NCBI RefSeq assembly: GCF_030817415.1
Contig: NZ_JAUSZI010000002.1
Coordinates: 3,534,001-3,598,000 of the forward strand
Source of the DNA: Streptomyces umbrinus
GTDB taxonomy: Bacteria; Actinomycetota; Actinomycetes; Streptomycetales; Streptomycetaceae
Length of the DNA stretch: 64,000 nt
Direction: 5' to 3'
Below are positions 1 to 64,000 of the stretch, one piece after another (the first letter of the stretch is position 1; every line of letters starts with the position of its first letter). The notes beneath the pieces were generated by a model. It saw nothing but the letters and a program-made list of their open reading frames with translations, had not been told where the DNA came from and made no database searches. Position numbers and translations under genes: made by a program.

Positions 1-6
1 TGCTCC

Positions 7-1134
7 TCATGCGTACGGGCTGTCGGCGCCCGCGGCTGCGGGCTTGGGGGCGCGGGCCGGGCAGCAGCCCACGGGACACAGGTTGTGGCTCGGAGCCAGG
101 GCACCGAGCGCGCAGGGCGTCACGTCCCGCCCGCTCTCCGCGGCGGCCCGCTCCAGGACCAACTCGCGGATCGCGGCGGCGAACCGCGGGTCGGCGCCCA
201 CAGTGGCCGAGCGGCGGACCGGCAGGCCCAGCTCCTGGGCCTTCGCCGTGGCCTCCGTGTCGAGGTCGTACAGGACCTCCATGTGGTCCGAGACGAACCC
301 GATGGGCGCCATGACGACGGCAGGGACGCCGGCGCCGTGCAGCTCCTCCAGGTGGTCGCAGATGTCCGGCTCCAGCCACGGGATGTGCGGGGCGCCCGAG
401 CGCGACTGGTAGACGAGCCGCCAGGGGTGGTCGATGCCGGTCCGCTCACGCACGGCGTCGGCAACGAGCCGCGCGACGTCCAGGTGCTGCTTCACGTACG
501 CCCCGCCGTCGCCGTGGTCCTCGACCGGGCCCGAGGTGTCCGCCGAGGCGTTCGGGATCGAGTGGGTCGTGAAGGCGAGGTGCGCGCCCGCGCGGACGTC
601 CTCGGGAAGCTCCGCGAGGGACTCCAGGAGGCCCTCGATCATGGGCTCCAGGAAGCCGGCGTGGTTGAAGTAGTGCCGCAACTTGTCGATCCGCGGCAGC
701 TCCAGGCCCTCGCCCTCCAGGGTGGCCAGGGCCCCGGCGAGGTCCTCGCGGTACTGCCGGCAGCCCGAGTACGAGGCGTACGCGCTCGTGGCGAGGACCA
801 GGACCCTGCGGCGGCCGTCGGCGACCATCTCGCGCAGGGTGTCGGTGAGGTACGGCCCCCAGTTCCGGTTGCCCCAGTACACCGGCAGGTCGAGCCCGTG
901 TTCCGCGAAGTCCTTGCGGAGGGCGTCCAGCAGGGCGCGGTTCTGGTCGTTGATGGGGCTGACCCCGCCGAACAGGAAGTAGTGCTGCCCCACTTCCTTG
1001 AGGCGTTCCTTGGGGATTCCCCGTCCACTCGTCACGTTCTCCAGGAACGGGACCACGTCGTCGGGGCCCTCGGGGCCGCCGAACGAGAGCAGGAGCAGGG
1101 CGTCGTAGGGGGTGGCATCGAGCGCGTCTCGCAT
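7..1134 (-). CDS. hemH: Ferrochelatase (HemH)
   Basis: This cytoplasmic enzyme inserts ferrous iron into a porphyrin near the end of heme synthesis; in actinobacteria the substrate is normally coproporphyrin III. The 375-residue protein opens with the family motif [21 protein letters not shown] and continues without interruption. Near the middle it has the FTTHSIP segment, whose histidine is the metal-site residue in ferrochelatases. Near the C-terminus [10 protein letters not shown] gives clustered cysteines, as expected for the [2Fe-2S]-binding tail of actinobacterial enzymes; that cofactor is inferred. The ATG at 1134 lies directly before the conserved N-terminus. It is divergent from the MFS gene at 1296 across about 160 bp, so the two promoters share that spacer. 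The stop codon is inside the window, so the gene is complete. Confidence 0.95.
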
Positions 1135-1295
1135 GTCTCGATCCTGCCACCCGGCTCCGACAGCGGGACAACGGCGGGGTGCCGGACCGCGGCGGACAAG
1201 GTGACGGCCGACATCGGCATATACGTTAGGGTCACCTGACTCGTAAGCTGTATCGGCCGCATTCGCGCCTTACCGGACCGCTCCCGGAGACCCCC

Positions 1296-2534
1296 GTGCC
1301 CAGCCCCTACCGCGCCCTGTTCGCCGCCCCCGGCTCCAAGGGCTTCACCACCGCGGGCCTCCTCGGCCGGATGCCGCTGTCGATGATGGGCATCGGCGTG
1401 GTCACGATGATCTCGCAGCTCACCGGGCGGTACGCGCTCGCGGGCGCGCTCTCGGCGACCATGGCGCTGTCCGCCGCGGTGTTCGGCCCGCAGATATCCC
1501 GCCTGGTGGACCGGCACGGGCAGCGGCGCGTGCTGCGCCCGGCCACGCTGGTCGCGCTCGCCGCGGCCGCCGGGCTGCTGCTGGCCGCCCACTTCGACTG
1601 GCCGGACTGGGTGCTGTTCCTCTGCTCGGCCGGCATCGGGTGCGTACCGAGCATCGGCGCGATGACCCGGGCGCGCTGGGCGTACCTGTACCGGGGCAAG
1701 CCTCAACTGCACACCGCGTACGCCTTCGAGTCCGTCGTCGACGAGGTCTGCTTCATCTTCGGGCCGATCATCTCCATCGGTCTGTCCACCGTCTGGTTCC
1801 CGGAGGCCGGACCGCTGCTCGCGGCCTGCTTCCTGGCGGCCGGCGTCTTCTGGCTGACCTCCCAGCGCGCCACCGAGCCCCCGCCCCATCCGCGCGAGCA
1901 TCACACGGGCGGGTCGGCCCTGCGCTCGGCCGGGCTGCAGGTCCTGGTGGCCACCTTCGTGGCGACGGGGGCGATCTTCGGGGCGGTCGACGTGGTCACC
2001 GTCGCCTTCGCCGACGAACAGGGCCACAAGGGGGCCGCGAGCGTCGTCCTGGCCGTGTACGCGGCGGGCTCCTGTCTGGCGGGTGCCGTGTTCGGACTGC
2101 TGCGCCTCGGCGGAGCGCCCGCCCGCAGGTGGGCGCTGGGCGTATGCACCATGGCCGTGAGTATGATCCCCCTCCTACTGGTCGGAAACTTGCCGTTCCT
2201 GGCCGTGGCGCTGTTCGTTGCGGGCCTGTCCATCGCGCCGACGATGATCACGACGATGGCCCTCGTCGAACTGCACGTACCTCGCGCGAAACTGACCGAA
2301 GGCATGACGTGGGTGAGCACCGGACTCATGGTCGGGGTCGCGCTCGGCTCCTCCCTGTCCGGCTGGGTGATCGATACGGCCGGGGCGCGGGCCGGGTACG
2401 GGGTTCCGGTCGCGGCCGGGGCCGTCGCGGTCGCGGTGGGTTTCCTGGGGTATCGCCGGCTCAGCAGGCCGGTTCCGCAGCGGGAGGGGACCCATGAACA
2501 GCACAGTGAGCGGGAAGAGCGGCACCTGGCGTAA
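1296..2534 (+). CDS. MFS transporter, 12-TM type
   Basis: A 412-residue integral membrane protein whose alternating hydrophobic segments (for example GLLGRMPLSMMGIGVVTMI and LVALAAAAGLLLAA) fit a 12-helix major facilitator. The loop SRLVDRHGQRRVL matches the family motif A between helices 2 and 3. The substrate cannot be read from the sequence. The start is a GTG at 1296, preceded by a purine-rich CCGGAGA sequence. Its last 41 bp overlap the start of the FAD oxidase gene at 2494, which has its own strong ribosome site, so the two are probably co-transcribed. The C-terminal tail (REGTHEQHSEREERHLA) is hydrophilic and lies in the overlap. Confidence 0.88.
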   Translation: MPSPYRALFAAPGSKGFTTAGLLGRMPLSMMGIGVVTMISQLTGRYALAGALSATMALSAAVFGPQISRLVDRHGQRRVLRPATLVALAAAAGLLLAAHFDWPDWVLFLCSAGIGCVPSIGAMTRARWAYLYRGKPQLHTAYAFESVVDEVCFIFGPIISIGLSTVWFPEAGPLLAACFLAAGVFWLTSQRATEPPPHPREHHTGGSALRSAGLQVLVATFVATGAIFGAVDVVTVAFADEQGHKGAASVVLAVYAAGSCLAGAVFGLLRLGGAPARRWALGVCTMAVSMIPLLLVGNLPFLAVALFVAGLSIAPTMITTMALVELHVPRAKLTEGMTWVSTGLMVGVALGSSLSGWVIDTAGARAGYGVPVAAGAVAVAVGFLGYRRLSRPVPQREGTHEQHSEREERHLA

Positions 2535-3813
2535 CTGGGCGGGGAACGTCACCGCCCGGCCGGCCCGGGAAGTCACTCCGGCCTCCGTCGAGGAACTCTC
2601 CGCCGCCGTGCGCCAGGCCGCGGAGGACGGGCTCAGGGTGAAGGCCGTCGGCACCGGTCACTCCTTCACGGCGGCCGCCGCCACCGACGGTGTGTTGATC
2701 CGCCCTCAACTGTTGACCGGGATCCGCAAGGTTGATCGTGAGGCAGGCACCGTCACTGTTGAGGCGGGCACCCCGCTCAAGCGTCTCAACCTGGCTCTCG
2801 CGCGCGAGGGACTGTCGCTCACGAACATGGGCGACATCATGGAGCAGACGGTCTCGGGAGCGGTCAGCACCGGGACGCACGGCACCGGCCGCGACTCCGC
2901 CTCGATAGCCGCTCAGATCACGGGCCTTGAACTGGTGACGGCCGACGGCTCGGTCCTCAGCTGCTCGGAGAAAGAGAACCCCGAGGTGTTCGCGGCGGCC
3001 CGCGTCGGCATCGGCGCCCTGGGGATCATCACCGCGATCACCTTCTCCGTAGAGCCCACTTTCCTTCTCACGGCCCGTGAGGAGCCGATGAGCTTCGACG
3101 AGGTGACGGGGTCCTTCGACGAACTGTTCGCGGAGAACGAGCACTTCGAGTTCTACTGGTTCCCGCACACCGGCAACTGCAACACCAAGCGCAACAACCG
3201 CAGCGCCGGCCCGGAGAGACCGGTCGGCACGGTGCGCGGCCTCTTCGAGGACGAGTTCCTCTCCAACGGCGTCTTCCAGGTGGCCAATTACGTGGGCCGG
3301 GCCGTGCCCGCCACGATCCCCTCGATCGCCAAGATCTCCAGCCGCGCCCTGTCCGCGCGCACCTACACCGACATTCCCTACAAGGTCTTCACTTCCCCGC
3401 GCCGGGTCCGCTTCACGGAGATGGAGTTCGCCGTCCCGCGCGAGGCCCTCGTCGAGACGCTGCGCGAACTGAAGGCCATGGTCGACCGTTCGCCCCTGCG
3501 CATCAGCTTCCCGGTGGAGGTGCGTACGGCGCCCGCGGACGACATCACGCTCTCCACGGCGTCCGGCCGGGACACCGCGTACATCGCCGTCCATATGTTC
3601 CGGGGCACGCCGTACCAGGCGTACTTCAGCGCCGCCGAGCGGATCTTCACCGCGCACGAGGGGCGGCCGCACTGGGGCAAGGTGCACACGCGCGACGCGG
3701 AGTACTTCGCCGATGTCTACCCGCGCTTCGGCGAGTTCACCGAACTGCGGGATCGGCTCGACCCTGAACGGCGGTTCGGGAACGACTACTTGCGCCGAAT
3801 GCTGGGCGAGTAG
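2494..3813 (+). CDS. FAD-binding oxidase, D-arabinono-1,4-lactone/L-gulonolactone oxidase family
   Basis: A 439-residue flavoprotein oxidase. Its N-terminal half is an FAD_binding_4 domain with GTGHSFTAAAATDGVL at about residues 52-67; the histidine is at the position of the covalent FAD ligand in the VAO/ALO family. SGAVSTGTHGTG follows. The C-terminal half is an ALO domain ending in HWGKVHTRD, the HxGKxH signature associated with aldonolactone oxidases. The natural substrate (lactone, alditol or other polyol) cannot be told from the sequence. The ATG at 2494 has GGGAGGGG four bases upstream although it lies inside the preceding MFS gene. The pairing suggests a shared transcription unit, but no pathway is evident. 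No export signal is visible, so it should be cytosolic. Confidence 0.88.
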   Translation: MNSTVSGKSGTWRNWAGNVTARPAREVTPASVEELSAAVRQAAEDGLRVKAVGTGHSFTAAAATDGVLIRPQLLTGIRKVDREAGTVTVEAGTPLKRLNLALAREGLSLTNMGDIMEQTVSGAVSTGTHGTGRDSASIAAQITGLELVTADGSVLSCSEKENPEVFAAARVGIGALGIITAITFSVEPTFLLTAREEPMSFDEVTGSFDELFAENEHFEFYWFPHTGNCNTKRNNRSAGPERPVGTVRGLFEDEFLSNGVFQVANYVGRAVPATIPSIAKISSRALSARTYTDIPYKVFTSPRRVRFTEMEFAVPREALVETLRELKAMVDRSPLRISFPVEVRTAPADDITLSTASGRDTAYIAVHMFRGTPYQAYFSAAERIFTAHEGRPHWGKVHTRDAEYFADVYPRFGEFTELRDRLDPERRFGNDYLRRMLGE

Positions 3814-4276
3814 ACGCGGACGTTTGTACGAGGCTTCGAGACGCCCGCGCGAGAAGAGGACGTACAGGCGAAACGATTAGTTCCGTTTGTGGCGATTCCA
3901 TGAAGTGTGCCACGCGCCATGATCACCGGAACGTCACCCCGGGTGGCCAACTCCCGTCCCCGGACAGAAGTTCGGCCGTGTGCCGATCCACGCAAGTGGC
4001 CCGAATGGAGTACTGTTGCGAGCCCTGGGTCCGGACACTCGCCAGGGCGTCCGGGGCCTTCCAGGACCGCCGGGAGGGGGCTCGTTGCACAGGGTGATGG
4101 AGTTCGTCACTTAGCGTTGCGAATAGGTAACCGTGCCATAACGGCGATCCCGGGCCACCGCCCGACACGCCGGGCAACTCGGCAAGGTTGTGGCAGGCTG
4201 CACCCGGGCAGGCCACACTCGACTAGCGGAAGCAGCGACGCACGTGACGTCGGCAGGCACCACCCGGGAGGTCCCC
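3814..4276. other. Intergenic region upstream of sepH
   Basis: These 463 bp hold no convincing gene: the reading frames present lack ribosome sites and the usual third-position G/C bias. The left part is relatively AT-rich for this genome (around 3860-3910). The sepH promoter should lie in the right part. I could not pick out a -35/-10 pair with normal spacing, and I see no strong hairpin after the oxidase gene. Confidence 0.5.
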
Positions 4277-5365
4277 ATGCCCGAACTGCGTGTCGTGGCC
4301 GTCTCTAACGACGGCACACGGCTGGTGCTGAAGGCTGCGGACAGCACGGAGTACACGCTTCCGATCGATGAGCGTCTGCGTGCCGCCGTACGCGGCGACC
4401 GTCCCCGCCTCGGCCAGATCGAGATCGAGGTGGAGAGCCATCTCCGCCCCCGAGACATCCAGGCACGTATACGTGCGGGAGCGTCCGCCGAAGAGGTCGC
4501 CCAGTTCGCCGGTATCCCCGTCGACCGGGTGCGTCGCTTCGAGGGACCCGTACTCGCCGAGCGTGCCTTCATGGCGGAGCGTGCCCGGAAGACCCCTGTC
4601 CGCCGCCCCGGCGAAACCACCGGTCCCCAGCTCGGCGAGGCGGTGCAGGAGCGGCTTACGCTGCGCGGCGCCGACAAGGAGACCGTCCAATGGGACTCCT
4701 GGCGCCGTGACGACGGCACCTGGGAAGTCCTGCTGGTCTACCGGGTGGCGGGCGAACCGCACTCGGCGAGCTGGACGTACGACCCGCCCCGGCGGCTCGT
4801 CCAGGCCGTGGACGACGAGGCGCGCTCGCTGATCGGCGAGTCCGACGACCTCGCCTCGGCCGAGCCCAGCTTCCCGTTCGTGCCGCGCATCGCCAGGTTG
4901 CCGCGCGACCGTCCGATGGACCGCGCCCTGGACCGGCAGACGGAGCGGCCGAGCCTGCCCTCGCCGTCGCCCGAGCCGGACCTGGAGGAGACCGCGAGCG
5001 AGCGCGACTCGCTGACCAGTCTCCTGGAGGCAGTGCCCAGCTTCCGCGGCGACATGGTGGTGCCCGAGCGTCCGTCGACCGCTCCCGTTCCCGCCGCCTC
5101 GACGACCTCCACCACGGAGCGTCCCGAGGTGGAGGAACCGCTCGACGCGGAGCCCGAGGCAGAGGAGCCCCCGGCTCCCGCGGCCTCGGCGGGTTCCGCG
5201 TACGCGGACGTGCTCATGCCGCGCTCGGTGGCCAGTCACCGCGACCGGCTGATCGGCGCGACCGACCGGCAGGCCGAGGCGGACGGGGTGCGTCCCGGAC
5301 GCAGAGCGGCCGTGCCGAGCTGGGACGAGATCGTCTTCGGGACACGCAGGAAGAAGCAGGACTAG
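4277..5365 (+). CDS. sepH: Septation protein SepH
   Basis: SepH is an actinobacterial cell-division protein that binds FtsZ and stimulates its assembly, acting at sporulation and vegetative septa. The 362-residue product begins MPELRVVAVSNDGTRLVLK. Residues 1 to about 170 form the conserved DUF3071 domain, including the helix-turn-helix-like stretch IRAGASAEEVAQFAGIPVDR that is central to the family. The rest is long, acidic and proline-rich (PSPEPDLEETASERD, then EEPLDAEPEAEEPPAP), probably disordered, and ends in a short basic tail FGTRRKKQD. The ATG at 4277 follows GGGAGG at 4266-4271; an in-frame extension upstream lacks conservation and a ribosome site. The gene appears monocistronic and ends at a strong bidirectional hairpin. 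Confidence 0.94.
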   Translation: MPELRVVAVSNDGTRLVLKAADSTEYTLPIDERLRAAVRGDRPRLGQIEIEVESHLRPRDIQARIRAGASAEEVAQFAGIPVDRVRRFEGPVLAERAFMAERARKTPVRRPGETTGPQLGEAVQERLTLRGADKETVQWDSWRRDDGTWEVLLVYRVAGEPHSASWTYDPPRRLVQAVDDEARSLIGESDDLASAEPSFPFVPRIARLPRDRPMDRALDRQTERPSLPSPSPEPDLEETASERDSLTSLLEAVPSFRGDMVVPERPSTAPVPAASTTSTTERPEVEEPLDAEPEAEEPPAPAASAGSAYADVLMPRSVASHRDRLIGATDRQAEADGVRPGRRAAVPSWDEIVFGTRRKKQD

Positions 5366-5373
5366 GACATGCC

Positions 5374-5410
5374 GGAAAGGGCTCGCACCACCTTGGTGCG
5401 AGCCCTTTCC
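5374..5410. terminator. Bidirectional terminator between sepH and the sulfurtransferase gene
   Basis: A perfect inverted repeat with 17-bp arms (GGAAAGGGCTCGCACCA and its complement) and a 3-base loop. It starts 8 bp after the sepH stop and lies in the spacer between two convergent genes. The lower stem is AAAGGG/CCCTTT, so each strand carries a short T run at the 3' edge of the hairpin. Confidence 0.9.
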
Positions 5411-5461
5411 GCTGCCGTGCGCCGCTCCTCGCGGACGCGTACCGCCACGGCCACCATGGAG

Positions 5462-6289
5462 CTACTGCGGGTCCGGCCCCGTGGCCACCGGGCGGTTGTC
5501 GTCCTGGGACCACTCCGACCAGGAGCCCACGTACAGCGCGGCCGGGATGCCCGCGACCGTGAGCGCGAGGACCTCGTGCGCGCCGGAGACGCCCGAGCCG
5601 CAGTAGACGCCGACCTCGGAAGTGCCGGTCGCGCCCAGCGACTTGAAGTGGTCGGCGAGGTCCGCGGCGGGGCGGAAGAGGCCGGATTCGGCCACGTTCT
5701 CCGTGGTGGGGGCGGAGACGGCGCCGGGGATGTGCCCGCCGACGCGGTCGATGGGCTCGACGTCGCCCCGGTAGCGCTCGGCGGCCCGGGCGTCCAGGAG
5801 CAGACCGGTGCGGGCCAGCGCCGCGGCGCCGTCGGCGTCGAGGAGGGACAGCGCGCCGGGGGCCGGTACGAAGGTGCCGACGGAGGGCGACGGGCTGCCG
5901 GACTCGACCGGGCCGCTCCAGGCAGCGAGGCCGCCGTCAAGCACACGCACCGACGGATGACCCGTCCAGCGCAGCAGCCACCAGGCGCGTGCGGCGGCCC
6001 AGCCGAGCCCTCCGTCGTACACGACCACGTCCCGGTTCTCGGACACCCCGGCCGCCCGCACGGCCGCTCCGAAGACCTCCATGTCGGGCAGCGGATGGCG
6101 GCCCGCCGCTCCTGCGGGGGCGGCGAGTTCCGAGTCCAGGTCCACGTAGGCGGCCCCCGGAATGTGCGCCTCCTCGTAGGCGGAGCGCAGGTTCGGGCCG
6201 CCCAGCTGCCAGCGGATGTCCAGGACGACCGGCGGATTCGGACCCGCCAGGTCGCTCGCGAGTTCGGGTGCGGAGATGATGGCGTTCAT
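5462..6289 (-). CDS. Sulfurtransferase, two-domain rhodanese type
   Basis: It transfers sulfane sulfur from thiosulfate or 3-mercaptopyruvate to an acceptor. The 275-residue protein has two tandem rhodanese domains. The first is inactive (VVVYDGGLGWAAARAWW has Asp where the active Cys would be). The second carries the active loop VYCGSGVSG with Cys230. A CGSGV[ST] loop is closer to the 3-mercaptopyruvate class than to CRKG-type thiosulfate rhodaneses; assigning the donor is inference. I chose the ATG at 6289 because AAGGATGG lies just upstream; an ATG at 6298 in the same frame has no ribosome site. It is convergent with sepH and divergent from the VOC gene. Confidence 0.9.
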   Translation of the reverse strand: MNAIISAPELASDLAGPNPPVVLDIRWQLGGPNLRSAYEEAHIPGAAYVDLDSELAAPAGAAGRHPLPDMEVFGAAVRAAGVSENRDVVVYDGGLGWAAARAWWLLRWTGHPSVRVLDGGLAAWSGPVESGSPSPSVGTFVPAPGALSLLDADGAAALARTGLLLDARAAERYRGDVEPIDRVGGHIPGAVSAPTTENVAESGLFRPAADLADHFKSLGATGTSEVGVYCGSGVSGAHEVLALTVAGIPAALYVGSWSEWSQDDNRPVATGPDPQ

Positions 6290-6603
6290 GGCCACCATCC
6301 TTGCGCACGGGGTGGCCGCATCGTCCAGCTCCGGCTACTCTGCTCGGCCGGGCCGCCCCGACCACTCGGCGTGCGGACTCGGGCACACGCTGTACTGCTG
6401 ATGGACATCAGCAGGCAATGGCGGGGAAACGGATGGGAACCAGCAATTCGGGCATCCTCCCGCCATGGGCCATCCGGCCGGGGCGCGCCGTGCCCCTGGT
6501 GGTGCGAACATCGGCACCGGGCGCGCAATGCGCACGGCGGCGGAACACGCGGTTCGGTAGTGGAAGTGAAGCGGCCCCACGAGGCGCCGAGGAGAGGGTG
6601 ACG
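6290..6603. other. Divergent intergenic region, sulfurtransferase / VOC gene
   Basis: These 314 bp separate two divergent starts. The VOC reading frame stays open back to about 6301, but that stretch lacks VOC homology and a ribosome site, so it is treated as non-coding. Both promoters must lie here; I did not find a convincing -35/-10 pair or a palindromic operator. Confidence 0.5.
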
Positions 6604-7398
6604 ATGACCGAGGCACGGGGGTCGGCCGGCCTGAACGGCAGTGCGTACACGCCCGGCACACCCTGCTGGGTGAGCCTGATGGTGCACGGGATGGCCGCGA
6701 CCCAGGAGTTCTACGGGAGCCTGTTCGGCTGGGAGTTCCAGCCCGGCCCGCAGCACCTCGGCTCGTACGTGCGGGCGCAGCTCGACGGCCAGGAGGTGGC
6801 GGGTATCGGCCAGCTCCCGCCCGACCGTCATCTGCCCATCGCCTGGACGCCCTACTTCGCCTCGGACGACGTGGACCTGACGGCGGAGACGGTCCGGCAC
6901 TGCGGCGGCACGGTCGGCGTCGGCCCCCTCGACGCCGAGGACGCCGGGCGGCTGGCGATCGCGTCGGACCCGGCGGGGGCCGTGTTCGGCGTCTGGCAGG
7001 CCGCGGCCCACCTCGGCACGGGCATCACCGACGTCCCTGGCACCCCCACCTGGAACGAGCTGATGACCCGGGACTCCTCCGGCGTCGCCAAGTTCTACGA
7101 GACGGTCTTCGGTTTCGAGGAGGAGCCGGTCGTCTCGGCCGACTTCGACTACATCACCCTGCACATCAAGGGGCGCCCGGTGGCGGGCATCCACGGCGTC
7201 GGCAACTCCCTGCCCCGCGACCGGGGATCCCATTGGATGACGTACTTCGAGGTCGCCGACGTGGACGCCTCGCTCGCCCACCTGCTCGACCTGCGCGGCC
7301 ACGTCCTCAAGCCCGCCCGTGACACCCCGCACGGCCGTATCGCCACGGTGGCGGACCCGGAGGGGGCCGTGTTCTCGGTGGTGCGGACGACCCACTGA
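6604..7398 (+). CDS. Two-domain VOC (glyoxalase/bleomycin-resistance fold) protein
   Basis: A 264-residue cytosolic protein made of two vicinal-oxygen-chelate domains, at about residues 18-130 and 145-262. Each opens with the typical hydrophobic pattern (PCWVSLMVHGMAATQEFYGSLFGWEF and PTWNELMTRDSSGVAKFYETVFGFEE) and ends with DPEGAVFSV-like or DPAGAVFGVWQ strands. The usual first metal-ligand position is not a clear His in either domain, so a metal-dependent reaction cannot be asserted. Proteins of this kind in Streptomyces are annotated loosely as hydroxylases or glyoxalases; I would not assign a substrate. The ATG at 6604 follows GAGGAGAGGG at 6588-6597. The stop codon lies within an imperfect hairpin shared with the convergent tdk gene. 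Confidence 0.85.
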   Translation: MTEARGSAGLNGSAYTPGTPCWVSLMVHGMAATQEFYGSLFGWEFQPGPQHLGSYVRAQLDGQEVAGIGQLPPDRHLPIAWTPYFASDDVDLTAETVRHCGGTVGVGPLDAEDAGRLAIASDPAGAVFGVWQAAAHLGTGITDVPGTPTWNELMTRDSSGVAKFYETVFGFEEEPVVSADFDYITLHIKGRPVAGIHGVGNSLPRDRGSHWMTYFEVADVDASLAHLLDLRGHVLKPARDTPHGRIATVADPEGAVFSVVRTTH

Positions 7399-7440
7399 GG
7401 GGAGCCGCAGCGCCCGTTCAGGGCTCGGCAGCCCCCTCAG
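7395..7440. terminator. Imperfect hairpin between the VOC gene and tdk
   Basis: Outer arms CTGAGGGG and CCCCTCAG are perfect complements, with a partly paired inner stem (GCGCCC/GGGC and GCCG/CGGC) and a GTTCA loop. It overlaps the VOC stop codon and sits between two convergent genes. No long T run follows, so the assignment rests on position and stem strength. Confidence 0.55.
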
Positions 7441-7468
7441 GGGCAGACCCCTCAGGTCCGGGAGACCA

Positions 7469-8125
7469 TCAGGTCCGGGACACCGCGTCCACCGGCAGCA
7501 CGTCCGGGGAGAGCACGCCCGCGCGGGCGCTGGCCGCGGTCGTCCGGCGGCTGTGATGCCTGCGGCACAGGACCTCGTAACCGATGTCCTCCGACTGGTC
7601 GACGTCTCCGACGACGACCTGGGCACCCTCGACGACCATCCGGCCACCTATGGTGCGGGCGTTGTGGGTGGCGCGGGCGCCGCACCAGCAGAGGGCCTCG
7701 ACCTGGAGGACCTCGACCCGGTCGGCGAGTTCGACGAGGCGCTGGGAGCCGGGGAAGAGCTTGGAGCGGAAGTCCGTCGTGATGCCGAAGGCGAAGACGT
7801 CGATGCCCAGGTCGTCGACCACCCGGGCCAGTTGGTCGATCTGCTCGGGGGCGAGGAACTGCGCCTCGTCCGCGATGACGTAGTCCGCGCGGCCGCCCTT
7901 CGAGAGGTGGTCGACGACATACGCGTACATGTCCTGGTCGTCCTCGACCTCCACCGCGTCCGTGACCAGGCCGAGGCGGGAGGACAGCTTGCCCTCGCCC
8001 GCGCGGTCGTCGCGGGTGAAGATCATGCCCTGCAGGCCGCGGGCCGAGCGGTTGTGCTCGATCTGGAGAGCCAGTGTCGACTTCCCGCAGTCCATGGTTC
8101 CGGAGAAGAACACCAGCTCGGGCAT
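7469..8125 (-). CDS. tdk: Thymidine kinase
   Basis: It phosphorylates thymidine with ATP in the pyrimidine salvage pathway. The 218-residue product has the type II Tdk P-loop FFSGTMDCGKSTLAL at about residues 5-19, the Walker B-like VIADEAQFL that carries the catalytic Glu, and CxC plus CRRHH clusters in the C-terminal part that suit a structural zinc site (CWCGARATHNART). The start is placed at the ATG at 8125 (MPELVFF), with AAAGGTG upstream; an in-frame ATG at 8149 has only a pyrimidine-rich region before it. It lies about 50 bp behind the phosphodiesterase gene on the same strand and is probably the last gene of that unit. Confidence 0.92.
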   Translation of the reverse strand: MPELVFFSGTMDCGKSTLALQIEHNRSARGLQGMIFTRDDRAGEGKLSSRLGLVTDAVEVEDDQDMYAYVVDHLSKGGRADYVIADEAQFLAPEQIDQLARVVDDLGIDVFAFGITTDFRSKLFPGSQRLVELADRVEVLQVEALCWCGARATHNARTIGGRMVVEGAQVVVGDVDQSEDIGYEVLCRRHHSRRTTAASARAGVLSPDVLPVDAVSRT

Positions 8126-8177
8126 GGGGAGTTGAGCACCTTTCGACATGAGGGGTTCGCTGGGCGGGCGGGCAGGG

Positions 8178-9365
8178 TCAGGAACGTACTTCCAGGAGCG
8201 GGATGTGCTGCTCGACCGGTGTCATCGAGCCGTGGTTGCCGACCATCGCCGACTCCTTCGGCTCCCGCTCGGACGCGATGATCAGTACGTCGTCGCGGGC
8301 GGCCGCGACCACGTCGCCGATGCGCTCGTAGACCCGCTCGTCGATGTGCGGGCCGAACCAGCCCGCCGCAATCGCCTCGTCCCGCGAGGCCACCCAGAAC
8401 TGCTCGCCGAGCACCTCGCGCCAGCAGGTCAGGACGTCCGACTCGGCGCCCGGGACCGCGTAGACGTGCCGGGCGCGGCCCTCGCCGCCGAGGAGGGCGA
8501 CTCCGGCGCGCAGCTCCCAGTCCTCGTCGAAGTCGATGCGGTGCTGCTCGTCGAAGGGGATGTCGATCATCCCGTGGTCCGCGGTGACGTACAGGGCGGT
8601 GCGCGGGGGCAGTTGCTCGGCCAGGCGCTGGACCAGCCGGTCCACGTACATGAGTTGTCCGCGCCAGGGGTCCGAGTCGACGCCGAAGCGGTGGCCCTTG
8701 CCATCCACCTCCGCGTAGTACGTGTAGACCAGCGAGCGGTCCCCGGCGGCCAGTTGCTCGGCCGCGAGGTCCATGCGGTCCTCGCCGGTCAGGCGCCCGT
8801 GGAACGTGCCGCCGCTGAGGGCGATCTTGGTCAGCGGGGTGTTCTGGAAGTGCGGTGACGACACCTGGGCGGTGTGCACACCCGCCGCGTCGGCCAGCTG
8901 GAACACGGTGGGGTACGGCTGCCACTTGCCCGGCTTCGTCCACGGCTGCCAGCGGAGCTGGTTCATCAGCTCGCCGGTCTCCGGGTTGCGCGCGGTGTAG
9001 CCGGGCAGGCCGTGCGCGCCCGGCGGCAGGCCCGTACCGACCGAGGCCAGGGAGGTCGCGGTGGTCGCGGGGTAGCCCGCTGTGATCGGGCGGCCGGTGC
9101 CGCCGCGCGAGCTGCCGAGGAGGGAGGTCATGAACGGGGCCTCGTCCGGATGCGTCTTCAGCTGCTCCCAGCCGAGGCCGTCGATCAGGAAGACGCAGTT
9201 GCGGTCGGCCGGGCTCAGTTCCGTGAGCGAGGCGGTGACGTCCGGGACGTCCATGCCCGCGGCCAGTGTGGGCAGCAGGTCGGCGAGCGAACCGGCCCCG
9301 TACTCGGGTACGGGAGCGGAGTCGAGGGAGAGCGGTTCCGGGTGGTCCCAGACTTGCTGGGACAT
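8178..9365 (-). CDS. Alkaline-phosphatase-fold nucleotide pyrophosphatase/phosphodiesterase family protein
   Basis: A 395-residue metal-dependent hydrolase of the AP superfamily. The first metal site is in NCVFLIDGLGWEQL, and the nucleophile Thr is expected in the GYPATTATSLASVGTGLPPGAHGLPG block. Later metal ligands are in YYAEVDGKGHRFG and LYVTADHGMIDI, and the last in GNHGSMTPVEQHIPLL. There is no signal peptide, so it should act in the cytosol, unlike many NPP enzymes. Its ATG shares a base with the stop of the DUF5998 gene (TGATG), so the two are translationally coupled. The substrate is unknown; phosphodiester or nucleotide bonds are the family norm. Confidence 0.88.
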   Translation of the reverse strand: MSQQVWDHPEPLSLDSAPVPEYGAGSLADLLPTLAAGMDVPDVTASLTELSPADRNCVFLIDGLGWEQLKTHPDEAPFMTSLLGSSRGGTGRPITAGYPATTATSLASVGTGLPPGAHGLPGYTARNPETGELMNQLRWQPWTKPGKWQPYPTVFQLADAAGVHTAQVSSPHFQNTPLTKIALSGGTFHGRLTGEDRMDLAAEQLAAGDRSLVYTYYAEVDGKGHRFGVDSDPWRGQLMYVDRLVQRLAEQLPPRTALYVTADHGMIDIPFDEQHRIDFDEDWELRAGVALLGGEGRARHVYAVPGAESDVLTCWREVLGEQFWVASRDEAIAAGWFGPHIDERVYERIGDVVAAARDDVLIIASEREPKESAMVGNHGSMTPVEQHIPLLEVRS

Positions 9366-9952
9366 CAGCGGGTGACGTCCGCGGTCGCCTCGGAGAGCGA
9401 CTGCGCGAAGGCGAGCGTCTGCCGCACGGCGTCCGGGCCGTCCCCGGCCTCGCTGACGCGCAGGCTCAGGTCGTCGGCCGTCGAACTGCCCGTGTACCCG
9501 TGGTCCGCCTCGCAGTTGGGGTCGCCGCAGGCGGCCGGCTCCAGGTCGATACGGGCGACCGCGCCCCAGCCGATGGTGAGGACGACCTCGCGCGGCAGCG
9601 TCCCCGGAACGTACTTCTCCGGATTGGCGACGACGCGGCTGAGAACCACCGACGAGATCCGGCCAAGCTTCACGGATTCGGTCGACGTGGTCGCGTACGG
9701 CGTCGGGGACGTGCTGTCCGCCGCCTGTTCGTCGGTGTGGCTCACGATGAAACGGTTTCCCGTGAGGACGAGCACCGTCACGTGCCGACGCACCTCGTTG
9801 GCGTCGAACGTCGTCTCCTGATGGACCAGATACGACCGGATGGGCTCGCCGCCCACAGCTGCCTCCACAGCCTCGGCCACGAGGGCCGGGTAGTAGCCGC
9901 TGCGCTCGATCGCCGCTCGCAGCCCCTGGGTCGTCGTACTGGTCTTGGCCAT
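9365..9952 (-). CDS. DUF5998 family protein
   Basis: A 195-residue actinobacterial protein of unknown function, beginning MAKTSTTTQGLRAAIERSGYYPALVAEAVEAAVGGE. It contains a well-conserved core (SYLVHQETTFDANEVRRHVTVLVLTGNRFIVSHTDE) and CGDPNCEADHGYTG, whose closely spaced Cys and His could bind metal. No membrane segment is present. I chose the ATG at 9952; another at 9961 is equally open, and the reading frame continues far upstream only as an antisense-like shadow of the neighbour. The TGATG junction with the downstream phosphodiesterase indicates coupled synthesis, so the two proteins probably act together or on one pathway. The name is from memory of the family. Confidence 0.82.
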   Translation of the reverse strand: MAKTSTTTQGLRAAIERSGYYPALVAEAVEAAVGGEPIRSYLVHQETTFDANEVRRHVTVLVLTGNRFIVSHTDEQAADSTSPTPYATTSTESVKLGRISSVVLSRVVANPEKYVPGTLPREVVLTIGWGAVARIDLEPAACGDPNCEADHGYTGSSTADDLSLRVSEAGDGPDAVRQTLAFAQSLSEATADVTR

Positions 9953-9993
9953 GACGTCCATCCTACGGGGGCGCACTGACTGCGAGGCACCGC

Positions 9994-12834
9994 TTAGTAC
10001 ACAGGAAGTGTGCGCGGACCGAGGTCGTCGCGGACGGGCGGCGGCGCGAGCCGCACGGAGGCGCCGAGCACGCTCAGCCCGTTCGGGGCCACGACGACGG
10101 GCTCCAGGGACACGGAGACGACCTCGGGGTGGTCGTCGACAAGGCGTGACAGGCGCAGCAGCAGTTCCTCCAGGGCCACGACGTCCGCCGGCGCGGAGCC
10201 CCGCCAGCCGAAGAGGAGCGGTGCGGTCCGGATCGACCGGACCAACGAGGCCGCGTCCCGGTCGGTGACCGGAATCAGCCGGTGCGCGGTGTCTCCGAGC
10301 AGCTCCGACGGGGCCCCGGCGAGCCCGAAGGAGAGCACCGCTCCCGCCGCCGGGTCTATAACCGCTCGTACGACCGTGTCGACGCCGCGCGGTGCCATCG
10401 CCTGTACCACCGGGCGCAGCTCCTCCGGCGTCCCGAAGAGGCTGGTCAACTCGGCGTACGCCCTGCGCAGTTGCTCCTCGTCCGCCAGATCCAGCCGTAC
10501 GCCGCCGAGGTCGGCGCGGTGGCGCAGGTGGGGAGCGGTGGTCTTGAGCGCCACCGGGTAGCCGAGGCGCTCCGTGGCGGCGGCGGCCTCGTCGGGTGTG
10601 GGCGCGGGGAGGGCACGGCGGACGTCGATGCCGTACCGCCCGAGCAGAGTGCAGGCGTCGTCCGGGCCGAGGGTGAGGCCGCCCATGCCACCGTCGCCGA
10701 GCAGGCCGTCGATCTGTTCGGCCGCGCCCTTCTCGTCGATGTCCTCGTACTCGGGGACGCGACCGGGGTCGGCGGCCTCGCGCCGCCACTGGCCGTACCT
10801 CACGGCTTCGGCGAGGGCGCGGACGGCCCGCTCGGCGGCGGGGTAGGCGGGGATGAGGCGGGAGTCGGTCTCGGCCTCGGGGACTTCCGCCACCGTCGGC
10901 GGGCGGTCCGCCGGGCGGATGGGGTGGTTGCTGCCAGCGAACGGGGGCGAGGGGCGAGCCGCCTGGGGCGCGGTGCCGGCGGCCGCGGACAGCGCCTCCG
11001 CGAGGCCGCCCAGCTCGACGTGGACCACGAGGACCGGCTTGTCGGGAGCGGCGGCGGAGGCGGAGCGCAGCGCCTCCGCCAGGGCGGCGTCGGCCGTGGA
11101 GGTCTCCCCCACCGCCGGGATCGCGGTGACCGCGACGGCGTCGCAGCCGTCGTCGGCCAGCGCGTGCGTCAGCGCGGCGCGGAAGTCCTCGGCCGAGGCG
11201 GCCGTGGTCAGGTCCACCGGGGGCAGCGGTCGCAGGCCCTCGGCGAGGCACGCGTCATACGTCAGCAGCCCGAGGGACTCGGAGTTCCCGAGGATCGCCA
11301 CCCGCGGCCCCATCGGCAGGGGCTGGCGCGCCAGGAGCAGGCCCGCGTCGACCAGCTCGGTGATCGTGTCCACCCGGATGACGCCGGCCTGGCGCAGCAG
11401 CGCCGACACCGTCGCGTGCGGCAGCCGGGTGGCCCGGACGGCGTGCCCCTGGGGCGCGGCCCCGCCGTGCCGTGCGCCCTGGACGACGACCAGCGGCTTC
11501 GCCGCCGCGGTGCGCCGCGCGAGGCGGGTGAACTTCCTCGGGTTCCCGATGGACTCGAGGTACATGAGGGCGACATCGGTGTCGGGGTCGTCGTACCAGT
11601 ACTGAAGGACGTCGTTGCCTGACACGTCCGCGCGGTTGCCCGAGGAGATGAACGTCGACACACCGGTCACGCCGGTGACCCCGCCGCCGCGCCGGTGCAG
11701 CCGGGACAGCAGTGCGATGCCGATGGCGCCGGACTGGGCGAACAGACCGATCCGCCCCGCGCGCGGCATCTCCGGTGCGAGCGAGGCGTTGAGCCGCACT
11801 TCCGGTGAGGTGTTGATGACTCCGAAGGCGTTCGGTCCGATGATCCGCATCCCGTACGTACGCGCCTGGCGCACGAGCTCGCGCTGGCGCTCCCTGCCTT
11901 CGGGGCCGCTCTCGGCGTACCCCGCGGAGACCACGACGAGCCCCTGCACCCCGTGTTCACCGCACTCGGCGACGACTTCGGGGACGCGCTCGGCCCGGAC
12001 GGCGACGACGGCGAGGTCGACGGGCTCGGGGATGTCACGGACGGAGCCGTATGCCGGCACTCCGCCGAGCTCCTTCTCCTGAAGTGCCCCGTTCACCGCG
12101 TACAGGCGCCCGGTGAAGCCCGCTTCGCGGAGGTTCTCCAGGACGCTGCGGCCCACTCCCCCGGGTGTGCGGCCCGCGCCGATGACGGCGACCGAGCCCG
12201 GCGAGAGGAGCCTGGCCACGGAGCGCCCCTCCGCCCGCTGCTCCCGCGCGCGCTGCACGGCCAGCGAGCGGTCGGTGGGCTCCAGGTCGAACTCCAGGCG
12301 TACGACGCCGTCCTCGAAGTGGCGCTTCTGCTGGTACCCGGCGTCCGTGAACACCTTGATCATCTTGTTGTTGGCGGGCAGCACCTCGGCGGCGAAGCGG
12401 CGGATGTCGCGCTCACGGGCGACGGCCGCGATGTGCTCCAGCAGGGCCGATGCCACGCCGCGGCCCTGGTGGGCGTCCTGCACGAGGAAGGCGACCTCGG
12501 CCTCGTCCGCGGGGGCCGAGGCGGGGAGGCCGTCGGCGTTGATGCGGTCGTAGCGTACGGTGGCGATGAACTCGCCGCCGACCGTGGCCGCGAGCCCCAC
12601 CCGGTCCACAAAGTCGTGGTGCGTGAAGCGGTGGACGTCCTTGGCGGACAGGCGCGGATACGGCGCGAAGAAGCGGTAGTACTTCGACTCGTCGGACACC
12701 TGCTCGTAGAAGCTGACCAGGCGGTCGGCGTCGTCGGCCGTGATCGGCCGGATGCGCGCGGTGCCGCCGTCGCGCAGCACGACGTCGGCCTCCCAGTGAG
12801 CGGGGTACTCGTGCCGGTCCGGCGAGGTCTGCAT
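9994..12834 (-). CDS. GNAT acetyltransferase / ADP-forming acyl-CoA ligase fusion (Pat-type protein acyltransferase family)
   Basis: A 946-residue multidomain protein. Residues 1 to about 190 form a GNAT domain with acetyl-CoA loop VQDAHQGRGVASALLEH. A CoA-binding domain follows at about 220-340 (LLSPGSVAVIGAGRTPGGVGRSVLENL), then the CoA-ligase flavodoxin-like domains (IGLFAQSGAIGIALL; ILGNSESLGLL), and a C-terminal ATP-grasp domain with RYGIDVRRALPAPTPDEA and GYPVALKTTAPHLRHRADLGGVRLDL. Proteins with this composition acetylate lysines of other enzymes such as acetyl-CoA synthetase; here the GNAT domain is N-terminal, an arrangement I recall for Streptomyces PatA-like enzymes. The chosen ATG at 12834 has no Shine-Dalgarno sequence but has TACTCT seven bases upstream, compatible with a leaderless mRNA. 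The DUF5998 gene follows after 41 bp. Confidence 0.85.
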   Translation of the reverse strand: MQTSPDRHEYPAHWEADVVLRDGGTARIRPITADDADRLVSFYEQVSDESKYYRFFAPYPRLSAKDVHRFTHHDFVDRVGLAATVGGEFIATVRYDRINADGLPASAPADEAEVAFLVQDAHQGRGVASALLEHIAAVARERDIRRFAAEVLPANNKMIKVFTDAGYQQKRHFEDGVVRLEFDLEPTDRSLAVQRAREQRAEGRSVARLLSPGSVAVIGAGRTPGGVGRSVLENLREAGFTGRLYAVNGALQEKELGGVPAYGSVRDIPEPVDLAVVAVRAERVPEVVAECGEHGVQGLVVVSAGYAESGPEGRERQRELVRQARTYGMRIIGPNAFGVINTSPEVRLNASLAPEMPRAGRIGLFAQSGAIGIALLSRLHRRGGGVTGVTGVSTFISSGNRADVSGNDVLQYWYDDPDTDVALMYLESIGNPRKFTRLARRTAAAKPLVVVQGARHGGAAPQGHAVRATRLPHATVSALLRQAGVIRVDTITELVDAGLLLARQPLPMGPRVAILGNSESLGLLTYDACLAEGLRPLPPVDLTTAASAEDFRAALTHALADDGCDAVAVTAIPAVGETSTADAALAEALRSASAAAPDKPVLVVHVELGGLAEALSAAAGTAPQAARPSPPFAGSNHPIRPADRPPTVAEVPEAETDSRLIPAYPAAERAVRALAEAVRYGQWRREAADPGRVPEYEDIDEKGAAEQIDGLLGDGGMGGLTLGPDDACTLLGRYGIDVRRALPAPTPDEAAAATERLGYPVALKTTAPHLRHRADLGGVRLDLADEEQLRRAYAELTSLFGTPEELRPVVQAMAPRGVDTVVRAVIDPAAGAVLSFGLAGAPSELLGDTAHRLIPVTDRDAASLVRSIRTAPLLFGWRGSAPADVVALEELLLRLSRLVDDHPEVVSVSLEPVVVAPNGLSVLGASVRLAPPPVRDDLGPRTLPVY

Positions 12835-13083
12835 GGGGCCCAGAGTACGGCTCGGGTCCGACAACGGCCGGTCCTGGTCGCGGGGGTTCATGTCCCGGAT
12901 ACATGGCGGAACGTGTCGGTACGTGTCCCGGGGTTCGTGTTCCGGAGGGGGCACACCCCAGGGGTTCACGTCCCGGCGACGGCGGGCTCGCGTCCGGCAG
13001 GGGCGCGAGGCAGTCTTGGGTGACCGAAGCCGCCTCGGGCCCGGAATCCGCACCCGCTCGGGGCACGCTTCACGATATGGAAC

Positions 13084-13099
13084 AATGGTCTAGACAACC
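13084..13099. promoter_or_regulatory. Predicted DasR operator (dre) upstream of ptsH
   Basis: The core TGGTCTAGACAA at 13086-13097 matches 11 of 12 positions of the DasR site TGGTCTAGACCA; the 16-bp site matches 12 of 16 against the consensus as I remember it. It lies 26 bp before the ptsH start. DasR is the GlcNAc-responsive GntR regulator known to control PTS genes, including ptsH, in Streptomyces, so position and sequence agree. Confidence 0.85.
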
Positions 13100-13125
13100 G
13101 TGAGACACCTGAAGGGCAGCATCAC

Positions 13126-13407
13126 ATGGCTGAGCGCCGCGTCAACGTCGGCTGGGCCGAGGGCCTTCACGCCCGTCCCGCCTCCATCTTCGTCCGGGCG
13201 GCCACGGCCTCCGGCGTCCCCGTGACGATCGCCAAGGCTGACGGCAACCCCGTCAACGCCGCCTCGATGCTCGCGGTTCTCGGCCTCGGCGCCCAGGGCG
13301 GCGAGGAGATCGTCCTGACCTCCGACGCCGAGGGTGCGGACGCCGCGCTCGACCGCCTGGCGAAGCTGGTCGCCGAGGGCCTCGACGAGCTCCCCGAGAC
13401 CGTCTGA
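13126..13407 (+). CDS. ptsH: Phosphocarrier protein HPr
   Basis: HPr carries phosphate from enzyme I to sugar-specific EIIA proteins of the phosphotransferase system in the cytosol. The 93-residue product has the active-site motif GLHARPAS with phospho-accepting His15, and Ser47 in NAASMLAVLGLG at the usual regulatory Ser46 position. Length and motifs are typical of the family. The ATG at 13126 follows GAAGGG with a 10-base gap. It stands alone, separate from genes for enzyme I or crr, between a DasR-type operator and a strong terminator. Expression should therefore respond to N-acetylglucosamine metabolites through DasR; that is inferred from the operator. Confidence 0.97.
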   Translation: MAERRVNVGWAEGLHARPASIFVRAATASGVPVTIAKADGNPVNAASMLAVLGLGAQGGEEIVLTSDAEGADAALDRLAKLVAEGLDELPETV

Positions 13408-13422
13408 TCTCGCGGACCACGT

Positions 13423-13470
13423 ACGGCGGAGCCGCGTCGACCCGTATCGGGTGACGCGGCTCCGCCGTTT
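13423..13470 (+). terminator. ptsH terminator
   Basis: Arms ACGGCGGAGCCGCGTC (13423-13438) and its perfect complement (13453-13468) enclose a small CCCG/CGGG stem. The hairpin is followed by TTTCTGTCTG and starts 15 bp after the ptsH stop. Confidence 0.9.
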
Positions 13471-13741
13471 CTGTCTGCGTGGCGAGCGGCGATTTGCCCG
13501 CCCGTGACACCGGCGTTTTCCCGTAACCTCGCCGCCGTTTTGTCCGTACCTCACGCCGGTGCGCGACTTTCCGCCTCGCCGTCGGCACCATCCAGGCTTT
13601 TTCACATGCCCCGCGCACCGAGTTCCGCGCATCCGGTTCCGCGCATGCGGAAATCACGTGCGCGGAAATTCCCGGCACGTGGAAAAAGGGGCAGCAGAAA
13701 TAGACCCCGGCGAATAACTCTCTTTGTATACGGCGCCACTG

Positions 13742-14437
13742 TTAATGCCGCAGGCCCGCCGTGTTTACGGGATGTTGCGAAGTCCTCACACGCTCCGCGC
13801 GGTCACCGCCGCCGGGAAAGCGCAGCCGGTGCGCGGCCATCGCCCGCTCGGTGTGCAGCGCCGTGATCGCCCTGGCCCGGTCGTTGTCGCCGCGCGCGAC
13901 GGCGTCCACGATGGCGCCGTGCTCGGCCCAGGACTCGGCGGGGTGGGCGGGCGCCTCGACCGAATACATCCAGGCGATCTTGTGCCGCAACTGGGCGAGC
14001 GTGGAGGTCAGCGCGGGGCTTCCGGAGGCTTGGGCGAGCGTCTCGTGGAACCAGCCGCCGAGCGAGCGCAGATCCTCGCTGTTGCCCCTCCGGGCCCGCT
14101 CCTGGCCCAGCCTGACCAGGCCGCGCAGCACCTTGAGGTGCGCCTCGGTGCGGCGCTGGGCGGCGCGCGCGGCACCCAGCGGCTCCAGCAGCATGCGCAT
14201 CTCCAGGAGGTCGGCGGCCTCCTGCTCGGTGGGCTCCGCGACGCACGCGCCCGCGTGCCTGCGTGTGACGACGAAGCCTTCCGCCTCCAGCGTGCGCAGG
14301 GCCTCCCGCACGGGGACCCGCGAGACGCCATACCGGCGCGCGAGCAGTTCTTCGGTGAGCCGGCTGCCGCGCTCGTAGACACCCGCGACGATGTCGTCAC
14401 GGATCGCCGTGCATACCGAGTGCGCGGGAATACGCAT
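13742..14437 (-). CDS. GntR-family regulator, FCD (FadR) subgroup
   Basis: A 231-residue transcription factor. Residues 1 to about 72 form the winged helix (LTEELLARRYGVSRVPVREALRTLEAEGFVVTRR). The remainder is an all-helical FCD effector domain with Asp/His-rich helices, including LGGWFHETLAQASGS and AWAEHGAIVDAVARGD-like segments whose His residues usually coordinate a metal that supports acid ligands. The ligand and targets are unknown. It is transcribed away from the M23 gene, toward ptsH, with no metabolic gene in the same unit, so the regulon is probably elsewhere. The ATG at 14437 leads straight into the DNA-binding domain. The C-terminal 20 residues (DRAERVRTSQHPVNTAGLRH) are unstructured. 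Confidence 0.9.
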   Translation of the reverse strand: MRIPAHSVCTAIRDDIVAGVYERGSRLTEELLARRYGVSRVPVREALRTLEAEGFVVTRRHAGACVAEPTEQEAADLLEMRMLLEPLGAARAAQRRTEAHLKVLRGLVRLGQERARRGNSEDLRSLGGWFHETLAQASGSPALTSTLAQLRHKIAWMYSVEAPAHPAESWAEHGAIVDAVARGDNDRARAITALHTERAMAAHRLRFPGGGDRAERVRTSQHPVNTAGLRH

Positions 14438-14641
14438 GACCGGACCTCCGCCTTAACCCCCGCGAAACGCGGTCGATTGACGCTTGTTCGGTGACTCTAT
14501 TGCAGAGAGCGGGAAATTCCGATGGCGGACCGGAATCCGTGGATATTTTTTGGACACACCTGGCTTCTGAACAGGCAGTCGTCCGGTGCAAAGTCGGCCG
14601 GGAAGTGGCCGAGAAGCCGTCAGGAAGTGATCAGAACCGCG

Positions 14642-14674
14642 CGAAGGCCCCGGCTCGGTGAGCCGGGGCCTTCG
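14642..14674. terminator. Strong hairpin downstream of the M23 peptidase gene
   Basis: A perfect 15-bp stem (core GGCCCCGGCTC / GAGCCGGGGCC flanked by CGAA/TTCG) with a GGT loop, about 70 bp after the M23 stop on the minus strand. The 305-bp gap 14438-14742 holds this hairpin plus the upstream region of the GntR gene; no coding sequence was seen there. Confidence 0.8.
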
Positions 14675-14742
14675 GGAGAGGTGTCCGCGCGGGCGGGCCG
14701 TTGCGTGGGAAGGCTGCCGCGTGGGAGGGCGGTCTCCGACCG

Positions 14743-15516
14743 TCAGACGTTCACGCCGTGCTGGCGGAGATACGCGATCGGGTCGATGTCCGAGCCGTAC
14801 TCCGCGCTCGTCCGCGCCTCGAAGTGCAGGTGCGCCCCGGTGACGTTGCCGGTCGCCCCGGAGAGGCCTATCTGCTGGCCCGGGGTGACCGTCTGGCCGA
14901 CCGAGACACCGAGGGACGACATGTGCCCGTACTGCGTGTAGGTGCCGTCGTTCATCTTGATGACGACCTCGTTGCCGTACGAGCCGCCCCAGCCGGCCTC
15001 GACGACGGTGCCGGCGCCCACCGCGTGCACGGCGGTGCCGCTCGCGGCGTGGAAGTCGATACCGGTGTGGCTGCCGGAGGACCAGACGGCGCCGCCGGCC
15101 TTGTAGCCGGTGGAGACGTACGAGCCGGAGATGGGCGCGGTGTACGACTTCAGCAGGCGCTCGCGCTCGGCCGCACGGGCGGCGCGGGCCTTGACCTCGC
15201 GCTCCTTCTTGGCCTTCTCCGCGGCTTCCTTGGCCCGCTCCTTGGCGGCGGCCTCGGCCTTCTCGCGGGCGGCGGTCTCGTCGGCGGCCTGCTGCTGGGC
15301 GGCGGCCTGGGCGTCGATCTGGTCGGCGACCGAGTCGCCGATGGTGATCGCCTGGGTCAGGGTCTGCTCGGCCGGGCTCTCGGCGGCGAGTGCGGGAGCA
15401 GCCAGGGTGCCGACCACACCGGTGGTGGCGAGTGCGGCGACGCCGACGGTCCGGTTGGTCGTGCGCTTCATACGGCTGGGACGACGGTGCTTCCCGGCGG
15501 CGCGAGTGAACGCCAT
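14743..15516 (-). CDS. Secreted M23 (LytM-type) peptidoglycan endopeptidase
   Basis: A cell-wall hydrolase expected to cut peptide cross-links outside the membrane. The 257-residue protein has an N-terminal signal sequence (TVGVAALATTGVVGTLAAPALAA) after a basic leader, then an Ala/Glu/Lys-rich helical region at about residues 55-120 likely to form a coiled coil, and a C-terminal LytM domain. That domain shows zinc ligands in HTGIDFHAASGT (HxxxD) and in AHLHFEAR (HxH), with YGHM in between. The ATG at 15516 follows GGAAAGGA; an internal ATG at MKRTTNR would still leave a signal peptide. Its leader contains a c-di-AMP riboswitch, so synthesis is probably reduced when c-di-AMP is high. Confidence 0.93.
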   Translation of the reverse strand: MAFTRAAGKHRRPSRMKRTTNRTVGVAALATTGVVGTLAAPALAAESPAEQTLTQAITIGDSVADQIDAQAAAQQQAADETAAREKAEAAAKERAKEAAEKAKKEREVKARAARAAERERLLKSYTAPISGSYVSTGYKAGGAVWSSGSHTGIDFHAASGTAVHAVGAGTVVEAGWGGSYGNEVVIKMNDGTYTQYGHMSSLGVSVGQTVTPGQQIGLSGATGNVTGAHLHFEARTSAEYGSDIDPIAYLRQHGVNV

Positions 15517-15542
15517 GAAGTGGCTGGTCCTTTCCTTCCTTC

Positions 15543-15690
15543 TCGCCTACCGGGTTAGCTGACGGGTTCGGAGCAGGAAGGTCTCCTACGGACCCCCTTC
15601 GGGAAGGGCGTCCGATTCACCCCAGGGACTACGTATGGGTCCCCGGCTCCCCTGGCTCGCGCCGTACGGGGACTCGGCGATGACTGTCCG
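15543..15690 (-). ncRNA. c-di-AMP (ydaO/yuaA-type) riboswitch
   Basis: Read on the minus strand, the M23 leader carries the conserved blocks of the ydaO class in order: GAGCCAGGGGAGCCGGGGACC, then CCTGGGGTGAATCGGAC, then a small CCTTCCCGAAGGGGG hairpin, and finally GCTCCGAACCCGTCAGCTAACC followed by GGTAGGCG. It ends about 25 bp before the M23 start. In Streptomyces this class precedes cell-wall hydrolase genes (rpf, NlpC/P60, M23) and turns them off when c-di-AMP is bound. The end points are approximate because the closing P1 stem was not fully resolved. Confidence 0.93.
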
Positions 15691-15860
15691 GTGCCGCGGG
15701 CGCGGCGCACTGCCTGACGAACAGCCGGACCGACGCTAAGCGGGGCGTCTTTCAATCAACAAACGGATCAAGGGTTTTGTAGCGCATGCCACAGGGCAGA
15801 CAGGCAACCTCCCTATCAATACGGACAACCCGCAGTTCGGGTGCTGAAGTCCGGGCAAAA

Positions 15861-15898
15861 GGAGAACCCAGGCGACTCTTCGGTCACCTGGGTTCTCC
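15861..15898 (-). terminator. Terminator of the M16 peptidase operon
   Basis: Arms GGAGAACCCAGG and its perfect complement, with a small inner stem (GAC/GTC) and TCTTCG loop, lie 28 bp beyond the second M16 stop on the minus strand. On that strand the hairpin is followed by TTTTGCCC. Confidence 0.88.
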
Positions 15899-15926
15899 GT
15901 GGAACGACCCTGTTCCGCTCCGCGTT

Positions 15927-17315
15927 CTACTCCGCTGTCACGACGCTGACTTCGCCGATTCCGAGGGCCCGGACCGGCTCCTCGATCTGCGCGGCGTCAC
16001 CGACGAGGACGGTCACCAGACGGTCCACCGGGAAGGCGCTCACGGCGGCCGCGGTGGCCTCCACGGTGCCCGTCGCGGCGAGCTGTTGGTACAGCGTCGC
16101 CTGGAAGTCGTCCGGCAGGTACTGCTCGACCTGGTCGGCGAGGGTGCCCGCGACGGCGGCGGCCGTCTCGTACTTCAGCGGCGCCACGCCCACGAGGTTC
16201 TGCACGGCGATGTCGCGCTCGGCGTCGGTGAGTCCCTCGGCCGCGAGGGTGCGCAGCACCTTCCAGAGGTCGTCGAGCGCCGGGCCGGTGTTCGGGGTGT
16301 CCACGGAGCCGCTGATGGCGAGCATCGCGGCGCCCGTCCCGTCCGGCGCGGAGCGCAGCACCTGGCCGAACGCCCGCACACCGTAGGTGTATCCCTTTTC
16401 CTCGCGCAGGACGCGGTCCAGGCGCGAGGTGAGGGTGCCGCCGAGGCAGTACGTGCCGAGCACCTGGGCGGGCCACACGCGGTCGTGCCGGTCGGCGCCG
16501 ACGCGGCCGATGAGGAGCTGCGTCTGGACGGCTCCGGGACGGTCGACGATGATCACGCGGCCCGTGTCGTCGGCGGTCACCGGCGGGATGGGACGGGCCT
16601 GGGCCTGCGATCCGGTCCAGGCGCCGAGCGTGTCCCCGAGCAGCGCGTCGAGGTCGACGCCGGTGAGGTCGCCGACCACGACCGCCGTCGCGGTGGCGGG
16701 GCGTACGTGCTTCTCGTAGAAGGCGCGGACGGCCGCCGAGTCGATCGTGGTGACCGTCTCCTCGGTGCCCTGGCGCGGGCGCGACATGCGCGAGGTCGCC
16801 GGGAAGAGCTGCCGGGAGAGCTCCTTGGCGGCGCGGCGGGCCGGGTTGGCGGTCTCGTGCGGGATCTCGTCGAGCCGGTTGCGCACCAGCCGCTCGATCT
16901 CGCTGTCCTCGAAGGCGGGTGCCCTGAGGGCGTCGGCGAGCAGGCCGAGCGCCTTGGGGAGCCGGGAGACGGGGACTTCGAGGCTGATCCGGACGCCGGG
17001 GTGGTCGGCGTGCGCGTCGAGGGTGGCGCCGCAGCGCTCCAGCTCGGCGGCGAACTCCTCGGCGGAGTGCTTGTCGGTTCCCTCGGTGAAGGCACGCGCC
17101 ATGATCGTGGCGACGCCGTCCAGGCCCTGCGGCTCGGCCTCCAGCGGGGCCGCCAGGAGGATCTCGACGGCGACGACCTGCTGGCCGGGGCGGTGGCAGC
17201 GCAGCAGCGTCAGGCCGTTGTCGAGCGCGCCGCGCTCGGGGGCCGGGAAGGCCCAGGGCCTGGCCTCGCCGGCCTGGGGCTGCGGGTGGAATTCCATCGT
17301 GGCGAGCTCGGTCAC
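15927..17315 (-). CDS. M16-family metallopeptidase-like protein, inactive-subunit type
   Basis: A 462-residue member of the insulinase/processing-peptidase family. It has the two-lobed M16 fold (DNGLTLLRCHRPGQQVVAVEILL near the N-terminus; VVVGDLTGVDLDALL between the lobes; EEKGYTYGVRAFGQVL in the second lobe) but no HxxEH zinc motif: the expected position reads GLDGVATIMARAFTEG. It keeps the Arg/Tyr-type C-lobe region. In bacterial M16B pairs such a chain forms a heterodimer with an active chain, which is encoded immediately upstream here. The genes overlap by 4 bp (ATGA at 17312-17315), so equimolar synthesis is likely. Probable cytosolic or membrane-associated protease; the substrate is unknown. 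Confidence 0.9.
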   Translation of the reverse strand: MTELATMEFHPQPQAGEARPWAFPAPERGALDNGLTLLRCHRPGQQVVAVEILLAAPLEAEPQGLDGVATIMARAFTEGTDKHSAEEFAAELERCGATLDAHADHPGVRISLEVPVSRLPKALGLLADALRAPAFEDSEIERLVRNRLDEIPHETANPARRAAKELSRQLFPATSRMSRPRQGTEETVTTIDSAAVRAFYEKHVRPATATAVVVGDLTGVDLDALLGDTLGAWTGSQAQARPIPPVTADDTGRVIIVDRPGAVQTQLLIGRVGADRHDRVWPAQVLGTYCLGGTLTSRLDRVLREEKGYTYGVRAFGQVLRSAPDGTGAAMLAISGSVDTPNTGPALDDLWKVLRTLAAEGLTDAERDIAVQNLVGVAPLKYETAAAVAGTLADQVEQYLPDDFQATLYQQLAATGTVEATAAAVSAFPVDRLVTVLVGDAAQIEEPVRALGIGEVSVVTAE

Positions 17316-18673
17316 TTGGCCGCCTCCTCGTCGGTGTCGTCAGCGGCGTCGGTCTCTTGGGCCTCTTCGGCGACGGTCGGCTCGTAGACCAGCACCGCGC
17401 GGTTGTCGGGGCGCAGGCGGGCCTTGGCGACCTCCTGGACCTCCTCGGCGGTGACGTCGAGGACGCGCTGGACGGCCGTCAGGGCGAGCTGCGGGTCGCC
17501 GAACAGCACCGCGTACCGGCACAGTTCGTCGGCGCGGCCCGCGACCGTGCCGAGACGGTCCAGCCACTCGCGCTCCAACTGGGCCTGGGCGCGCTCCATT
17601 TCCTCGGCGGTGGGGCCCTCCTCGGCGAACCGGGCGAGCTCCTCGTCGACAGCGGTCTCGATCACCGGCACCTCGACGTCGCCGGACGTCTTCACGTCGA
17701 GCCACCCCAGGGAGGGCGCTCCCGCGAGACGCAGCAGGCCGAACCCGGCCGCGACGGCGGTGCGGTCGCGGCGTACGAGCCGGTTGTAGAGCCGGGACGA
17801 CTCGCCGCCGCCGAGCACGGTCAGGGCCAGGTCCGCCGCGTCGCACGCGCGCGTGCCGTCCTCCGGCAGCCGGTAGGCGGCCATCAGCGCGCGGGCCGGG
17901 ACCTCCTCCTCGACGACCTCGCGCAGCTGCTCGCCGATGGTCTCGGGAAGCGCGCCGTCGCGCGGGGCGGGCTTGCCGTCGTGGCCCGCGATCGAGCCGA
18001 AGTACTTCTCGACCCAGGCGAGCGTCTGCTCCGGGTCGATGTCTCCGACGATCGACAGAACGGCGTTGTTGGGCGCGTAGTAGGTGCGGAAGAACGCGCG
18101 AGCGTCCTCCAGGGTGGCCGCGTCCAGGTCGGCCATCGACCCGATCGGGGTGTGGTGGTAAGGGTGGCCCTCCGGGTAGGCGAGGGCGGTGAGCTTCTCG
18201 AAAGCGGTGCCATAAGGGACGTTGTCGTAACGCTGCCTGCGCTCGTTCTTGACGACGTCCCGCTGGTTCTCCATGGACTCGTCGTCGAGCGCGGCGAGCA
18301 GCGAGCCCATGCGGTCGGCCTCCAGCCAGAGGGCGAGCTCCAGCTGGTGGGTGGGCATGGTCTCGAAATAGTTCGTACGCTCGAAACTGGTCGTGCCGTT
18401 GAGCGAACCGCCCGCGCCCTGCACCAGTTCGAAGTGGCCGTTGCCCTTCACCTGGCCCGAGCCCTGGAACATCAGGTGCTCGAAGAGGTGGGCAAGTCCG
18501 GTGCGGCCCTTGACCTCGTGGCGCGAACCGACGTCGTACCAGAGGCACACCGCCGCGACCGGGGTCAGGTGGTCCTCGGAGAGCACCACACGCAGGCCGT
18601 TGGCCAGGCGGTGCTCGGTCGCTGTCAGGCCGCCGGAACCGGCCTCAGCTGTGGCCGTGTGACCCATGGGCAT
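17312..18673 (-). CDS. M16-family zinc metallopeptidase, active subunit
   Basis: A 453-residue protease of the M16B type. The inverted zinc motif HLFEH lies at residues 62-66, followed by the distal glutamate in ENQRDVVKNER about 75 residues later, and the second lobe has GGGESSRLYNRLVR. The start at 18673 (MPMGHTATAE) follows GAAGGGACGT; a longer open frame upstream has no ribosome site. It is the first gene of a two-gene operon with the inactive partner at 15927-17315 and is divergent from parC. Related chains in other bacteria process small peptides or leader sequences, but the role here is not known. The C-terminus is acidic (TDAADDTDEEAAK). Confidence 0.92.
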   Translation of the reverse strand: MPMGHTATAEAGSGGLTATEHRLANGLRVVLSEDHLTPVAAVCLWYDVGSRHEVKGRTGLAHLFEHLMFQGSGQVKGNGHFELVQGAGGSLNGTTSFERTNYFETMPTHQLELALWLEADRMGSLLAALDDESMENQRDVVKNERRQRYDNVPYGTAFEKLTALAYPEGHPYHHTPIGSMADLDAATLEDARAFFRTYYAPNNAVLSIVGDIDPEQTLAWVEKYFGSIAGHDGKPAPRDGALPETIGEQLREVVEEEVPARALMAAYRLPEDGTRACDAADLALTVLGGGESSRLYNRLVRRDRTAVAAGFGLLRLAGAPSLGWLDVKTSGDVEVPVIETAVDEELARFAEEGPTAEEMERAQAQLEREWLDRLGTVAGRADELCRYAVLFGDPQLALTAVQRVLDVTAEEVQEVAKARLRPDNRAVLVYEPTVAEEAQETDAADDTDEEAAK

Positions 18674-19046
18674 GTACGTCCCTTCGATCGCGGAAAACTG
18701 CTGAATTCCTGCTAGTCGTGCCACTGTATGCAAGCGCGCGGACAGCTGGCGAAGTTCCCGCGGCGCGTACGCCGAGAGCGAGCACGCGGGCGGCACCGGG
18801 AGCCCGTACGCTCGTGCGGCCGCACGGCCTCCGAAGCCCTGTGCGGGCAGGCGGGTTCACTGCTTCCGAGGCCTGTGGAAAAGGCCGAGAAGGCGGCCCG
18901 CCACGCCTGTTGGGGCAGCCGGAGACACGGCTCAGGAGGCCAGTACGGACGGGTCGTGGTCCACGTTGTCAGTGGGCCGGTCCACAATGGAGCCCGTCAG
19001 AACCCGTTCATGCCCCGGCAGAGACTGTGAAGGAGTCGCAGCAGCG
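18674..19046. other. Divergent intergenic region, M16 operon / parC
   Basis: These 373 bp carry the promoters of both units. The parC frame remains open upstream to 18966 but lacks conservation before 19047. I see no palindrome or convincing promoter hexamers. Confidence 0.45.
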
Positions 19047-21497
19047 ATGGCCCGCCGCAGCACGAAGACCCCGCCGCCAGACGACTTCGAGGAGCGCATC
19101 CTCGACATCGACGTCGTCGACGAGATGCAGGGCTCCTTCCTCGAGTACGCGTACTCGGTCATCTACTCCCGAGCCCTGCCGGACGCCCGCGACGGCCTCA
19201 AGCCGGTGCATCGCCGCATCGTCTACCAGATGAACGAGATGGGCCTGCGTCCCGACCGCGGCTATGTGAAGTGCGCCCGCGTCGTCGGCGAGGTCATGGG
19301 TAAGCTCCACCCCCACGGCGACGCGTCGATCTACGACGCCCTGGTCCGCCTGGCCCAGCCCTTCTCCATGCGCCTGCCCCTGGTCGACGGCCACGGCAAC
19401 TTCGGTTCGCTGGGCAACGACGACCCGCCGGCCGCCATGCGGTACACCGAGGCGCGGATGGCCGACGCGACGTCCCTGATGACGGAGTCGATCGACGAGA
19501 ACACGGTCGACTTCTCCCCGAACTACGACGGCCAGGAGCAGGAGCCGTCGGTCCTCCCGGCCGCCTACCCGAACCTCCTGGTCAACGGCTCGTCGGGCAT
19601 CGCGGTCGGCATGGCGACGAACATGGCGCCGCACAACCTCGGCGAGGTCATCGCCGCCGCCCGGCACCTGATCCGCCACCCCGGCGCCGATCTCGAGACG
19701 CTCATGAAGCACGTCCCGGGGCCCGACCTGCCCACGGGCGGCCGCATCGTGGGCCTCACCGGCATCAGGGACGCGTACGAGACGGGCCGCGGCACCTTCA
19801 AGATCCGCGCGACGGTGTCCGTGGAGAACGTGACGGCGCGCCGCAAGGGCATCGTCGTCACCGAGCTGCCGTTCACGGTCGGCCCGGAGAAGGTGATCGC
19901 CAAGATCAAGGACCTGGTCGGCTCGAAGAAGCTGCAGGGCATCGCGGACGTCAAGGACCTCACCGACCGTGCGCACGGCCTGCGCCTGGTCATCGAGGTC
20001 AAGAACGGCTTCGTGCCGGAGGCCGTCCTGGAGCAGCTCTACAAGCTGACTCCGATGGAGGAGTCCTTCGGCATCAACAACGTGGCGCTGGTGGACGGCC
20101 AGCCGCTCACGCTGGGCCTCAAGGAACTCCTGGAGGTGTACCTCGACCACCGCTTCGAGGTCGTGCGCCGCCGCAGCGAGTTCCGCCGCACCAAGAAGCG
20201 CGACCGGCTGCACCTGGTCGAGGGCCTGCTGGTGGCCCTGATCGACATCGACGAGGTCATCCGCCTCATCCGCTCCAGTGAGAACTCCGCGCAGGCCAAG
20301 CAGCGCCTGATCGAGCACTTCTCGCTGAGCGACGTCCAGACGCAGTACATCCTGGACACGCCGCTGCGCCGGCTCACCAAGTTCGACCGCATCGAGCTGG
20401 AGACCGAGCGCGACCGGCTCAACGGCGAGATCGACGAGCTGACCGGCATCCTGGAGTCGGACTCCGAGCTGCGCAAGCTGGTGTCGTCCGAACTGGCCGC
20501 GGTGGCCAAGAAGTTCGGCACCGAGCGGCGTACGGTCCTGCTGGAGTCCGCCGGTTCCGCCGCCGCGACCGTGCCGCTCCAGGTGGCCGACGACCCGTGC
20601 CGGGTGCTCCTGTCGTCGACGAAGCTCCTCGCGCGTACGGCCAACGGTGACCCCTTCGGGGAGAGCGACGGCAAGCGCGCCAAGCACGACCTGATCCTCT
20701 CCGCCGTCCCTGCGACGGCACAGGGCGAGATCGGCGCGGTCACGTCCGCCGGCCGACTGCTGCGGATCAACGTCATCGACCTCCCGCAGCTGCCCGACAC
20801 CACGGCGGCGCCCAACCTCTCGGGAGGCGCGCCGATCTCGGAGTTCCTGACCCTGGAGGGCGACGAGGACATCGTCTGTCTGACGACGCTCGACGAGTCG
20901 TCGCCGGGGCTCGCCCTCGGCACGCAGCAGGGTGTCGTCAAGCGTGTGGTGCCCGACTATCCCTCCAACAAGGAGGAGCTGGAGGTCATCACGCTCAAGG
21001 ACGGTGACCGGATCGTCGGCGCGGCCGAGCTGCGCACCGGCGAGGAGGACCTGGTCTTCATCACCGACGACGCCCAGTTGCTGCGCTACCAGGCCTCCCA
21101 GGTCCGCCCCCAGGGCCGGCCCGCGGGCGGTATGACGGGCATCAAGCTCACGGACAACACCAAGGTGATCTCGTTCACGGCGGTGGACCCGGCCGTGGAC
21201 GCGGTGGTGTTCACGGTGGCGGGCTCGCGCGGCACGCTGGACGACTCGGTCCAGACGACGGCCAAGCTGACGCCCTTCGACCAGTACCCGCGCAAGGGCC
21301 GCGCCACGGGTGGCGTGCGCTGCCAGCGGTTCCTGAAGGGCGAGGACTGCCTGAGCCTCGCCTGGGCAGGTCCCGCGCCGGCCCGGGCCGCTCAGAAGGA
21401 CGGGACGCCCGCGGAGTTGCCCGAGATGGACCCGCGACGGGACGGCTCGGGCGTCTCACTGGCGAAGACGGTCTCGGTGGTGGCGGGCCCGGTCTAG
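19047..21497 (+). CDS. parC: DNA topoisomerase IV subunit A (ParC)
   Basis: The breakage-reunion subunit of topoisomerase IV, which decatenates daughter chromosomes with ParE. The 816-residue product shows the GyrA/ParC active site: [19 protein letters not shown], then [22 protein letters not shown], and AMRYTEARM with catalytic Tyr133. A C-terminal beta-pinwheel region follows with degenerate blades, and no clear GyrA box (QRRGGKG) is seen, which supports ParC over GyrA. The ATG at 19047 follows GAAGGAG. The partner gene parE lies about 16 kb away on the opposite strand, the usual actinobacterial split. Its TAG stop shares the tetranucleotide CTAG with the stop of the convergent GTPase gene. 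Confidence 0.93.
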
Positions 21498-22690
21498 AGG
21501 TCGTAGGCAGCCGGCAGGTCGGCGCCGCCCTGGGCCCGACCGTCCGGGTCCTGCGCCGCCTCCGGCTCCACCTCCTGCTCCCCGTCCCGCTCCTGTACGT
21601 AGCGGAGGACGCCCCACATGCTGTGCTCGTCGGCGTGTGGGGCGTCCTCTTTGCACGCCTCCAGCTCCTTGCCGAGGGCGAGGGCGTCGATGCCCGAGCC
21701 GATGAGGACGAGCTGGCTGAGCCGCTCGCCCGGGGCCCAGGGCTCCGGGTAGAAGCGCAGAAAACGGCCGACGGCGTGCACGGCGTACCGGTTACGGGGG
21801 TCGGCGGCACCGAAGTCGACGTACCCCTTGATGCGGTAGAGCCCCTCGGGCCTGCTGTCGAGGAAGTCCATCAACCGCGGGGGGCTGAGGGGCACTTCGG
21901 AGGTGAAGGAGACGGACTCGTAGGTGGAGTGCAGATGGCCGTGACGGCCGTGCGGGTCGAGATGACCGTGGGGGCCGTTGGACTGAGGAGATCCATCCTG
22001 CTCGCCCTCGCCCTCGCCGTCGCTCTCGACCTCCTCGTGCCGGTGCAGGTCGTCGAAGGAGAGCTGCCCGATGCGCTCCTGCGTGGGCCTGCGGTCGAAG
22101 AGGAACTCGGGGTCGATCCGCCCGTACGAGGCGGACACGACGGCGGCGGCGCGGTCGGTGAGGGACCGGACGAGGCTCATCACACGGTCGGGATCCGTCG
22201 CGCGGTCCGCCTTGTTGACGACGACCAGGTCGGCGATGGCGAGGTGCCGGTCGATCTCGGGATGCTTCTGGCGGGCCGCGTCGAACTCCGCGGCGTCGAC
22301 GACCTCCACGAGTCCGCCGTAGACGATGCGCGGATTCTCACTGGCCAGGAGCATCTTGACCAGCTCCTGGGGCTCGGCCAGCCCGCTCGCCTCGATGACG
22401 ATGACGTCGATACGGGCGGAGGGTCGAGTGAGCCGGTCCAGGAAGACGTCGAGCTCACTGGCGTCCACGGCGCAGCACAGACACCCGTTGCCCAGGGAGA
22501 CGGTGGAGTCGCCGAGCGCCCCGGCCACGGCCATCGCATCGATCTCGATGGCACCGAAATCATTGACGATCGCCCCGATACGACTGCCTCCGCTGCGGTG
22601 CAGGAGATGGTTGAGCAGGGTGGTCTTGCCGGTTCCCAGGAAGCCGGCGAGGACGATGACCGGGATCTGCTGGGGGCTCGCCTGACTCAA
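21494..22690 (-). CDS. COG0523 (CobW/ZNG1-type) metal-handling GTPase
   Basis: A 398-residue P-loop GTPase of the family that delivers zinc or cobalt to target enzymes. It shows Walker A GFLGTGKTTLLN at about residues 14-25, the hallmark GNGCLCC metal motif (CxCC), EASGLAEP and VVNKAD. A histidine-rich linker (GPHGHLDPHGRHGHLHS) lies before the CobW C-terminal domain, which begins near SRPEGLYRIKGYVDFG. The linker suggests Zn or Ni/Co buffering. No Zur or metal-sensor site was identified upstream. It is convergent with parC, sharing a CTAG that supplies a TAG stop to both. The ATG at 22690 is taken as start. Confidence 0.9.
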   Translation of the reverse strand: MSQASPQQIPVIVLAGFLGTGKTTLLNHLLHRSGGSRIGAIVNDFGAIEIDAMAVAGALGDSTVSLGNGCLCCAVDASELDVFLDRLTRPSARIDVIVIEASGLAEPQELVKMLLASENPRIVYGGLVEVVDAAEFDAARQKHPEIDRHLAIADLVVVNKADRATDPDRVMSLVRSLTDRAAAVVSASYGRIDPEFLFDRRPTQERIGQLSFDDLHRHEEVESDGEGEGEQDGSPQSNGPHGHLDPHGRHGHLHSTYESVSFTSEVPLSPPRLMDFLDSRPEGLYRIKGYVDFGAADPRNRYAVHAVGRFLRFYPEPWAPGERLSQLVLIGSGIDALALGKELEACKEDAPHADEHSMWGVLRYVQERDGEQEVEPEAAQDPDGRAQGGADLPAAYDL

Positions 22691-23010
22691 CGCGCGACCT
22701 CTCTCACCAATGCGTGCACCGGCTCACGGACCGGCTCTCACGACGGGAAACGAATGCCGAACCAGGATACGAGCCGGTGGAAAGCCCCCGAAGTGAACGA
22801 TTGTTAGCGGCGCTCGCGGGGCACACGTCTGGCATGGCGCCGAGTTGCGCGACCCGCGCTTCCTTCCGTGCGCCTCCTCTCCGCCTCCCTGCCGATCAGA
22901 GCCGCTCGGCACCCTGGGAGACGGCAAGCGCGCCGCCCACCGCTCGCCGGTCCGCCCCCTGGCGACCCACACCGACGACCGGCGGACGGTCGCCTGATTC
23001 GGGGGTTGAC
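22691..23010. other. Intergenic region upstream of the DUF6082 gene
   Basis: These 320 bp lie between two divergent starts. The DUF6082 frame stays open through it, but the translation there is Arg/Pro-rich and unlike the conserved protein. Nothing else is recognisable. Confidence 0.4.
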
Positions 23011-23553
23011 ATGGTCACACAATCTGGGAAGCAAAAGCTGAGCTCCGCGGTCACAGCGGGGCTCGCCTTTGCAGCGGGGGCACTCGTAGCGCTGGCCGCC
23101 CAAGAACGCCGGTACGAGGAACTGCGCCTGCGGGTCGCGGAAGTCGAGCGGAGTGACAGGCAGGCCATGCTGACCGAGCAGCAGCGTCTGCAGTTCTATC
23201 TGCTGAGCCGGGCGATGGAGGATCCCGATCTTGCCGCCGTCTACAGCAACGTCCAGGTGGACTCACCCACGCAGCGACGCCAGTACCTCTTCGCCAACGC
23301 GCTGTACACCAATGCCCTGCTTGCCTACCGCGTCGGTGTCGTCAACTGGGAGGAGCTGCACGGTCACCTTCGCATGATCTGCCTCAACCCTATTTTTCGA
23401 GACTACTGGGAGGCGCACCGACCGCATCGGGCCAGCCTCGAGGACAACTCCGAGGAGGCCAGGGTCGGCCGAATGGTGGACGTCCTGATCCGCGATTTGG
23501 ACGAGGCGGATACCGAGGAGTGGTGGGTGGTGGGCGAACCACCGCTGGAATAG
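23011..23553 (+). CDS. DUF6082 family membrane-anchored protein
   Basis: A 180-residue protein of unknown function found widely in Streptomyces. Residues 8-28 (KLSSAVTAGLAFAAGALVALAA) form a probable N-terminal membrane helix, followed by a short coiled-coil-like helix (ERRYEELRLRVAEVERSDRQAML) and the conserved domain with LSRAMEDPDLAAVY, RRQYLFANALYTNALLAYRVG and NPIFRDYWEAHRPHRASL. The C-terminus is acidic. The ATG at 23011 has only a weak GGGGG upstream. Such proteins are often near small DUF397-type or helix-turn-helix genes; here a small unknown gene follows on the same strand after about 150 bp. Function cannot be assigned. Confidence 0.78.
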   Translation: MVTQSGKQKLSSAVTAGLAFAAGALVALAAQERRYEELRLRVAEVERSDRQAMLTEQQRLQFYLLSRAMEDPDLAAVYSNVQVDSPTQRRQYLFANALYTNALLAYRVGVVNWEELHGHLRMICLNPIFRDYWEAHRPHRASLEDNSEEARVGRMVDVLIRDLDEADTEEWWVVGEPPLE

Positions 23554-23703
23554 GGAGAGTTGACGCGCCATCAACGCAGGCGTGCCGGGTTGATCACTCG
23601 TCAACCCAGACATGCCAATCGGACCCCTCCGCCAAGATCGACTCAATCCTCGTTGTACGATCCCCGCCCGAATCAACTATCACTCCAGAGGACAGGGATC
23701 CCT

Positions 23704-23940
23704 TTGAAGATCGTGCGCCGCATCGGTGCGTCCCCACGCGAACGAGGCAGTTTGTCCGGTGACTCATGTCCGGACATTTTTGAACTCAGCGACGGGAACT
23801 TCGCAGTCATCGGGACAGAGGCCACCGCGGCGCTCGACCAAGAACTCCCCCCTGACGCAGCACGCGCGGACTATGAACGCATCGTCATCGTCAGCAGAGA
23901 GACGCTGGTCCGCGCCAAGGCAGACATCCCCGACGCGTAA
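23704..23940 (+). CDS. Small conserved hypothetical protein (78 aa)
   Basis: I do not recognise a function. The frame gives a short acidic protein with DSCPDIFELSDGNFAVIGTEAT in the middle and DYERIVIVSRETLVRAKADIPDA at the end; I recall similar short proteins in other Streptomyces. The likely start is TTG at 23704, because the family-like sequence begins there (KIVRRIGASPRERG) and GAGGACAGGGA lies upstream. The frame is open further upstream with non-conserved sequence. There is no membrane segment. It follows the DUF6082 gene by 150 bp on the same strand. Confidence 0.65.
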   Translation: MKIVRRIGASPRERGSLSGDSCPDIFELSDGNFAVIGTEATAALDQELPPDAARADYERIVIVSRETLVRAKADIPDA

Positions 23941-24217
23941 CGCGACCGCAGGGCTGCCGTAAGGACGATCCCGTCAACTGTTGAGGCCCATCCGGTCACC
24001 CCGTTGAGGTTCGCCTCCGGGAGACGGTGCCCTTCCAGCCCGCCCCACACACCCATCACGCCCCGCGCACCACTCCGTCACGACAGGGGCCTACCGAGAA
24101 GGTCGGCGCATACCTCGCCGACCGCTCGATCCAAACTTCCCGAGGTCCGGCATCCGAACGGTGCCGGACCTCGCGCGTACGCGTCGCATGCCGTGCCCTA
24201 CGTCGGATGCGTGACTC

Positions 24218-25384
24218 TCAGGCCACCGCAGGTACCGCAACCGGCGGAACCGGCCCCACATACCGCGCCGCAGGCCGGATGATCTTCGGGTCTTCCGCCT
24301 GCTCCAGGATGTTGGCGCTCCAGCCGACGACGCGGGCCGCGGCGAACGTAGGCGTGAACATCTCGCGTGGCAGGCCGCAGAGTTCCATGACGACGCCGGC
24401 GTAGAACTCCACGTTCGTGTGGAGTTCCCGGCCGGGCTTGAGCTCCGCGAGGATCGCTTCCACCTGGCGTTCGACCTCGACCGCGAAGTCGGCCAACGGG
24501 CCGCCGAATTGCTGGGCGATGCCGCGGAGCATGCGCGAGCGGGGGTCCTCGGTGCGGTAGACGGGGTGGCCGAAGCCCATGATGCGGTCGCCGGCGAGGA
24601 CTCGTTCGCGGATCCAGGGGTCGATGCGGTCGGGAGTCCCGATCGCGTCGAGGGTGTCCAGGGCCCGGCTCGGGGCGCCCCCGTGAAGCGGACCGGAGAG
24701 GGCTCCCACCGCGCCGACGAGACAGGCCACCACGTCCGCCCCCGTCGACGTGATCACCCGAGCCGTGAATGTTGATGCATTGAATCCATGATCAATGGTC
24801 GAGATCAGGTACTGCTCGACCGCCCGCGCCCGCCCCGGATCCGGTTCCGAACCCGTCAGCATGTAGAGGTAGTTCGCGGCGTAGGGCAGATCGTCACGCG
24901 GCTCGATCGGTTCGAGGCCCTGCCCGAGCCGGTGGAGTGCCGTCAGCAACGTCGGCACGGCCGCGGACGCGGCGAGCGCGTCCGCTCGTCGCTGCTCGGC
25001 GTCAATGTCGTACACCGGCCGGAACCCCCGCACCGCGCCGAGCAGCGACAACGCGGTCCGCATCCCGGCAAGCGCCCCCGACCTCCCACTGGCCGCCGCG
25101 ATCGCGGGCAGTACGGCCCGCACTTCCACCGGCAGCCGCCGCAGTTCCGCCGTCCGCGCGGCAAAGGCGGAACGCTGTGCCGCGTCCGGCAGTTCACCGT
25201 GTACCAGCAGATGCCACACGTCCTCGAAACCACGGGTCCGTGCGAGCTCGACGGCCGAGTACTGGCGGTAGTGGTAGAACCCCTCGACCCCCCTGACGTC
25301 ACCCAGCACGGTGTCGGTGACGACGACGCCCGCGAGTCCTCGCGGTATGTCGACAGAGGCGGTCGCGGCCCGGTTGATCGGCAT
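24218..25384 (-). CDS. Citrate synthase-like protein
   Basis: A 388-residue member of the citrate/2-methylcitrate synthase family, which condenses acetyl-CoA or propionyl-CoA with oxaloacetate. The two catalytic histidine regions are present (SGPLHGGAPSRALD; RIMGFGHPVYRTEDPRSRML). The third catalytic position, normally Asp in NVDFYSG, is Glu here (NVEFYAG, codon at 24407-24409). The N-terminal segment GLAGVVVTDTVLGDVRGVEGFYHYRQYSAVELA is typical of short bacterial enzymes. It is divergent from a second citrate-synthase-like gene with an HTH domain across a 98-bp AT-rich spacer. Whether it is a true citrate synthase, a methylcitrate synthase or a partner chain is open. Confidence 0.88.
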   Translation of the reverse strand: MPINRAATASVDIPRGLAGVVVTDTVLGDVRGVEGFYHYRQYSAVELARTRGFEDVWHLLVHGELPDAAQRSAFAARTAELRRLPVEVRAVLPAIAAASGRSGALAGMRTALSLLGAVRGFRPVYDIDAEQRRADALAASAAVPTLLTALHRLGQGLEPIEPRDDLPYAANYLYMLTGSEPDPGRARAVEQYLISTIDHGFNASTFTARVITSTGADVVACLVGAVGALSGPLHGGAPSRALDTLDAIGTPDRIDPWIRERVLAGDRIMGFGHPVYRTEDPRSRMLRGIAQQFGGPLADFAVEVERQVEAILAELKPGRELHTNVEFYAGVVMELCGLPREMFTPTFAAARVVGWSANILEQAEDPKIIRPAARYVGPVPPVAVPAVA

Positions 25385-25418
25385 GTTTCCTCCCTGGACT
25401 TGATTTGACTGTCCATGC

Positions 25419-25456
25419 TTGACTCAATTCCTGTCAATATTGATTGAATCAATATT
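25419..25456. promoter_or_regulatory. Palindromic operator candidate between divergent citrate-synthase-like genes
   Basis: At 25436-25456 there is a perfect inverted repeat with 10-bp arms (AATATTGATT and AATCAATATT) around one central G. The smaller TTGACTCAA lies at 25419-25427. Both use the TTGA/TCAA half-site. The block is strikingly AT-rich for this genome and sits in a 98-bp spacer, 26 bp from one start and 51 bp from the other. An obvious candidate binder is the HTH domain of the gene at 25483, which is inference. Confidence 0.75.
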
Positions 25457-25482
25457 CAGACTGCACAGATACGGTGATACTC

Positions 25483-26742
25483 ATGACGGATCAAGAACTG
25501 GCTCTCGCGCACGAAGCGCGGCGGATCAGCACCAAGGAAGCCGCCGAACTGCTCGGAGTGAAGCCCGAGACGGTCTACGCGTATGTGAGCCGCGGCCAGC
25601 TCAGCAGCCGCCGCAGCACGGGCGGTCGGGGCAGCACCTTCGACGCCAAGGAGGTGGAGGCGCTCGCACGTCGCAGCAGGCGCGAACCGGCCGAGGGTTC
25701 ACCGGCCGCCGGCACGCTCTCCGTACGCACCCGGATCACCTTGATCGACAAGGACCGGTACTACTTCCGAGGGGTAGACGCGACCGAACTGGCCGCGCGC
25801 CACTCCTACGAAGAGGTCGCCGAGTGGCTGTGGACGGGCGTCCTGCGCCCGGGCGCCACATTCACGGCACCGGAGGCGTCCGTCGCCGTCGCCCGCCGCG
25901 CCATCGACGCACTGCCCGAGCACACCGGCCCGACCGACCGGCTCCGCGTCGCGGCCATCGCCGCGGCGACCGCCGACCCGCTGCGCTTCGACCTCTCCGA
26001 ACAGACCGTGCTCGGCACGGCCCGCACGCTGATCCCCACGCTCGTCGCCGCCCTGCCCCCCAAGAGTCACGACCATCGGGACGCCGGCTCGCTCGCGCAC
26101 CGCCTGTGGGCCAGGCTCAGCGGCCGCGAACCCGATGAGGCGTCTCTGCGCGCCCTGGACACCGCACTCGCGCTGCTCGTCGACCACGACCTGGCCGCCT
26201 CGACGCTGGCCGTCCGGGTCGCCGCCTCGGCCCGCGCCCACGCGTACGCCGCTGTCTCGGCGGGCCTCGGCGTCCTCGAAGGCCCGTTGCACGGAGCGGC
26301 CAGCGGCCTGGCGCACCGGATGCTGCTCGACGTCCTGGACCGGGGCACGGCGGCCCCGGTGGTCGCGGACGAGCTCCGGGCCGGGCGCCGTGTCCCCGGG
26401 CTGGGTCACCGCATCTACCCCGGCGAGGACCCACGTGCGCGCGTGCTGTTCGGCCTCCTGGAGGACGTTCCCCGCGCCGCCCCCGCCTTGGCCGCGGCCC
26501 GCGACGTCGTGGACACCACGGCCCGCCACGTGCCCCTGCACGCCAACGTCGACCTGGCCCTCGCCGTCCTCACTGCCTCGTCCGGCATGCACGCCTCGGC
26601 GGGCGAGACGATCTTCGCCGTGGCCCGCACTGCCGGCTGGATCGCCCATGTGCTGGAGGAGTACGACGAGGCCCCGCTGCGCATGCGCCCGAGCGGACAC
26701 TACGTAGGCCCACGGCCCCCTCAGCCACTTCCGGAGCAGTGA
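25483..26742 (+). CDS. Citrate synthase-like protein with N-terminal helix-turn-helix domain
   Basis: A 419-residue fusion. Residues about 12-60 form a MerR/excisionase-type HTH (RISTKEAAELLGVKPETVYAYVSRGQLSSRR, then GGRGSTFDAKEVEALARRS). From about residue 75 it is a citrate synthase (TRITLIDKDRYYFRGVDATELAARHSYEEVAEWLW) with both catalytic His regions (EGPLHGAASG; RVPGLGHRIYPGEDPRARVL) and the expected Asp in HANVDLALAVL. The ATG at 25483 gives the complete HTH; an in-frame start at 25444 would lie in the operator palindrome. A DNA-binding head on a central-metabolism enzyme suggests a metabolite-responsive regulator, perhaps controlling its divergent neighbour. Catalysis is plausible but untested. 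Confidence 0.88.
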   Translation: MTDQELALAHEARRISTKEAAELLGVKPETVYAYVSRGQLSSRRSTGGRGSTFDAKEVEALARRSRREPAEGSPAAGTLSVRTRITLIDKDRYYFRGVDATELAARHSYEEVAEWLWTGVLRPGATFTAPEASVAVARRAIDALPEHTGPTDRLRVAAIAAATADPLRFDLSEQTVLGTARTLIPTLVAALPPKSHDHRDAGSLAHRLWARLSGREPDEASLRALDTALALLVDHDLAASTLAVRVAASARAHAYAAVSAGLGVLEGPLHGAASGLAHRMLLDVLDRGTAAPVVADELRAGRRVPGLGHRIYPGEDPRARVLFGLLEDVPRAAPALAAARDVVDTTARHVPLHANVDLALAVLTASSGMHASAGETIFAVARTAGWIAHVLEEYDEAPLRMRPSGHYVGPRPPQPLPEQ

Positions 26743-26775
26743 CACCACCCGCCCCGGGAGTCGCCTCCAGCCAAG

Positions 26776-26794
26776 TCAGGTTAGGCTCACCTCT
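26776..26794 (+). promoter_or_regulatory. Iron box (DmdR1/IdeR-type) and -10 of the sucrase/ferredoxin-like gene
   Basis: This 19-bp site matches the iron-box consensus TTAGGTTAGGCTAACCTAA at 15 of 19 positions, with the core AGGTTAGGCT intact. It ends at the base before the GTG start at 26795. TAGGCT at 26782-26787 has the TAnnnT form of a -10 box and lies seven bases before the GTG, so the mRNA is probably leaderless and the repressor would cover the -10 region. Confidence 0.8.
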
Positions 26795-27745
26795 GTGAGT
26801 ACGTGCGCGAAGGTCTCACGGGACCTGGAGGAGCCCCTCGCGGGGACCGCCGCCACCGCGAGGACGTGGCTGCTCGTCGAACAGCCCGGCCCCTGGGGCG
26901 CCAAAGCGCTGACATCGAGCCACCTGGACCCCGCACTCGGCCGAGCGCTGGAGCAGGCCGCCGAGGGCACCGGCGTACGCATCGCGCTGATCCGGCGCCC
27001 GGGCCGCCACGCCGACTGCCACACGGTCGCCGAGCGGCAGGTGTACGCGGCCCACACCACCCCGGGAAACGTATGGCTGCACAAAGCCATCACCTCGGAC
27101 CCAGAGCGACTACTCGAACTTGACTTCGCCGAGCTCGGCGAAGGCCTGCCCCGGACCTTCGACACGGCTCTCGGCGGCGCCCCGCACACCGGCGACCCGC
27201 TCGCGCTCGTGTGCACGAACGGCAAGCGTGACCGCTGCTGCGCCCTTCTGGGCCGCCCCCTCGCCGCCGAACTCGCCGCCTCCGGGGTGGACGGCATATG
27301 GGAGGTCACACACCTGGGCGGCCACCGCTTCTCCCCCACCCTCCTCGTACTGCCGTTCGGATACGCGTACGGGCGAGCCGAGGCCCATGCCGTCAAGGAG
27401 ATCCTCCAGGGCGTACGGGACGGCCGTGTGGTCACCGAAGGGTGCCGCGGGAGCTCTACCTGGGAGCGCCCCGGGCAGGCCGCCGAACTGGCCGTGCGCA
27501 CGGCAGCCCACGAGGACGCCGCGGGCGCGCTGAGCATCGTCCGTACGGAGGGTTCGGCGCCGCGCTGGGAGGTGACGGTCGCCCACACCGACGGCCGCCA
27601 CTGGCTCGTCACGGTCGCCCAGGGCTCGGCCCTGCCGCCCCGCCCCGAGAGCTGCGGCTCGGCTCTCGGCTCCCCGGCCCGGATGGACGTGATGGCGGTG
27701 CGCGAGCTGTCCCCTACGGCTGTCGCGCACCCCGGAGCCCACTGA
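26795..27745 (+). CDS. Sucrase/ferredoxin-like family protein (thioredoxin-fold [2Fe-2S] type)
   Basis: A 316-residue cytosolic protein of the Suc_Fer-like family, which has a thioredoxin-like ferredoxin fold. CTNGKRDRCC at about residues 142-151 supplies the conserved cysteines, with THLGGHRFSPTLLVLPFGYAYGR following, the region that gives further cluster ligands in the family. The N-terminus (STCAKVSRDLEEPLAGTA) also has a conserved Cys and the motif seen in homologues. The name is historical: sucrase activity is not implied. The GTG at 26795 has no Shine-Dalgarno sequence, and the adjoining iron box argues for an iron-limitation-induced leaderless gene. A role in siderophore-iron release or electron transfer under iron stress is a reasonable inference, not shown. 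Confidence 0.87.
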   Translation: MSTCAKVSRDLEEPLAGTAATARTWLLVEQPGPWGAKALTSSHLDPALGRALEQAAEGTGVRIALIRRPGRHADCHTVAERQVYAAHTTPGNVWLHKAITSDPERLLELDFAELGEGLPRTFDTALGGAPHTGDPLALVCTNGKRDRCCALLGRPLAAELAASGVDGIWEVTHLGGHRFSPTLLVLPFGYAYGRAEAHAVKEILQGVRDGRVVTEGCRGSSTWERPGQAAELAVRTAAHEDAAGALSIVRTEGSAPRWEVTVAHTDGRHWLVTVAQGSALPPRPESCGSALGSPARMDVMAVRELSPTAVAHPGAH

Positions 27746-27817
27746 GCGCCCCTTCCAAACGAGATCCACGCCACACCCCCTACGGCACCGCGTGCCCCTC
27801 CCCGTACCGTCGTAGGC

Positions 27818-29500
27818 ATGAGCCCCACTCCCCCTCGACGACTCCGCCTGGGCATGCCGAAGCGGATGTTCTCGCAGGTGCTGCTGATGCAGGTGGCGAT
27901 CGCCGCCGGAGTCGCCGTCCTCGCGACCGGGCTGTTCCTCGCTCCGCTGAGCGAACAGCTGGACGACCAGGCGATGCGCCGCGCTCTCGCGATCGCGCAG
28001 ACCACGGCGGCGCAGCCGAGGCTCGCCGAGGAGCTGAAGTCCACTCCGGCCTCGGCCGACGGGCCCGTGCAGACCGAGGCGGAGCGGATCCGCAAGGCCA
28101 GCGGGGCCGAGTACGTCGTCGTGATGGACGTCCACGGCACCCGCTGGTCGCACACCAACCCCGCCGAGATCGGCGGGCACGTCTCGACCGATCCCAGGTC
28201 CGCACTGTCCGGCCGGGAGGTCATGGAGATCGACAGCGGCACCCTGGGCCGCTCGGCGCGCGGCAAGGTGCCGTTGCGCGACACCGACGGCCGCATCGTC
28301 GGCGCGGTGTCGGTCGGTATCGAGTACGACAGCGTGCGCGCCCGCCTCATCCACGCCATCCCCGGGCTCTTCGCGTACGCCGGAGGAGCCCTGGCCGTCG
28401 GTGCGCTGGCCGCCTATCTGATCTCACGACGGGTGCAACGGCAGACCCGTGACCTGGCCTTCTCGGACATCGCCGGGCTCCTGGCGGAGCGCGAGGCGAT
28501 GCTGCACGGCATCAGGGAGGGCGTCGTCGCGCTGGACCGCGAGGGCAGGATCCGCCTCCTCAACGACGAGGCCCGGCGCCTGCTGGGAATCGGCGACGAG
28601 GCCGTCGGGCAGCCCCTCGACGCAGCGCTCGGAGAAGGCCGTACGGCCGATGTGCTGGCCGGGACCGTCACCGGAACCGATCTGCTCACCGTCCGCGGCC
28701 AGCGTGTCCTGGTCGCCAACCGCATGCCCACCGACGACGGCGGTGCCGTGGCCACCCTGCGCGACCGCACCGAACTGGAGCAACTGGGCCGCGAACTCGA
28801 CTCGACCCGCGGCCTGATCGACGCCCTGCGCGCCCAGGACCACGAGCACGCCAACCGCATGCACACGCTGCTCGGGCTGCTGGAACTGGAGATGTACGAC
28901 GACGCCGTGGAGTTCGTCGGCGAGGTGGTCGGTGACCACAGGGCGACCGCGGAACAGGTCACGGAGAAGATCCATGACCCGTTGCTCGCTGCCCTCCTGG
29001 TGGGCAAGGCCACCGTCGCGGCCGAGCGCGGAGTGGCCCTGTGGATCTCGGACACGACGCTGTTCCCGGACCGGCTGATCGACCCGAGGGGGCTGGTCAC
29101 GATCGTCGGGAACCTCGTCGACAACGCACTCGACGCCGCCGCGGGCACCCTCCACGCGCGCGTGGAGGTCGAATTGCGCGCGGAAGGGCGTACAGCCGTC
29201 CTCAGGGTGCGAGACACAGGGCCTGGAATTCCTGCCGAACAGCGTGAGTTGATCTTCACGGACGGGTGGTCGACCAAGAAGCCCCCGGCCCACCGAAAGC
29301 GCGGAATCGGCCTCTCCCTGGTGCGCAGGCTCGCCGAGCGGCAAGGTGGCAGCGCCCGGGTCTCGGAGGCGGACGGCGGAGGCGCCGAGTTCACCATCGT
29401 GCTGCCGGAGGCACTGGCGGAGCCTGGACTCGCACCGGACCCCGCGCCCGGCCTCATGCTGGAGAGCGCCGCCACGACCGTCAACGAGGAGTCGCGATGA
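27818..29500 (+). CDS. Sensor histidine kinase, DcuS/CitA family
   Basis: A 560-residue membrane sensor. One transmembrane helix near residues 19-45 (LLMQVAIAAGVAVLATGLFLAPL) and a second near 190-210 (GLFAYAGGALAVGALAAYLIS) flank an extracytoplasmic sensor domain of about 140 residues (ASGAEYVVVMDVHGTRWSHTNP) of the PDC type that binds C4-dicarboxylates or citrate in relatives. A cytoplasmic PAS domain follows (VVALDREGRIRLLNDEARRLLG), then the H-box QDHEHANRMHTLLGLLEL and an HATPase domain (GNLVDNALDAA; DTGPGIP; GIGLSLVRRL). It overlaps its response-regulator gene by 4 bp (ATGA). The adjacent solute-binding lipoprotein hints at a transported ligand; the ligand is unknown. Confidence 0.92.
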   Translation: MSPTPPRRLRLGMPKRMFSQVLLMQVAIAAGVAVLATGLFLAPLSEQLDDQAMRRALAIAQTTAAQPRLAEELKSTPASADGPVQTEAERIRKASGAEYVVVMDVHGTRWSHTNPAEIGGHVSTDPRSALSGREVMEIDSGTLGRSARGKVPLRDTDGRIVGAVSVGIEYDSVRARLIHAIPGLFAYAGGALAVGALAAYLISRRVQRQTRDLAFSDIAGLLAEREAMLHGIREGVVALDREGRIRLLNDEARRLLGIGDEAVGQPLDAALGEGRTADVLAGTVTGTDLLTVRGQRVLVANRMPTDDGGAVATLRDRTELEQLGRELDSTRGLIDALRAQDHEHANRMHTLLGLLELEMYDDAVEFVGEVVGDHRATAEQVTEKIHDPLLAALLVGKATVAAERGVALWISDTTLFPDRLIDPRGLVTIVGNLVDNALDAAAGTLHARVEVELRAEGRTAVLRVRDTGPGIPAEQRELIFTDGWSTKKPPAHRKRGIGLSLVRRLAERQGGSARVSEADGGGAEFTIVLPEALAEPGLAPDPAPGLMLESAATTVNEESR

Positions 29501-30177
29501 TCGAGGTACTGGTCGTGGACGACGACATCCGGGTCGCCCGGGTCAACGCCGCCTACGTGGAGAAGGTCGCAGGCTTCCATGTCGCGGGCGAGGCGCACTC
29601 CGCGGCGGAGGCGCTGCGGCAGTTGGAGGCTCTGCCCCGGCTGGACCTCGTACTTCTCGACCACTATCTGCCGGACGAGACGGGTCTCGCGGTCGTCCAG
29701 GAGATGCGCAGACGCGGCCATCAGGCCGACGTGATCATGGTGACCGCGGCCCGTGACGTCTCCACGGTCCAGGCGGCGATGCGACAGGGCGCGCTCCAGT
29801 ACCTGGTGAAACCGTTCGCCTTCGCCGGACTGCGCGCCAAGCTGGAGGCGTACGCGGACCTGCGCCGCACTCTCGACGGCGGCGGCGAGGCCGAACAGGC
29901 CGAGGTCGACCGGATCTTCGGCGCCCTGTCCGCCGGCTCGGAGCCCGGTCTGCCCAAAGGGCACTCCCCCACCACCGCGGAGGCCGTACGCCGGGCCCTG
30001 GTGACCGCGGAAGGCCCTCTGTCGGCCCAGGAGATCGCCGACCGGACCGGGCTCAGCCGCCAGACCGCCCAGCGGTATCTGAAGCTCCTGGAGCGCACGG
30101 GACGGGCCACGCTGACCCTGAAGTACGGAGACGCGGGCCGCCCGGAGCACCGTTACGTCTGGGCGACCCGCGCCTGA
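29497..30177 (+). CDS. Response regulator, DcuR/CitB family
   Basis: A 226-residue partner of the kinase encoded immediately upstream. The receiver domain (residues 1-120) has the acidic pocket VVDDD, phospho-acceptor Asp55 in LVLLDHYLPD, Thr in MVTAARD and Lys in LVKPF. The C-terminal domain has an HTH of the DcuR/CitB kind (LSAQEIADRTGLSRQTAQRYLKLLERTGR) and ends RPEHRYVW. The ATG at 29497 overlaps the kinase stop. A close paralogue lies 2.1 kb downstream at 32278-32970 with an almost identical architecture but no kinase of its own. Targets probably include the transporter genes between them. Confidence 0.93.
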   Translation: MIEVLVVDDDIRVARVNAAYVEKVAGFHVAGEAHSAAEALRQLEALPRLDLVLLDHYLPDETGLAVVQEMRRRGHQADVIMVTAARDVSTVQAAMRQGALQYLVKPFAFAGLRAKLEAYADLRRTLDGGGEAEQAEVDRIFGALSAGSEPGLPKGHSPTTAEAVRRALVTAEGPLSAQEIADRTGLSRQTAQRYLKLLERTGRATLTLKYGDAGRPEHRYVWATRA

Positions 30178-30259
30178 GGACACGGCCGCGGTACGGGGGA
30201 AGCGACCGTACCCGCCTGTGTATGGCTGTCAGGGGAGTTCAGCCGTGCACAGGAGCTCG

Positions 30260-30285
30260 GCCCGCGGTCGAGGGAGACCGCGGGC
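30260..30285. terminator. Bidirectional hairpin between the response regulator and the solute-binding protein gene
   Basis: Arms GCCCGCGGTC and GACCGCGGGC with a 6-base loop, located between two convergent genes. There is no clear T run on either side. Confidence 0.7.
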
Positions 30286-30292
30286 TGGGGGT

Positions 30293-31345
30293 TCAGTCCA
30301 CGACCTTGTCCACGAACTCCGTGGTGTACGTCTTGCTGAGGTCCACGTCGGCGTACTTGATGTCGGGGTTGAACGCCTTGAGGACCTTCTCGACGGTCTT
30401 GGGACCGTCCTCGGGCATCACACCGTCCTGGGTGAACATCGGCATGGTGCTCTGGATGGCGCTGGCGTAGAGCGTCCCGTTGCCCTTCGAGTAGTCGTCC
30501 GGCATCTCGTCGGCGATCTCGCTGGCGCTGTGCCCGGCCATCCACTTGAGGGTCTTCACGAAGGCGTTGGCCAGCTTCTGGACCGTCTCCTTGTTGTCGT
30601 TCACCCAGTCCGTCTGCATGTAGAGGCTGGACGACGGGTACGCGCCGCCGAGCGCCTCGTCGGAACCCTGCGGGGTGCGCATGTCGAGGAGCACCTTGCC
30701 GCTGTTCTCCGCCAGGATCGTGGCGACGGTCGGGTCGGTCGTCATCCCGCCGTCGATGGAACCCTTCTCGAGCGCGGAGATGAAGCTCTCTCCCGCGCCG
30801 ACCGCGACGGTCTTGAACTCGCTGACGGCCACACCGTTCTTGACGGCGAGGTACTTGGTCAGGAAGTCGGTCGAGGAGCCGATGCCGGTGACGCCCAGCC
30901 TCTTGCCCTTGAAGTCCTCCGGCGAACTGATCTCGGTCGCCGCCTTGTCGGAGACGATCTGGACCTCACCGGGCGCGTGCGAGAACTGCACCACCGACTG
31001 GACTTCCTCGCCCTTGACCTGCAGATCGAGGGTGTGGTCGTAGAAGCCGACGGCTCCTTGCACCTTTCCGGAGACGAGCGCGGTCTCGGCCTCCACACCG
31101 GCGTGCTCGCCCAGCAGCTCCACCTCGAGGCCCTCGTCATCGAAGTAGCCGAGCCGCTGGGTGAGCATCGCGGGCAGGTAGATGACCTTGTCCAGGCCAC
31201 CCACCATGATCTTGACTTTCTCCCCCTTGCCGCCCGCCTCGTCGGCTGCCGCCGATCCGGCCACGTCATTGGCGCAGGCGGTGAGCGAGGCGAGGACAAG
31301 CAGGCCGGCGGCTGCCAGCGACCCGTGTCTGAGGGTCTTGGGCAT
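30293..31345 (-). CDS. ABC transporter solute-binding lipoprotein, NMT1/TauA-SsuA-like
   Basis: A 350-residue secreted lipoprotein. The signal peptide (LAAAGLLVLASLTACAND) has a lipobox with cysteine at about residue 24, so the mature protein is anchored to the outer face of the membrane. The mature domain is the NMT1/THI5-like type-2 binding fold (VGGLDKVIYLPAMLTQRLGYFDDEGLEVEL; DFKGKRLGVTGIGSSTDFLTKYLA; GSIDGGMTTDPTV). Relatives bind nitrate, sulfonates or pyrimidine precursors; the ligand cannot be read here. The only ABC component nearby is a decayed ATPase remnant upstream on the same strand, and no permease is present. It may therefore use components encoded elsewhere, or act only with the neighbouring kinase. 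Confidence 0.9.
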   Translation of the reverse strand: MPKTLRHGSLAAAGLLVLASLTACANDVAGSAAADEAGGKGEKVKIMVGGLDKVIYLPAMLTQRLGYFDDEGLEVELLGEHAGVEAETALVSGKVQGAVGFYDHTLDLQVKGEEVQSVVQFSHAPGEVQIVSDKAATEISSPEDFKGKRLGVTGIGSSTDFLTKYLAVKNGVAVSEFKTVAVGAGESFISALEKGSIDGGMTTDPTVATILAENSGKVLLDMRTPQGSDEALGGAYPSSSLYMQTDWVNDNKETVQKLANAFVKTLKWMAGHSASEIADEMPDDYSKGNGTLYASAIQSTMPMFTQDGVMPEDGPKTVEKVLKAFNPDIKYADVDLSKTYTTEFVDKVVD

Positions 31346-31574
31346 GTTCGTTCACGTCCTTGTGAAGAAGGCGGTGCGGGAAAACAGGTGCCTTGGAGTG
31401 GCCGGTGACGGGCGAACCGGCCGCCCCGCCGAGAGACCGGTGCCGAAGGAAAACCGGTGTCCTGTAGAGGGCTGTCTGCGAAAGGGGCCTCCTGGGGAGG
31501 CGCTCAACAGAACGGAGTCCAAGGAGGGACATTTGGGCCTGTGCGTGCCCTGAGAAGGGAGTTGGGCTCTCGGT

Positions 31575-32117
31575 CTACAACGGCGTCCACGGGGAGATAC
31601 GGCGCTCGGCGAATGTGGGCGGCTCCTCCTGGAGCGTCACCCGGCGGCCGCTCGTTCCCAGAGACCGCGCGTCGGCCGCCGGGGGCAGCAGGCGGGGGAC
31701 GGCGACAACGGCCCTGCTTCCGCGGACGGCTCGCGCGCGGGAGACCGTACGGGCCGTCTTGGTGCCCTCGGTTTTCACGGTGGCGGGACCCGCCGTCAAC
31801 ACGCCGCCTTCGTCCACGCAGGCGATGGACTCCTTGAGGGCGCGGGCGCCGAAGAGGACCGAGTCGCGCGTACCCTCCGACAGGTCGAGCGGTTCGTCCG
31901 GCACCACGGCTTCGCACTCCATAAGTTCTTCGAGACCGCTGACGAGGGTCGATGTGGTCGACCTGCCCCGGCCTGTGGGGGCCATGACGGCCGTGAACCC
32001 GCAGCCTCCCACGGTCGGATCGAGTCCGATGACGGCCGTGTGCAGTTCCCCCGGCGGGGCTGTGAAGACCTTGCGCACGCCTCGCAGTGCGACGGCGGGG
32101 CCGATGTCTGCGCTCAT
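31575..32117 (-). pseudogene. Remnant of an ABC transporter ATP-binding protein
   Basis: The frame begins like an ABC ATPase (VALRGVRKVFTAPPGELHTAVIGLDPTV, then GFTAVMAPTGRGRSTTSTLVSGLEEL), which aligns with the start of NitT/TauT-type ATPases through Walker A and the following helix. Walker A is damaged: GxxGxGKST reads APTGRGRST, with Arg in place of the essential Lys. After about residue 65 the sequence no longer resembles an ATPase; there is no Q-loop, LSGGQ or Walker B. At 180 residues it is well short of the usual 250 or so. It lies upstream of the solute-binding gene on the same strand, where a functional ATPase and permease would be expected. Confidence 0.7.
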
Positions 32118-32277
32118 GCCCCGCGACCGTAGTGGTGGCCCGCACCACGGCATCAGTCTTGTGTGCGCAAGGCGTTCTTCTGATTACAGAAGGGTGTTGT
32201 GCTCTTTCTGCTCACTCCACAACACTGGGGCCGACAGCACGGGCTCACCGCTCGCCCGGCTCGGGGAGAGAGGCCCG

Positions 32278-32970
32278 ATGATTGACGTCCTGGTCGTGGA
32301 CGACGACTTCCGTGTCGCCGAAATCAACGCCAAGTTCGTGGGGAAGGTCCCCGGCTTCCGAGTGGCCGCCCGTGCGCACAGCGCCGCCCAGGCCCTGGAC
32401 GCGGCGGGCCGGGAGCCCGTCGACCTGATCCTGCTCGACCACTATCTGCCCGACCGGACCGGTCTCGAACTGGTCCAGCAGATGCGGGAACTGGGCATGG
32501 GTGCCGACGTCATCATGATCACCGCGGCCGGCGACGTGGAGACCGTACGGGCCGCGATGCGTCTGGGCGCCCTGCACTACCTGGTCAAGCCGTTCACGTT
32601 CGCAGCGCTGCGAACGCGGCTCGAGTCGTACGCCGCAATGCGCCGCACCGTCGACAGAGTCAGTGACCAGGGCATGGCAGGACAGGAACAGGTCGACCGT
32701 ATGTTCGGCGCCCTGCGTACGACGCCCGCCCCCTCCTCACCGGGCCTGCCCACCGGTCACTCGGAGCCGACCACGGACCTGATCTGTGCCGTCCTCCACC
32801 AGGCCGACCACCCCCTCTCGGCCCACGAGGTCGCCGCCGAAACGGGCCTCAGCCGCTCCACCGCCCAGCGCTACCTCCGCCACCTGGAACAGGCGGGCCG
32901 CCTCCGGCTCTCACTCAAGTACGGGGACACAGGGCGTCCGGAACACCGCTATGCGTGGGTCGCGCCTTGA
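32278..32970 (+). CDS. Orphan response regulator, DcuR/CitB family
   Basis: A 230-residue regulator with receiver motifs VVDDD, phospho-acceptor Asp54 in ILLDHYLPD, MITAAGD and LVKPF, and a C-terminal HTH (LSAHEVAAETGLSRSTAQRYLRHLEQAGR) ending RPEHRYAW. It is paralogous to the regulator at 29497-30177 over the full length. GGGGAGAGAGG lies just before the ATG at 32278. No kinase gene adjoins it: the upstream neighbour is the divergent ATPase remnant and downstream is a convergent symporter gene. It may share the kinase at 27818, or have lost its own with the transporter. Confidence 0.92.
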   Translation: MIDVLVVDDDFRVAEINAKFVGKVPGFRVAARAHSAAQALDAAGREPVDLILLDHYLPDRTGLELVQQMRELGMGADVIMITAAGDVETVRAAMRLGALHYLVKPFTFAALRTRLESYAAMRRTVDRVSDQGMAGQEQVDRMFGALRTTPAPSSPGLPTGHSEPTTDLICAVLHQADHPLSAHEVAAETGLSRSTAQRYLRHLEQAGRLRLSLKYGDTGRPEHRYAWVAP

Positions 32971-33045
32971 GCCGGTGAGCCCTGCCGGACCGCCGTACGG
33001 GCCTCACAGGGAGGGTGTCCACCGGGACCGCCTCCCATCTGCCGG

Positions 33046-34638
33046 TCAGACCGCTCCTGCCCCCGTGAGCGCCCGTACCTCGGTTTCGGCGTGCTTGGCC
33101 TCGTCCGGAGGCTCCGCCGAGGTGACCGTGCCGAGCCAGCCCGCCAGGAAGCCGAGCGGGATCGACACCAGGCCGGGGTTCTCCAGCGGGAAATACTGGA
33201 GGTCGACTCCCGGGAACAGCGACGCGGGGCTGCCCGTCACCACTGGAGACAGCACGACGAGCACCAGGGCGGGCACCAGGCCGCCGTATACGGACCACAC
33301 GGCGCCGCGCGTCGTGAAGTTCCGCCAGAACAGGGAGTACAGCAGCACCGGCAGGTTCGCCGACGCGGCGACGGCGAAGGCAAGCCCCACGAGGAAAGCC
33401 ACATTGAGGTCGCGCGCGAGCAGGCCCAGCGCGATGGCGACGACGCCGATACCGACCGCGGCGGTCCGCGCCACAGCCACCTCACTGCGCGGCTTCGCAC
33501 GCCGTCGTCGCAACGACGCGTACAGGTCGTGGGCCACGGACGCCGAGGAGGCGAGCGTGATTCCGGCGACCACCGCGAGGATCGTGGCGAAGGCGATCGC
33601 GGCGACGATCGCGAACAGAACCGTTCCTCCGGTGGAACCGGCGCCGCCGCCCAGATCGAGCGCCAGCAGCGGAACCGCCGTGTTCCCGGCCGCGTTCGAC
33701 CCGCGTACGGCATCGGGGCCGACGATCGCCGCCGCCCCGAACCCCAGCACGATCGTCATCAGGTAGAACCCGCCGATCAGACCGATCGCCCAGACGACCG
33801 AGCGCCGCGCGGCTCGCGCGGTCGGCACGGTGTAGAAGCGCGACAGGATGTGCGGCAGCCCGGCCGTGCCCAGCACGAGCGCGAGTCCCAGGCTGATGAA
33901 GTCCAGGCGCGCGGTCCAGTCCCCGCCGTACCTCAGCCCCGGCGCGAGGAACGACTTCCCGTGCCCACTCCGATCCGCCGCCGTACGCAGCAACTGGTCG
34001 AAGTCCCCGTGGAACCGCACCAGGACGAGCACGGTCAGCGCGATCGCCCCGCCCATCAGCAGGACCGCCTTGACGATCTGGATCCACGTGGTGGCCCGCA
34101 TCCCTCCCATCGACACATAGATGACCATCAGCGCCCCGACGCCGATGACCGTCCAGGCCTGCGCCGCCTCGCTCGTACCACCCAGCAGCAGCGCGACCAG
34201 ACTGCCCGCACCCACCATCTGCGCCACCAGGTACAGAACGGACACGGTCACCGAAGAGGTACCCGCCGCGATCCGCACCGGTCGCTCGCTCATACGCGCC
34301 GCGACGACGTCCGCGAGCGTGAACCGCCCGCAGTTGCGCACCAGTTCGGCGACGAGGAACAGCACGACGAGCCAGGCGACGAGAAAGCCCACCGAGTACA
34401 GCAGCCCGTCATAGCCGAAGAGCGCGATCAGCCCTGAGATGCCGAGGAAGGACGCGGCGGACATGTAGTCGCCCGCGATGGCAAAACCATTCTCCATGGG
34501 CGAGAAGAGCCGTCCGCCCGCGTAGAACTCCTCCGCCGAACCATGCCGGTGGCGGCTCACCCAGGTCGTGATCCCCAGGGTGACCGCGACGAACACGCTG
34601 AACAGCAGCAGCGCCAGCGTCTGATGGTTCCCGGTCAC
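33046..34638 (-). CDS. Sodium/solute symporter, acetate permease (ActP) type
   Basis: A 530-residue membrane protein of the SSS family with about 13 hydrophobic helices. It has FYAGGRLFSPMENGFAIAGDYMSAASFLGISGLIALFGYDGL near the N-terminus, the conserved loop of cation-acetate symporters, and LDFISLGLALVLGTAGLPHILSRFYTVP in the middle. It should import acetate or a short carboxylate with Na+ or H+. It overlaps the DUF485 gene by 4 bp, the standard pairing for ActP systems. Its start at 34638 is fixed by that overlap. The NarL-type two-component operon just upstream on the same strand is a candidate regulator. Confidence 0.92.
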   Translation of the reverse strand: MTGNHQTLALLLFSVFVAVTLGITTWVSRHRHGSAEEFYAGGRLFSPMENGFAIAGDYMSAASFLGISGLIALFGYDGLLYSVGFLVAWLVVLFLVAELVRNCGRFTLADVVAARMSERPVRIAAGTSSVTVSVLYLVAQMVGAGSLVALLLGGTSEAAQAWTVIGVGALMVIYVSMGGMRATTWIQIVKAVLLMGGAIALTVLVLVRFHGDFDQLLRTAADRSGHGKSFLAPGLRYGGDWTARLDFISLGLALVLGTAGLPHILSRFYTVPTARAARRSVVWAIGLIGGFYLMTIVLGFGAAAIVGPDAVRGSNAAGNTAVPLLALDLGGGAGSTGGTVLFAIVAAIAFATILAVVAGITLASSASVAHDLYASLRRRRAKPRSEVAVARTAAVGIGVVAIALGLLARDLNVAFLVGLAFAVAASANLPVLLYSLFWRNFTTRGAVWSVYGGLVPALVLVVLSPVVTGSPASLFPGVDLQYFPLENPGLVSIPLGFLAGWLGTVTSAEPPDEAKHAETEVRALTGAGAV

Positions 34639-35123
34639 CGGTCACCACCCGCGACGCTTCGCGTCAGCTCCTGTGTGTCCCAGCGCAGATCGAGTGCGGC
34701 CCGGTCTCTGCGCAGCCGGGCGTGCCGTGCGTACGCCCAGGTGAACAGGAACGTCGTGAGGAACTGCCCCAGCCCGGCGACCATCGCCACATTCACCGCG
34801 CCGGCGACGGGCTGCGCCATGAATTCCGGAGCCGTCGTCGCCGTCACCACATAGCCGACGTACCAGGTGAAGAAGACGGCGACGGCCGGGACCACGAACC
34901 TCCGGTACCGGCTGCGCACCTCCTGGAAGGCCGCGCTGCGCTGCACCTCCAGATAGACGTCGGCCGCACGGGCGGTCCGGTCCTCCTGCTCCCCGCGCGC
35001 GGGCGGCACGGCGGGAGCGGGCGCACCCGTACTGTCCAACTCGCCCCAGCCTGAGGCGAGCGCGTCGTACCAGGGGTCGTCGAACCGGACCTTTCCGGAG
35101 TCGGGACCGTCGTACTTCTCCAC
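34635..35123 (-). CDS. DUF485 membrane protein, partner of the symporter
   Basis: A 162-residue protein with an N-terminal hydrophilic part (DPWYDALASGWGELDS) and a C-terminal DUF485 domain with two transmembrane helices (VVPAVAVFFTWYVGYVVTATTAP; VAMVAGLGQFLTTFLFTWAYARHARL). DUF485 proteins are encoded next to ActP-type permeases (as YjcH in E. coli). The GTG at 35123 follows AAGGAGAGTTCG, a good ribosome site; longer frames lack one. The stop overlaps the symporter start by 4 bp, indicating coupled translation. Confidence 0.9.
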   Translation of the reverse strand: MEKYDGPDSGKVRFDDPWYDALASGWGELDSTGAPAPAVPPARGEQEDRTARAADVYLEVQRSAAFQEVRSRYRRFVVPAVAVFFTWYVGYVVTATTAPEFMAQPVAGAVNVAMVAGLGQFLTTFLFTWAYARHARLRRDRAALDLRWDTQELTRSVAGGDR

Positions 35124-35227
35124 CGAACTCTCCTTGTCCGCTGCCCGTTTCGGCCGCGTGCCCAAGGATGGACAGATCGGGAAGATCCCACACTCTTCTC
35201 TCCACGCTCTTCACCCCATCAGGTGAC

Positions 35228-35917
35228 TCACCCCCCTGGTGGCCGCACAAGTCCCTTCCCGAAGGCGTAACGGACCGCCTGCGCACGGTCCTTGAGCCCC
35301 GTCTTGGCGAACAGGTTGTTGATGTGGGTCTTCACGGTGGCCGTCGAGACATGGAGCTTGCGGGCGATCTCCTGGTTGGTCAGACCGTCGGCGATTAGCA
35401 CGAGCACCTCCGTCTCCCGCGCGGTGAGCCGCCCGTCCGGCGTCTCGGCGCCCTCCGCGGGACCGGCAGGCTCCGGCTCGGACAGCCGCTCCAGCAGACG
35501 CCGTTGAATGCTCGGCGAGAGCCCGGCGTCCCCCGACAGCACGCTCCGCACGGCCCGTACGATCTCGTCGCCGCCCGCGTCCTTGGTGAGATAGCCCCGG
35601 GCCCCGGCCCTGAGCGCGGGAAACAGCGAGGCGTCGTCCGCGTACGTGGTGAGCACGACGACCTGCGTCCTGGGGTGTTCTGCCCGGATGCGTCTGGTCG
35701 CCTCCACTCCGTCACAGCGGGGCATGCGCAGGTCCATCAGCACGACGTCCGGGTCGAGCTCGGCCACCAGCCGCACAGCCTCGTGCCCGTCGGCGGCGGC
35801 CCCGACGACCTCGATCCCCGACAGCAGCCCGAGCAGCATCACGATGCCCTCGCGCACCACGGTCTGATCGTCCGCCACAACGACACGGGCCGGTGCCCTG
35901 CCTTCCTCCTCCGTCAT
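35228..35917 (-). CDS. Response regulator, NarL/LuxR family
   Basis: A 229-residue regulator. The receiver domain has VVADDQTVVREGI, phospho-acceptor Asp in VVLMDLRMPRCDG, VVLTTYADD and YLTKDAGGDEI. The C-terminal LuxR-type HTH reads LTARETEVLVLIADGLTNQEIARKLHVS with TVKTHINNLFAKTGLKDRAQAV. It overlaps the upstream kinase gene by 4 bp, so it is the cognate partner. It is the third gene of a coupled unit (membrane protein, kinase, regulator), and the DUF485/symporter pair begins 105 bp further on in the same direction. Confidence 0.95.
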   Translation of the reverse strand: MTEEEGRAPARVVVADDQTVVREGIVMLLGLLSGIEVVGAAADGHEAVRLVAELDPDVVLMDLRMPRCDGVEATRRIRAEHPRTQVVVLTTYADDASLFPALRAGARGYLTKDAGGDEIVRAVRSVLSGDAGLSPSIQRRLLERLSEPEPAGPAEGAETPDGRLTARETEVLVLIADGLTNQEIARKLHVSTATVKTHINNLFAKTGLKDRAQAVRYAFGKGLVRPPGG

Positions 35918-37065
35918 ACGGGCACCTTCAGCGTCACCATGAACCCCTCCTCGTACGGCCCGGCCTCCAGCGAGCCGCCCAGCAGCTCGGCCCGCTCCCG
36001 CATTCCGAGCAGACCGTATCCGGCGCCCGAGTGTGTGAATTCACCCGGCGGCGCTCCCGAATCCCTTACGTTCAACATCACTTCGTGCTCGCCGTAGGCC
36101 AGGCGTATGCGGATCTTGGCCCCTGGCGCGTGCTTCCGGACGTTCGTCAGTGCTTCCTGGGTGACCCTGCGCACCGCCTGCGACGCCTCGGCCGGCAACA
36201 GCCGCCGTTCACCCGTGACGGTGACATCGGCGCCGGCGGTGTCGGCGACCAGTTCGCTCAGGAACTCCTCCAGCGGCGACATCTCGCCGCGCAGCGCGGA
36301 GAGTGCCTGCCGGGTCTCGGCGAGGCCTTCACGGGCCATTCCCCGTGCCGCCACGACCCGATCGAGGATCTGGTCCCGCTCCGCTCCCCTCTCGATCAAC
36401 AGCCGTGCCGCCTCCAGGTGCACGAGTTGCGCCGAGAGGCTGTGCGCCAGCACGTCGTGGATCTCCCGTGCGATCCGGGCCCGCTCCGCGAGCGCCGCCG
36501 ACTCCGCCTCGGCCGCCCGTGCTGCCCGCTCCTGGACGAGAAGCCGCTGGGCGCTGCCCCGGGCCTCCGCGTCCAGCCGCAGCACGTATCCGGCCAGAGC
36601 AAGCCCCGCGGTCGTGGCCAGGGTGGTCAGCCAGGCGTCGTTGTTCAGTGCCGCGTACGTGCCGAGAGCCACGGCGCTTGCGGGCAGTGCCGCCACGAGC
36701 GGCAGCCGTTCCATGGCGCTGACGGCGCAGGCGCACCACACGACGAGGGCGGGAACCCGCAGCCCCGCGCCCTCTGCCACCGTCGCGATGGCGAAGAGCA
36801 GCACGAGCAATCCCAAGGAGGGAAGCAGGCGATGCTCGAGCGTGACCCTCCAGAAGCCCCAGAACCCGAGTCCGCCAACCAGGACTCCCAGAACAGCACC
36901 TGCGACACCCCAGCCGTGCAGGTCGCTGTCCATGAAGGTCGTCGCCAGGAGGATGCCGATGGCGAAGGTGCGCCCGGCCCCGGCGAGAGCACGCCGGGCC
37001 CTGTGCACTCCCATTCGGGAGAGCGCCTCGCGGGAGGGCCAGAGCATCCAGACGTTCTCCGTCAT
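35914..37065 (-). CDS. Sensor histidine kinase, NarX/HisKA_3 type
   Basis: A 383-residue membrane kinase. The N-terminal half has about five hydrophobic helices with very short loops (for example SLGLLVLLFAIATVAEG and LVVWCACAVSAMERLPLVAALPASAVAL), so sensing is probably within the membrane. The dimerisation domain has the phospho-acceptor His in ERARIAREIHDVLAHSLSAQLVHLE. The HATPase part has NVRKHAPGAKIRI and GAGYGLLGMRERAELLGG. It overlaps genes on both sides by 4 bp. The first gene of the unit encodes another small membrane protein that could be an accessory sensor. Confidence 0.93.
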   Translation of the reverse strand: MTENVWMLWPSREALSRMGVHRARRALAGAGRTFAIGILLATTFMDSDLHGWGVAGAVLGVLVGGLGFWGFWRVTLEHRLLPSLGLLVLLFAIATVAEGAGLRVPALVVWCACAVSAMERLPLVAALPASAVALGTYAALNNDAWLTTLATTAGLALAGYVLRLDAEARGSAQRLLVQERAARAAEAESAALAERARIAREIHDVLAHSLSAQLVHLEAARLLIERGAERDQILDRVVAARGMAREGLAETRQALSALRGEMSPLEEFLSELVADTAGADVTVTGERRLLPAEASQAVRRVTQEALTNVRKHAPGAKIRIRLAYGEHEVMLNVRDSGAPPGEFTHSGAGYGLLGMRERAELLGGSLEAGPYEEGFMVTLKVPV

Positions 37066-37586
37066 ACACGCTCCTTCCGCGAGGGCTGGGGCATGCCGTC
37101 ACCGTACGCCGCGCTCTGCCCGCTCGCCGGGGGCAGTGTCTGCGCTCGCCGGACCATGATCCCGGAGCGCACCAGCAGGGTCACCGCGAGGGCGAGGAGC
37201 AGGGCGGAGCTGTCCTGGCGCAGGCCGAGGACGGCTCCGAGACCGAACAGGCCCGCCCGCAGAGCTATCCCAATGGTCCAGACGAGGCCACTGGCCTTGC
37301 TGCTCCTGCTCCACACCGCGCCGTCCGGTGTCCTCCACATCCGCGTGGTCCACGCCCAGCCGACGCCGGTGGCCAGGCCTATGAGGAGTTCGGTGCCGAG
37401 CAGGAGGGCCGACAGCGTCCGGTGGTCGGAGTCGAGCAGACCCGGTTCGCGCAGGGCCAGGAAGACCAGGACCGCGGGCACGACCCACCAGCTCCTGTCC
37501 GTCGCTACCCGACGGGTGCGGAACTGGCGGGCGATCACCAGGACGACAACGGCGAGGATCACCAAGGCATCGACAAGTCCAGACAT
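37062..37586 (-). CDS. Small polytopic membrane protein (DUF1453/CcdC-like)
   Basis: A 174-residue protein with about five predicted membrane helices (LVDALVILAVVVLVIARQF; SWWVVPAVLVFLAL; TLSALLLGTELLIGLATGVGWAW; IALRAGLFGLGAVLGL; ALLLALAVTLLVRSGIMV). The RTRMWRTPDGAVWSRSSKASGLVWT stretch resembles DUF1453 proteins, a family assignment I hold loosely. The ATG at 37586 follows CGGAGGCCGCG. Its stop overlaps the kinase start by 4 bp. It may be an accessory component of signal input. Confidence 0.78.
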   Translation of the reverse strand: MSGLVDALVILAVVVLVIARQFRTRRVATDRSWWVVPAVLVFLALREPGLLDSDHRTLSALLLGTELLIGLATGVGWAWTTRMWRTPDGAVWSRSSKASGLVWTIGIALRAGLFGLGAVLGLRQDSSALLLALAVTLLVRSGIMVRRAQTLPPASGQSAAYGDGMPQPSRKERV

Positions 37587-37819
37587 CGCGGCCTCCGTGT
37601 GCGGGGAAGGGCGGGTGCCGACAGCGGGGGCTGTCGACGCCTTCGACGCTACGGAAACGGGCAGGTCGGCAGATCGGAGCCAGGGTGGATCATGGGTGGA
37701 TCCTGCAGGCACCCCGTCTCCACCCGCGGGTGGAGACGCCCTCACGGAGGTCTCCCGCCCGTCTCACCGCCCGACGCCCGACGGGACCTCTCTCGGTCCC
37801 GACGGGCTCACTCGACCGT

Positions 37820-39943
37820 CTAGGCGTCGATGCGCGAGCGGTCCAGCGTCGCCGCGGAGCTGGAGATGAACTCCTTGCGCGGGGCGACGTCGTTACCCAT
37901 CAGCAGGTCGAACACCTGCTCAGAGGCCTCCAGGTCGGAGATGTTGATCCGGCGCAGCGTACGGAAGCGCGGGTCCATGGTCGTCTCGGCCAGCTGGTCG
38001 GCGTCCATCTCGCCGAGGCCCTTGTAGCGCTGGATCGAGTCCTTGTACCGCACGTTCTTGCGCTGGAGCTCCAGCACGGTCTCTCGCAGCTCCCGGTCCG
38101 AGTACGTGTAGATGTACTTGTCCTGGCCCTTCTTGGGCTGGCTGAGCTCGATGCGGTGCAGCGGCGGCACCGCCGCGAAGACCCGTCCCGCCTCCACCAT
38201 CGGCCGCATGTAGCGCTGGAAGAGCGTCAGCAGCAGGATGCGGATGTGCGCGCCGTCGACATCGGCGTCGACGAGAAGAATGATCTTCCCGTAGCGCGCG
38301 GCGTCGATGTCGAAGGTCCGGCCCGACCCGGCTCCTATGACCTGGATGATCGCGCCGCATTCGGCGTTCTTCAGCATGTCCGTGACGGACGCCTTCTGGA
38401 CGTTGAGGATCTTTCCGCGGATCGGCAGCAGCGCCTGGAACTCGGAGTTCCGGGCGAGCTTGGCGGTGCCGAGCGCGGAGTCTCCCTCGACGATGAACAG
38501 CTCGCTGCGGTCCACGTCGTCGCTGCGGCAGTCGGCGAGCTTGGCCGGCAGCGAGGAGGACTCCAGGGCCGTCTTCCTGCGCTGCGCGTCCTTGTGCTGA
38601 CGGGCCGCGATGCGCGTACGGGCGGCGGAGACGGCTTTCTCCATGACGACCCGGGCCTGCGCGGCGGCATCCCGCTTCGTGGAGGTCAGGAAGTCCTTGA
38701 GCTCCTTGGAGACCACGTTCGTCACGATCCGGCGGGCCGCCGACGTGCCGAGGACCTCCTTCGTCTGGCCCTCGAACTGCGGTTCCGCGAGGCGGACCGT
38801 GACGACGGCCGTGAGGCCTTCCAGGGCGTCGTCCTTGACGATGTCGTCCTCGGCGACGCGCAGCAGCTTCTTGGTGCGCAGCACCTCGTTCATCGTCTTC
38901 GCGACGGCCTGCTCGAAGCCCGCGACGTGGGTGCCGCCCTTGGGCGTGGCGATGATGTTCACGAACGACTTCAGGGTCGTGTCGTAGCCCGTGCCCCAGC
39001 GCATCGCCACGTCGACACCCAGTTCACGGGTGACCTCGGTGGGCGTCATCTGCCCGTGGTCGTCCAGGACCGGGACCGTCTCCTTGAAGGTGCCCTGCCC
39101 GGAGAAGCGGAGGACGTCGCAGACGGGCTTGTCGCTGGCCAGGTACTCGCAGAACTCGCTGATGCCCCCATCGAAGCGGAAGGACTCCTCACCCTTGCTG
39201 CCGCCCTCGCCGAGCCCGAACTCGTCGCGGACGACGATGGTCAGGCCGGGCACCAGGAAAGCGGTCTGCCGGGCGCGCTGGTGCAGGTGCTCCAGGGAGA
39301 GCTTCGCGTCCTTGAGGAAGATCTGCCGGTCGGCCCAGTAGCGCACGCGCGTGCCGGTGCGGGTCTTGGGGATCCTCTTGAGCTTGCGCAGCCCGGCCGA
39401 CGCGTTGAAGGCGGCGTCGGCCCCGTCCCCCTTGAACGCTCCAGGGGTGCCGCGGCGGAAGCTCACCTCGTGGGTGTGGCCTCCGCGGTCCACCTGGACG
39501 TCCAGGCGGGCCGAGAGCGCGTTCACCACGGAGGCGCCCACGCCGTGCAGGCCGCCGGAGGCCGCGTACGAGCCGCCGCCGAACTTGCCTCCGGCGTGCA
39601 GCTTGGTCATCACGACCTCGACGCCGGACATGCCGGTCTTGGGCTCGACGTCGACCGGGATGCCCCGGCCGTTGTCGCGCACCTCGACCGAGCCGTCGTC
39701 GTGAAGGGTCACGTCGATGTGGTCGCAGTAGCCTCCGAGGGCCTCGTCCACGGAGTTGTCGATGATCTCCCACAGGCAGTGCATCAGACCGCGGCTGTCG
39801 GTCGACCCGATGTACATGCCCGGGCGCTTCCGCACGGCCTCGAGTCCCTCGAGGACGAGCAGGTGCCGCGCGGTGTAGTTGGAACCGTCCCGGTCTGCTC
39901 CGGTCAGCAGCGCTGTGGACGGCACGGACGTCTCGGCGGTCAC
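37820..39943 (-). CDS. parE: DNA topoisomerase IV subunit B (ParE)
   Basis: The ATPase subunit of topoisomerase IV. The 707-residue protein shows the GHKL ATPase motifs (WEIIDNSVDEALGG with the catalytic Glu; DNGRGIPVD; GGLHGVGASVVNALS), then the transducer domain, and a Toprim domain with FIVEGDSALGTA, DADVDGAHI and FQRYMRPMVEAG. The C-terminus retains RYKGLGEMDADQLAETTMDP. The start is a GTG at 39943 following GCGAGGAGCGAAC. The partner ParC is encoded about 16 kb away. GyrB is expected elsewhere near oriC; absence of gyrA or recF neighbours supports ParE. Confidence 0.93.
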   Translation of the reverse strand: MTAETSVPSTALLTGADRDGSNYTARHLLVLEGLEAVRKRPGMYIGSTDSRGLMHCLWEIIDNSVDEALGGYCDHIDVTLHDDGSVEVRDNGRGIPVDVEPKTGMSGVEVVMTKLHAGGKFGGGSYAASGGLHGVGASVVNALSARLDVQVDRGGHTHEVSFRRGTPGAFKGDGADAAFNASAGLRKLKRIPKTRTGTRVRYWADRQIFLKDAKLSLEHLHQRARQTAFLVPGLTIVVRDEFGLGEGGSKGEESFRFDGGISEFCEYLASDKPVCDVLRFSGQGTFKETVPVLDDHGQMTPTEVTRELGVDVAMRWGTGYDTTLKSFVNIIATPKGGTHVAGFEQAVAKTMNEVLRTKKLLRVAEDDIVKDDALEGLTAVVTVRLAEPQFEGQTKEVLGTSAARRIVTNVVSKELKDFLTSTKRDAAAQARVVMEKAVSAARTRIAARQHKDAQRRKTALESSSLPAKLADCRSDDVDRSELFIVEGDSALGTAKLARNSEFQALLPIRGKILNVQKASVTDMLKNAECGAIIQVIGAGSGRTFDIDAARYGKIILLVDADVDGAHIRILLLTLFQRYMRPMVEAGRVFAAVPPLHRIELSQPKKGQDKYIYTYSDRELRETVLELQRKNVRYKDSIQRYKGLGEMDADQLAETTMDPRFRTLRRINISDLEASEQVFDLLMGNDVAPRKEFISSSAATLDRSRIDA

Positions 39944-40383
39944 GCGGTTCGCTCCTCGCTGAATTTCAGGTGTGGCCCTTTTGGGTAAGGGCCCGGCTTC
40001 GGTCGCCGCTCCGAGGGTACCGAGGCCTGGTAGAGCCGTTGTAACGCCACCCTCGTCCGAAACTCAGACTAGACCAGCATCGCATACTTGTTCGATCCCT
40101 CGTTGGAGTGAAGTACATATCACGTTCCCTTCCAGGCATGAACCATTTAGGCTCCGGGCACGTCCTCAAGAACAACCGGCAAGCCAGCCGGGAGGACTGA
40201 ACCTGACAGAGCGCGAACCCGTAAGACACGAAGACACGCAATACGGCTCATTCGCCGCCAACCGGCAGCAGACAGCCGACTCGGAAAGATTTTTTTCGAG
40301 GAAGAGCCACGAGCGGGAACGTTTTCGGCCTGGTTGGATGTTGACCCTGGTACGACAGCTCGTCGAGCTAGAGAAGAGGCGAC
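39944..40383. other. Divergent intergenic region, parE / DUF7455 gene
   Basis: These 440 bp separate two divergent starts. A small hairpin (GGCCCTT at 39974-39980 with AAGGGCC at 39987-39993) would lie in the parE leader. The stretch 40060-40330 is relatively AT-rich for this genome and probably carries promoters. No gene with a plausible start and codon bias was seen. Confidence 0.5.
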
Positions 40384-40614
40384 GTGACTACTGTTCTGAC
40401 CCCCGCGAGCCCGCTGACGGCCGCTGACCGCTGCGACCGTTGCGGCGCCCAGGCATATCTGCGCGTCGTCCTCCTCAGCGGTGGTGAGCTGCTCTTCTGT
40501 GCCCACCATGGGCGCAAGTTCGAGCCGGAACTCAAGAAGATCGCCGCTGAGATACAGGACGAGACGGAGCGGTTGACTGCCGCCCCGGCAAGCGCCAACG
40601 ACGAAGAGCACTGA
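40384..40614 (+). CDS. DUF7455 small Cys/His protein
   Basis: A 76-residue acidic cytosolic protein conserved next to hrdB in actinobacteria. CDRCGAQAYLRVVLLSGGELLFCAHHGRKFEPELKKIA gives a CxxC...CxxH pattern suited to one zinc ion. The C-terminal 25 residues form an acidic helix and tail. The GTG at 40384 follows AGAGAAGAGG. Function is unknown. Confidence 0.88.
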   Translation: MTTVLTPASPLTAADRCDRCGAQAYLRVVLLSGGELLFCAHHGRKFEPELKKIAAEIQDETERLTAAPASANDEEH

Positions 40615-40658
40615 CACTTCGCGCAGACGACGAGCCATCTCCGGCACAGGCCGGTGAC

Positions 40659-40692
40659 CGGGCGGTCGCCCCTACCCAGGGGTGGCCGCCCG
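40659..40692. terminator. Bidirectional hairpin between the DUF7455 and S1 protease genes
   Basis: Outer arms CGGGCGG and CCGCCCG and inner arms CCCCT and AGGGG are separated by a 3-base symmetric internal loop and closed by ACCC. It lies between two convergent genes. Confidence 0.75.
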
Positions 40693-40750
40693 CGCTCGTG
40701 CTCCCTGAGGCCGTGGACGGCTCACGCCTCCCAGGGCCGCAGAAGGGCCT

Positions 40751-41566
40751 TCAGCGGCCCTCTCCGAGGGTCCTGACGACCTCCGAGACCCGTGTGTAGA
40801 CACCGGGGCTGCCGGCCCGCCCGCAGCCGCTCCCCCACGACACGAGGCCGATCAGCCGCCCCTGGGCGACCAGCGGCCCGCCGCTGTCCCCCTGACAGGC
40901 GTCCCTGCCGCCCTCCCTTTCCCCCGCACACAGCATGGAAGCGGCCACGTACGTTCCGTCCGCGCTCCCCGGATACGCCTTCTCGCAGAGCGCGTCGGGC
41001 AGCACCTGCACGCGCGCGGCCCGCAGAGCGGTCGCGTAGTCGCCGCTCCCCGTGGTGTCGCCCCAGCCGTAGACCACGGCCCCGGGGCCGGGCTTGTACG
41101 CGGCGTCACCGGCGCCCGCCATGGGGATGACCGCGCTCTCGGCGAGGGGCTCCGCGAGAGTGAGTACGGCGAAGTCTCCGGCGTTCGTGTAGCTGTCGTA
41201 GCGCGGGTTGATCCAGGTGTCGCGTACAGCGATCTCCCTGCCCTCGGCCGACAGCAGATCCCCGCGGCCCGCGATCACCTTCAGATCGCGAACCTGCCGT
41301 GAAGGTGCGCCCAGCACCTCCTTGCTCAGACAGTGGGCCGCGGTCAGCACTGTCGAGCGGCCTATCACCACACCCCCGCAGAACTGTCCGGCACGCGTAC
41401 CCCCGAACCGGTCACGGCTGGACACGGCGACCGTCCAGGGGCTCTCGGAGATCTCGACCGGGTAGCCGCCGATGATGACATCGGCCGTCGCGGGGGCCGG
41501 ACAGGCCAACGGTATGACGGCCGCCGTGGCCGCGACGGCCAGCGCTCGGGCAAAGGGACGAGGCAT
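40751..41566 (-). CDS. Secreted trypsin-like serine protease (S1 family)
   Basis: A 271-residue exported protease. The N-terminal signal ([23 protein letters not shown]) precedes [18 protein letters not shown], the usual start of the mature trypsin fold, with little or no propeptide. The triad residues are in LTAAHCLSK (His), [11 protein letters not shown] (Asp) and [13 protein letters not shown] (Ser). The Asp six residues before the Ser ([12 protein letters not shown]) sets trypsin-like specificity for Arg or Lys. Disulphide cysteines are present in pairs. It is convergent with the DUF7455 gene and has hrdB upstream on the same strand behind a terminator, so it should have its own promoter. 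Confidence 0.93.
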
Positions 41567-41642
41567 GCGCGCTCCTCACTCTGGGGTTGTCATGAGACAC
41601 CCAGCGTGATCCAGATGGCGGCACTCCGCACTCCGCACAGAC

Positions 41643-41680
41643 CGAGGGCCCGGCTCCCTGAGCGGGAAACCGGGCCCTCG
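41643..41680 (-). terminator. hrdB terminator
   Basis: Arms CGAGGGCCCGG and CCGGGCCCTCG with a partly paired 16-base interior, starting 18 bp after the hrdB stop on the minus strand. Confidence 0.85.
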
Positions 41681-41698
41681 ACGACGTACGGCCGAGAC

Positions 41699-43237
41699 CT
41701 AGTCGAGGTAGTCGCGCAGCACCTGCGAGCGCGACGGGTGACGCAGCTTCGACATCGTCTTGGACTCGATCTGGCGGATGCGCTCGCGCGTCACGCCGTA
41801 CACCTTGCCGATCTCGTCGAGGGTCTTCGGCTGACCGTCGGTGAGACCGAAGCGCATCGAGACGACGCCCGCCTCACGCTCGGACAGGGTGTCCAGGACC
41901 GAGTGCAGCTGCTCCTGGAGGAGAGTGAAGCTGACCGCGTCGGCCGGGACGACAGCCTCGGAGTCCTCGATGAGGTCACCGAACTCGCTGTCACCGTCCT
42001 CACCCAGGGGGGTGTGGAGGGAGATCGGCTCGCGGCCGTACTTCTGGACCTCGATGACCTTCTCCGGGGTCATGTCGAGTTCCTTGGCCAGCTCCTCCGG
42101 GGTGGGCTCGCGGCCCAGGTCCTGGAGCATCTGGCGCTGCACACGCGCGAGCTTGTTGATGACCTCGACCATGTGCACCGGGATACGGATGGTGCGGGCC
42201 TGGTCGGCCATGGCGCGGGTGATCGCCTGACGGATCCACCACGTGGCATACGTCGAGAACTTGTAGCCCTTGGTGTAGTCAAACTTTTCCACCGCGCGGA
42301 TCAGACCGAGGTTGCCCTCCTGGATGAGGTCCAGGAAGAGCATGCCGCGGCCGGTGTAACGCTTGGCCAGGGAGACCACCAGACGGAGGTTGGCCTCCAG
42401 GAGGTGGTTCTTGGCGCGGCGGCCGTCCTCGGCGATGATCTCCAGCTCGCGCTTGAGCTTCGGGGCGAGCTTGTCAGCGTTGGCCAGCTTGTCCTCGGCG
42501 AACAGACCGGCCTCGATGCGCTTGGCGAGCTCGACCTCCTGCTCGGCATTGAGCAGCGGAACCTTGCCGATCTGCTTGAGGTAGTCCTTGACGGGGTCGG
42601 CCGTGGCACCGGCCGCGGCGACCTGCTGCGCGGGCGCGTCGTCCTCGTCCTCGTCGGACAGGACGAAGCCCTGGGCGCCGTCCTCGGCGGGCTCGTCGCC
42701 GGACTTGGCCGCGCCCGGGGTCTCCTCGGCCGCCTCGTCGTCGACGACCTCGGCGTCGTCCTTCTTGGCGGTGGTCTTCTTCGCCGTCGCCTTCTTCGCG
42801 ACGGTCTTCTTCGCTACGGCCTTCTTGGCCGTCGCCTTCTTGGCAGCGACCTTCTTCTCGGCTGCGTCCTCGGCGGGAGCGTCTGCGGCAGGCATCGCCG
42901 GGGCGGCGGTGGCGGTGGCCTTCTTGGCCGTCGCCGTCTTCGCCGCGACGGTCTTGGTGGCGGTGCGCTTGGCCGGACTCTTCGCTGCGACGCTCTTTCG
43001 GGTGCGCTTGGGCTCCGCGGCACTGACCATCAGCGTCACACCCTCTTCCTCGAGGATCTGGTTGAGGCTGCGCAGTACGTTCTTCCACTGAGTGGCCGGA
43101 ATCTGGTCAGCTTCGAAGGCCCGACGCACGTCATCGCCGGCGATCTGCCCCTCAGCCTTTCCCCGCTCGATGAGCGCCATGACAGAGACGGACTCGGCGA
43201 TCTCCGGCGGGAGCGTACGGGATGTGCTGGCCGACAC
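41699..43237 (-). CDS. hrdB: Principal RNA polymerase sigma factor HrdB
   Basis: The essential vegetative sigma factor of Streptomyces. The 512-residue protein starts at GTG 43237 ([15 protein letters not shown]), preceded by GAGAGG. Region 1.1 is followed by a long Lys/Ala/Thr-rich stretch at about residues 80-155 ([17 protein letters not shown]) and an acidic segment (DEDEDD). Region 1.2 is [31 protein letters not shown]. Region 2 has [27 protein letters not shown] and [18 protein letters not shown]. Region 4 has [21 protein letters not shown]. The C-terminus [10 protein letters not shown] is characteristic. The gene is monocistronic, with a terminator directly after it and whiH upstream on the same strand after 406 bp. 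Confidence 0.97.
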
Positions 43238-43403
43238 GAACAACCTCTCGGAACGTTGGAAAACGGCTTCCGGCCCCGTCCGGTACGGACAGGAGCCGAC
43301 GACCGCCGACTTGGGGATGGGCCGACGGCGCGGGCGAGGGCCGGGAAGAGTCACAGCGCCTTGAACGGCGTCTGTATTCCCTACTCGGCTGTCACCTCTT
43401 AGG

Positions 43404-43430
43404 TCATCGCGCTGCCCCGTGGAGCGTTAC
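43404..43430 (-). promoter_or_regulatory. Candidate ECF-type hrdB promoter
   Basis: On the minus strand GTAAC (43426-43430) and CGATGA (43404-43409) are 16 bases apart, the pattern of an ECF-sigma promoter, about 170 bp before the hrdB start. An ECF sigma (ShbA) is known to drive hrdB in Streptomyces; assigning this site to it is inference. The rest of the 406-bp gap 43238-43643 holds the hrdB leader and the whiH 3' flank, with no gene seen. Confidence 0.5.
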
Positions 43431-43643
43431 GCCCAATCTGCGTGGCCCGAGTCACACCCCGTAAGCGCTCAAAAGCTCCCAGATGCGGTCATAGGTGATC
43501 AGCCGGTGACCTCAGTACCCCATCACACCGCCGGACCCCGCCGGATTCCAGAAGCATCCAGGGGGTCCGGCGGCAGATGGTTCGCCGGCCAAGCGATGCC
43601 GCACGGGGCACCCGCCACCGACCGCGCCGCCCTCGGTGCGCGG

Positions 43644-44531
43644 TCAGTGCTCGCGCGGCGCGGGCACGACGCGCTCCACCTCGGGGTGGACGGTGAGCAG
43701 TTGGCGCATGGCCGTCTCGGCGCCCGATCCGTCGCCGGCGGCGAGGGCGTCGACGATGCGGGCGTGGTGTCCGAGGGACGCCTCGGTCGGCCGGTCGCAG
43801 CCCGTGACCGGGTTGCCGGACACCTGGAGCGCGGCGGACACGATCCCGGAGAGATGCTCCAGCATGCGGTTGCCGGAGACCTGGATGAGCAGGGAGTGGA
43901 ACTCCGCGTCGGCGCGCGAGAAGGTGAGCGCGTCACCCTGCGCCATGGAATGGCCCATGATCTCGACCATGTCGGCGAGCCGCTGCTGCACCTCCTCCCG
44001 GCCGTGTCCGGCGGCGAGGCGGGCGGCGAGCGGTTCGATCGTCCAGCGCAGCTCGCTCAGCTCGCGGCGCTGGTCGTCGCGCTGCGGCCCGAAGGCCCGC
44101 CACTCGATGATGTCCGGGTCAAGGAGGTTCCAGTCACTGACCGGGCGTACGCGCGTGCCGACATTGGGGCGGGCGCTGACCAGGCCCTTCGCCTCGAGAA
44201 CACGGAGCGACTCACGGACGACGGTACGGGAGACCTCGAATCGCTGGCCGATCTCCTCGGGCACCAGCGGGCGGTCCGCGCCCAGGTCGCCCGAGACGAT
44301 CATCTGCCCCAGCTGCTGGACCAGTTGGCCATGCAGGCCGCGGCCGCGGCTGCCGGCGGCACGTCGGCCCATGCGGCCCAGCTCTGGGTCCGTGCTGTCC
44401 CACACGGAGGCGCTGACGCGGTCTGCACCGGGGACCTCCCCGTAGGGGTAGCGGTCGAGTTCGCCCGGGCCGGCGAGGCCGGAGTCTGCGGAACGGGCGG
44501 CGGTCATCATGGTGTGCGCAAGGGTACTCAC
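43644..44531 (-). CDS. whiH: Sporulation regulator WhiH (GntR family, FCD subgroup)
   Basis: WhiH is needed for sporulation septation in aerial hyphae. The 295-residue product starts at GTG 44531 (STLAHTMMTAARSADS), with AAAGGA upstream; this length matches my recollection of S. coelicolor WhiH, and an upstream extension to 44684 has no ribosome site. After a poorly ordered 65-residue N-terminus comes the winged helix (LVPEEIGQRFEVSRTVVRESLRVLEAKGLVSARPNVGTRV), then an FCD domain with metal-type residues (SRADAEFHSLLIQVSGN; SLGHHARIVDALAAGD). The position next to hrdB is the conserved whiH location. WhiG-dependent transcription and autoregulation are known for this gene, and matching sequences lie upstream. 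Confidence 0.93.
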   Translation of the reverse strand: MSTLAHTMMTAARSADSGLAGPGELDRYPYGEVPGADRVSASVWDSTDPELGRMGRRAAGSRGRGLHGQLVQQLGQMIVSGDLGADRPLVPEEIGQRFEVSRTVVRESLRVLEAKGLVSARPNVGTRVRPVSDWNLLDPDIIEWRAFGPQRDDQRRELSELRWTIEPLAARLAAGHGREEVQQRLADMVEIMGHSMAQGDALTFSRADAEFHSLLIQVSGNRMLEHLSGIVSAALQVSGNPVTGCDRPTEASLGHHARIVDALAAGDGSGAETAMRQLLTVHPEVERVVPAPREH

Positions 44532-44591
44532 GGATCCTTTGTCGGCTCCGTCTCCAACTCCCTTGAGGTCTTTGGTGAAAAGCACACGAAA

Positions 44592-44631
44592 GGGTGATCG
44601 CTCACCCCGTCGCAATTGACGCCTTATCGGA
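44592..44631 (-). promoter_or_regulatory. whiH upstream region: WhiG-type -10 and palindrome
   Basis: On the minus strand TCCGATAA (44624-44631) matches 7 of 8 positions of the WhiG -10 consensus GCCGATAA, about 93 bp before the whiH start; a clear -35 was not found. Just downstream GGGTGA-TCGC-TCACCC (44592-44607) is a perfect 6-bp-arm palindrome well placed for autorepression. Confidence 0.5.
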
Positions 44632-44693
44632 AAGAAATGGGCGTTCTGCGCGGAGTTGCGCACACGAAGGGAACGCATGTGCACGGGCCGTCG

Positions 44694-46457
44694 TCATCGG
44701 ACCCTGCTCCGTAGAGTGGTGAGTAGGTATGCGCAGAGCAGGGCGCTGATCGACAACATCAGTGCGCCGCCGACGGGTTGGGCGATCACTCGCGCCACAG
44801 CAGCCACATAGCGCTCGCCTCCGAACGGCCACTGCACCAGCACGAGCTCGCGCAGCCGGGTCGAGAAGCCGGCGGCGGTCCGTACGGACGGTCCCTCCAA
44901 GACCTTCTGTACGAGCGGCACGACGAGGACCGGTACGGCCAGTACCGCCGCGAGTCCGGCGGTCGTCGACCGGAAGATCCCAGCTGCCAGGACGCCCGCC
45001 CAGGCGCAGCCCACCACGAGACCGATCCAACTCACGCTCAGCGAAAGCCAGTCCTCGGGAACTCCGGTGAGCTCCCGTCCGTAGACGAGGTAGAGCAGTT
45101 CGGCGTCCACGCCCACCGCGAGGAGGGCCAGCAGCAGCGCGGTGGCGGCGGCGACGAGGAGTTTGGCGGCGAGCAGTCCCAGGCGGCGGGGGACGTTCCC
45201 GCGATCGGCGGCCAGGGCGGGATGACGGAACTCGTCGCCGAAGGCGATGGCACCGAGCAGCCCCGCGCCGAGCGCTGCGGGCGGAAGAGGAAACTCCCTC
45301 GGCCACGCGGCGAGGAGACGCGCCTGCGGGGTGTGGCCCGCTCTGGCCAGGAGCACGGAGATCAGGGCGGAGGCGACGAGCACGGCGACCGCGGTGAGGT
45401 AGCCGGTGGCGACCCCTGCCGCCCGGCGCAGCTCGTAGCGCAGCGGCCGCAAGGGGCTGGTTCCCGGCCTGGCGGTGATGGGGGGCGGCAGGGGCGACAG
45501 TTCGTTCGCACCCTCCGCGTCCGCGGTACGCGCGGGCCGCTCCGCCTCCGGGGAGTCACTCGCCGGGTGCCGCGCGGGGACGGGCCCCATGTCGCCGACT
45601 TCGTCCGCGAGTTGGTGTACGAGGATGCTGTGGCGGTAAGCGGTTTCGCCGATGTCGGCGCACGTGCTGCCGTACACGGAGAGGCGGTTGCCGTCCTCCC
45701 GTACGACCTCCACGGAGCGTCGGGCGGTGCGGGCCTCCTTGGTGAGCAGGGCGCCGAGCCGGGCGGCGTGCGGGCTGCGGACGGCTACACGGGGCCTGAG
45801 GCGGGTGCGGGCGAAGTCGATGACGTCCTGATCGGCGACGAGCCTGCCCTCCTCCAGCGTGACGACACGGTCGGCGGTCCGTGCGGCCTCCTTCGGGTCG
45901 CCCGTGGCGAACAGCACAGTGCCGCCCCCGGCGGCGTGGGCTCGCAGAATCCCGTGCAGCCAGCGGCCCTCGCGGGCGGAGAGCCCGTCGGCGGCGTCGT
46001 CGAGCACGAGCGTGTGCGGGTCGGACAGCAGCGCGCAGGCCAGACCCAGGCGACGGTCCATGCCGCGCGAGAGCGTGCTCAGACGCTGGTCGCGCAGGCT
46101 GACCAGGCCCACCACTTCGAGGACGTCGTCGGCGCGCCGGGCCGGCACGCCTGTCGCGGCGCACAGCATGCGGAGTTGGCCGCGGACCGTGCGCGCCGGG
46201 TGGCCGGGGACCTCTCCGAGGAGCACGCCGACCTCGCGCGACGGATGGGCGATGCGATGCAGCGGGCGGCCTCTGAAGTAGGTGATTCCGCGGCCCTGTT
46301 GCAGTTCGAGCATGAGCCTGAGCGCCGTCGTCTTGCCCGCGCCCGGGGCTCCGAGGAGCGCTGTGACGCGGCCCGCGGGCACCTCGAAGGAGACGTCGTC
46401 GACGGCAGGGGGAAGCTCCTTGCGGGCGTTGCTGGTCAGTCCGATGGCCTGGATCAC
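44694..46457 (-). CDS. ABC transporter, fused ATPase and permease (ABC-2 type)
   Basis: A single polypeptide of 587 residues. Residues 1 to about 215 are an ABC ATPase (LLGAPGAGKTTALRLML; signature LSRGMDRRLGLACALL). A linker of about 110 residues follows, partly Pro/Glu-rich, then a membrane domain with six or so helices (GYLTAVAVLVASALISVLL; LAAKLLVAAATALLLALLAVG; WIGLVVGCAWAGVLAAGIF; LSISALLCAYLLTTL). The Walker B sequence is LVLDDAADGLS: the catalytic Glu after the Asp is replaced by Asp and the usual Pro by Ala. Start: GTG at 46457 (MIQAIGLTS) fits the fold, with TTG 46466 as an alternative. Export of an unknown substrate is likely. It lies between whiH and a Nudix gene, all leftward. 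Confidence 0.83.
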   Translation of the reverse strand: MIQAIGLTSNARKELPPAVDDVSFEVPAGRVTALLGAPGAGKTTALRLMLELQQGRGITYFRGRPLHRIAHPSREVGVLLGEVPGHPARTVRGQLRMLCAATGVPARRADDVLEVVGLVSLRDQRLSTLSRGMDRRLGLACALLSDPHTLVLDDAADGLSAREGRWLHGILRAHAAGGGTVLFATGDPKEAARTADRVVTLEEGRLVADQDVIDFARTRLRPRVAVRSPHAARLGALLTKEARTARRSVEVVREDGNRLSVYGSTCADIGETAYRHSILVHQLADEVGDMGPVPARHPASDSPEAERPARTADAEGANELSPLPPPITARPGTSPLRPLRYELRRAAGVATGYLTAVAVLVASALISVLLARAGHTPQARLLAAWPREFPLPPAALGAGLLGAIAFGDEFRHPALAADRGNVPRRLGLLAAKLLVAAATALLLALLAVGVDAELLYLVYGRELTGVPEDWLSLSVSWIGLVVGCAWAGVLAAGIFRSTTAGLAAVLAVPVLVVPLVQKVLEGPSVRTAAGFSTRLRELVLVQWPFGGERYVAAVARVIAQPVGGALMLSISALLCAYLLTTLRSRVR

Positions 46458-46620
46458 CCGAAGCAAGATAGCGCGATATATACGGTTTTCCGGGCATCCT
46501 GGGCGCGCTGAACGGCATGCCCCGTGCCTGTCCGACCACTTGGCCTGACGGCGAATCCCGGGGTGGCTGCCTCAAGTCTCGGCACAGATCCCCGCACAGG
46601 TCTCGGGGCGGGCCTCGTCT

Positions 46621-46676
46621 CGGCCCGGATGCCGAGGCCGCACCCCGTCGGCCCGGATGCCGAGGCCGCACCCCGT
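46621..46676. repeat. Perfect 28-bp tandem duplication
   Basis: Two identical 28-bp copies (each starting CGGCCCGGATGCCGAGGCCG) lie head to tail in the 247-bp gap between the ABC fusion gene and the Nudix gene. They are outside any supported gene, near the 3' end of the Nudix gene. Confidence 0.85.
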
Positions 46677-46713
46677 CCGGCACGGTTCCGTCTGGCACCG
46701 CTCCAGGAGGGCG

Positions 46714-47472
46714 TCAGACCTCGGGACGGAGCATCGGCGGGTTGAGCAGCGTGGCGCCGCCCGCGCGGAACAGCTGTGCAGGGCGGCCGCCCTGGCGGGT
46801 CGTCGTACCGCCCGTGGGGACGAGGAATCCCGGCGTGCCGGTCACCTTGCGGTGGAAGTTGCGGGGGTCGAGCGCCACGCCCCACACCGCCTCGTACACC
46901 CGGCGCAGTTCACCGACCGTGAACTCCGTCGGGCAGAAGGCAGTCGCCAGCGACGAGTACTCAATCTTCGAGCGGGCACGCTCCACGCCATCCGACACGA
47001 TCTGCGCGTGGTCGAAGGCCAGCGGTGCGGCCTGTTCGCCGTCGCGGCCGTAGCCACCCCGCTGAAGCAGTTCCTCGACGGGGGCCCAGCGGGCGCTGTT
47101 GGCGTCTCCGCCCGCCCTGGGCGCGGGCAGATCGGGGGCGAGCGCGAGATGGGCGACGCTGACGACCCTCATCCGCGGGTCGCGCTTCGGGTCGCCGTAG
47201 GTCGCGAGCTGCTCCAGGTGCGCGCCGTTGGCCTGGGCGGGGGCGGCCGGGTCATGGGCGCACAGCCCGGTCTCCTCGCCCAGTTCCCGCGCCGCCGCCT
47301 GCGCCAGGTCCTCGTCCGGCCGTACGAAGCCGCCGGGCAGCGCCCACCGCCCCTGAAAGGGCGGCTCGCCCCTCCGTACCGCCAGCGCGCACAGGGCATG
47401 GCGACGCACGGTCAGCACGACCAGGTCAACGGTGACGGCAAACGGCGGGAAGGCTGACGGGTCGTAGGGCAT
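46714..47472 (-). CDS. Nudix-domain protein with C-terminal winged helix (NrtR-like)
   Basis: A 252-residue protein. The N-terminal Nudix domain has a complete box GGFVRPDEDLAQAAARELGEETGL (GX5EX7REUXEEXGU) at about residues 47-70, so hydrolase activity is possible. The C-terminal third (FCPTEFTVGELRRVYEAVWGVALDPRNFHRKV) matches the winged helix of NrtR-type regulators, which bind ADP-ribose through the Nudix domain and control NAD metabolism. An imperfect inverted repeat lies 10 bp before the start. No NAD gene adjoins, so the regulon would be elsewhere. The start at ATG 47472 is the only good one. Confidence 0.82.
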   Translation of the reverse strand: MPYDPSAFPPFAVTVDLVVLTVRRHALCALAVRRGEPPFQGRWALPGGFVRPDEDLAQAAARELGEETGLCAHDPAAPAQANGAHLEQLATYGDPKRDPRMRVVSVAHLALAPDLPAPRAGGDANSARWAPVEELLQRGGYGRDGEQAAPLAFDHAQIVSDGVERARSKIEYSSLATAFCPTEFTVGELRRVYEAVWGVALDPRNFHRKVTGTPGFLVPTGGTTTRQGGRPAQLFRAGGATLLNPPMLRPEV

Positions 47473-47482
47473 GCCGAGATCA

Positions 47483-47503
47483 TAGTCGTCTGCCTGACGA
47501 TAA
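47483..47503. promoter_or_regulatory. Imperfect inverted repeat before the Nudix/NrtR-like gene
   Basis: TAGTCGTC and GACGATAA (6 of 8 positions complementary) are separated by TGCCT, 10 bp upstream of the ATG. The position fits an autoregulatory operator; the identity of the binder is inference. Confidence 0.45.
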
Positions 47504-47600
47504 ACACTCCCTTCGTCGGTCGCTTCAGTGGCTCATCCACTGCTCTCCGGTACGGGCGCCGGGGACACCGCCGCCCAATCCCGCGTCGGCTTCCGCCCGC

Positions 47601-49676
47601 TCACACTCCGAGCTGGAGCCCGTCGGCAGCCTCCTCGACCATGGCCAGGCCGAGCCTGCTGACCCGTACGGAGAAGGGGGCGCCCGCGACACGCAGGCCG
47701 GTCAGCCCGATCTCGCCCAGGGGCGCGCCACGGATCGGCCGCAGCGTCACGGTTCCGGCAGGGGCGTCCGGACGGATTCCGGCGAGGGTGGTGAGCAGAA
47801 GGATCCCGGCGGCCGCGGCCGTGGCCGCAGGCCGACAGGCTGCCGGATGTGGGAGCGGGGCGCCGCCTTGCGTGCGCTGCTCCCCCGCGTACATCTCCGG
47901 CAACCGGTGCCCGAAGGCCTCTGCCGCCGACAGGACGCCCCGCAGCAGTGAGCTCGCCTCCTTTTCGTAGCCCGCGGCGGCCAGTCCCGCGACGGCGACA
48001 GCCGTCTCGTGGACCCGCACGGCCCCGCCTCGATGCCCGAACGGGTTGTACGCCGCCTCCTTCGCGCCGAGGCTGCGCAGTCCCCAGCCCGAGTCCATGG
48101 CGGGCCCGCCGAGCAGCCGCGCCAGCTGTTCCGTCTGCACCTTGTCGAGCAGCCCCTGGGCCGGGGCGCCCACGCCGAGCAGCCCGGTGTCCAGGAGGTG
48201 CACGCCGGCCGCGCCGAGGTGCGGCACGATCCGCCCGTCCGGCAGGCGGGCCGCGGCCGGCCTGCCGCCTCCCCTGTCCTCGATCCAGAAGTCCTCCTGG
48301 AACGCGGCCCGCATCCCGCGAGCCCACCCGCGCAGCTCGGGGCCGCCTCCCCTGCCGTACGCGTCGAGGAGATCGGCGCCCAGCAGCGCGGCCCGGTGGG
48401 CGTGCGCCTGGGTCTCGCAGCGCCACGGTCCACCGGGGTGCGGGGCGGACAGATACGTACCGTTGCCGACCGCCGTCCGCAGCCACTGCAGGCAGCGCTC
48501 GGCCACAGGGAGCAGTTCCTCGGTCTCCTGTTCGGGGAGCCCCCAGCGCCTGGCCTCCGCGAGAACGACGGGGAACAGCAGGGTCGCCTCTTCGCCCGTG
48601 CAGCTCGGTGGCAGATGCGTACCGGCGTGCCGACGTGGCCCGGGGAGCAGTCCGGATCGCGGCCCCGCGCCCACCAGTTGGGTGCGTGCGAGGGTGCGCA
48701 GGGTGCCCTCGGCGAGCCGGGTGCCCAACGGCAGGGTCATACGCGCCGCCGCCAGCGCGTCGGCCGGTGCCATGCCGCAGCGCCAGGGCGCGCCGGCCGC
48801 GAGGTGGCTGTCGGACGGATGCACCGGGTCACGCAGCAGCAGGGCCTGGAGGTCCTCGATGCTCGTGCGCAGGAGTGCCTCGACCCTCGGGTCGTCGCTC
48901 ACGGCCCGTGCCTGGGCAAACAGGCTCGTGGCCGCGCGCGCGACGGCCCGGATGGGACCCGCACCGGTCGGCCGTACCCTCAGCTCCACGCTTCGGGTGT
49001 CCCCGGGCGGCAGTTCGAGTTCCCATCGGAGAAGCCCCGCGGAGGCCAGCGCGTCCGAGGGCGGCGGATTGGCCGTGACGACGGAGTGCCCGGTGGCACA
49101 GGACCACCGCATGCCCGAGTCGTGAACGCTGGCAGGCAGGTCGGGACCGGCCCGCCCGGAGGCGACCGCGCCCAGTTCCGCCAGGTCCGTGCCGAGCGAC
49201 ACCTCGACGGGCAGGCGCAGATGGCGGTGGGCCGCGCTGCGCAGGGTGATCCGCTCCGTGCCGTCCGCGTATCGCGTCCGTTCGACAATGACATCCGGGT
49301 CGGGGCCGCCGTCGGCGGACAGGCTCAGCGTCGCCACGAAACGGGCCTGGTCGGCCGCGATCATCCGGGCCTGGATCGCGAGGGGCTCCCGCCCCGCGAC
49401 GCGCAGTCGGCATCGGGAGAGCATGCGTCGGCCACCGCGGTAGAAGCCCTCCAGCCCCTGTCCGGTCAGCTGGCCGTGCTCCGTGGAGATCGCGAGCCCG
49501 GGCAACGCGACGCAGATCAGCGTGTTGTGCGCGGGAGGCAGATTCGCCGTCGCGTGCGGCAGGGACAGGGGTGCCCTCGGAGTTGTGGCACCTCCGGGGG
49601 TTATGGGGAGCTGTGCGGGCCTGCGGAGCAGAGGGTGATTGTCGTGCTGAGTGGAGGACTGGGTGGGCAGGGGCAT
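47601..49676 (-). CDS. Glycogen-debranching-like glycoside hydrolase
   Basis: A 691-residue cytosolic protein. The N-terminal domain (ICVALPGLAISTEHGQLTGQGLEGFYRGGRRMLSRCRL) is the glycogen-debranching N-terminal (beta-sandwich) domain. The C-terminal part is an (alpha/alpha)6 toroid with DSGWGLRSLGAKEAAYNPFGHRGGAVRVHET, the catalytic-region signature of GH63/amylo-alpha-1,6-glucosidase-like enzymes, and RLPEMYAGEQR. It probably acts on branched glucans or trehalose-type sugars; the precise substrate is unknown. The ATG at 49676 begins MPLPTQSST; upstream frame extension is Arg-rich and unconvincing. It is transcribed toward the Nudix gene, 128 bp away. Confidence 0.85.
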   Translation of the reverse strand: MPLPTQSSTQHDNHPLLRRPAQLPITPGGATTPRAPLSLPHATANLPPAHNTLICVALPGLAISTEHGQLTGQGLEGFYRGGRRMLSRCRLRVAGREPLAIQARMIAADQARFVATLSLSADGGPDPDVIVERTRYADGTERITLRSAAHRHLRLPVEVSLGTDLAELGAVASGRAGPDLPASVHDSGMRWSCATGHSVVTANPPPSDALASAGLLRWELELPPGDTRSVELRVRPTGAGPIRAVARAATSLFAQARAVSDDPRVEALLRTSIEDLQALLLRDPVHPSDSHLAAGAPWRCGMAPADALAAARMTLPLGTRLAEGTLRTLARTQLVGAGPRSGLLPGPRRHAGTHLPPSCTGEEATLLFPVVLAEARRWGLPEQETEELLPVAERCLQWLRTAVGNGTYLSAPHPGGPWRCETQAHAHRAALLGADLLDAYGRGGGPELRGWARGMRAAFQEDFWIEDRGGGRPAAARLPDGRIVPHLGAAGVHLLDTGLLGVGAPAQGLLDKVQTEQLARLLGGPAMDSGWGLRSLGAKEAAYNPFGHRGGAVRVHETAVAVAGLAAAGYEKEASSLLRGVLSAAEAFGHRLPEMYAGEQRTQGGAPLPHPAACRPAATAAAAGILLLTTLAGIRPDAPAGTVTLRPIRGAPLGEIGLTGLRVAGAPFSVRVSRLGLAMVEEAADGLQLGV

Positions 49677-49787
49677 GGGGCGGCTTCTTCTGTGCTCCGT
49701 GCGCTGAGTGCGCACTCAGCTGCGTGTGGGGGGCTCCGGAAGGGCGGGTTCGATGCGATGGCACGGCCCGGCCGCGGGCTGCGCCAC

Positions 49788-50681
49788 TCAGGTGAACGGA
49801 ACGGGCCTGTCCCGGGTCACGCCCCGGTTCACGGAAGCCGACCGATTGGCGGTGAGCGGGGGGCTCCGGAGTGCGGTCGCGGGTGCTTCCCGGAGCGGGG
49901 GGACGTGCGGGGGCTGACTTGACGGCGCACTTGGGCACGTTCGGTCGAGAACCGGGGAGACGCCGGTGTGGGCGTGGCATACACGGAGGACGCCGGCCTG
50001 GGGGTGGCACACATGCAGATCGGCTGTCGCATGCGGGCGGTCGTCCCAGTCCGGAGTTCCGGCCGGGAAGGGCCCATGCGGAGGCCGACGAGGGCGAGTG
50101 GCGCAACAACCGCTTCGTCGCTGGTCACCGCATCCGGCGGTCCGGAACCGGGCAAGGTCATCCGCCTCGCGGAGCGCTACGCCGCTCGCCTCCGGCAGGC
50201 CGCTCGGACCGCAGGTGTCGTCCGGCCGACGGCTCGGGTCGGCCGCGCCTTCCAACCGACGGCTCGGGTTGGACACGCCTTCCAACCGGCGGCTCCCGTC
50301 GGATGCACCTCCCGACGGTCGGCTCGGGCCAGCCGCGCCTCCCTGCAATCTGCCCAGGCCGGGTATGCCTCCCAACGCCCGGCCCCGGCCTGATGCTTCT
50401 TCCGGCTGGCGCCCCGGGCCTGATGCTTCTTCGGCCAGCCGACCTCGGGGCAGAGGCAGACTCCGTCCAGCCCGCCCCGGAGTCTCCTCAGAAGTCCCGC
50501 CCTTCCCGGGCACAACCACTCCCGGGACCCGAGCACTCACCCCACGCCACATCGCCCCAAGTCCGGCAGACGCCCGCACCAACCCGAGCCCCGCCAACCC
50601 CCAAGCCACCACCCGAAGCAGCCATGCCGACCATCCGAGCCGAGTCGCCCAACTCGCGCGGCACCGCTCCCCCGCCCTCAT
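49788..50681 (-). CDS. Low-complexity hypothetical protein with decapeptide repeats
   Basis: I do not recognise this protein. The 297-residue frame overlaps the DUF4192 stop by 4 bp (ATGA at 50678-50681), and the codons I sampled end in G or C about 85% of the time, better than the opposing frames (about 70-75%); both favour a real gene. The N-terminus has a hydrophobic stretch (WSAWLLRVVAWGLAGLGLV) that could be one membrane helix. The middle consists of diverged 10-residue units such as SNPSRRLEGA and ADPSRRPDDT, encoded by the 30-bp array at 50196-50435. The C-terminal third is Pro/Arg/Cys-rich without domains. It could still be a spurious frame in repetitive DNA. Confidence 0.4.
   Translation of the reverse strand: MRAGERCRASWATRLGWSAWLLRVVAWGLAGLGLVRASAGLGAMWRGVSARVPGVVVPGKGGTSEETPGRAGRSLPLPRGRLAEEASGPGRQPEEASGRGRALGGIPGLGRLQGGAAGPSRPSGGASDGSRRLEGVSNPSRRLEGAADPSRRPDDTCGPSGLPEASGVALREADDLARFRTAGCGDQRRSGCCATRPRRPPHGPFPAGTPDWDDRPHATADLHVCHPQAGVLRVCHAHTGVSPVLDRTCPSAPSSQPPHVPPLREAPATALRSPPLTANRSASVNRGVTRDRPVPFT
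50196..50435. repeat. Array of eight degenerate 30-bp tandem repeats
   Basis: Units of exactly 30 bp begin at 50196, 50226, 50256, 50286, 50316, 50346, 50376 and 50406. The second and third differ at only a few positions; outer units are more diverged. The unit has the pattern CCGACGGCTCGGGT followed by CGCGCCTTCCAA. Because 30 is a multiple of three, every reading frame shows a 10-residue period. Confidence 0.8.
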
Positions 50682-52642
50682 GTGTCGCCTTGCTTCGTCC
50701 CATGTCGGCCGGCGCCTCGGCGGGACCGGGTGCCGCCGCCAGTACCGTCACCGGCCCGGGTGGCTGCTTCCGGCGTCGGGGAGCCGTCGGCGGTGGACCG
50801 GGGACGGCGTGTGCCCACGGTTCCGGAGGACCGGGAACCCGGTCGGCTCCCCGCACTCCCCGCGCTCCCCGTGGACCGCGGCTTGCGTCGGCGACGGGAA
50901 GCCACCCGTGTCGACGATGTAGAGGCGGGCCCGGGCGATCCGTCGGCGTCGACCGAGAACGCCGCAGACGCCGAGGGCACCGAGGGCACCGAGGGCACCG
51001 AGGGCACCGAGGACCCGATCGCCTCCGCGTCAGCACGACCCACCCGCTCCTTGCGGAGACAGCGGCGAATCGACTCCGGATCCAGGCCCTCGTTGCACGC
51101 CTGGTGGAGAAGGCGAGCGAACAGGTATCCCGGATCCGCGCCGAGCGCCATCGCCAGGGCTTCGCGGGCCTCCAGCTCGTCACCCGAGGACCACGCGACC
51201 CACCCCGCGAGTGTGAGCGGCGCCGCGGCATGCTCGCCGTACGGCCCGACACAGCGGCGGGCCAGAGCCCGCCAGAGGCGGAGGGCCGGGCCGGCCTCGT
51301 CGCCCTCCATCCACTCCGCCGCCCGGTCGCGCGTCGTTCGGTCCTGGAGGCCGAGGATCAAGGTGGCTGCCTCGTCGTGACGCAGGAGTTCGTCGTCCCG
51401 GAGATCCGCCGACAGGGCACCGGACATACCTGCCGCACCGGACACAGCAAGTACACCGGAACCACCCGTCACACCGGCCGCAGACGTGGAATCGGCGAAC
51501 CGGCGCATGACCCGATGAGCCAGGTCCAAGGTCTCCGTCGCTACGACTGTGCGGCTCTCGTCGTCCAGGATTCGCGGAATCAGCGCCATGCTCACCGCGT
51601 TGAGCGCGGACTCCTGCTCCAGTGCGGCTGCGGTCTCCCACGGAATGAGCCTCGCCCTGAACTCCCGCAGGGATCCCCGAATCTGGAGACCCGCGTAGGT
51701 GGCCGCGGCGGCCAGCACGGACGTGCCGGGCAACCCCATGGGTGTCCCGTCGGACGGGCAGCACTGCGCGCTGGGGCAGCAGTAGGACCAGAAGCGGCCG
51801 TCCGAGATGCACAGGGCCTCGATCACGGGAACGTCCAGGGCACCGCAGGCCGTGCGCAGCAACTGCGCGAGTGGCCGCAGTCGTTCCATGACGTCCCGGG
51901 CCGACTCTCCGTCCTTGGGGTCCTGACAGAGGAAGGCGACGATGCTCTCGGGCAGCGCGCCCCTGCGTTCGCTGCCCTTCACGAGTCCTTCAGTCAGCTG
52001 CCGGGCGACGGACGCCCAGTCGTCCGCGTTGCCCGGGATGCCGAGCCGGGCCCGTCCGCCGAACCTGCCACGCCCGTCCCTGTCGTGCAGGGCGGCGAGC
52101 ACGATGCTGTCCTCGGGCCGGTATCCGAGCAGGTACGGCAGCGCGTCTGCCAGCTCGGCGGGAGTACGGAGCGTGACCTGATGCTCGGCGAACGGGACGC
52201 CGGACGCGCCGTGTGCGGGGCCAACCCGGCTTTCACGTCCACGGCCCCCACCCCGTGCGCCCAGGCCCGGTCCCGAGCCGTGTCCTCCGCTCCCCGAGCC
52301 ATGCCCCCCGCTCTCTGAGCCGCGCCCACCGCGACCTGGACCATCTCCACCGTGCTCCGAGCCCTGTCCGCCACGCCCTGAACCGTGCCCGCCAAGCCCT
52401 GACCCACGTCCGCGACAGGCTTCGCCCTGCCTGCCACGCGCTTCGCGATCGCCCCCACCGACTTGGCCATGCTCACCACCCACGCCACCGCTCCTTCCAA
52501 GCCCTCCAAATCCTCCGAGCGCGTCGGACCCTCCAAACCCGTCGGCCCTTTCAAGCCCGCCGAGCCCGTCGCGCTCGCCGCACCCACCCATGTCACCGTC
52601 ACCGTCACCGGGATTCCCGGCCGCTTCGCTGTGATTCGTCAT
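50678..52642 (-). CDS. DUF4192 family protein with expanded Gly-rich and SVP-repeat segments
   Basis: A 654-residue actinobacterial protein of unknown function. The conserved DUF4192 domain runs from about residue 155 (VTLRTPAELADALPYLLGYRPEDSIVLAAL) to about 530 (DPGYLFARLLHQACNEGLDPESIRRCLRKER), with an odd Cys cluster YCCPSAQCCPSDG in the middle. Before it lie about 140 residues of Gly-rich low complexity (GGHGSGRGGQGSEHGG). After it SVPSVPSVPSVPS is encoded by a 9-bp repeat at 50971-51015. The tail is Arg/Ser-rich. The ATG at 52642 (MTNHSEAAG) looks right for the family. It is divergent from recQ, which has suggested a genome-maintenance role to me, but there is no direct evidence. Confidence 0.83.
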   Translation of the reverse strand: MTNHSEAAGNPGDGDGDMGGCGERDGLGGLERADGFGGSDALGGFGGLGRSGGVGGEHGQVGGGDREARGRQGEACRGRGSGLGGHGSGRGGQGSEHGGDGPGRGGRGSESGGHGSGSGGHGSGPGLGARGGGRGRESRVGPAHGASGVPFAEHQVTLRTPAELADALPYLLGYRPEDSIVLAALHDRDGRGRFGGRARLGIPGNADDWASVARQLTEGLVKGSERRGALPESIVAFLCQDPKDGESARDVMERLRPLAQLLRTACGALDVPVIEALCISDGRFWSYCCPSAQCCPSDGTPMGLPGTSVLAAAATYAGLQIRGSLREFRARLIPWETAAALEQESALNAVSMALIPRILDDESRTVVATETLDLAHRVMRRFADSTSAAGVTGGSGVLAVSGAAGMSGALSADLRDDELLRHDEAATLILGLQDRTTRDRAAEWMEGDEAGPALRLWRALARRCVGPYGEHAAAPLTLAGWVAWSSGDELEAREALAMALGADPGYLFARLLHQACNEGLDPESIRRCLRKERVGRADAEAIGSSVPSVPSVPSVPSASAAFSVDADGSPGPASTSSTRVASRRRRKPRSTGSAGSAGSRPGSRSSGTVGTRRPRSTADGSPTPEAATRAGDGTGGGTRSRRGAGRHGTKQGDT

Positions 52643-52680
52643 GCCGTGACCATCCCGCGGATCCCGACGTTCCGCTTTGA

Positions 52681-52726
52681 CCTGTGGATAACCACGACCA
52701 TGATCACGTCAGAACTTGTCCACAGG
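52681..52726. promoter_or_regulatory. Inverted pair of DnaA-box-like sequences upstream of recQ
   Basis: TTGTCCACA (52716-52724), the preferred Streptomyces DnaA box, and TTATCCACA on the minus strand (52683-52691) face each other, extended by matching CCTG/CAGG edges, in the 133-bp spacer between the DUF4192 gene and recQ. It is too small to be an origin; it could regulate one or both genes. Confidence 0.55.
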
Positions 52727-52775
52727 CTGACCGCCTCATTCGCGTGATGTCCGACCCATCGGGTTGCATGGGGCC

Positions 52776-54938
52776 ATGAGCAACGCAGAGCTGCGCACCG
52801 CGGCCGACACTGTCCTCGCCCGCCTCGTCGGCGCCCCGGCGGGTGACGCCCGGCTGCGCGAGGACCAGTGGCGCGCCATCGAGGCACTGGTCGCCGACAA
52901 GCGCAGAGCCCTGGTCGTGCAGCGCACCGGCTGGGGCAAGTCCGCCGTGTACTTCGTGGCGACGGCGCTGCTGCGGGAGCAGGGCGCGGGCCCCACCGTC
53001 ATCGTCTCCCCACTCCTCGCCCTGATGCGCAACCAGGTCGAGGCAGCCGCGCGCGCCGGCATCCGGGCGCGGACCATCAACTCGTCCAACACGGAGGAAT
53101 GGGACACGATCCAGGACGAGGTGGCAGCGGGCGAGGTGGACGTCCTCCTGGTGAGCCCCGAGCGGCTCAACAATCCTGACTTCCGCGACCAGGTGCTGCC
53201 CAAGCTCGCCGCAGCGACCGGCCTCCTCGTGGTCGACGAAGCACACTGCATCTCCGACTGGGGCCACGACTTCCGGCCGGACTACCGGCGGTTGCGCACA
53301 ATGCTCGCGGATCTCCCGCCGGGCGTCCCGGTCCTCGCCACCACCGCCACGGCCAACGCGCGCGTGACGGCCGATGTCGCCGAGCAGCTGGGCACAGGCG
53401 GCAGCACGGACGCTCTCGTCCTGCGCGGCCCGCTGGACCGGGAGAGCCTGAGCCTCGGTGTGCTGCAGCTGCCCGATGCCGCACACCGGATGGGCTGGCT
53501 GGCCGAGCATCTGGGCGAGCTCCCCGGCTCCGGAATCATCTACACGCTCACGGTGGCCGCGGCCGAGGAGGTCACCGCGTTCCTGCGGCAGTGCGGGCAC
53601 ACAGTGGCCTCGTACACCGGGAAGACGGAGAACGCGGACCGTCAGCAGGCCGAGGAGGATCTGCTCGCCAACCGGGTCAAGGCCCTTGTGGCCACGTCCG
53701 CGCTGGGCATGGGCTTCGACAAGCCCGACCTCGGGTTCGTGGTGCACCTGGGGTCGCCGTCCTCCCCCATCGCGTACTACCAGCAGGTCGGCCGTGCGGG
53801 GCGCGGGGTGGAGCATGCCGAGGTGCTGCTCCTGCCGGGCAAGGAGGACCAGGCGATCTGGCAGTACTTCGCGTCGATCGCCTTTCCTCCGGAGGAGCAG
53901 GTCCGGCGCACCCTGGACGTTCTCGCCCAGGCCGGTCGGCCGCTGTCCCTGCCCGCGCTCGAACCCCTGGTGGAGCTGCGCAGGTCACGTCTGGAGACGA
54001 TGCTCAAGGTCCTGGACGTGGACGGCGCGGTGCACCGCGTCAAGGGCGGCTGGATCTCCACGGGCGACCCGTGGACGTACGACACCGAGCGCTATGCCTG
54101 GGTCGCCAAGCAGCGTGCGGCAGAGCAGCAGGCGATGCGTGACTACGTGACGACGACCGGATGCCGAATGGAGTTCCTGCGGCGCCAGCTGGACGACGAG
54201 GGAGCCGCTCCGTGCGGTCGCTGCGACATGTGCGCGGGGCCCCGGTTCACCGACGCCGTGTCCTCGTCGTCCCTGGACTCCGCGCGTGGCGAGCTGGGCC
54301 GGGCGGGTGTCGAGGTCGAGCCCCGGAAGATGTGGCCGACGGGCCTGCCTGCGGTCGGTGTCGATCTGAAGGGGCGCATTCCGGCCGGTGAACAGGCAGC
54401 GTCCGGGCGGGCGTTGGGCCGACTCTCGGACATCGGCTGGGGCAACCGGCTGCGGCCGATGCTCTCGCCCCAGGCCCCTGACGAGCCCGTTCCGGACGAT
54501 GTGGCGAAGGCCGTGGTCGGTGTGCTGGCCGACTGGGCGAAGGGTCCGGGCGGCTGGGCCTCGGGGAGCCCCGACGCGCAGCCGCGCCCGGTCGGTGTCG
54601 TCACCATGGCCTCGCACGGCCGACCGCGCCTGATCCAGTCCCTGGGCGCGCGGATCGCGGAGGTCGGACGCCTGCCCCTGCTGGGTTCCATCGAGTACGC
54701 CCCCGGACACGAGGCGGCGCAGGTCTCCAGGAGCAACAGCGCGCAGCGGTTGAAGGCCCTCGACGGGGCGCTCGTGGTGCCGCCAGGTCTCGCCACCACG
54801 CTGGCCCAGGCCCAGGGCCCCGTCCTGCTCGTGGACGACTCGACCGAGACCGGCTGGACGCTGGCCGTGGCCGCGCGTTTGCTCCGGCGGTCCGGTGCAC
54901 AGGGGGTGTTGCCGCTGGTCCTTGCTGTGCAAGCCTGA
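52776..54938 (+). CDS. RecQ-family DNA helicase fused to a phosphoribosyltransferase-like domain
   Basis: A 720-residue protein. Residues 1 to about 490 are RecQ: motif [15 protein letters not shown] near 48-60, [12 protein letters not shown], the DEAH box [20 protein letters not shown] near 151-170, motif [11 protein letters not shown], and four zinc-binding cysteines ending CGRCDMC near 480. There is no HRDC domain. Instead the C-terminal 120 residues resemble a type I phosphoribosyltransferase: [22 protein letters not shown] and the PRPP loop [15 protein letters not shown] near 683. The ATG at 52776 has no clear ribosome site. It unwinds DNA in repair or recombination; the PRTase-like part may bind nucleotide without catalysis. 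Confidence 0.88.
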
Positions 54939-55161
54939 TCCAAGCGTGACATTCGAGGTAACGGGCAGGGATATATGAGGCGGATCACCGGATAACGGTC
55001 GGTGGCCCCAATTGCTCGTTGCCGCAACCAAGTTCGCCAGGAAGAATTGGCCTCGCGCCCCGCGTGGTCCTTCCTGGGCCGCCCGTTCGGGCTGTGCCGC
55101 GGTGCGCTCCCCCAAGTCCGACCCCCGCCCGTTGTATGGGCGCGTAGCCGAAGGGAGGACC

Positions 55162-55788
55162 GTGACCTTCGGATTCGCTCCGTCCTCGGCGGCATCGATG
55201 TCGACGTCCGCCACTTCCGCCAACTCACTCGCCCGGATGCTCGAACCCGCCGAATGGGCCGCAGCGGGGATACCGCTGCTGCGCAATCCCCGGGAAGTCG
55301 TCAGCGGGCTGCACTCCCGGCATCTGCCCCGGCCGGACACCGCGATCGTCGCCGTCCTCGATCCGGACGAACGGCTCAGGGCCAGCGCGTCCTTCGTCCG
55401 ACGGCCGGCCCCGGCGGACGGCTGGATGTTCCGCAACGCGCTGCTCGCGCAGCTGCGCCGGGTCATCCCGCACGACCTGCGGCGCCGCACACCGGTGCGT
55501 ACGGCCGTCCTGCTCTACTGCCGTGAGGGCGACGGGCGATGGACGGAGGAGGACGGGGCGTGGATGTGGGGGTTGCGAGACGCCTGCACGCTGCACGGGC
55601 TGCGTTGCGGGGCGTACATCACGCTGACGCGTGAGGGCTGGCAGGTGCTCGGCGAAGGGCGGGGCGGACGCCGGCCGAGCGCGGACTCGAAGCCGGAGTC
55701 CCTGGACGCCCTCGCCGCGGTCGAGACCATTCAGCCACGTACCGGTGGCTCGGCCTCGGAGGTGCTGCGCCGCGCGGCGGCGCGCTGA
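55162..55788 (+). CDS. Conserved hypothetical protein (208 aa)
   Basis: A protein that I recall as well conserved among Streptomyces next to recQ but whose function is unknown. It starts at GTG 55162 with AAGGGAGG three bases upstream, after which comes a Ser/Ala-rich N-terminus (FAPSSAASMSTSATSANSLARML). The core reads RPDTAIVAVLDPDERLRASASF, WMFRNALLAQLRRVIPHDLRRRTPVRTAVLLYCREGDGRW and GLRDACTLHGLRCGAYITLTREGWQVL, a compact alpha/beta pattern. No membrane segment or known catalytic motif is visible. The core is faintly like RadC/MPN-type proteins, but I do not claim that. The 223-bp spacer after recQ shows no terminator. Confidence 0.85.
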   Translation: MTFGFAPSSAASMSTSATSANSLARMLEPAEWAAAGIPLLRNPREVVSGLHSRHLPRPDTAIVAVLDPDERLRASASFVRRPAPADGWMFRNALLAQLRRVIPHDLRRRTPVRTAVLLYCREGDGRWTEEDGAWMWGLRDACTLHGLRCGAYITLTREGWQVLGEGRGGRRPSADSKPESLDALAAVETIQPRTGGSASEVLRRAAAR

Positions 55789-56301
55789 GGCGGAGCCCGC
55801 GACCGCCAGACGAGGCACAGGTCGGCCGTCCGTCCGGCCGACCGCCCCTCGGCAGTGGTCCCGCCGGCCGCCGCGCAGCCACAGAGGACCACCGGCCTCG
55901 CCGAGGCGAGACGGGCGCGACACCGGTCGGCCGAAGGCTGCGAGGGGAAGGGCAGACCGGAGCACCCGTACCCGCACAAGGGCACCCGGGTACAAACCTC
56001 AGCGTGGGCAAAGGCTCAGCACGTACCAGAGCTCAGCACGTACCAGGAGGACACACGCCCGGAGACGAGCTCACCCACCTGACGGCACCGAGACACGCAC
56101 GCGCGTTCTCGAACCCGCACAGCCCCTCAGGCACGTGCGACGACCACGCTGAACAGCCATGGCGACCTCGCGGACCATGACAGCAACGCCGGCACGTCCC
56201 CCGTACCGGCACACGTCGGCCCGTCCACCGTGCTCATGCCACCGCAGCCTGGGCCGCAGTGGCACTCCACCCCCCAAGTACCCCCAGAAGAACGGGGGTC
56301 C
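55789..56301. other. Gene-free convergent region with a small tandem repeat
   Basis: These 513 bp lie between convergent genes. Open frames here have no ribosome site or consistent codon bias. A 17-bp unit (GCTCAGCACGTACCAGA) is present twice in tandem at 56014-56047. No strong hairpin was identified. Confidence 0.5.
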
Positions 56302-56931
56302 TCAGACCCCCGCGCCCAGCACCGAGTTGATCTGCTGCGGATCCCCGCAGACGATCAGCAGGGTGCCGGCTCGGCGGAGAGCCAGCGGCAGGGCGGTGGC
56401 GGCAGTCGCGTCAGGTCCTCCGTTGACGGCGACGACGACCACGGGCCGGGACGCGGCACGGCCGAGGGCGGACGCGTCGGCGTAGAAGACGTCGTCTCCC
56501 GCGTCGTGCTGGGCCCAGTAGGCGGCCTCGCCGAACGAGAGCTCGTGCGCGGCCCACGGGTGCGGTTCGCCGGTGGTGATCACCAGAACCTCACCGGGGA
56601 CGCGACCCGAGTCAAGGAGCAGGTCGACCGCTTCCTCGGCCGCGTCCAGCGCGCCCTCGGCCGAGGCCGGGATCAGCTGGATCTGCGGAGTCGAGGGGGC
56701 GGTGGGGGCCGCCGGGGCGGATGGCCCCGGCTTGGCCACGGCCGTGTCGTGCGGCGCGCGTTGCACCGGCGGCGCAGGCCGGACAGGACCCGGACGGCCG
56801 GGACGCGGCGGAGCCACGGGACGGGGTCCGGGTACGGGACGGGGGGTCGGCGCGGTACGGCCGGTGGCCGTAGTGGCGCGGGGACCCTGGGCACTCTCGT
56901 GAATCTGAGGCTCCTCGGGAATGAGAGGCAT
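56302..56931 (-). CDS. Hypothetical protein with Pro-rich N-terminus and nucleotide-binding-like core
   Basis: A 209-residue protein I cannot name. Residues 20-75 are Pro/Arg/Ala-rich (RPVPGPRPVAPPRPGRPGP) and probably disordered. The C-terminal 120 residues alternate strands and helices (EVLVITTGEPHPWAAHELSFGEAAYWAQHD; RPVVVVAVNGGPDATAATALPLALRRAGTLLIVCGDP), a Rossmann-like pattern with no catalytic motif that I recognise. Start: ATG at 56931 (MPLIPEEPQIHES); an ATG at 56982 is in frame but its extra residues use unusually AT-rich codons (TTT GAT AAA AAT), more like a promoter or leader. It follows rnhB on the same strand. Confidence 0.72.
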   Translation of the reverse strand: MPLIPEEPQIHESAQGPRATTATGRTAPTPRPVPGPRPVAPPRPGRPGPVRPAPPVQRAPHDTAVAKPGPSAPAAPTAPSTPQIQLIPASAEGALDAAEEAVDLLLDSGRVPGEVLVITTGEPHPWAAHELSFGEAAYWAQHDAGDDVFYADASALGRAASRPVVVVAVNGGPDATAATALPLALRRAGTLLIVCGDPQQINSVLGAGV

Positions 56932-56999
56932 GAGCTGATTTTTATCAAACGCCGGTGCGAGTCGCGTCGGCGGGTGGCACATGAGTGCGAGCGGAACCG

Positions 57000-57701
57000 T
57001 CAGAAATCGAAGCCGAGCTGCCCTTCGATCTCCGGAACGCTTCCATCCGCCCAACTGCGGACCTTCTTGAGGTGCCGCCACTGGGGCAGCGCATCAAGAT
57101 ACGCCCACGTCATCCGGTGGTACGGGGTGGGGCCCCGCATCTCCAGCGCGGCCTTGTGCACCGGTGACGGATACCCGGCGTTGGCCGCAAAACCGAAGTC
57201 TGCATGGTCGATACCCAGTTCGGCCATCATTTTGTCGCGCTGCACCTTGGCGATCACCGAGGCCGCCGCGACGGCGACGCAGGACTGGTCGCCCTTGATC
57301 ACCGTACGGACCCGCCAGGGGTCCCCGAGGTAGTCGTGCTTCCCGTCGAGGATGACCGCGTCGGGACGCACCGGCAGGGCTTCGAGGGCACGGCAGGCGG
57401 CCAGCCGCAGCGCGGCCGTCATCCCCATGTCGTCGATCTCCTCCGGAGAGGCGTGCCCGAGGGCGTACGACGTCACCCACTTCGCCAGTATCTCGGCGAG
57501 CGCTGTGCGCCTCTTGACGGTCAGGAGCTTGGAGTCGGTGAGGCCTTCGGGCGGGCGGCGCAGGCCCGTGACCGCCGCGCAGACGGTGACCGGGCCGGCC
57601 CAAGCGCCGCGCCCCACCTCGTCGACACCGGCGATGACCTTCGCTCCGGTCGTGGCGCGCAGGGAGCGCTCGACAGTGTGGGTTGGGGGTTCGTACGGCA
57701 T
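57000..57701 (-). CDS. rnhB: Ribonuclease HII
   Basis: It removes ribonucleotides and RNA primers from RNA/DNA hybrids. The 233-residue product has the type 2 RNase H motif [23 protein letters not shown], giving the first Asp-Glu pair and GRG, then LTDSKLL, and the further acidic residue in [12 protein letters not shown] and the [20 protein letters not shown] helix. Length and motif order are standard. The ATG at 57701 precedes [15 protein letters not shown]. The hypothetical gene at 56302 follows in the same direction after about 70 bp; a TetR gene lies upstream, also leftward. Confidence 0.95.
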
Positions 57702-57794
57702 GGCCCCCTCAGCCTACGCCGCTCGGAACCCCACGCGACACCCAGGTTTCCCCAGGCAACCTCGGCGCTCCGGCCTCACCGCCGCAGAGACCGC

Positions 57795-58418
57795 TCACAC
57801 ACTCGTCGGCCGCAGCAGCGGAACCATGAGTTGGTCGATCATCTCCTCGATGTCCCGCTCGCTCCATTCACTCGCGCACACCTTGGACCGGTACATCATC
57901 ATCGCCGGAATGGCGTCGAAGACATACGAGTTCGCCGCGTCGGACCGCACCTCTCCCCGCTGGATTCCACGGTCGACGACCTCACCGAGCAGCCGGATGG
58001 TCGGCTCCACGACACCTCCGAAGATCACCTCCTGGAAGCGCTGGGCCTGCGCCGCGTCACATTCGTGAATCACCGAGCGCATCGCGAATCCAGGGCGGGA
58101 GAACATCGCCTCACGCGCCCGACGACACAGCTCCAGCAGGTCGTCCCGCACACTCCCCATGTCGGGCACGTCCTCAAGTGACGGCAGCCCCGCCCGGAGT
58201 GCGTCCGCGACCAGATCCTCCTTCGACGGCCAGCGGCGGTAGACCGCGGCCTTGCCGGTCTGGGCGCCGGCGGCGACGCCCTCCATCGTGAGTCCGTTCC
58301 AGCCGACCGTACTGAGCTGATCCAGCGCGGCTTCGAGGATCGCACGTTCGAGTACGGCACCACGGCGGCGCGGGGAGGCCGCCTGAGCGGAGGCGGCCGT
58401 CCAACTCGAAGTAACCAT
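57795..58418 (-). CDS. TetR-family repressor
   Basis: A 207-residue regulator. The N-terminal HTH (ERAILEAALDQLSTVGWNGLTMEGVAAGAQTGKAAVYRRWPSKEDLVADAL) is canonical TetR. The C-terminal helical domain (VRDDLLELCRRAREAMFSRPGFAMRSVIHECD) resembles TetR_C of the AcrR type. The ATG at 58418 follows CGGAGACACG. It is divergent from the DHA2 efflux gene, and two identical-arm palindromes lie between them, the standard layout for a repressor that releases the pump gene when the drug binds. The inducer is unknown. Confidence 0.92.
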   Translation of the reverse strand: MVTSSWTAASAQAASPRRRGAVLERAILEAALDQLSTVGWNGLTMEGVAAGAQTGKAAVYRRWPSKEDLVADALRAGLPSLEDVPDMGSVRDDLLELCRRAREAMFSRPGFAMRSVIHECDAAQAQRFQEVIFGGVVEPTIRLLGEVVDRGIQRGEVRSDAANSYVFDAIPAMMMYRSKVCASEWSERDIEEMIDQLMVPLLRPTSV

Positions 58419-58527
58419 GAGCGTGTCTCCGTCTGAGCGGGCAAGCGGCACGCACGCGCGTGCATACGTGCCGTGCGGACCGGGAGGGTCCGCAAGCGGT
58501 CAAGTGACGCAAAGCGGCAGCGACTTC

Positions 58528-58547
58528 AGTGAACGCTTGCGTTCACT
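58528..58547. promoter_or_regulatory. TetR operator 1
   Basis: A perfect palindrome with 9-bp arms AGTGAACGC/GCGTTCACT around TT, in the spacer between the TetR and efflux genes. It shares its arms with operator 2, 49 bp away. Confidence 0.85.
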
Positions 58548-58576
58548 GTCGGGGACTCACTACCGTTTGACGCGGC

Positions 58577-58596
58577 AGTGAACGCGAGCGTTCACT
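58577..58596. promoter_or_regulatory. TetR operator 2
   Basis: The same 9-bp arms AGTGAACGC/GCGTTCACT around GA. It ends 24 bp before the efflux start. TTGACG at 58566-58571 lies just beside it and could be a -35 element, so a bound repressor would cover the efflux promoter. Confidence 0.85.
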
Positions 58597-58620
58597 AAGG
58601 CACTCGTGGGGGACTTGATT

Positions 58621-60174
58621 GTGACAACCTCTCCGTTGATTAAGGAACCAAAGCCAGGAGCGGCCCGCCGGGAGGGGCATCCCGGCATCGCACTCACCGT
58701 CATCGCGGCCTGCCAACTCATGGTGGTACTCGACGCGACGATTGTGAACATCGCCCTCCCGCACATTCAGAACGCGCTCGAGTTCTCCACCACCGACCTC
58801 ACCTGGGTCGTCAGCGCGTACACACTCACCTTCGGCGGTCTGCTGCTGCTCGGCGGCCGGGCCGGTGACATCCTCGGCCGTCGCCGGGTCTTCATGACCG
58901 GCATCCTGCTCTTCACGCTCGCCTCGCTGCTCGGCGGATTCGCCCAGGAACCCTGGCAGTTGCTGGCCGCACGCGCCCTCCAGGGCGTCGGTGGCGCGAT
59001 CGCGTCACCGACCTCACTGGCACTGATCACCACGACGTTCCCCGAAGGGCCCGAGCGCAACAGGGCGTTCGGAGTCTTCGCCGCGGTCTCGGCCGGCGGC
59101 GGCGCGATCGGCCTGCTGGCCGGCGGCATGCTCACCGAGTGGCTCGACTGGCGCTGGGTGCTCTTCGTCAACGTACCCATCGGTGTGCTGATCGCCGTGC
59201 TCGCACCGCTCTACATCAGCGAGTCCGAACGGCATCCGGGGCGCTTCGACATAGCGGGCGCGCTGACCTCGACGGCCGGCATGGCATCGCTCGTCTACGG
59301 CTTCATCCGGGCCGCGGAGGAGGGCTGGCGGGACAGCCTCACTATCGGCTCCTTCGGCGCGGCGGTGGTCCTGCTGGCCGCGTTCGCGCTGGTCGAGTCC
59401 CGGGCGAAGGAACCGATCACACCACTGCGGATGTTCGCCGACCGCAACCGCTCCGGTACGTACGTGATCATGCTGAGCCTGGCCGCGGCGATGTTCGGCA
59501 TGTTCTTCTTCATCGTTCTCTTCGTGCAGAACGTGTTGAGCTACACGCCGATCGAGGCGGGCCTGGCCTTCCTCCCCGTGACGGTCGCGATCGCCGTCGG
59601 AGCGGGTCTGTCGCAGAAGTTCCTGCCGGTGCTCGGCCCGAAGCCGTTCATGATGGTCGGCTCGGCCCTCGTCGCGCTCGGGCTCGGCTGGCTGACCTTC
59701 ATGGACCCCGGGAGCACGTACGTCGGCGGGATCCTCGGTCCGATGCTGCTGTTCGCCTTCGGCATGGGTCTGAACTTCGTGACGCTGACCCTGACCGCGG
59801 TCTCCGGGGTCGCCGTGCACGAGGCGGGCGCGGCGTCCGGCCTGCTCAACGCCACGCAGCAGGTGGGCGGTTCGCTCGGCCTCTCCATCCTGACCACGGT
59901 CTTCGGCACGGCCAGCCGTGACGAGGCGGAGAAGCAGGTCGCGGACTTCATGGCCACCGCCTCGGCCGAACAGAAGGCGGAGTTCGCCAGGACCCAGCAG
60001 CTGCCCGCTCCCTGGAGCCACGAGGTGCTGTCCCAGGGGATCTCCACGGCCTTCATCCCGGCCGTCGCGATGGCGGTGCTCGCCCTGGCCGTCGCCGCAT
60101 TGGTGATCCGGGTCCGCAAGAGCGACCTCGACGCCCTGGCGGGCACGGCCGGGGCCGGACCCGCCGCGGGCTGA
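58621..60174 (+). CDS. DHA2-family MFS efflux transporter (14-TM, EmrB/QacA type)
   Basis: A 517-residue drug exporter with 14 predicted helices. Motif A is GGRAGDILGRRRVFM; the first helix carries MVVLDATIVNIALPHI, the DHA2 signature; motif C-like AVSAGGGAIGLLAGGMLTEWLDWRWVLFVNVPIG follows. The GTG at 58621 (MTTSPLIKEP) has GGGGGA seven bases upstream; GTG 58606 and TTG 58615 are in frame but lack a ribosome site. It is controlled, by inference, by the divergent TetR protein through the two operators. The stop codon lies at the base of a very long terminator hairpin. Confidence 0.93.
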   Translation: MTTSPLIKEPKPGAARREGHPGIALTVIAACQLMVVLDATIVNIALPHIQNALEFSTTDLTWVVSAYTLTFGGLLLLGGRAGDILGRRRVFMTGILLFTLASLLGGFAQEPWQLLAARALQGVGGAIASPTSLALITTTFPEGPERNRAFGVFAAVSAGGGAIGLLAGGMLTEWLDWRWVLFVNVPIGVLIAVLAPLYISESERHPGRFDIAGALTSTAGMASLVYGFIRAAEEGWRDSLTIGSFGAAVVLLAAFALVESRAKEPITPLRMFADRNRSGTYVIMLSLAAAMFGMFFFIVLFVQNVLSYTPIEAGLAFLPVTVAIAVGAGLSQKFLPVLGPKPFMMVGSALVALGLGWLTFMDPGSTYVGGILGPMLLFAFGMGLNFVTLTLTAVSGVAVHEAGAASGLLNATQQVGGSLGLSILTTVFGTASRDEAEKQVADFMATASAEQKAEFARTQQLPAPWSHEVLSQGISTAFIPAVAMAVLALAVAALVIRVRKSDLDALAGTAGAGPAAG

Positions 60175-60233
60175 ACGAGCGACAGGGCTGGACCGCCGTA
60201 TTCAGTACGGCGGTCCAGCCCTGTCGCTCGTTC
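60173..60233. terminator. Very long perfect terminator hairpin after the efflux gene
   Basis: Two 28-bp arms (GAACGAGCGACAGGGCTGGA onward) are perfect complements around a 5-base TTCAG loop. The left arm includes the last two bases of the stop codon. It lies between convergent genes and can serve both. Confidence 0.92.
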
Positions 60234-60304
60234 GCATCCCTCAACCGTGTCCCTCGACGAGGATTCCTCGCAGGCGTGTACGCGGTCCGTGTGCGCCCCC
60301 CGCC

Positions 60305-62176
60305 TCAGCGGTACGCCAGCTCGGTGCCCAGTCGGTTGCACACGCTCCAGTCGGCTTCGGGGGACAGCGGCCGTCCGTCGAGGATGTCCCGGGCGCGCGC
60401 CTCGCCCAAGCTGGTGGCGTACCAGGACTTGTCCGCCCCCTCCAGGTCCTGCGCGATGGACTGCAGGGCACAGGAACGCAGTGGCTCGTCAAGTTTGTCG
60501 AGAGCCGGTGCGGCGTCGGCGGAGAGCCCGCGCGCGTAGTCGAGGTCGAACGAGCCCTTCGCCTCGTACCGCTGAACGTTGCGCTCGGCGATCAGAGCGT
60601 CCGGCGACATCAGCCCGAAGGCGAGCACTCCCGCGGCGGCGCTCGCCAGGACCGCACGCGGCAGCCAGCGGGCGCCCCAGACGCCGGCCGCCATGATGAG
60701 CACGATGACCAGGCCGAGCCAGAGCTCCACGGTCACCACGGAGATCCGCAGTCGCGTCAGCCCGTACGCCGCCACGTACATGTCCATACGCCGCACCGCC
60801 GAGGCCACGACGACGAGCGCGAGGACACACAAGGTTCCGAGGACGGCACGCACCAGCGTCCAGTCGCCGGAGCTGTCGCGAGGAGCCCAGCGCAGGGCGA
60901 AGACGATGACGAGCAGCGTGAGCAGCGTGACCAGCAGCAGCTGCCAGAAGCCCTGGCGCGCGTACTCGGCGTAGGTCTGGCCGGTCTTCTCCAGTACGGC
61001 GTCGTAGCCGCCGAACAGGACGGCGAGCTGGACCGCGTTGAAGACCGCGAAGAGCGCGGCGAGCACGATCAGGGGCAGCGCCCACTCGACACGTCCGCGA
61101 GGGCGGCCCGCCGGGACCTCGACACGGTCCCACTGAACGGGTGCGGCGGCCGTGTGCGCCACCATGAGCGCCCCGACCACACCGATCACGAACAGGACGA
61201 CGTGCCAGGGCCCTCCGGAGACCGACGCGTCCGGCACTAGACCGCCGAGCAGGTCCGCGAAGGCGGCGTCCGCCCCGGCGAAGAGCGCGCCGAAGACCAC
61301 CAGCAGGACCGCGGCAACGGCGAGCGCGCGCAGCGTCGGGCCCACGTTGCCCCGGGCGCCGCCGGACCGCTCCCGCAGGCCGTTCCAGCCCCAGCGGGGA
61401 CCGGTGACCAGCGAGGTGTAGAGACCGATCGGGCCGAACAGCACTCCTGTCCAGGTACGACCTCCGTGCAGGGCGAGCGAGCCCGCCGCCACCGCGGCCA
61501 GGACGGCGAGGAACGACGGCCAGTCGGCGTCGCGGAGCGCCGGCACGCTCAGCAGCGCAAGCCCTCCCACGCCCCAGACCAGCGTCCAGCGGTGCGGCTG
61601 CCGGCCCGCTGCCTGAGCCGCGTAGTACGCGCCCAGCGCGGCCGGTATCGCCACCAGCAGGAGGTTGAGGGCCAGGCCGTCTCCGAGCAGGAGCATGCTG
61701 AGGACGCCGGTGGCCAGGGCGGCCCAGAGCGTGGCGTCGCGGATGGGTGCCGGGGGCTTCGCCTGGACGTCGGCGAACCAGGAGTCGACGACGGGGCCGT
61801 CCCACTCTTCGTCCTCGTCGAGGTCCCGTGTGTCTACGTTCCGCGTGTCGACGTTCCGCGTGTCGACGTTCCGCGTGTCGACGTTCCGCGTGTCGACCTT
61901 GCGTTTCTCGGAAGCGGTCCCGCCTGAACCCGTCCCGCCTGAACCGGCCCTGGCCGAACCGGACCCCCCTGAACCGGTCCCCCTGGAGTCACCCCGCACG
62001 GAGTCACCCTTCGAGAGCGCGCCACCGGTACGGGCCGCAGGCACCTCGTCCGCCGGCGCCTCCGGTACGTCAGGCACCTCGGGTGCCTCAAGCTCCTCGG
62101 CATCGGCACCTGGCTTCACCACTGAATCCTTCGAGGCCGGCCCTCTCGGCTCGGCCTCGGACGGCGTGTCGGACAC
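60305..62176 (-). CDS. DUF4153/DUF4173-type polytopic membrane protein
   Basis: A 623-residue protein of unknown function. The first 135 residues or so are hydrophilic and low-complexity: Glu/Pro-rich (EELEAPEVPDVPEAPADEVP), then Gly/Ser repeats (GSGGSGSARAGSGGTGSGG), then five VDTRN-type pentapeptides. About 12 hydrophobic helices follow (TLWAALATGVLSMLLLGDGLALNLLL; TLRALAVAAVLLVVFGALFAGADAAFADLLGG; GFWQLLLVTLLTLLVIVFAL), and a 100-residue C-terminal soluble domain ends LSPEADWSVCNRLGTELAYR. The GTG at 62176 follows GGGAGGGGG; the frame upstream lacks a ribosome site. It stands alone between an efflux gene and an ADP-ribosylglycohydrolase gene. Confidence 0.82.
   Translation of the reverse strand: MSDTPSEAEPRGPASKDSVVKPGADAEELEAPEVPDVPEAPADEVPAARTGGALSKGDSVRGDSRGTGSGGSGSARAGSGGTGSGGTASEKRKVDTRNVDTRNVDTRNVDTRNVDTRDLDEDEEWDGPVVDSWFADVQAKPPAPIRDATLWAALATGVLSMLLLGDGLALNLLLVAIPAALGAYYAAQAAGRQPHRWTLVWGVGGLALLSVPALRDADWPSFLAVLAAVAAGSLALHGGRTWTGVLFGPIGLYTSLVTGPRWGWNGLRERSGGARGNVGPTLRALAVAAVLLVVFGALFAGADAAFADLLGGLVPDASVSGGPWHVVLFVIGVVGALMVAHTAAAPVQWDRVEVPAGRPRGRVEWALPLIVLAALFAVFNAVQLAVLFGGYDAVLEKTGQTYAEYARQGFWQLLLVTLLTLLVIVFALRWAPRDSSGDWTLVRAVLGTLCVLALVVVASAVRRMDMYVAAYGLTRLRISVVTVELWLGLVIVLIMAAGVWGARWLPRAVLASAAAGVLAFGLMSPDALIAERNVQRYEAKGSFDLDYARGLSADAAPALDKLDEPLRSCALQSIAQDLEGADKSWYATSLGEARARDILDGRPLSPEADWSVCNRLGTELAYR
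61831..61905. repeat. 15-bp tandem repeat encoding VDTRN pentapeptides
   Basis: Four consecutive 15-bp units (TGTCGACGTTCCGCG, first copy with one change) at 61831-61890 and a partial fifth. Each encodes VDTRN on the minus strand, between the Gly/Ser linker and the first membrane helix of the DUF4153-type protein. Confidence 0.9.
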
Positions 62177-62411
62177 GGGACCCCCTCCCGACCGGTCCGG
62201 GCAGCGCAGCTCGTGGCCGCCGCGGAAGCCCAGGGACCGGTGTCTCGTCGGCGCCCGCCCGTGATCATCAACGGGCGGCGTGGCGGAAAGGTTAACCGTG
62301 GGACACGGGGCGCAGCCGGTCACCGGCTCTCTGTGGCAGGGCTGTGACAGTGGCAGACGCTTGGGGCAGGAGGAAACGGGCATGGAGAGAACCCTCGCCG
62401 ACAGCCGAACG

Positions 62412-63368
62412 TCAGCCCTGCCCCGCAGCCCGGTCCCGCCGCCCTAATCCACAGCCTTGGCCCGCAACCCTCGCCGACAGCCACTCCGGAAGCGCCTCGG
62501 TCCGCTCCACCCACTCCGCGGGCGGCGTCCCGGCCTTCCCCGCGGCCACGACGCCTCCGACGATGGCGCAGGTCGTGTCCATGTCGCCGCCGACCTGGGC
62601 GGTCGCCCAGAAGCCCTCTTCGTAGTCACCGAGGGCCCGCGCCGCCGACCACAGGGCGAACGGCACGGTGTCGTGCGCGGTCGTACGCCGTCCGCAGCCG
62701 AGGACCGCGGCGACGGTCGTCGTGTCTCCGTAGTCGAGCATGTCCCGGGCGCGCCGCAGACCGGCTTCCACGGCACTGCGCGGCACCAGGGCGATGACCC
62801 CGTCGAGCAGCGCCCCGGGGGTCGGCGGGCCGCCCGGTGCGGCGGCCAGCGCGGCCGCCGCGGCCACCGCCATGGCGCCGACCACGGCTTCGCGGTGCTG
62901 GTGCGTGGGGTACGCCGAGATCTCGGCCTGGTGCGTGGCCTGCTCCGGATCGTCCGCGTACCAGGCGCCCAGGGGGGCGATGCGCATCGCCGCGCCGTTC
63001 CCCCACGAGCCCTGTCCCTTGAAGAGGGCCGAGGCCAGCTCGCGCCAGTCGCCGCCCTCCCGGACCTGCCGCAGCAGCCGGTTGACCGCAGGGCCGTAGC
63101 CGCGGTCGAAGTCGTGGTGCTCGGCGAATGAGCGGGCCAGCGCGTCCTGGTCGATGCGTCGGTGGACGGACAGAGTGGCCACTACGGAGGAGGCCATTTC
63201 CGTGTCGTCGGTCCACTGCCAGGGGCCGGGCGGCAGCCCGCGGCGCTTGAGCAGTGGATAGTTCGCGGGCACGAAGAACTGCGAGCCCAGCGCGTCCCCG
63301 ACCGCGAGTCCACGCAGGCTGGCCAGGGCGCGGTCCAGGCGCCCGTCGGGTGAGGAGTCAGCGGTCAT
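62412..63368 (-). CDS. ADP-ribosylglycohydrolase family protein
   Basis: A 318-residue cytosolic protein of the DraG/ARH family, which removes ADP-ribose from proteins or nucleic acids using two Mg ions. Metal ligands are visible in GLAVGDALGSQF, PWQWTDDTEMASS and GGDMDTTCAIVGGVV, and GSWGNGAAMRIAPLG is the conserved loop. The second site reads GGDMDTT rather than the common GGDTDT. The ATG at 63368 opens MTADSSPDGRLDRALASLRG. The gene is alone; the 235-bp gap downstream and the IS element upstream hold no partner transferase, so the target is not evident. Confidence 0.92.
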   Translation of the reverse strand: MTADSSPDGRLDRALASLRGLAVGDALGSQFFVPANYPLLKRRGLPPGPWQWTDDTEMASSVVATLSVHRRIDQDALARSFAEHHDFDRGYGPAVNRLLRQVREGGDWRELASALFKGQGSWGNGAAMRIAPLGAWYADDPEQATHQAEISAYPTHQHREAVVGAMAVAAAAALAAAPGGPPTPGALLDGVIALVPRSAVEAGLRRARDMLDYGDTTTVAAVLGCGRRTTAHDTVPFALWSAARALGDYEEGFWATAQVGGDMDTTCAIVGGVVAAGKAGTPPAEWVERTEALPEWLSARVAGQGCGLGRRDRAAGQG

Positions 63369-63546
63369 CGCCCTGCCACTCTAATTCGTTGCTACCGGAT
63401 ACGGCACCACCAGGTGGTTCCGCTGGTTCTGTTCGAGTTCTGGGACCGTGACATCTTCTGCCACTCCGGCTGATGAAGGCATACGCGGGCTCCTCGCCCA
63501 TCACCCGGCCTCTGACACGAAAAGAGCCTGCGGTTGAGTTCGGTGG

Positions 63547-64000
63547 TCAGGCTGTGGCGACGGGTTCGAAGCGGATGGTCAGGCCGAGAGTGTTGGCTTC
63601 CTTCAGCATGCGGCGCATGGCGCGTGCTGGATCGCGGCGGGTGAAATAGTCCGCGCCCAGCTCGAGGTAGGGGACGTGGTCGTGGAGCACGTGCCAGACA
63701 GCAATGGCGATCTTGTGCATGACCGCGACCAGTGCCCGTTTGCCACCTCGCCGTGCCGAGATCCGGCGGAAGAACACGGCGAGATAGGTGTCCCGGCTTC
63801 TGATGGCGGCCAGCGCGGCGACTCCGAGCACGCGTTTGAGATGGGTGTTGCCGTGCCGGGTCCGGCCGGACTTGTTCACCCCTGCCGACTCGTTCTGCCC
63901 CGGGCAGACCCCGATCCAGGAGGCGAGGTGATGGGCCGTGGCGAACTGGCCCATGTCTCCGCCGGTTTCGGCAAAGAGGATCTCTGCCCGCCATGCGCCC
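63547..64000 (-). mobile_element. IS110-family transposase, 3' part, cut by window edge
   Basis: The minus-strand frame enters from the window edge and ends at 63547. It contains AEILFAETGGDMGQFATAHHLASWIGVCPGQNESAG and RHGNTHLKRVLGVAALAAIRSRDTYLA, the Transposase_20 region of IS110-type DEDD transposases, then a 40-residue C-terminal tail. The first domain with the DEDD residues lies outside the window, so intactness cannot be judged. IS110 elements usually lack terminal inverted repeats, and none was found between 63369 and 63546. Confidence 0.88.

Follow-up and report, generated by a model that had tools for sequence, protein, structure and literature searches.

The divergent gene pair studied here encodes an ordinary citrate synthase beside a protein that carries a DNA-binding head on a citrate-synthase body, which raises the question whether the fusion is an enzyme or a regulator of its neighbor. 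We addressed this question starting from a 64-kb stretch of Streptomyces umbrinus DNA (the window). The fusion gene (25483..26742, forward strand) encodes a proposed transcription regulator of 419 aa, here termed HTH-CS. It comprises an N-terminal winged HTH (HTH_17/MerR, aa 16–64; 25528..25674, forward strand) containing the segment ETVYAYVSRG and a citrate-synthase-fold domain (Citrate_synt, aa 76–403; 25708..26691, forward strand) with His270, His309, Asp357 (in ANVDL) and Arg318/382/402 intact. A conserved −10-like box immediately preceding the ATG supports the start at 25483. The opposite strand encodes a plain CitA-like citrate synthase of 388 aa (CS; 25384..24218, reverse strand) that matches PF00285 over its full length and has Glu at the catalytic Asp position (TNVEFYAG). 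PF00285 scores were 223 bits for HTH-CS and 360 bits for CS (cut-off 27). CS additionally passed the CitA-like model NF009005 (343.8 bits, cut-off 332), and the PF00376 and PF13411 matches of HTH-CS both exceeded their cut-offs. In structure comparison, the predicted HTH-CS structure resembled citrate synthases, and its modeled head showed the helices and strands of a winged HTH. Domain searches and alignment, therefore, bore out the fusion with intact catalytic residues described in the initial annotation, as well as the Glu-bearing partner (NVEFYAG). The same annotation had treated this Glu as a special switch component, an idea that we rejected because it is a subfamily trait found in 18 of 19 plain CS examined and in Bacillus subtilis CitA (PDB 2c6x). 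By synteny, HTH-CS and CS were taken as the counterparts of S. coelicolor SCO5831 and SCO5832, respectively, on the basis of the accessible parts of PMC9739823 and PMC12323332.

Proteins of the HTH-CS type are annotated as citrate synthases and are, thus, filed as enzymes. We did not adopt a MerR or BldC family label because the defining features failed or stayed undecided: the monomer model shows helix 55–66 and a low-confidence linker (67–77) after the HTH, with no MerR-type coiled-coil dimerization helix, and the score against the BldC model NF033787 (20.5 bits, cut-off 77) indicates weak similarity. BldC is like HTH-CS in its MerR-like winged HTH and the AT-rich element in its sites. It differs in binding direct repeats head to tail, as opposed to the symmetric TCAANNTTGA within HTH-CS sites, and is described in the accessible part of PMC5859096 as a 68-residue protein lacking an effector-binding domain.

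The 21-bp perfect palindrome said to lie between the genes was located at 25436..25456 (AATATTGATT-G-AATCAATATT, arms 100% complementary). Eight perfect palindromes with arms of at least 10 occur in the 64-kb window, compared to zero to three per shuffled window (20 shuffles), and shuffling the spacer itself yielded such a palindrome in only 2 of 5,000 cases; conservation across spacers marks this one as more than chance. Because its outer bases vary between species, the site seems better described as TCAAYRTTGA with a third TCAAY half-site than as a 21-bp palindrome. The operator core of the window, TCAATATTGATTGAATCAAT (25434..25453, forward strand), accordingly consists of the symmetric TCAANNTTGA and a third half-site, TCAAT, at 15-bp spacing. 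Of the 74 divergent spacers from named species, searched upstream on the forward strand, 73 contained the pattern TCAAYRTTGAY, short gap, TCAAY, versus 0 of 14,800 shuffles, so orthologous spacers, from which the palindrome might have been missing, retain the operator. Half-site spacing was likewise conserved (71 of the 73 matches were 20 nt long). The exact TTGATTNAATCAA occurred once in 12.4 Mb, and two loci (L127 and L074) had no exact site in the HTH-CS copy of the spacer.

Operator and HTH-CS also co-occurred across 61 Streptomyces genomes. In a cross-table made by hand, with an E value of about 1e-100 as the line for HTH-CS presence (36 genomes, with G019 in two pieces), the operator pattern was found in 33 of 36 HTH-CS-bearing and 0 of 25 HTH-CS-free genomes. 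Promoter regions of the HTH-CS/CS pair accounted for 35 of the 38 sites listed, and a reversed control pattern gave a single match in the 61 genomes. In three cases where CS was present but not divergent from HTH-CS, the site remained upstream of CS. Conservation and co-occurrence thus support, at the sequence level, the earlier suggestion that HTH-CS may read the palindrome and set expression of the pair. In five of nine genomes examined, HTH-CS is retained but no CS orthologue was detected, and in four of the five the operator pattern likewise has no match. G013 and G251, two of the five, have complete status; the absence of CS is less sure in the other three, for which no completeness figure is given. 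Since HTH-CS keeps an undamaged HTH and its catalytic residues in these genomes, it must have another use there.

Catalytic His, His and Asp were conserved in all 80 Streptomyces HTH-CS loci, these being the best 80 of a longer list, nearly all named Streptomyces and partly overlapping the 61-genome set. At the pig R324 position, which we take to be the basic CoA-contact residue of citrate synthase, HTH-CS from the window has Pro. Pro also occupies this position in 33 of 41 sampled HTH-CS, versus Arg or Lys in 19 of 19 plain CS; among the best 80 Streptomyces loci of the longer list, Arg or Lys was found in eight, versus 71 of 72 aligned partner CS. Since this residue is mostly lost and the carboxylate-binding residues are kept, CoA appears less likely to be sensed than an oxaloacetate- or citrate-type metabolite. 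His270 and Asp357 were changed in 5 of the 41 sampled HTH-CS, which form one clade. None of these five has the His270 equivalent (pig His274), and Asp357 is replaced by Glu in three and by Phe and Ala in two, with all three carboxylate-binding arginines and the HTH retained. Catabolic genes, for example those for ring-hydroxylating and thiamine-diphosphate enzymes, neighbor the members of this clade.

Beyond Streptomyces, TCAANNTTGA was also detected upstream of HTH-CS in Deinococcus and in Alpha-, Beta- and Gammaproteobacteria. Among 19 loci of distant members of the phylum, a set that omits the truncated L054, 17 carried TCAAYRTTGA ahead of the HTH-CS gene, and the motif occurred once elsewhere in 74,397 nt. 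In a plasmid collection, TCAANNTTGA preceded HTH-CS in 20 of 25 loci and was found nowhere else in 155,714 nt, with the third half-site accompanying it in 18 of the 25; spacings of this half-site outside Streptomyces were read by eye. The start of one plasmid locus (L155) was set by hand, and L176 from Acidovorax, annotated as two overlapping pieces with a transposase gene upstream, was left out of operator and residue counts. The number of independent plasmid cases is below 25 because near-relatives are included (L158/L159/L160/L162/L163, L164/L165, L168/L172 and L169/L170). A site at the HTH-CS start itself was absent from three loci (L164, L165 and L177) and imperfect in two (L160 and L175); HTH-CS was not divergent from its neighbor in L164, L165 and L176. 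In two related genomes where HTH-CS ends a gene group without a site of its own, we predicted and then found a site at the group head, accounting for two misses in the operator count. Outside Actinomycetota, genes next to HTH-CS encode, among others, a ring-hydroxylating dioxygenase, CoA transferases and 2-hydroxyacid dehydrogenases, the last sharing a spacer with HTH-CS in Cupriavidus necator C39 and Comamonas endophytica. A single branch (SH-aLRT 100) separated 41 HTH-CS from 19 plain CS in a quick search with a limited plain CS sample. We consider it likely from these comparisons that HTH-CS forms a regulator family with a shared operator, an enzyme turned carboxylate sensor, spanning Actinomycetota, Deinococcota and Alpha-, Beta- and Gammaproteobacteria, with one clade probably catalytically dead beside catabolic genes. 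The switch initially envisaged as ‘self-contained’ is supported by conservation as regards the operator and the pair at this locus, but it represents a single local version of a family found across phyla, in which the neighbor is often not a CS.

Computation thus provided the domain structure, the single-branch grouping, operator conservation, and the co-occurrence and movement of the operator with its target genes. With good confidence, we propose that HTH-CS is a one-component regulator with a citrate-synthase-derived sensor that would bind TCAANNTTGA plus TCAAY and control the divergent CS and itself. Its winged HTH would contact TCAANNTTGA and the adjacent TCAAY half-site, and the enzyme-derived domain would act as sensor. 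Known citrate synthases are dimeric. An oxaloacetate- or citrate-type carboxylic metabolite in the old active site could close the cleft, shift the HTH pair and alter DNA affinity. DNA binding, the ligand, the sign of control and any retained substrate turnover are what we infer for HTH-CS. It probably represses the CitA-like CS, as the operator covers a −35-like box, TTGACA (25432..25437, reverse strand), proposed from sequence and conservation. The corresponding −10 candidate, TGGACA (25410..25415, reverse strand; TAGACA in some relatives), lies 16 nt from it in an alignment read by eye and is missing from some aligned spacers. For HTH-CS, we propose the −10 box TACGGT (25470..25475, forward strand), conserved in 23 of 28 aligned spacers and replaced by TAGGGT or TAGGCT in the other five (counted by eye). 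It lies 7 nt before the ATG, predicting a leaderless mRNA. A strict sigma-70 consensus scan called no promoter, so the evidence for these boxes is their conservation as judged by eye. MerR family operators sit between −35 and −10 elements spaced by 19–20 bp; the HTH-CS operator overlaps the proposed CS −35, all boxes being unmapped predictions. The spacer alignment revealed a second conserved block, TTGATTTGACTGTCCATGCTTGAC (25400..25423), whose first 16 nt match the MtrA site predicted for S. coelicolor, TTGACTTAACTGTCCA, at 14 of 16 positions and at the same −16 position (PMC12323332, accessible part).

Alternatively, the chief role of HTH-CS might be catalytic, with the protein functioning as a citrate or methylcitrate synthase that, like other trigger enzymes, also binds its own operator and regulates only secondarily. 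Consistent with this, SCO5831 is among the detected TCA-cycle proteins in the accessible part of PMC8981147. The catalytic residues conserved throughout the best 80 Streptomyces proteins of the longer list and the five genomes keeping HTH-CS without detected CS, four of them without the operator pattern, point the same way. We nevertheless regard a primarily enzymatic role as unlikely, given that most HTH-CS have lost the conserved basic position with its presumed CoA contact, that the clade without one catalytic His and the Asp keeps its HTH, and that neighbors in other phyla are often non-citrate genes.

Much less probable still is that the spacer elements serve another regulator, MtrA or a BldC-like protein, and that the HTH of HTH-CS serves otherwise. 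MtrA shifted a probe with the predicted SCO5831–SCO5832 spacer site, and both genes were higher at late times in an mtrA mutant (PMC12323332, accessible part); HTH-CS is, therefore, not the sole regulator in S. coelicolor. BldC sites, with their direct repeats and AT-rich element (PMC5859096, accessible part), would also fit another binder. However, the counterpart of the predicted MtrA site is the left block (25400–25415), not the TCAA/TTGA operator. None of the 25 HTH-CS-free genomes among the 61 contains the operator pattern, which recurs beside HTH-CS in other phyla and where an HTH-CS gene group begins. The palindrome might instead be just a conserved piece of promoter or AT-rich DNA without a binding protein of its own, which would fit its overlap with a likely −35 box and the fact that perfect palindromes with arms of at least 10 are not rare across the window. 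The single exact TTGATTNAATCAA in 12.4 Mb, the conserved half-site spacing (71 of 73 matches are 20 nt long) and recurrence across phyla make this explanation barely credible.

The proposed regulator shares features with several known systems. B. subtilis CitA (citrate synthase I), with the same Glu, is the best solved match of CS, and its gene is likewise paired with a divergent regulator. That regulator, CitR, is LysR-type, whereas the one proposed here itself has a citrate-synthase fold. BirA, PutA and NadR are enzyme-regulators that combine an enzyme fold with a DNA-binding head; they differ from HTH-CS in folds and ligands. BzdR responds to benzoyl-CoA. Like HTH-CS, BzdR and BoxR join an HTH, here of the XRE type, to an enzyme-like domain resembling shikimate kinase, and BzdR controls adjacent catabolic genes (PMC6449761, accessible part). 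HTH class and enzyme fold are different. The intergenic region corresponding to ours in S. coelicolor is the MtrA-linked citA3–citA4 (SCO5831–SCO5832) spacer; the accessible part of PMC12323332 terms both proteins putative citrate synthases only, with no mention of the HTH or the TCAA/TTGA operator.

If HTH-CS is a regulator, some proteins counted as citrate synthases in annotations and metabolic models would be transcription regulators, helping to explain why Streptomyces has several ‘citrate synthases’. The family would then span enzyme-like to probably dead-enzyme sensors, its readable operator would predict targets, and S. coelicolor (SCO5831/SCO5832) would allow a direct test of how central carbon control reads a metabolite. 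A viral-contig search with a proteobacterial HTH-CS member confirmed no relative, and none of 11 matching phage records (five rows viewed) covered 80% of the query. The palindrome itself matched 11 loci in viral contigs, possibly by chance in AT-rich sequence.

The window carries two divergent genes separated by a 98-nt spacer, a CitA-like citrate synthase (CS) gene (25384..24218, minus strand; 388 aa, PF00285 full length) and a plus-strand gene (25483..26742; 419 aa) for an HTH-citrate synthase fusion (HTH-CS). Profile matches place HTH_17/MerR at residues 16-64 and the citrate synthase domain at residues 76-403, which bears out the HTH head and divergent arrangement proposed in the initial annotation. 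The window's genome (12.4 Mb; sampled relatives were streptomycetes) holds four PF00285 genes. The best solved structure for the partner CS was 2c6x, B. subtilis citrate synthase 1. For HTH-CS, the 60 solved-structure matches listed all start at residue 75 at the earliest and, therefore, none of them covers the head. An AlphaFold2 model (mean pLDDT 87.2) shows winged-HTH helices and strands followed by the CS fold, with a low-confidence linker at 67-77; Foldseek with this model returned citrate synthases as top matches (1iom, E 1.2e-16). The most likely role of HTH-CS is that of a one-component regulator whose sensor derives from a citrate synthase; here it would control the CitA-like CS and itself. 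Enzyme folds that became regulators are known, with BzdR/BoxR as an example (PMC6449761). A search of open-licence literature found no description of a citrate-synthase-fold regulator.

The spacer contains a perfect 21-bp palindrome (25436-25456), which by itself is weak evidence; the window has eight perfect palindromes with arms of at least 10, compared to 0-3 per shuffled window (20 shuffles), and a shuffled spacer yields one in 2 of 5,000 cases. The initial annotation had suggested looking for it in other Streptomyces, and an alignment of 28 orthologous spacers there centers on TGTCAAYRTTGAYnnnnTCAAY. Among the best 80 named genome_contigs loci, a CS with >50% identity lay beside HTH-CS divergently in 74 and in another orientation in one, while none was found within 3 kb in five. 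The pattern TCAAYRTTGAY-N1..9-TCAAY matched 73 of the 74 divergent spacers, against none of 14,800 dinucleotide shuffles. Of the 73 matches, 71 span precisely 20 nt, with a gap of 4, and the single miss (L144) has the same half-sites wider apart. At the genus level, HTH-CS was present in 36 of 61 genomes (threshold E about 1e-100 or better), and, allowing gaps of 2-9, the pattern was detected in 33 of these 36 versus 0 of the 25 without HTH-CS; a reversed control pattern matched once in the 61 genomes. Of 38 listed sites, 35 were at the pair's promoter region and three elsewhere, and TTGATTNAATCAA occurs a single time in the window's genome. HTH-CS genomes missing the pattern were G031 and G047, with looser versions, and G013, where not even a looser version was found. 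The palindrome is, thus, predicted to be a conserved operator. Elsewhere in the window, long perfect G+C-rich inverted repeats at 5373, 14642 and 37715 (arms 18, 15 and 12) are perhaps terminators or structured elements.

Sequence and conservation suggest a putative minus-strand CS promoter, with a -35 box TTGACA (25437-25432) and, after 16 nt, a -10-side box TGGACA (25415-25410). A putative HTH-CS promoter box, TACGGT (25470-25475, plus strand), appears in 23 of 28 aligned spacers, the other five having TAGGGT or TAGGCT. Because TACGGT ends 7 nt before the ATG, a leaderless HTH-CS mRNA is predicted. With TTGACA read as the CS -35, the operator would cover it. We only infer repression of CS by HTH-CS, since the CS promoter was read in this way and a consensus scan called none. 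The left block 25400-25415 is the counterpart of the S. coelicolor site TTGACTTAACTGTCCA, which PMC12323332 lists as a predicted MtrA site at -16 of SCO5832. There, MtrA shifted a probe containing TTGACTTAACTGTCCA, and citA3 and citA4 (SCO5831, SCO5832), both named putative citrate synthases, were higher in an mtrA mutant at late times. Correspondence to SCO5831/SCO5832 is by synteny: HTH-CS is followed by a Suc_Fer-like gene and then by sCache sensor kinase and response regulator genes (27818-30174, plus strand), the order around SCO5831, whose neighbors are the sucrase/ferredoxin-like SCO5830 and the two-component pair SCO5829/5828 (PMC9739823). For S. lividans, that source suggests that SCO5829/SCO5828 represses SCO5831 when phosphate is limiting.

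Outside Streptomyces, 296 genomes of the phylum were searched, and several other families proved to have proteins that align with the query from the HTH on. In 17 of 19 such loci (misses, L063 and L067), TCAAYRTTGA was located between -250 and +20 of the HTH-CS match; elsewhere it occurred once in 74,397 nt. By eye, the third half-site is spaced at 15 bp in Streptomyces, Embleya, L056 and L065, and most other loci show about 18-19 bp. HTH-CS from a plasmid collection belonged to Embleya, Nonomuraea, Deinococcus and Alpha-, Beta- and Gammaproteobacteria (Ewingella). Across 25 such loci, several of which are close relatives, TCAANNTTGA was present at -200..+20 in 20, with the third half-site in 18, and absent from the other 155,714 nt. 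Where annotated, HTH-CS is called citrate synthase, citrate/2-methylcitrate synthase or citrate synthase family protein. Its divergent neighbors include citrate synthase, CoA transferase, 2-hydroxyacid dehydrogenase with FAA hydrolase and SDR genes, transporter with 2-hydroxyacid dehydrogenase, pyruvate carboxyltransferase or homocitrate-synthase-like genes, ring-hydroxylating dioxygenase, cupin with HpaI-type aldolase, thiamine-pyrophosphate enzyme and DUF2332; HTH-CS is not divergent in L164, L165 and L176. The DUF2332 arrangement (L168 and L172, Roseomonas relatives), with the operator near the HTH-CS start, offers a lead on what DUF2332 does.

HTH-CS closes an SDR-MFS-VOC gene group in Paraburkholderia sprentiae and Caballeronia sp. 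SBC1, and its own start lacks a site. Were HTH-CS the binder, a site would be expected at the group head. This prediction held: in both genomes, the spacer between SDR and a divergent D-glycerate dehydrogenase gene contains TCAAYRTTGA and, 19 bp away, a TCAAC half-site, along with a second copy that has one mismatch. As the two loci are closely related, they count as one test. An extra TCAACGTTGA between a LysR gene and an MFS transporter (L205 of Caballeronia, around 500) is possibly a second target or chance.

The initial annotation had also counted the partner's Glu, found within TNVEFYAG at the site of the canonical Asp, among the parts of the proposed switch. This did not hold up. TNVEFYA also occurs in 2c6x, the partner's closest solved relative, and TNVEFW in another CS of the window's genome. 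Glu was present in 18 of the 19 plain CS compared, with no exception among the HTH-CS partners in this set, and in all 72 aligned Streptomyces partners (75 found, three unaligned at this column). Glu for Asp is a trait of the partner's CS subfamily.

A tree of CS domains only (quick search, limited plain CS sample, SH-aLRT without bootstrap) separated 41 HTH-CS from 19 plain CS by a branch with SH-aLRT 100. His270 and Asp357, which we take to be pig CS H274 and D375, are each intact in 36 of 41 HTH-CS, and members with intact catalytic residues may still turn over substrate. His270 is replaced throughout one clade of five (support 100; L156, L175, L177, L178 and L179), where Asp357 is Glu in three and Phe or Ala in two; L175 additionally lacks His309. 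Because Glu is normal here in plain CitA-like CS, the His replacement is more telling. The three carboxylate-binding arginines (pig R329, R401 and R421) are retained in all five. The pig R324 position, presumably a CoA contact, has R or K in all 19 plain CS versus Pro in 33 of 41 HTH-CS; within Streptomyces, R/K occurs in 8 of 80 HTH-CS versus R in 71 of 72 aligned partners. On these residues, the simplest reading is that HTH-CS would be a sensor still gripping a carboxylate and handling CoA differently. The five-member clade adjoins FAA hydrolase, ferredoxin/aldehyde dehydrogenase, ring-hydroxylating dioxygenase, cupin/aldolase and thiamine-pyrophosphate genes.

Streptomyces loci with CS moved or absent relative to HTH-CS provide natural REARRANGEMENTS. 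In S. aurantiacus (L074), CS and HTH-CS are in tandem with the operator region copied at each; the HTH-CS copy has one base changed in the first half-site (the CS -35) and keeps the palindrome core. The operator is still upstream of CS in S. fuscichromogenes, with CS about 4 kb away, and in Streptomyces sp. A108, with CS on another contig; the site at the HTH-CS start is kept in the former and absent in the latter. In five of nine genomes checked (G013, G251, G354, G356 and G357; two listed as complete), the search for a CS orthologue came up empty, with best matches of 43-48%. One of them (L099) keeps the exact operator, and four have no pattern match. All five retain HTH-CS with intact catalytic residues and an HTH that is likewise intact, sharing 44-47 of 55 residues with that of the window's protein. 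Loss of the target, thus, mostly brings loss of the operator while the protein stays. This retention argues for some further role of HTH-CS and is the main fact against a pure CS regulator. A second, distant HTH-CS paralogue occurs in one Streptomyces genome (G003; L206 3725-5017, minus strand); it has an altered segment, YAYTSRG, and a plain CS lies close by in the same orientation.
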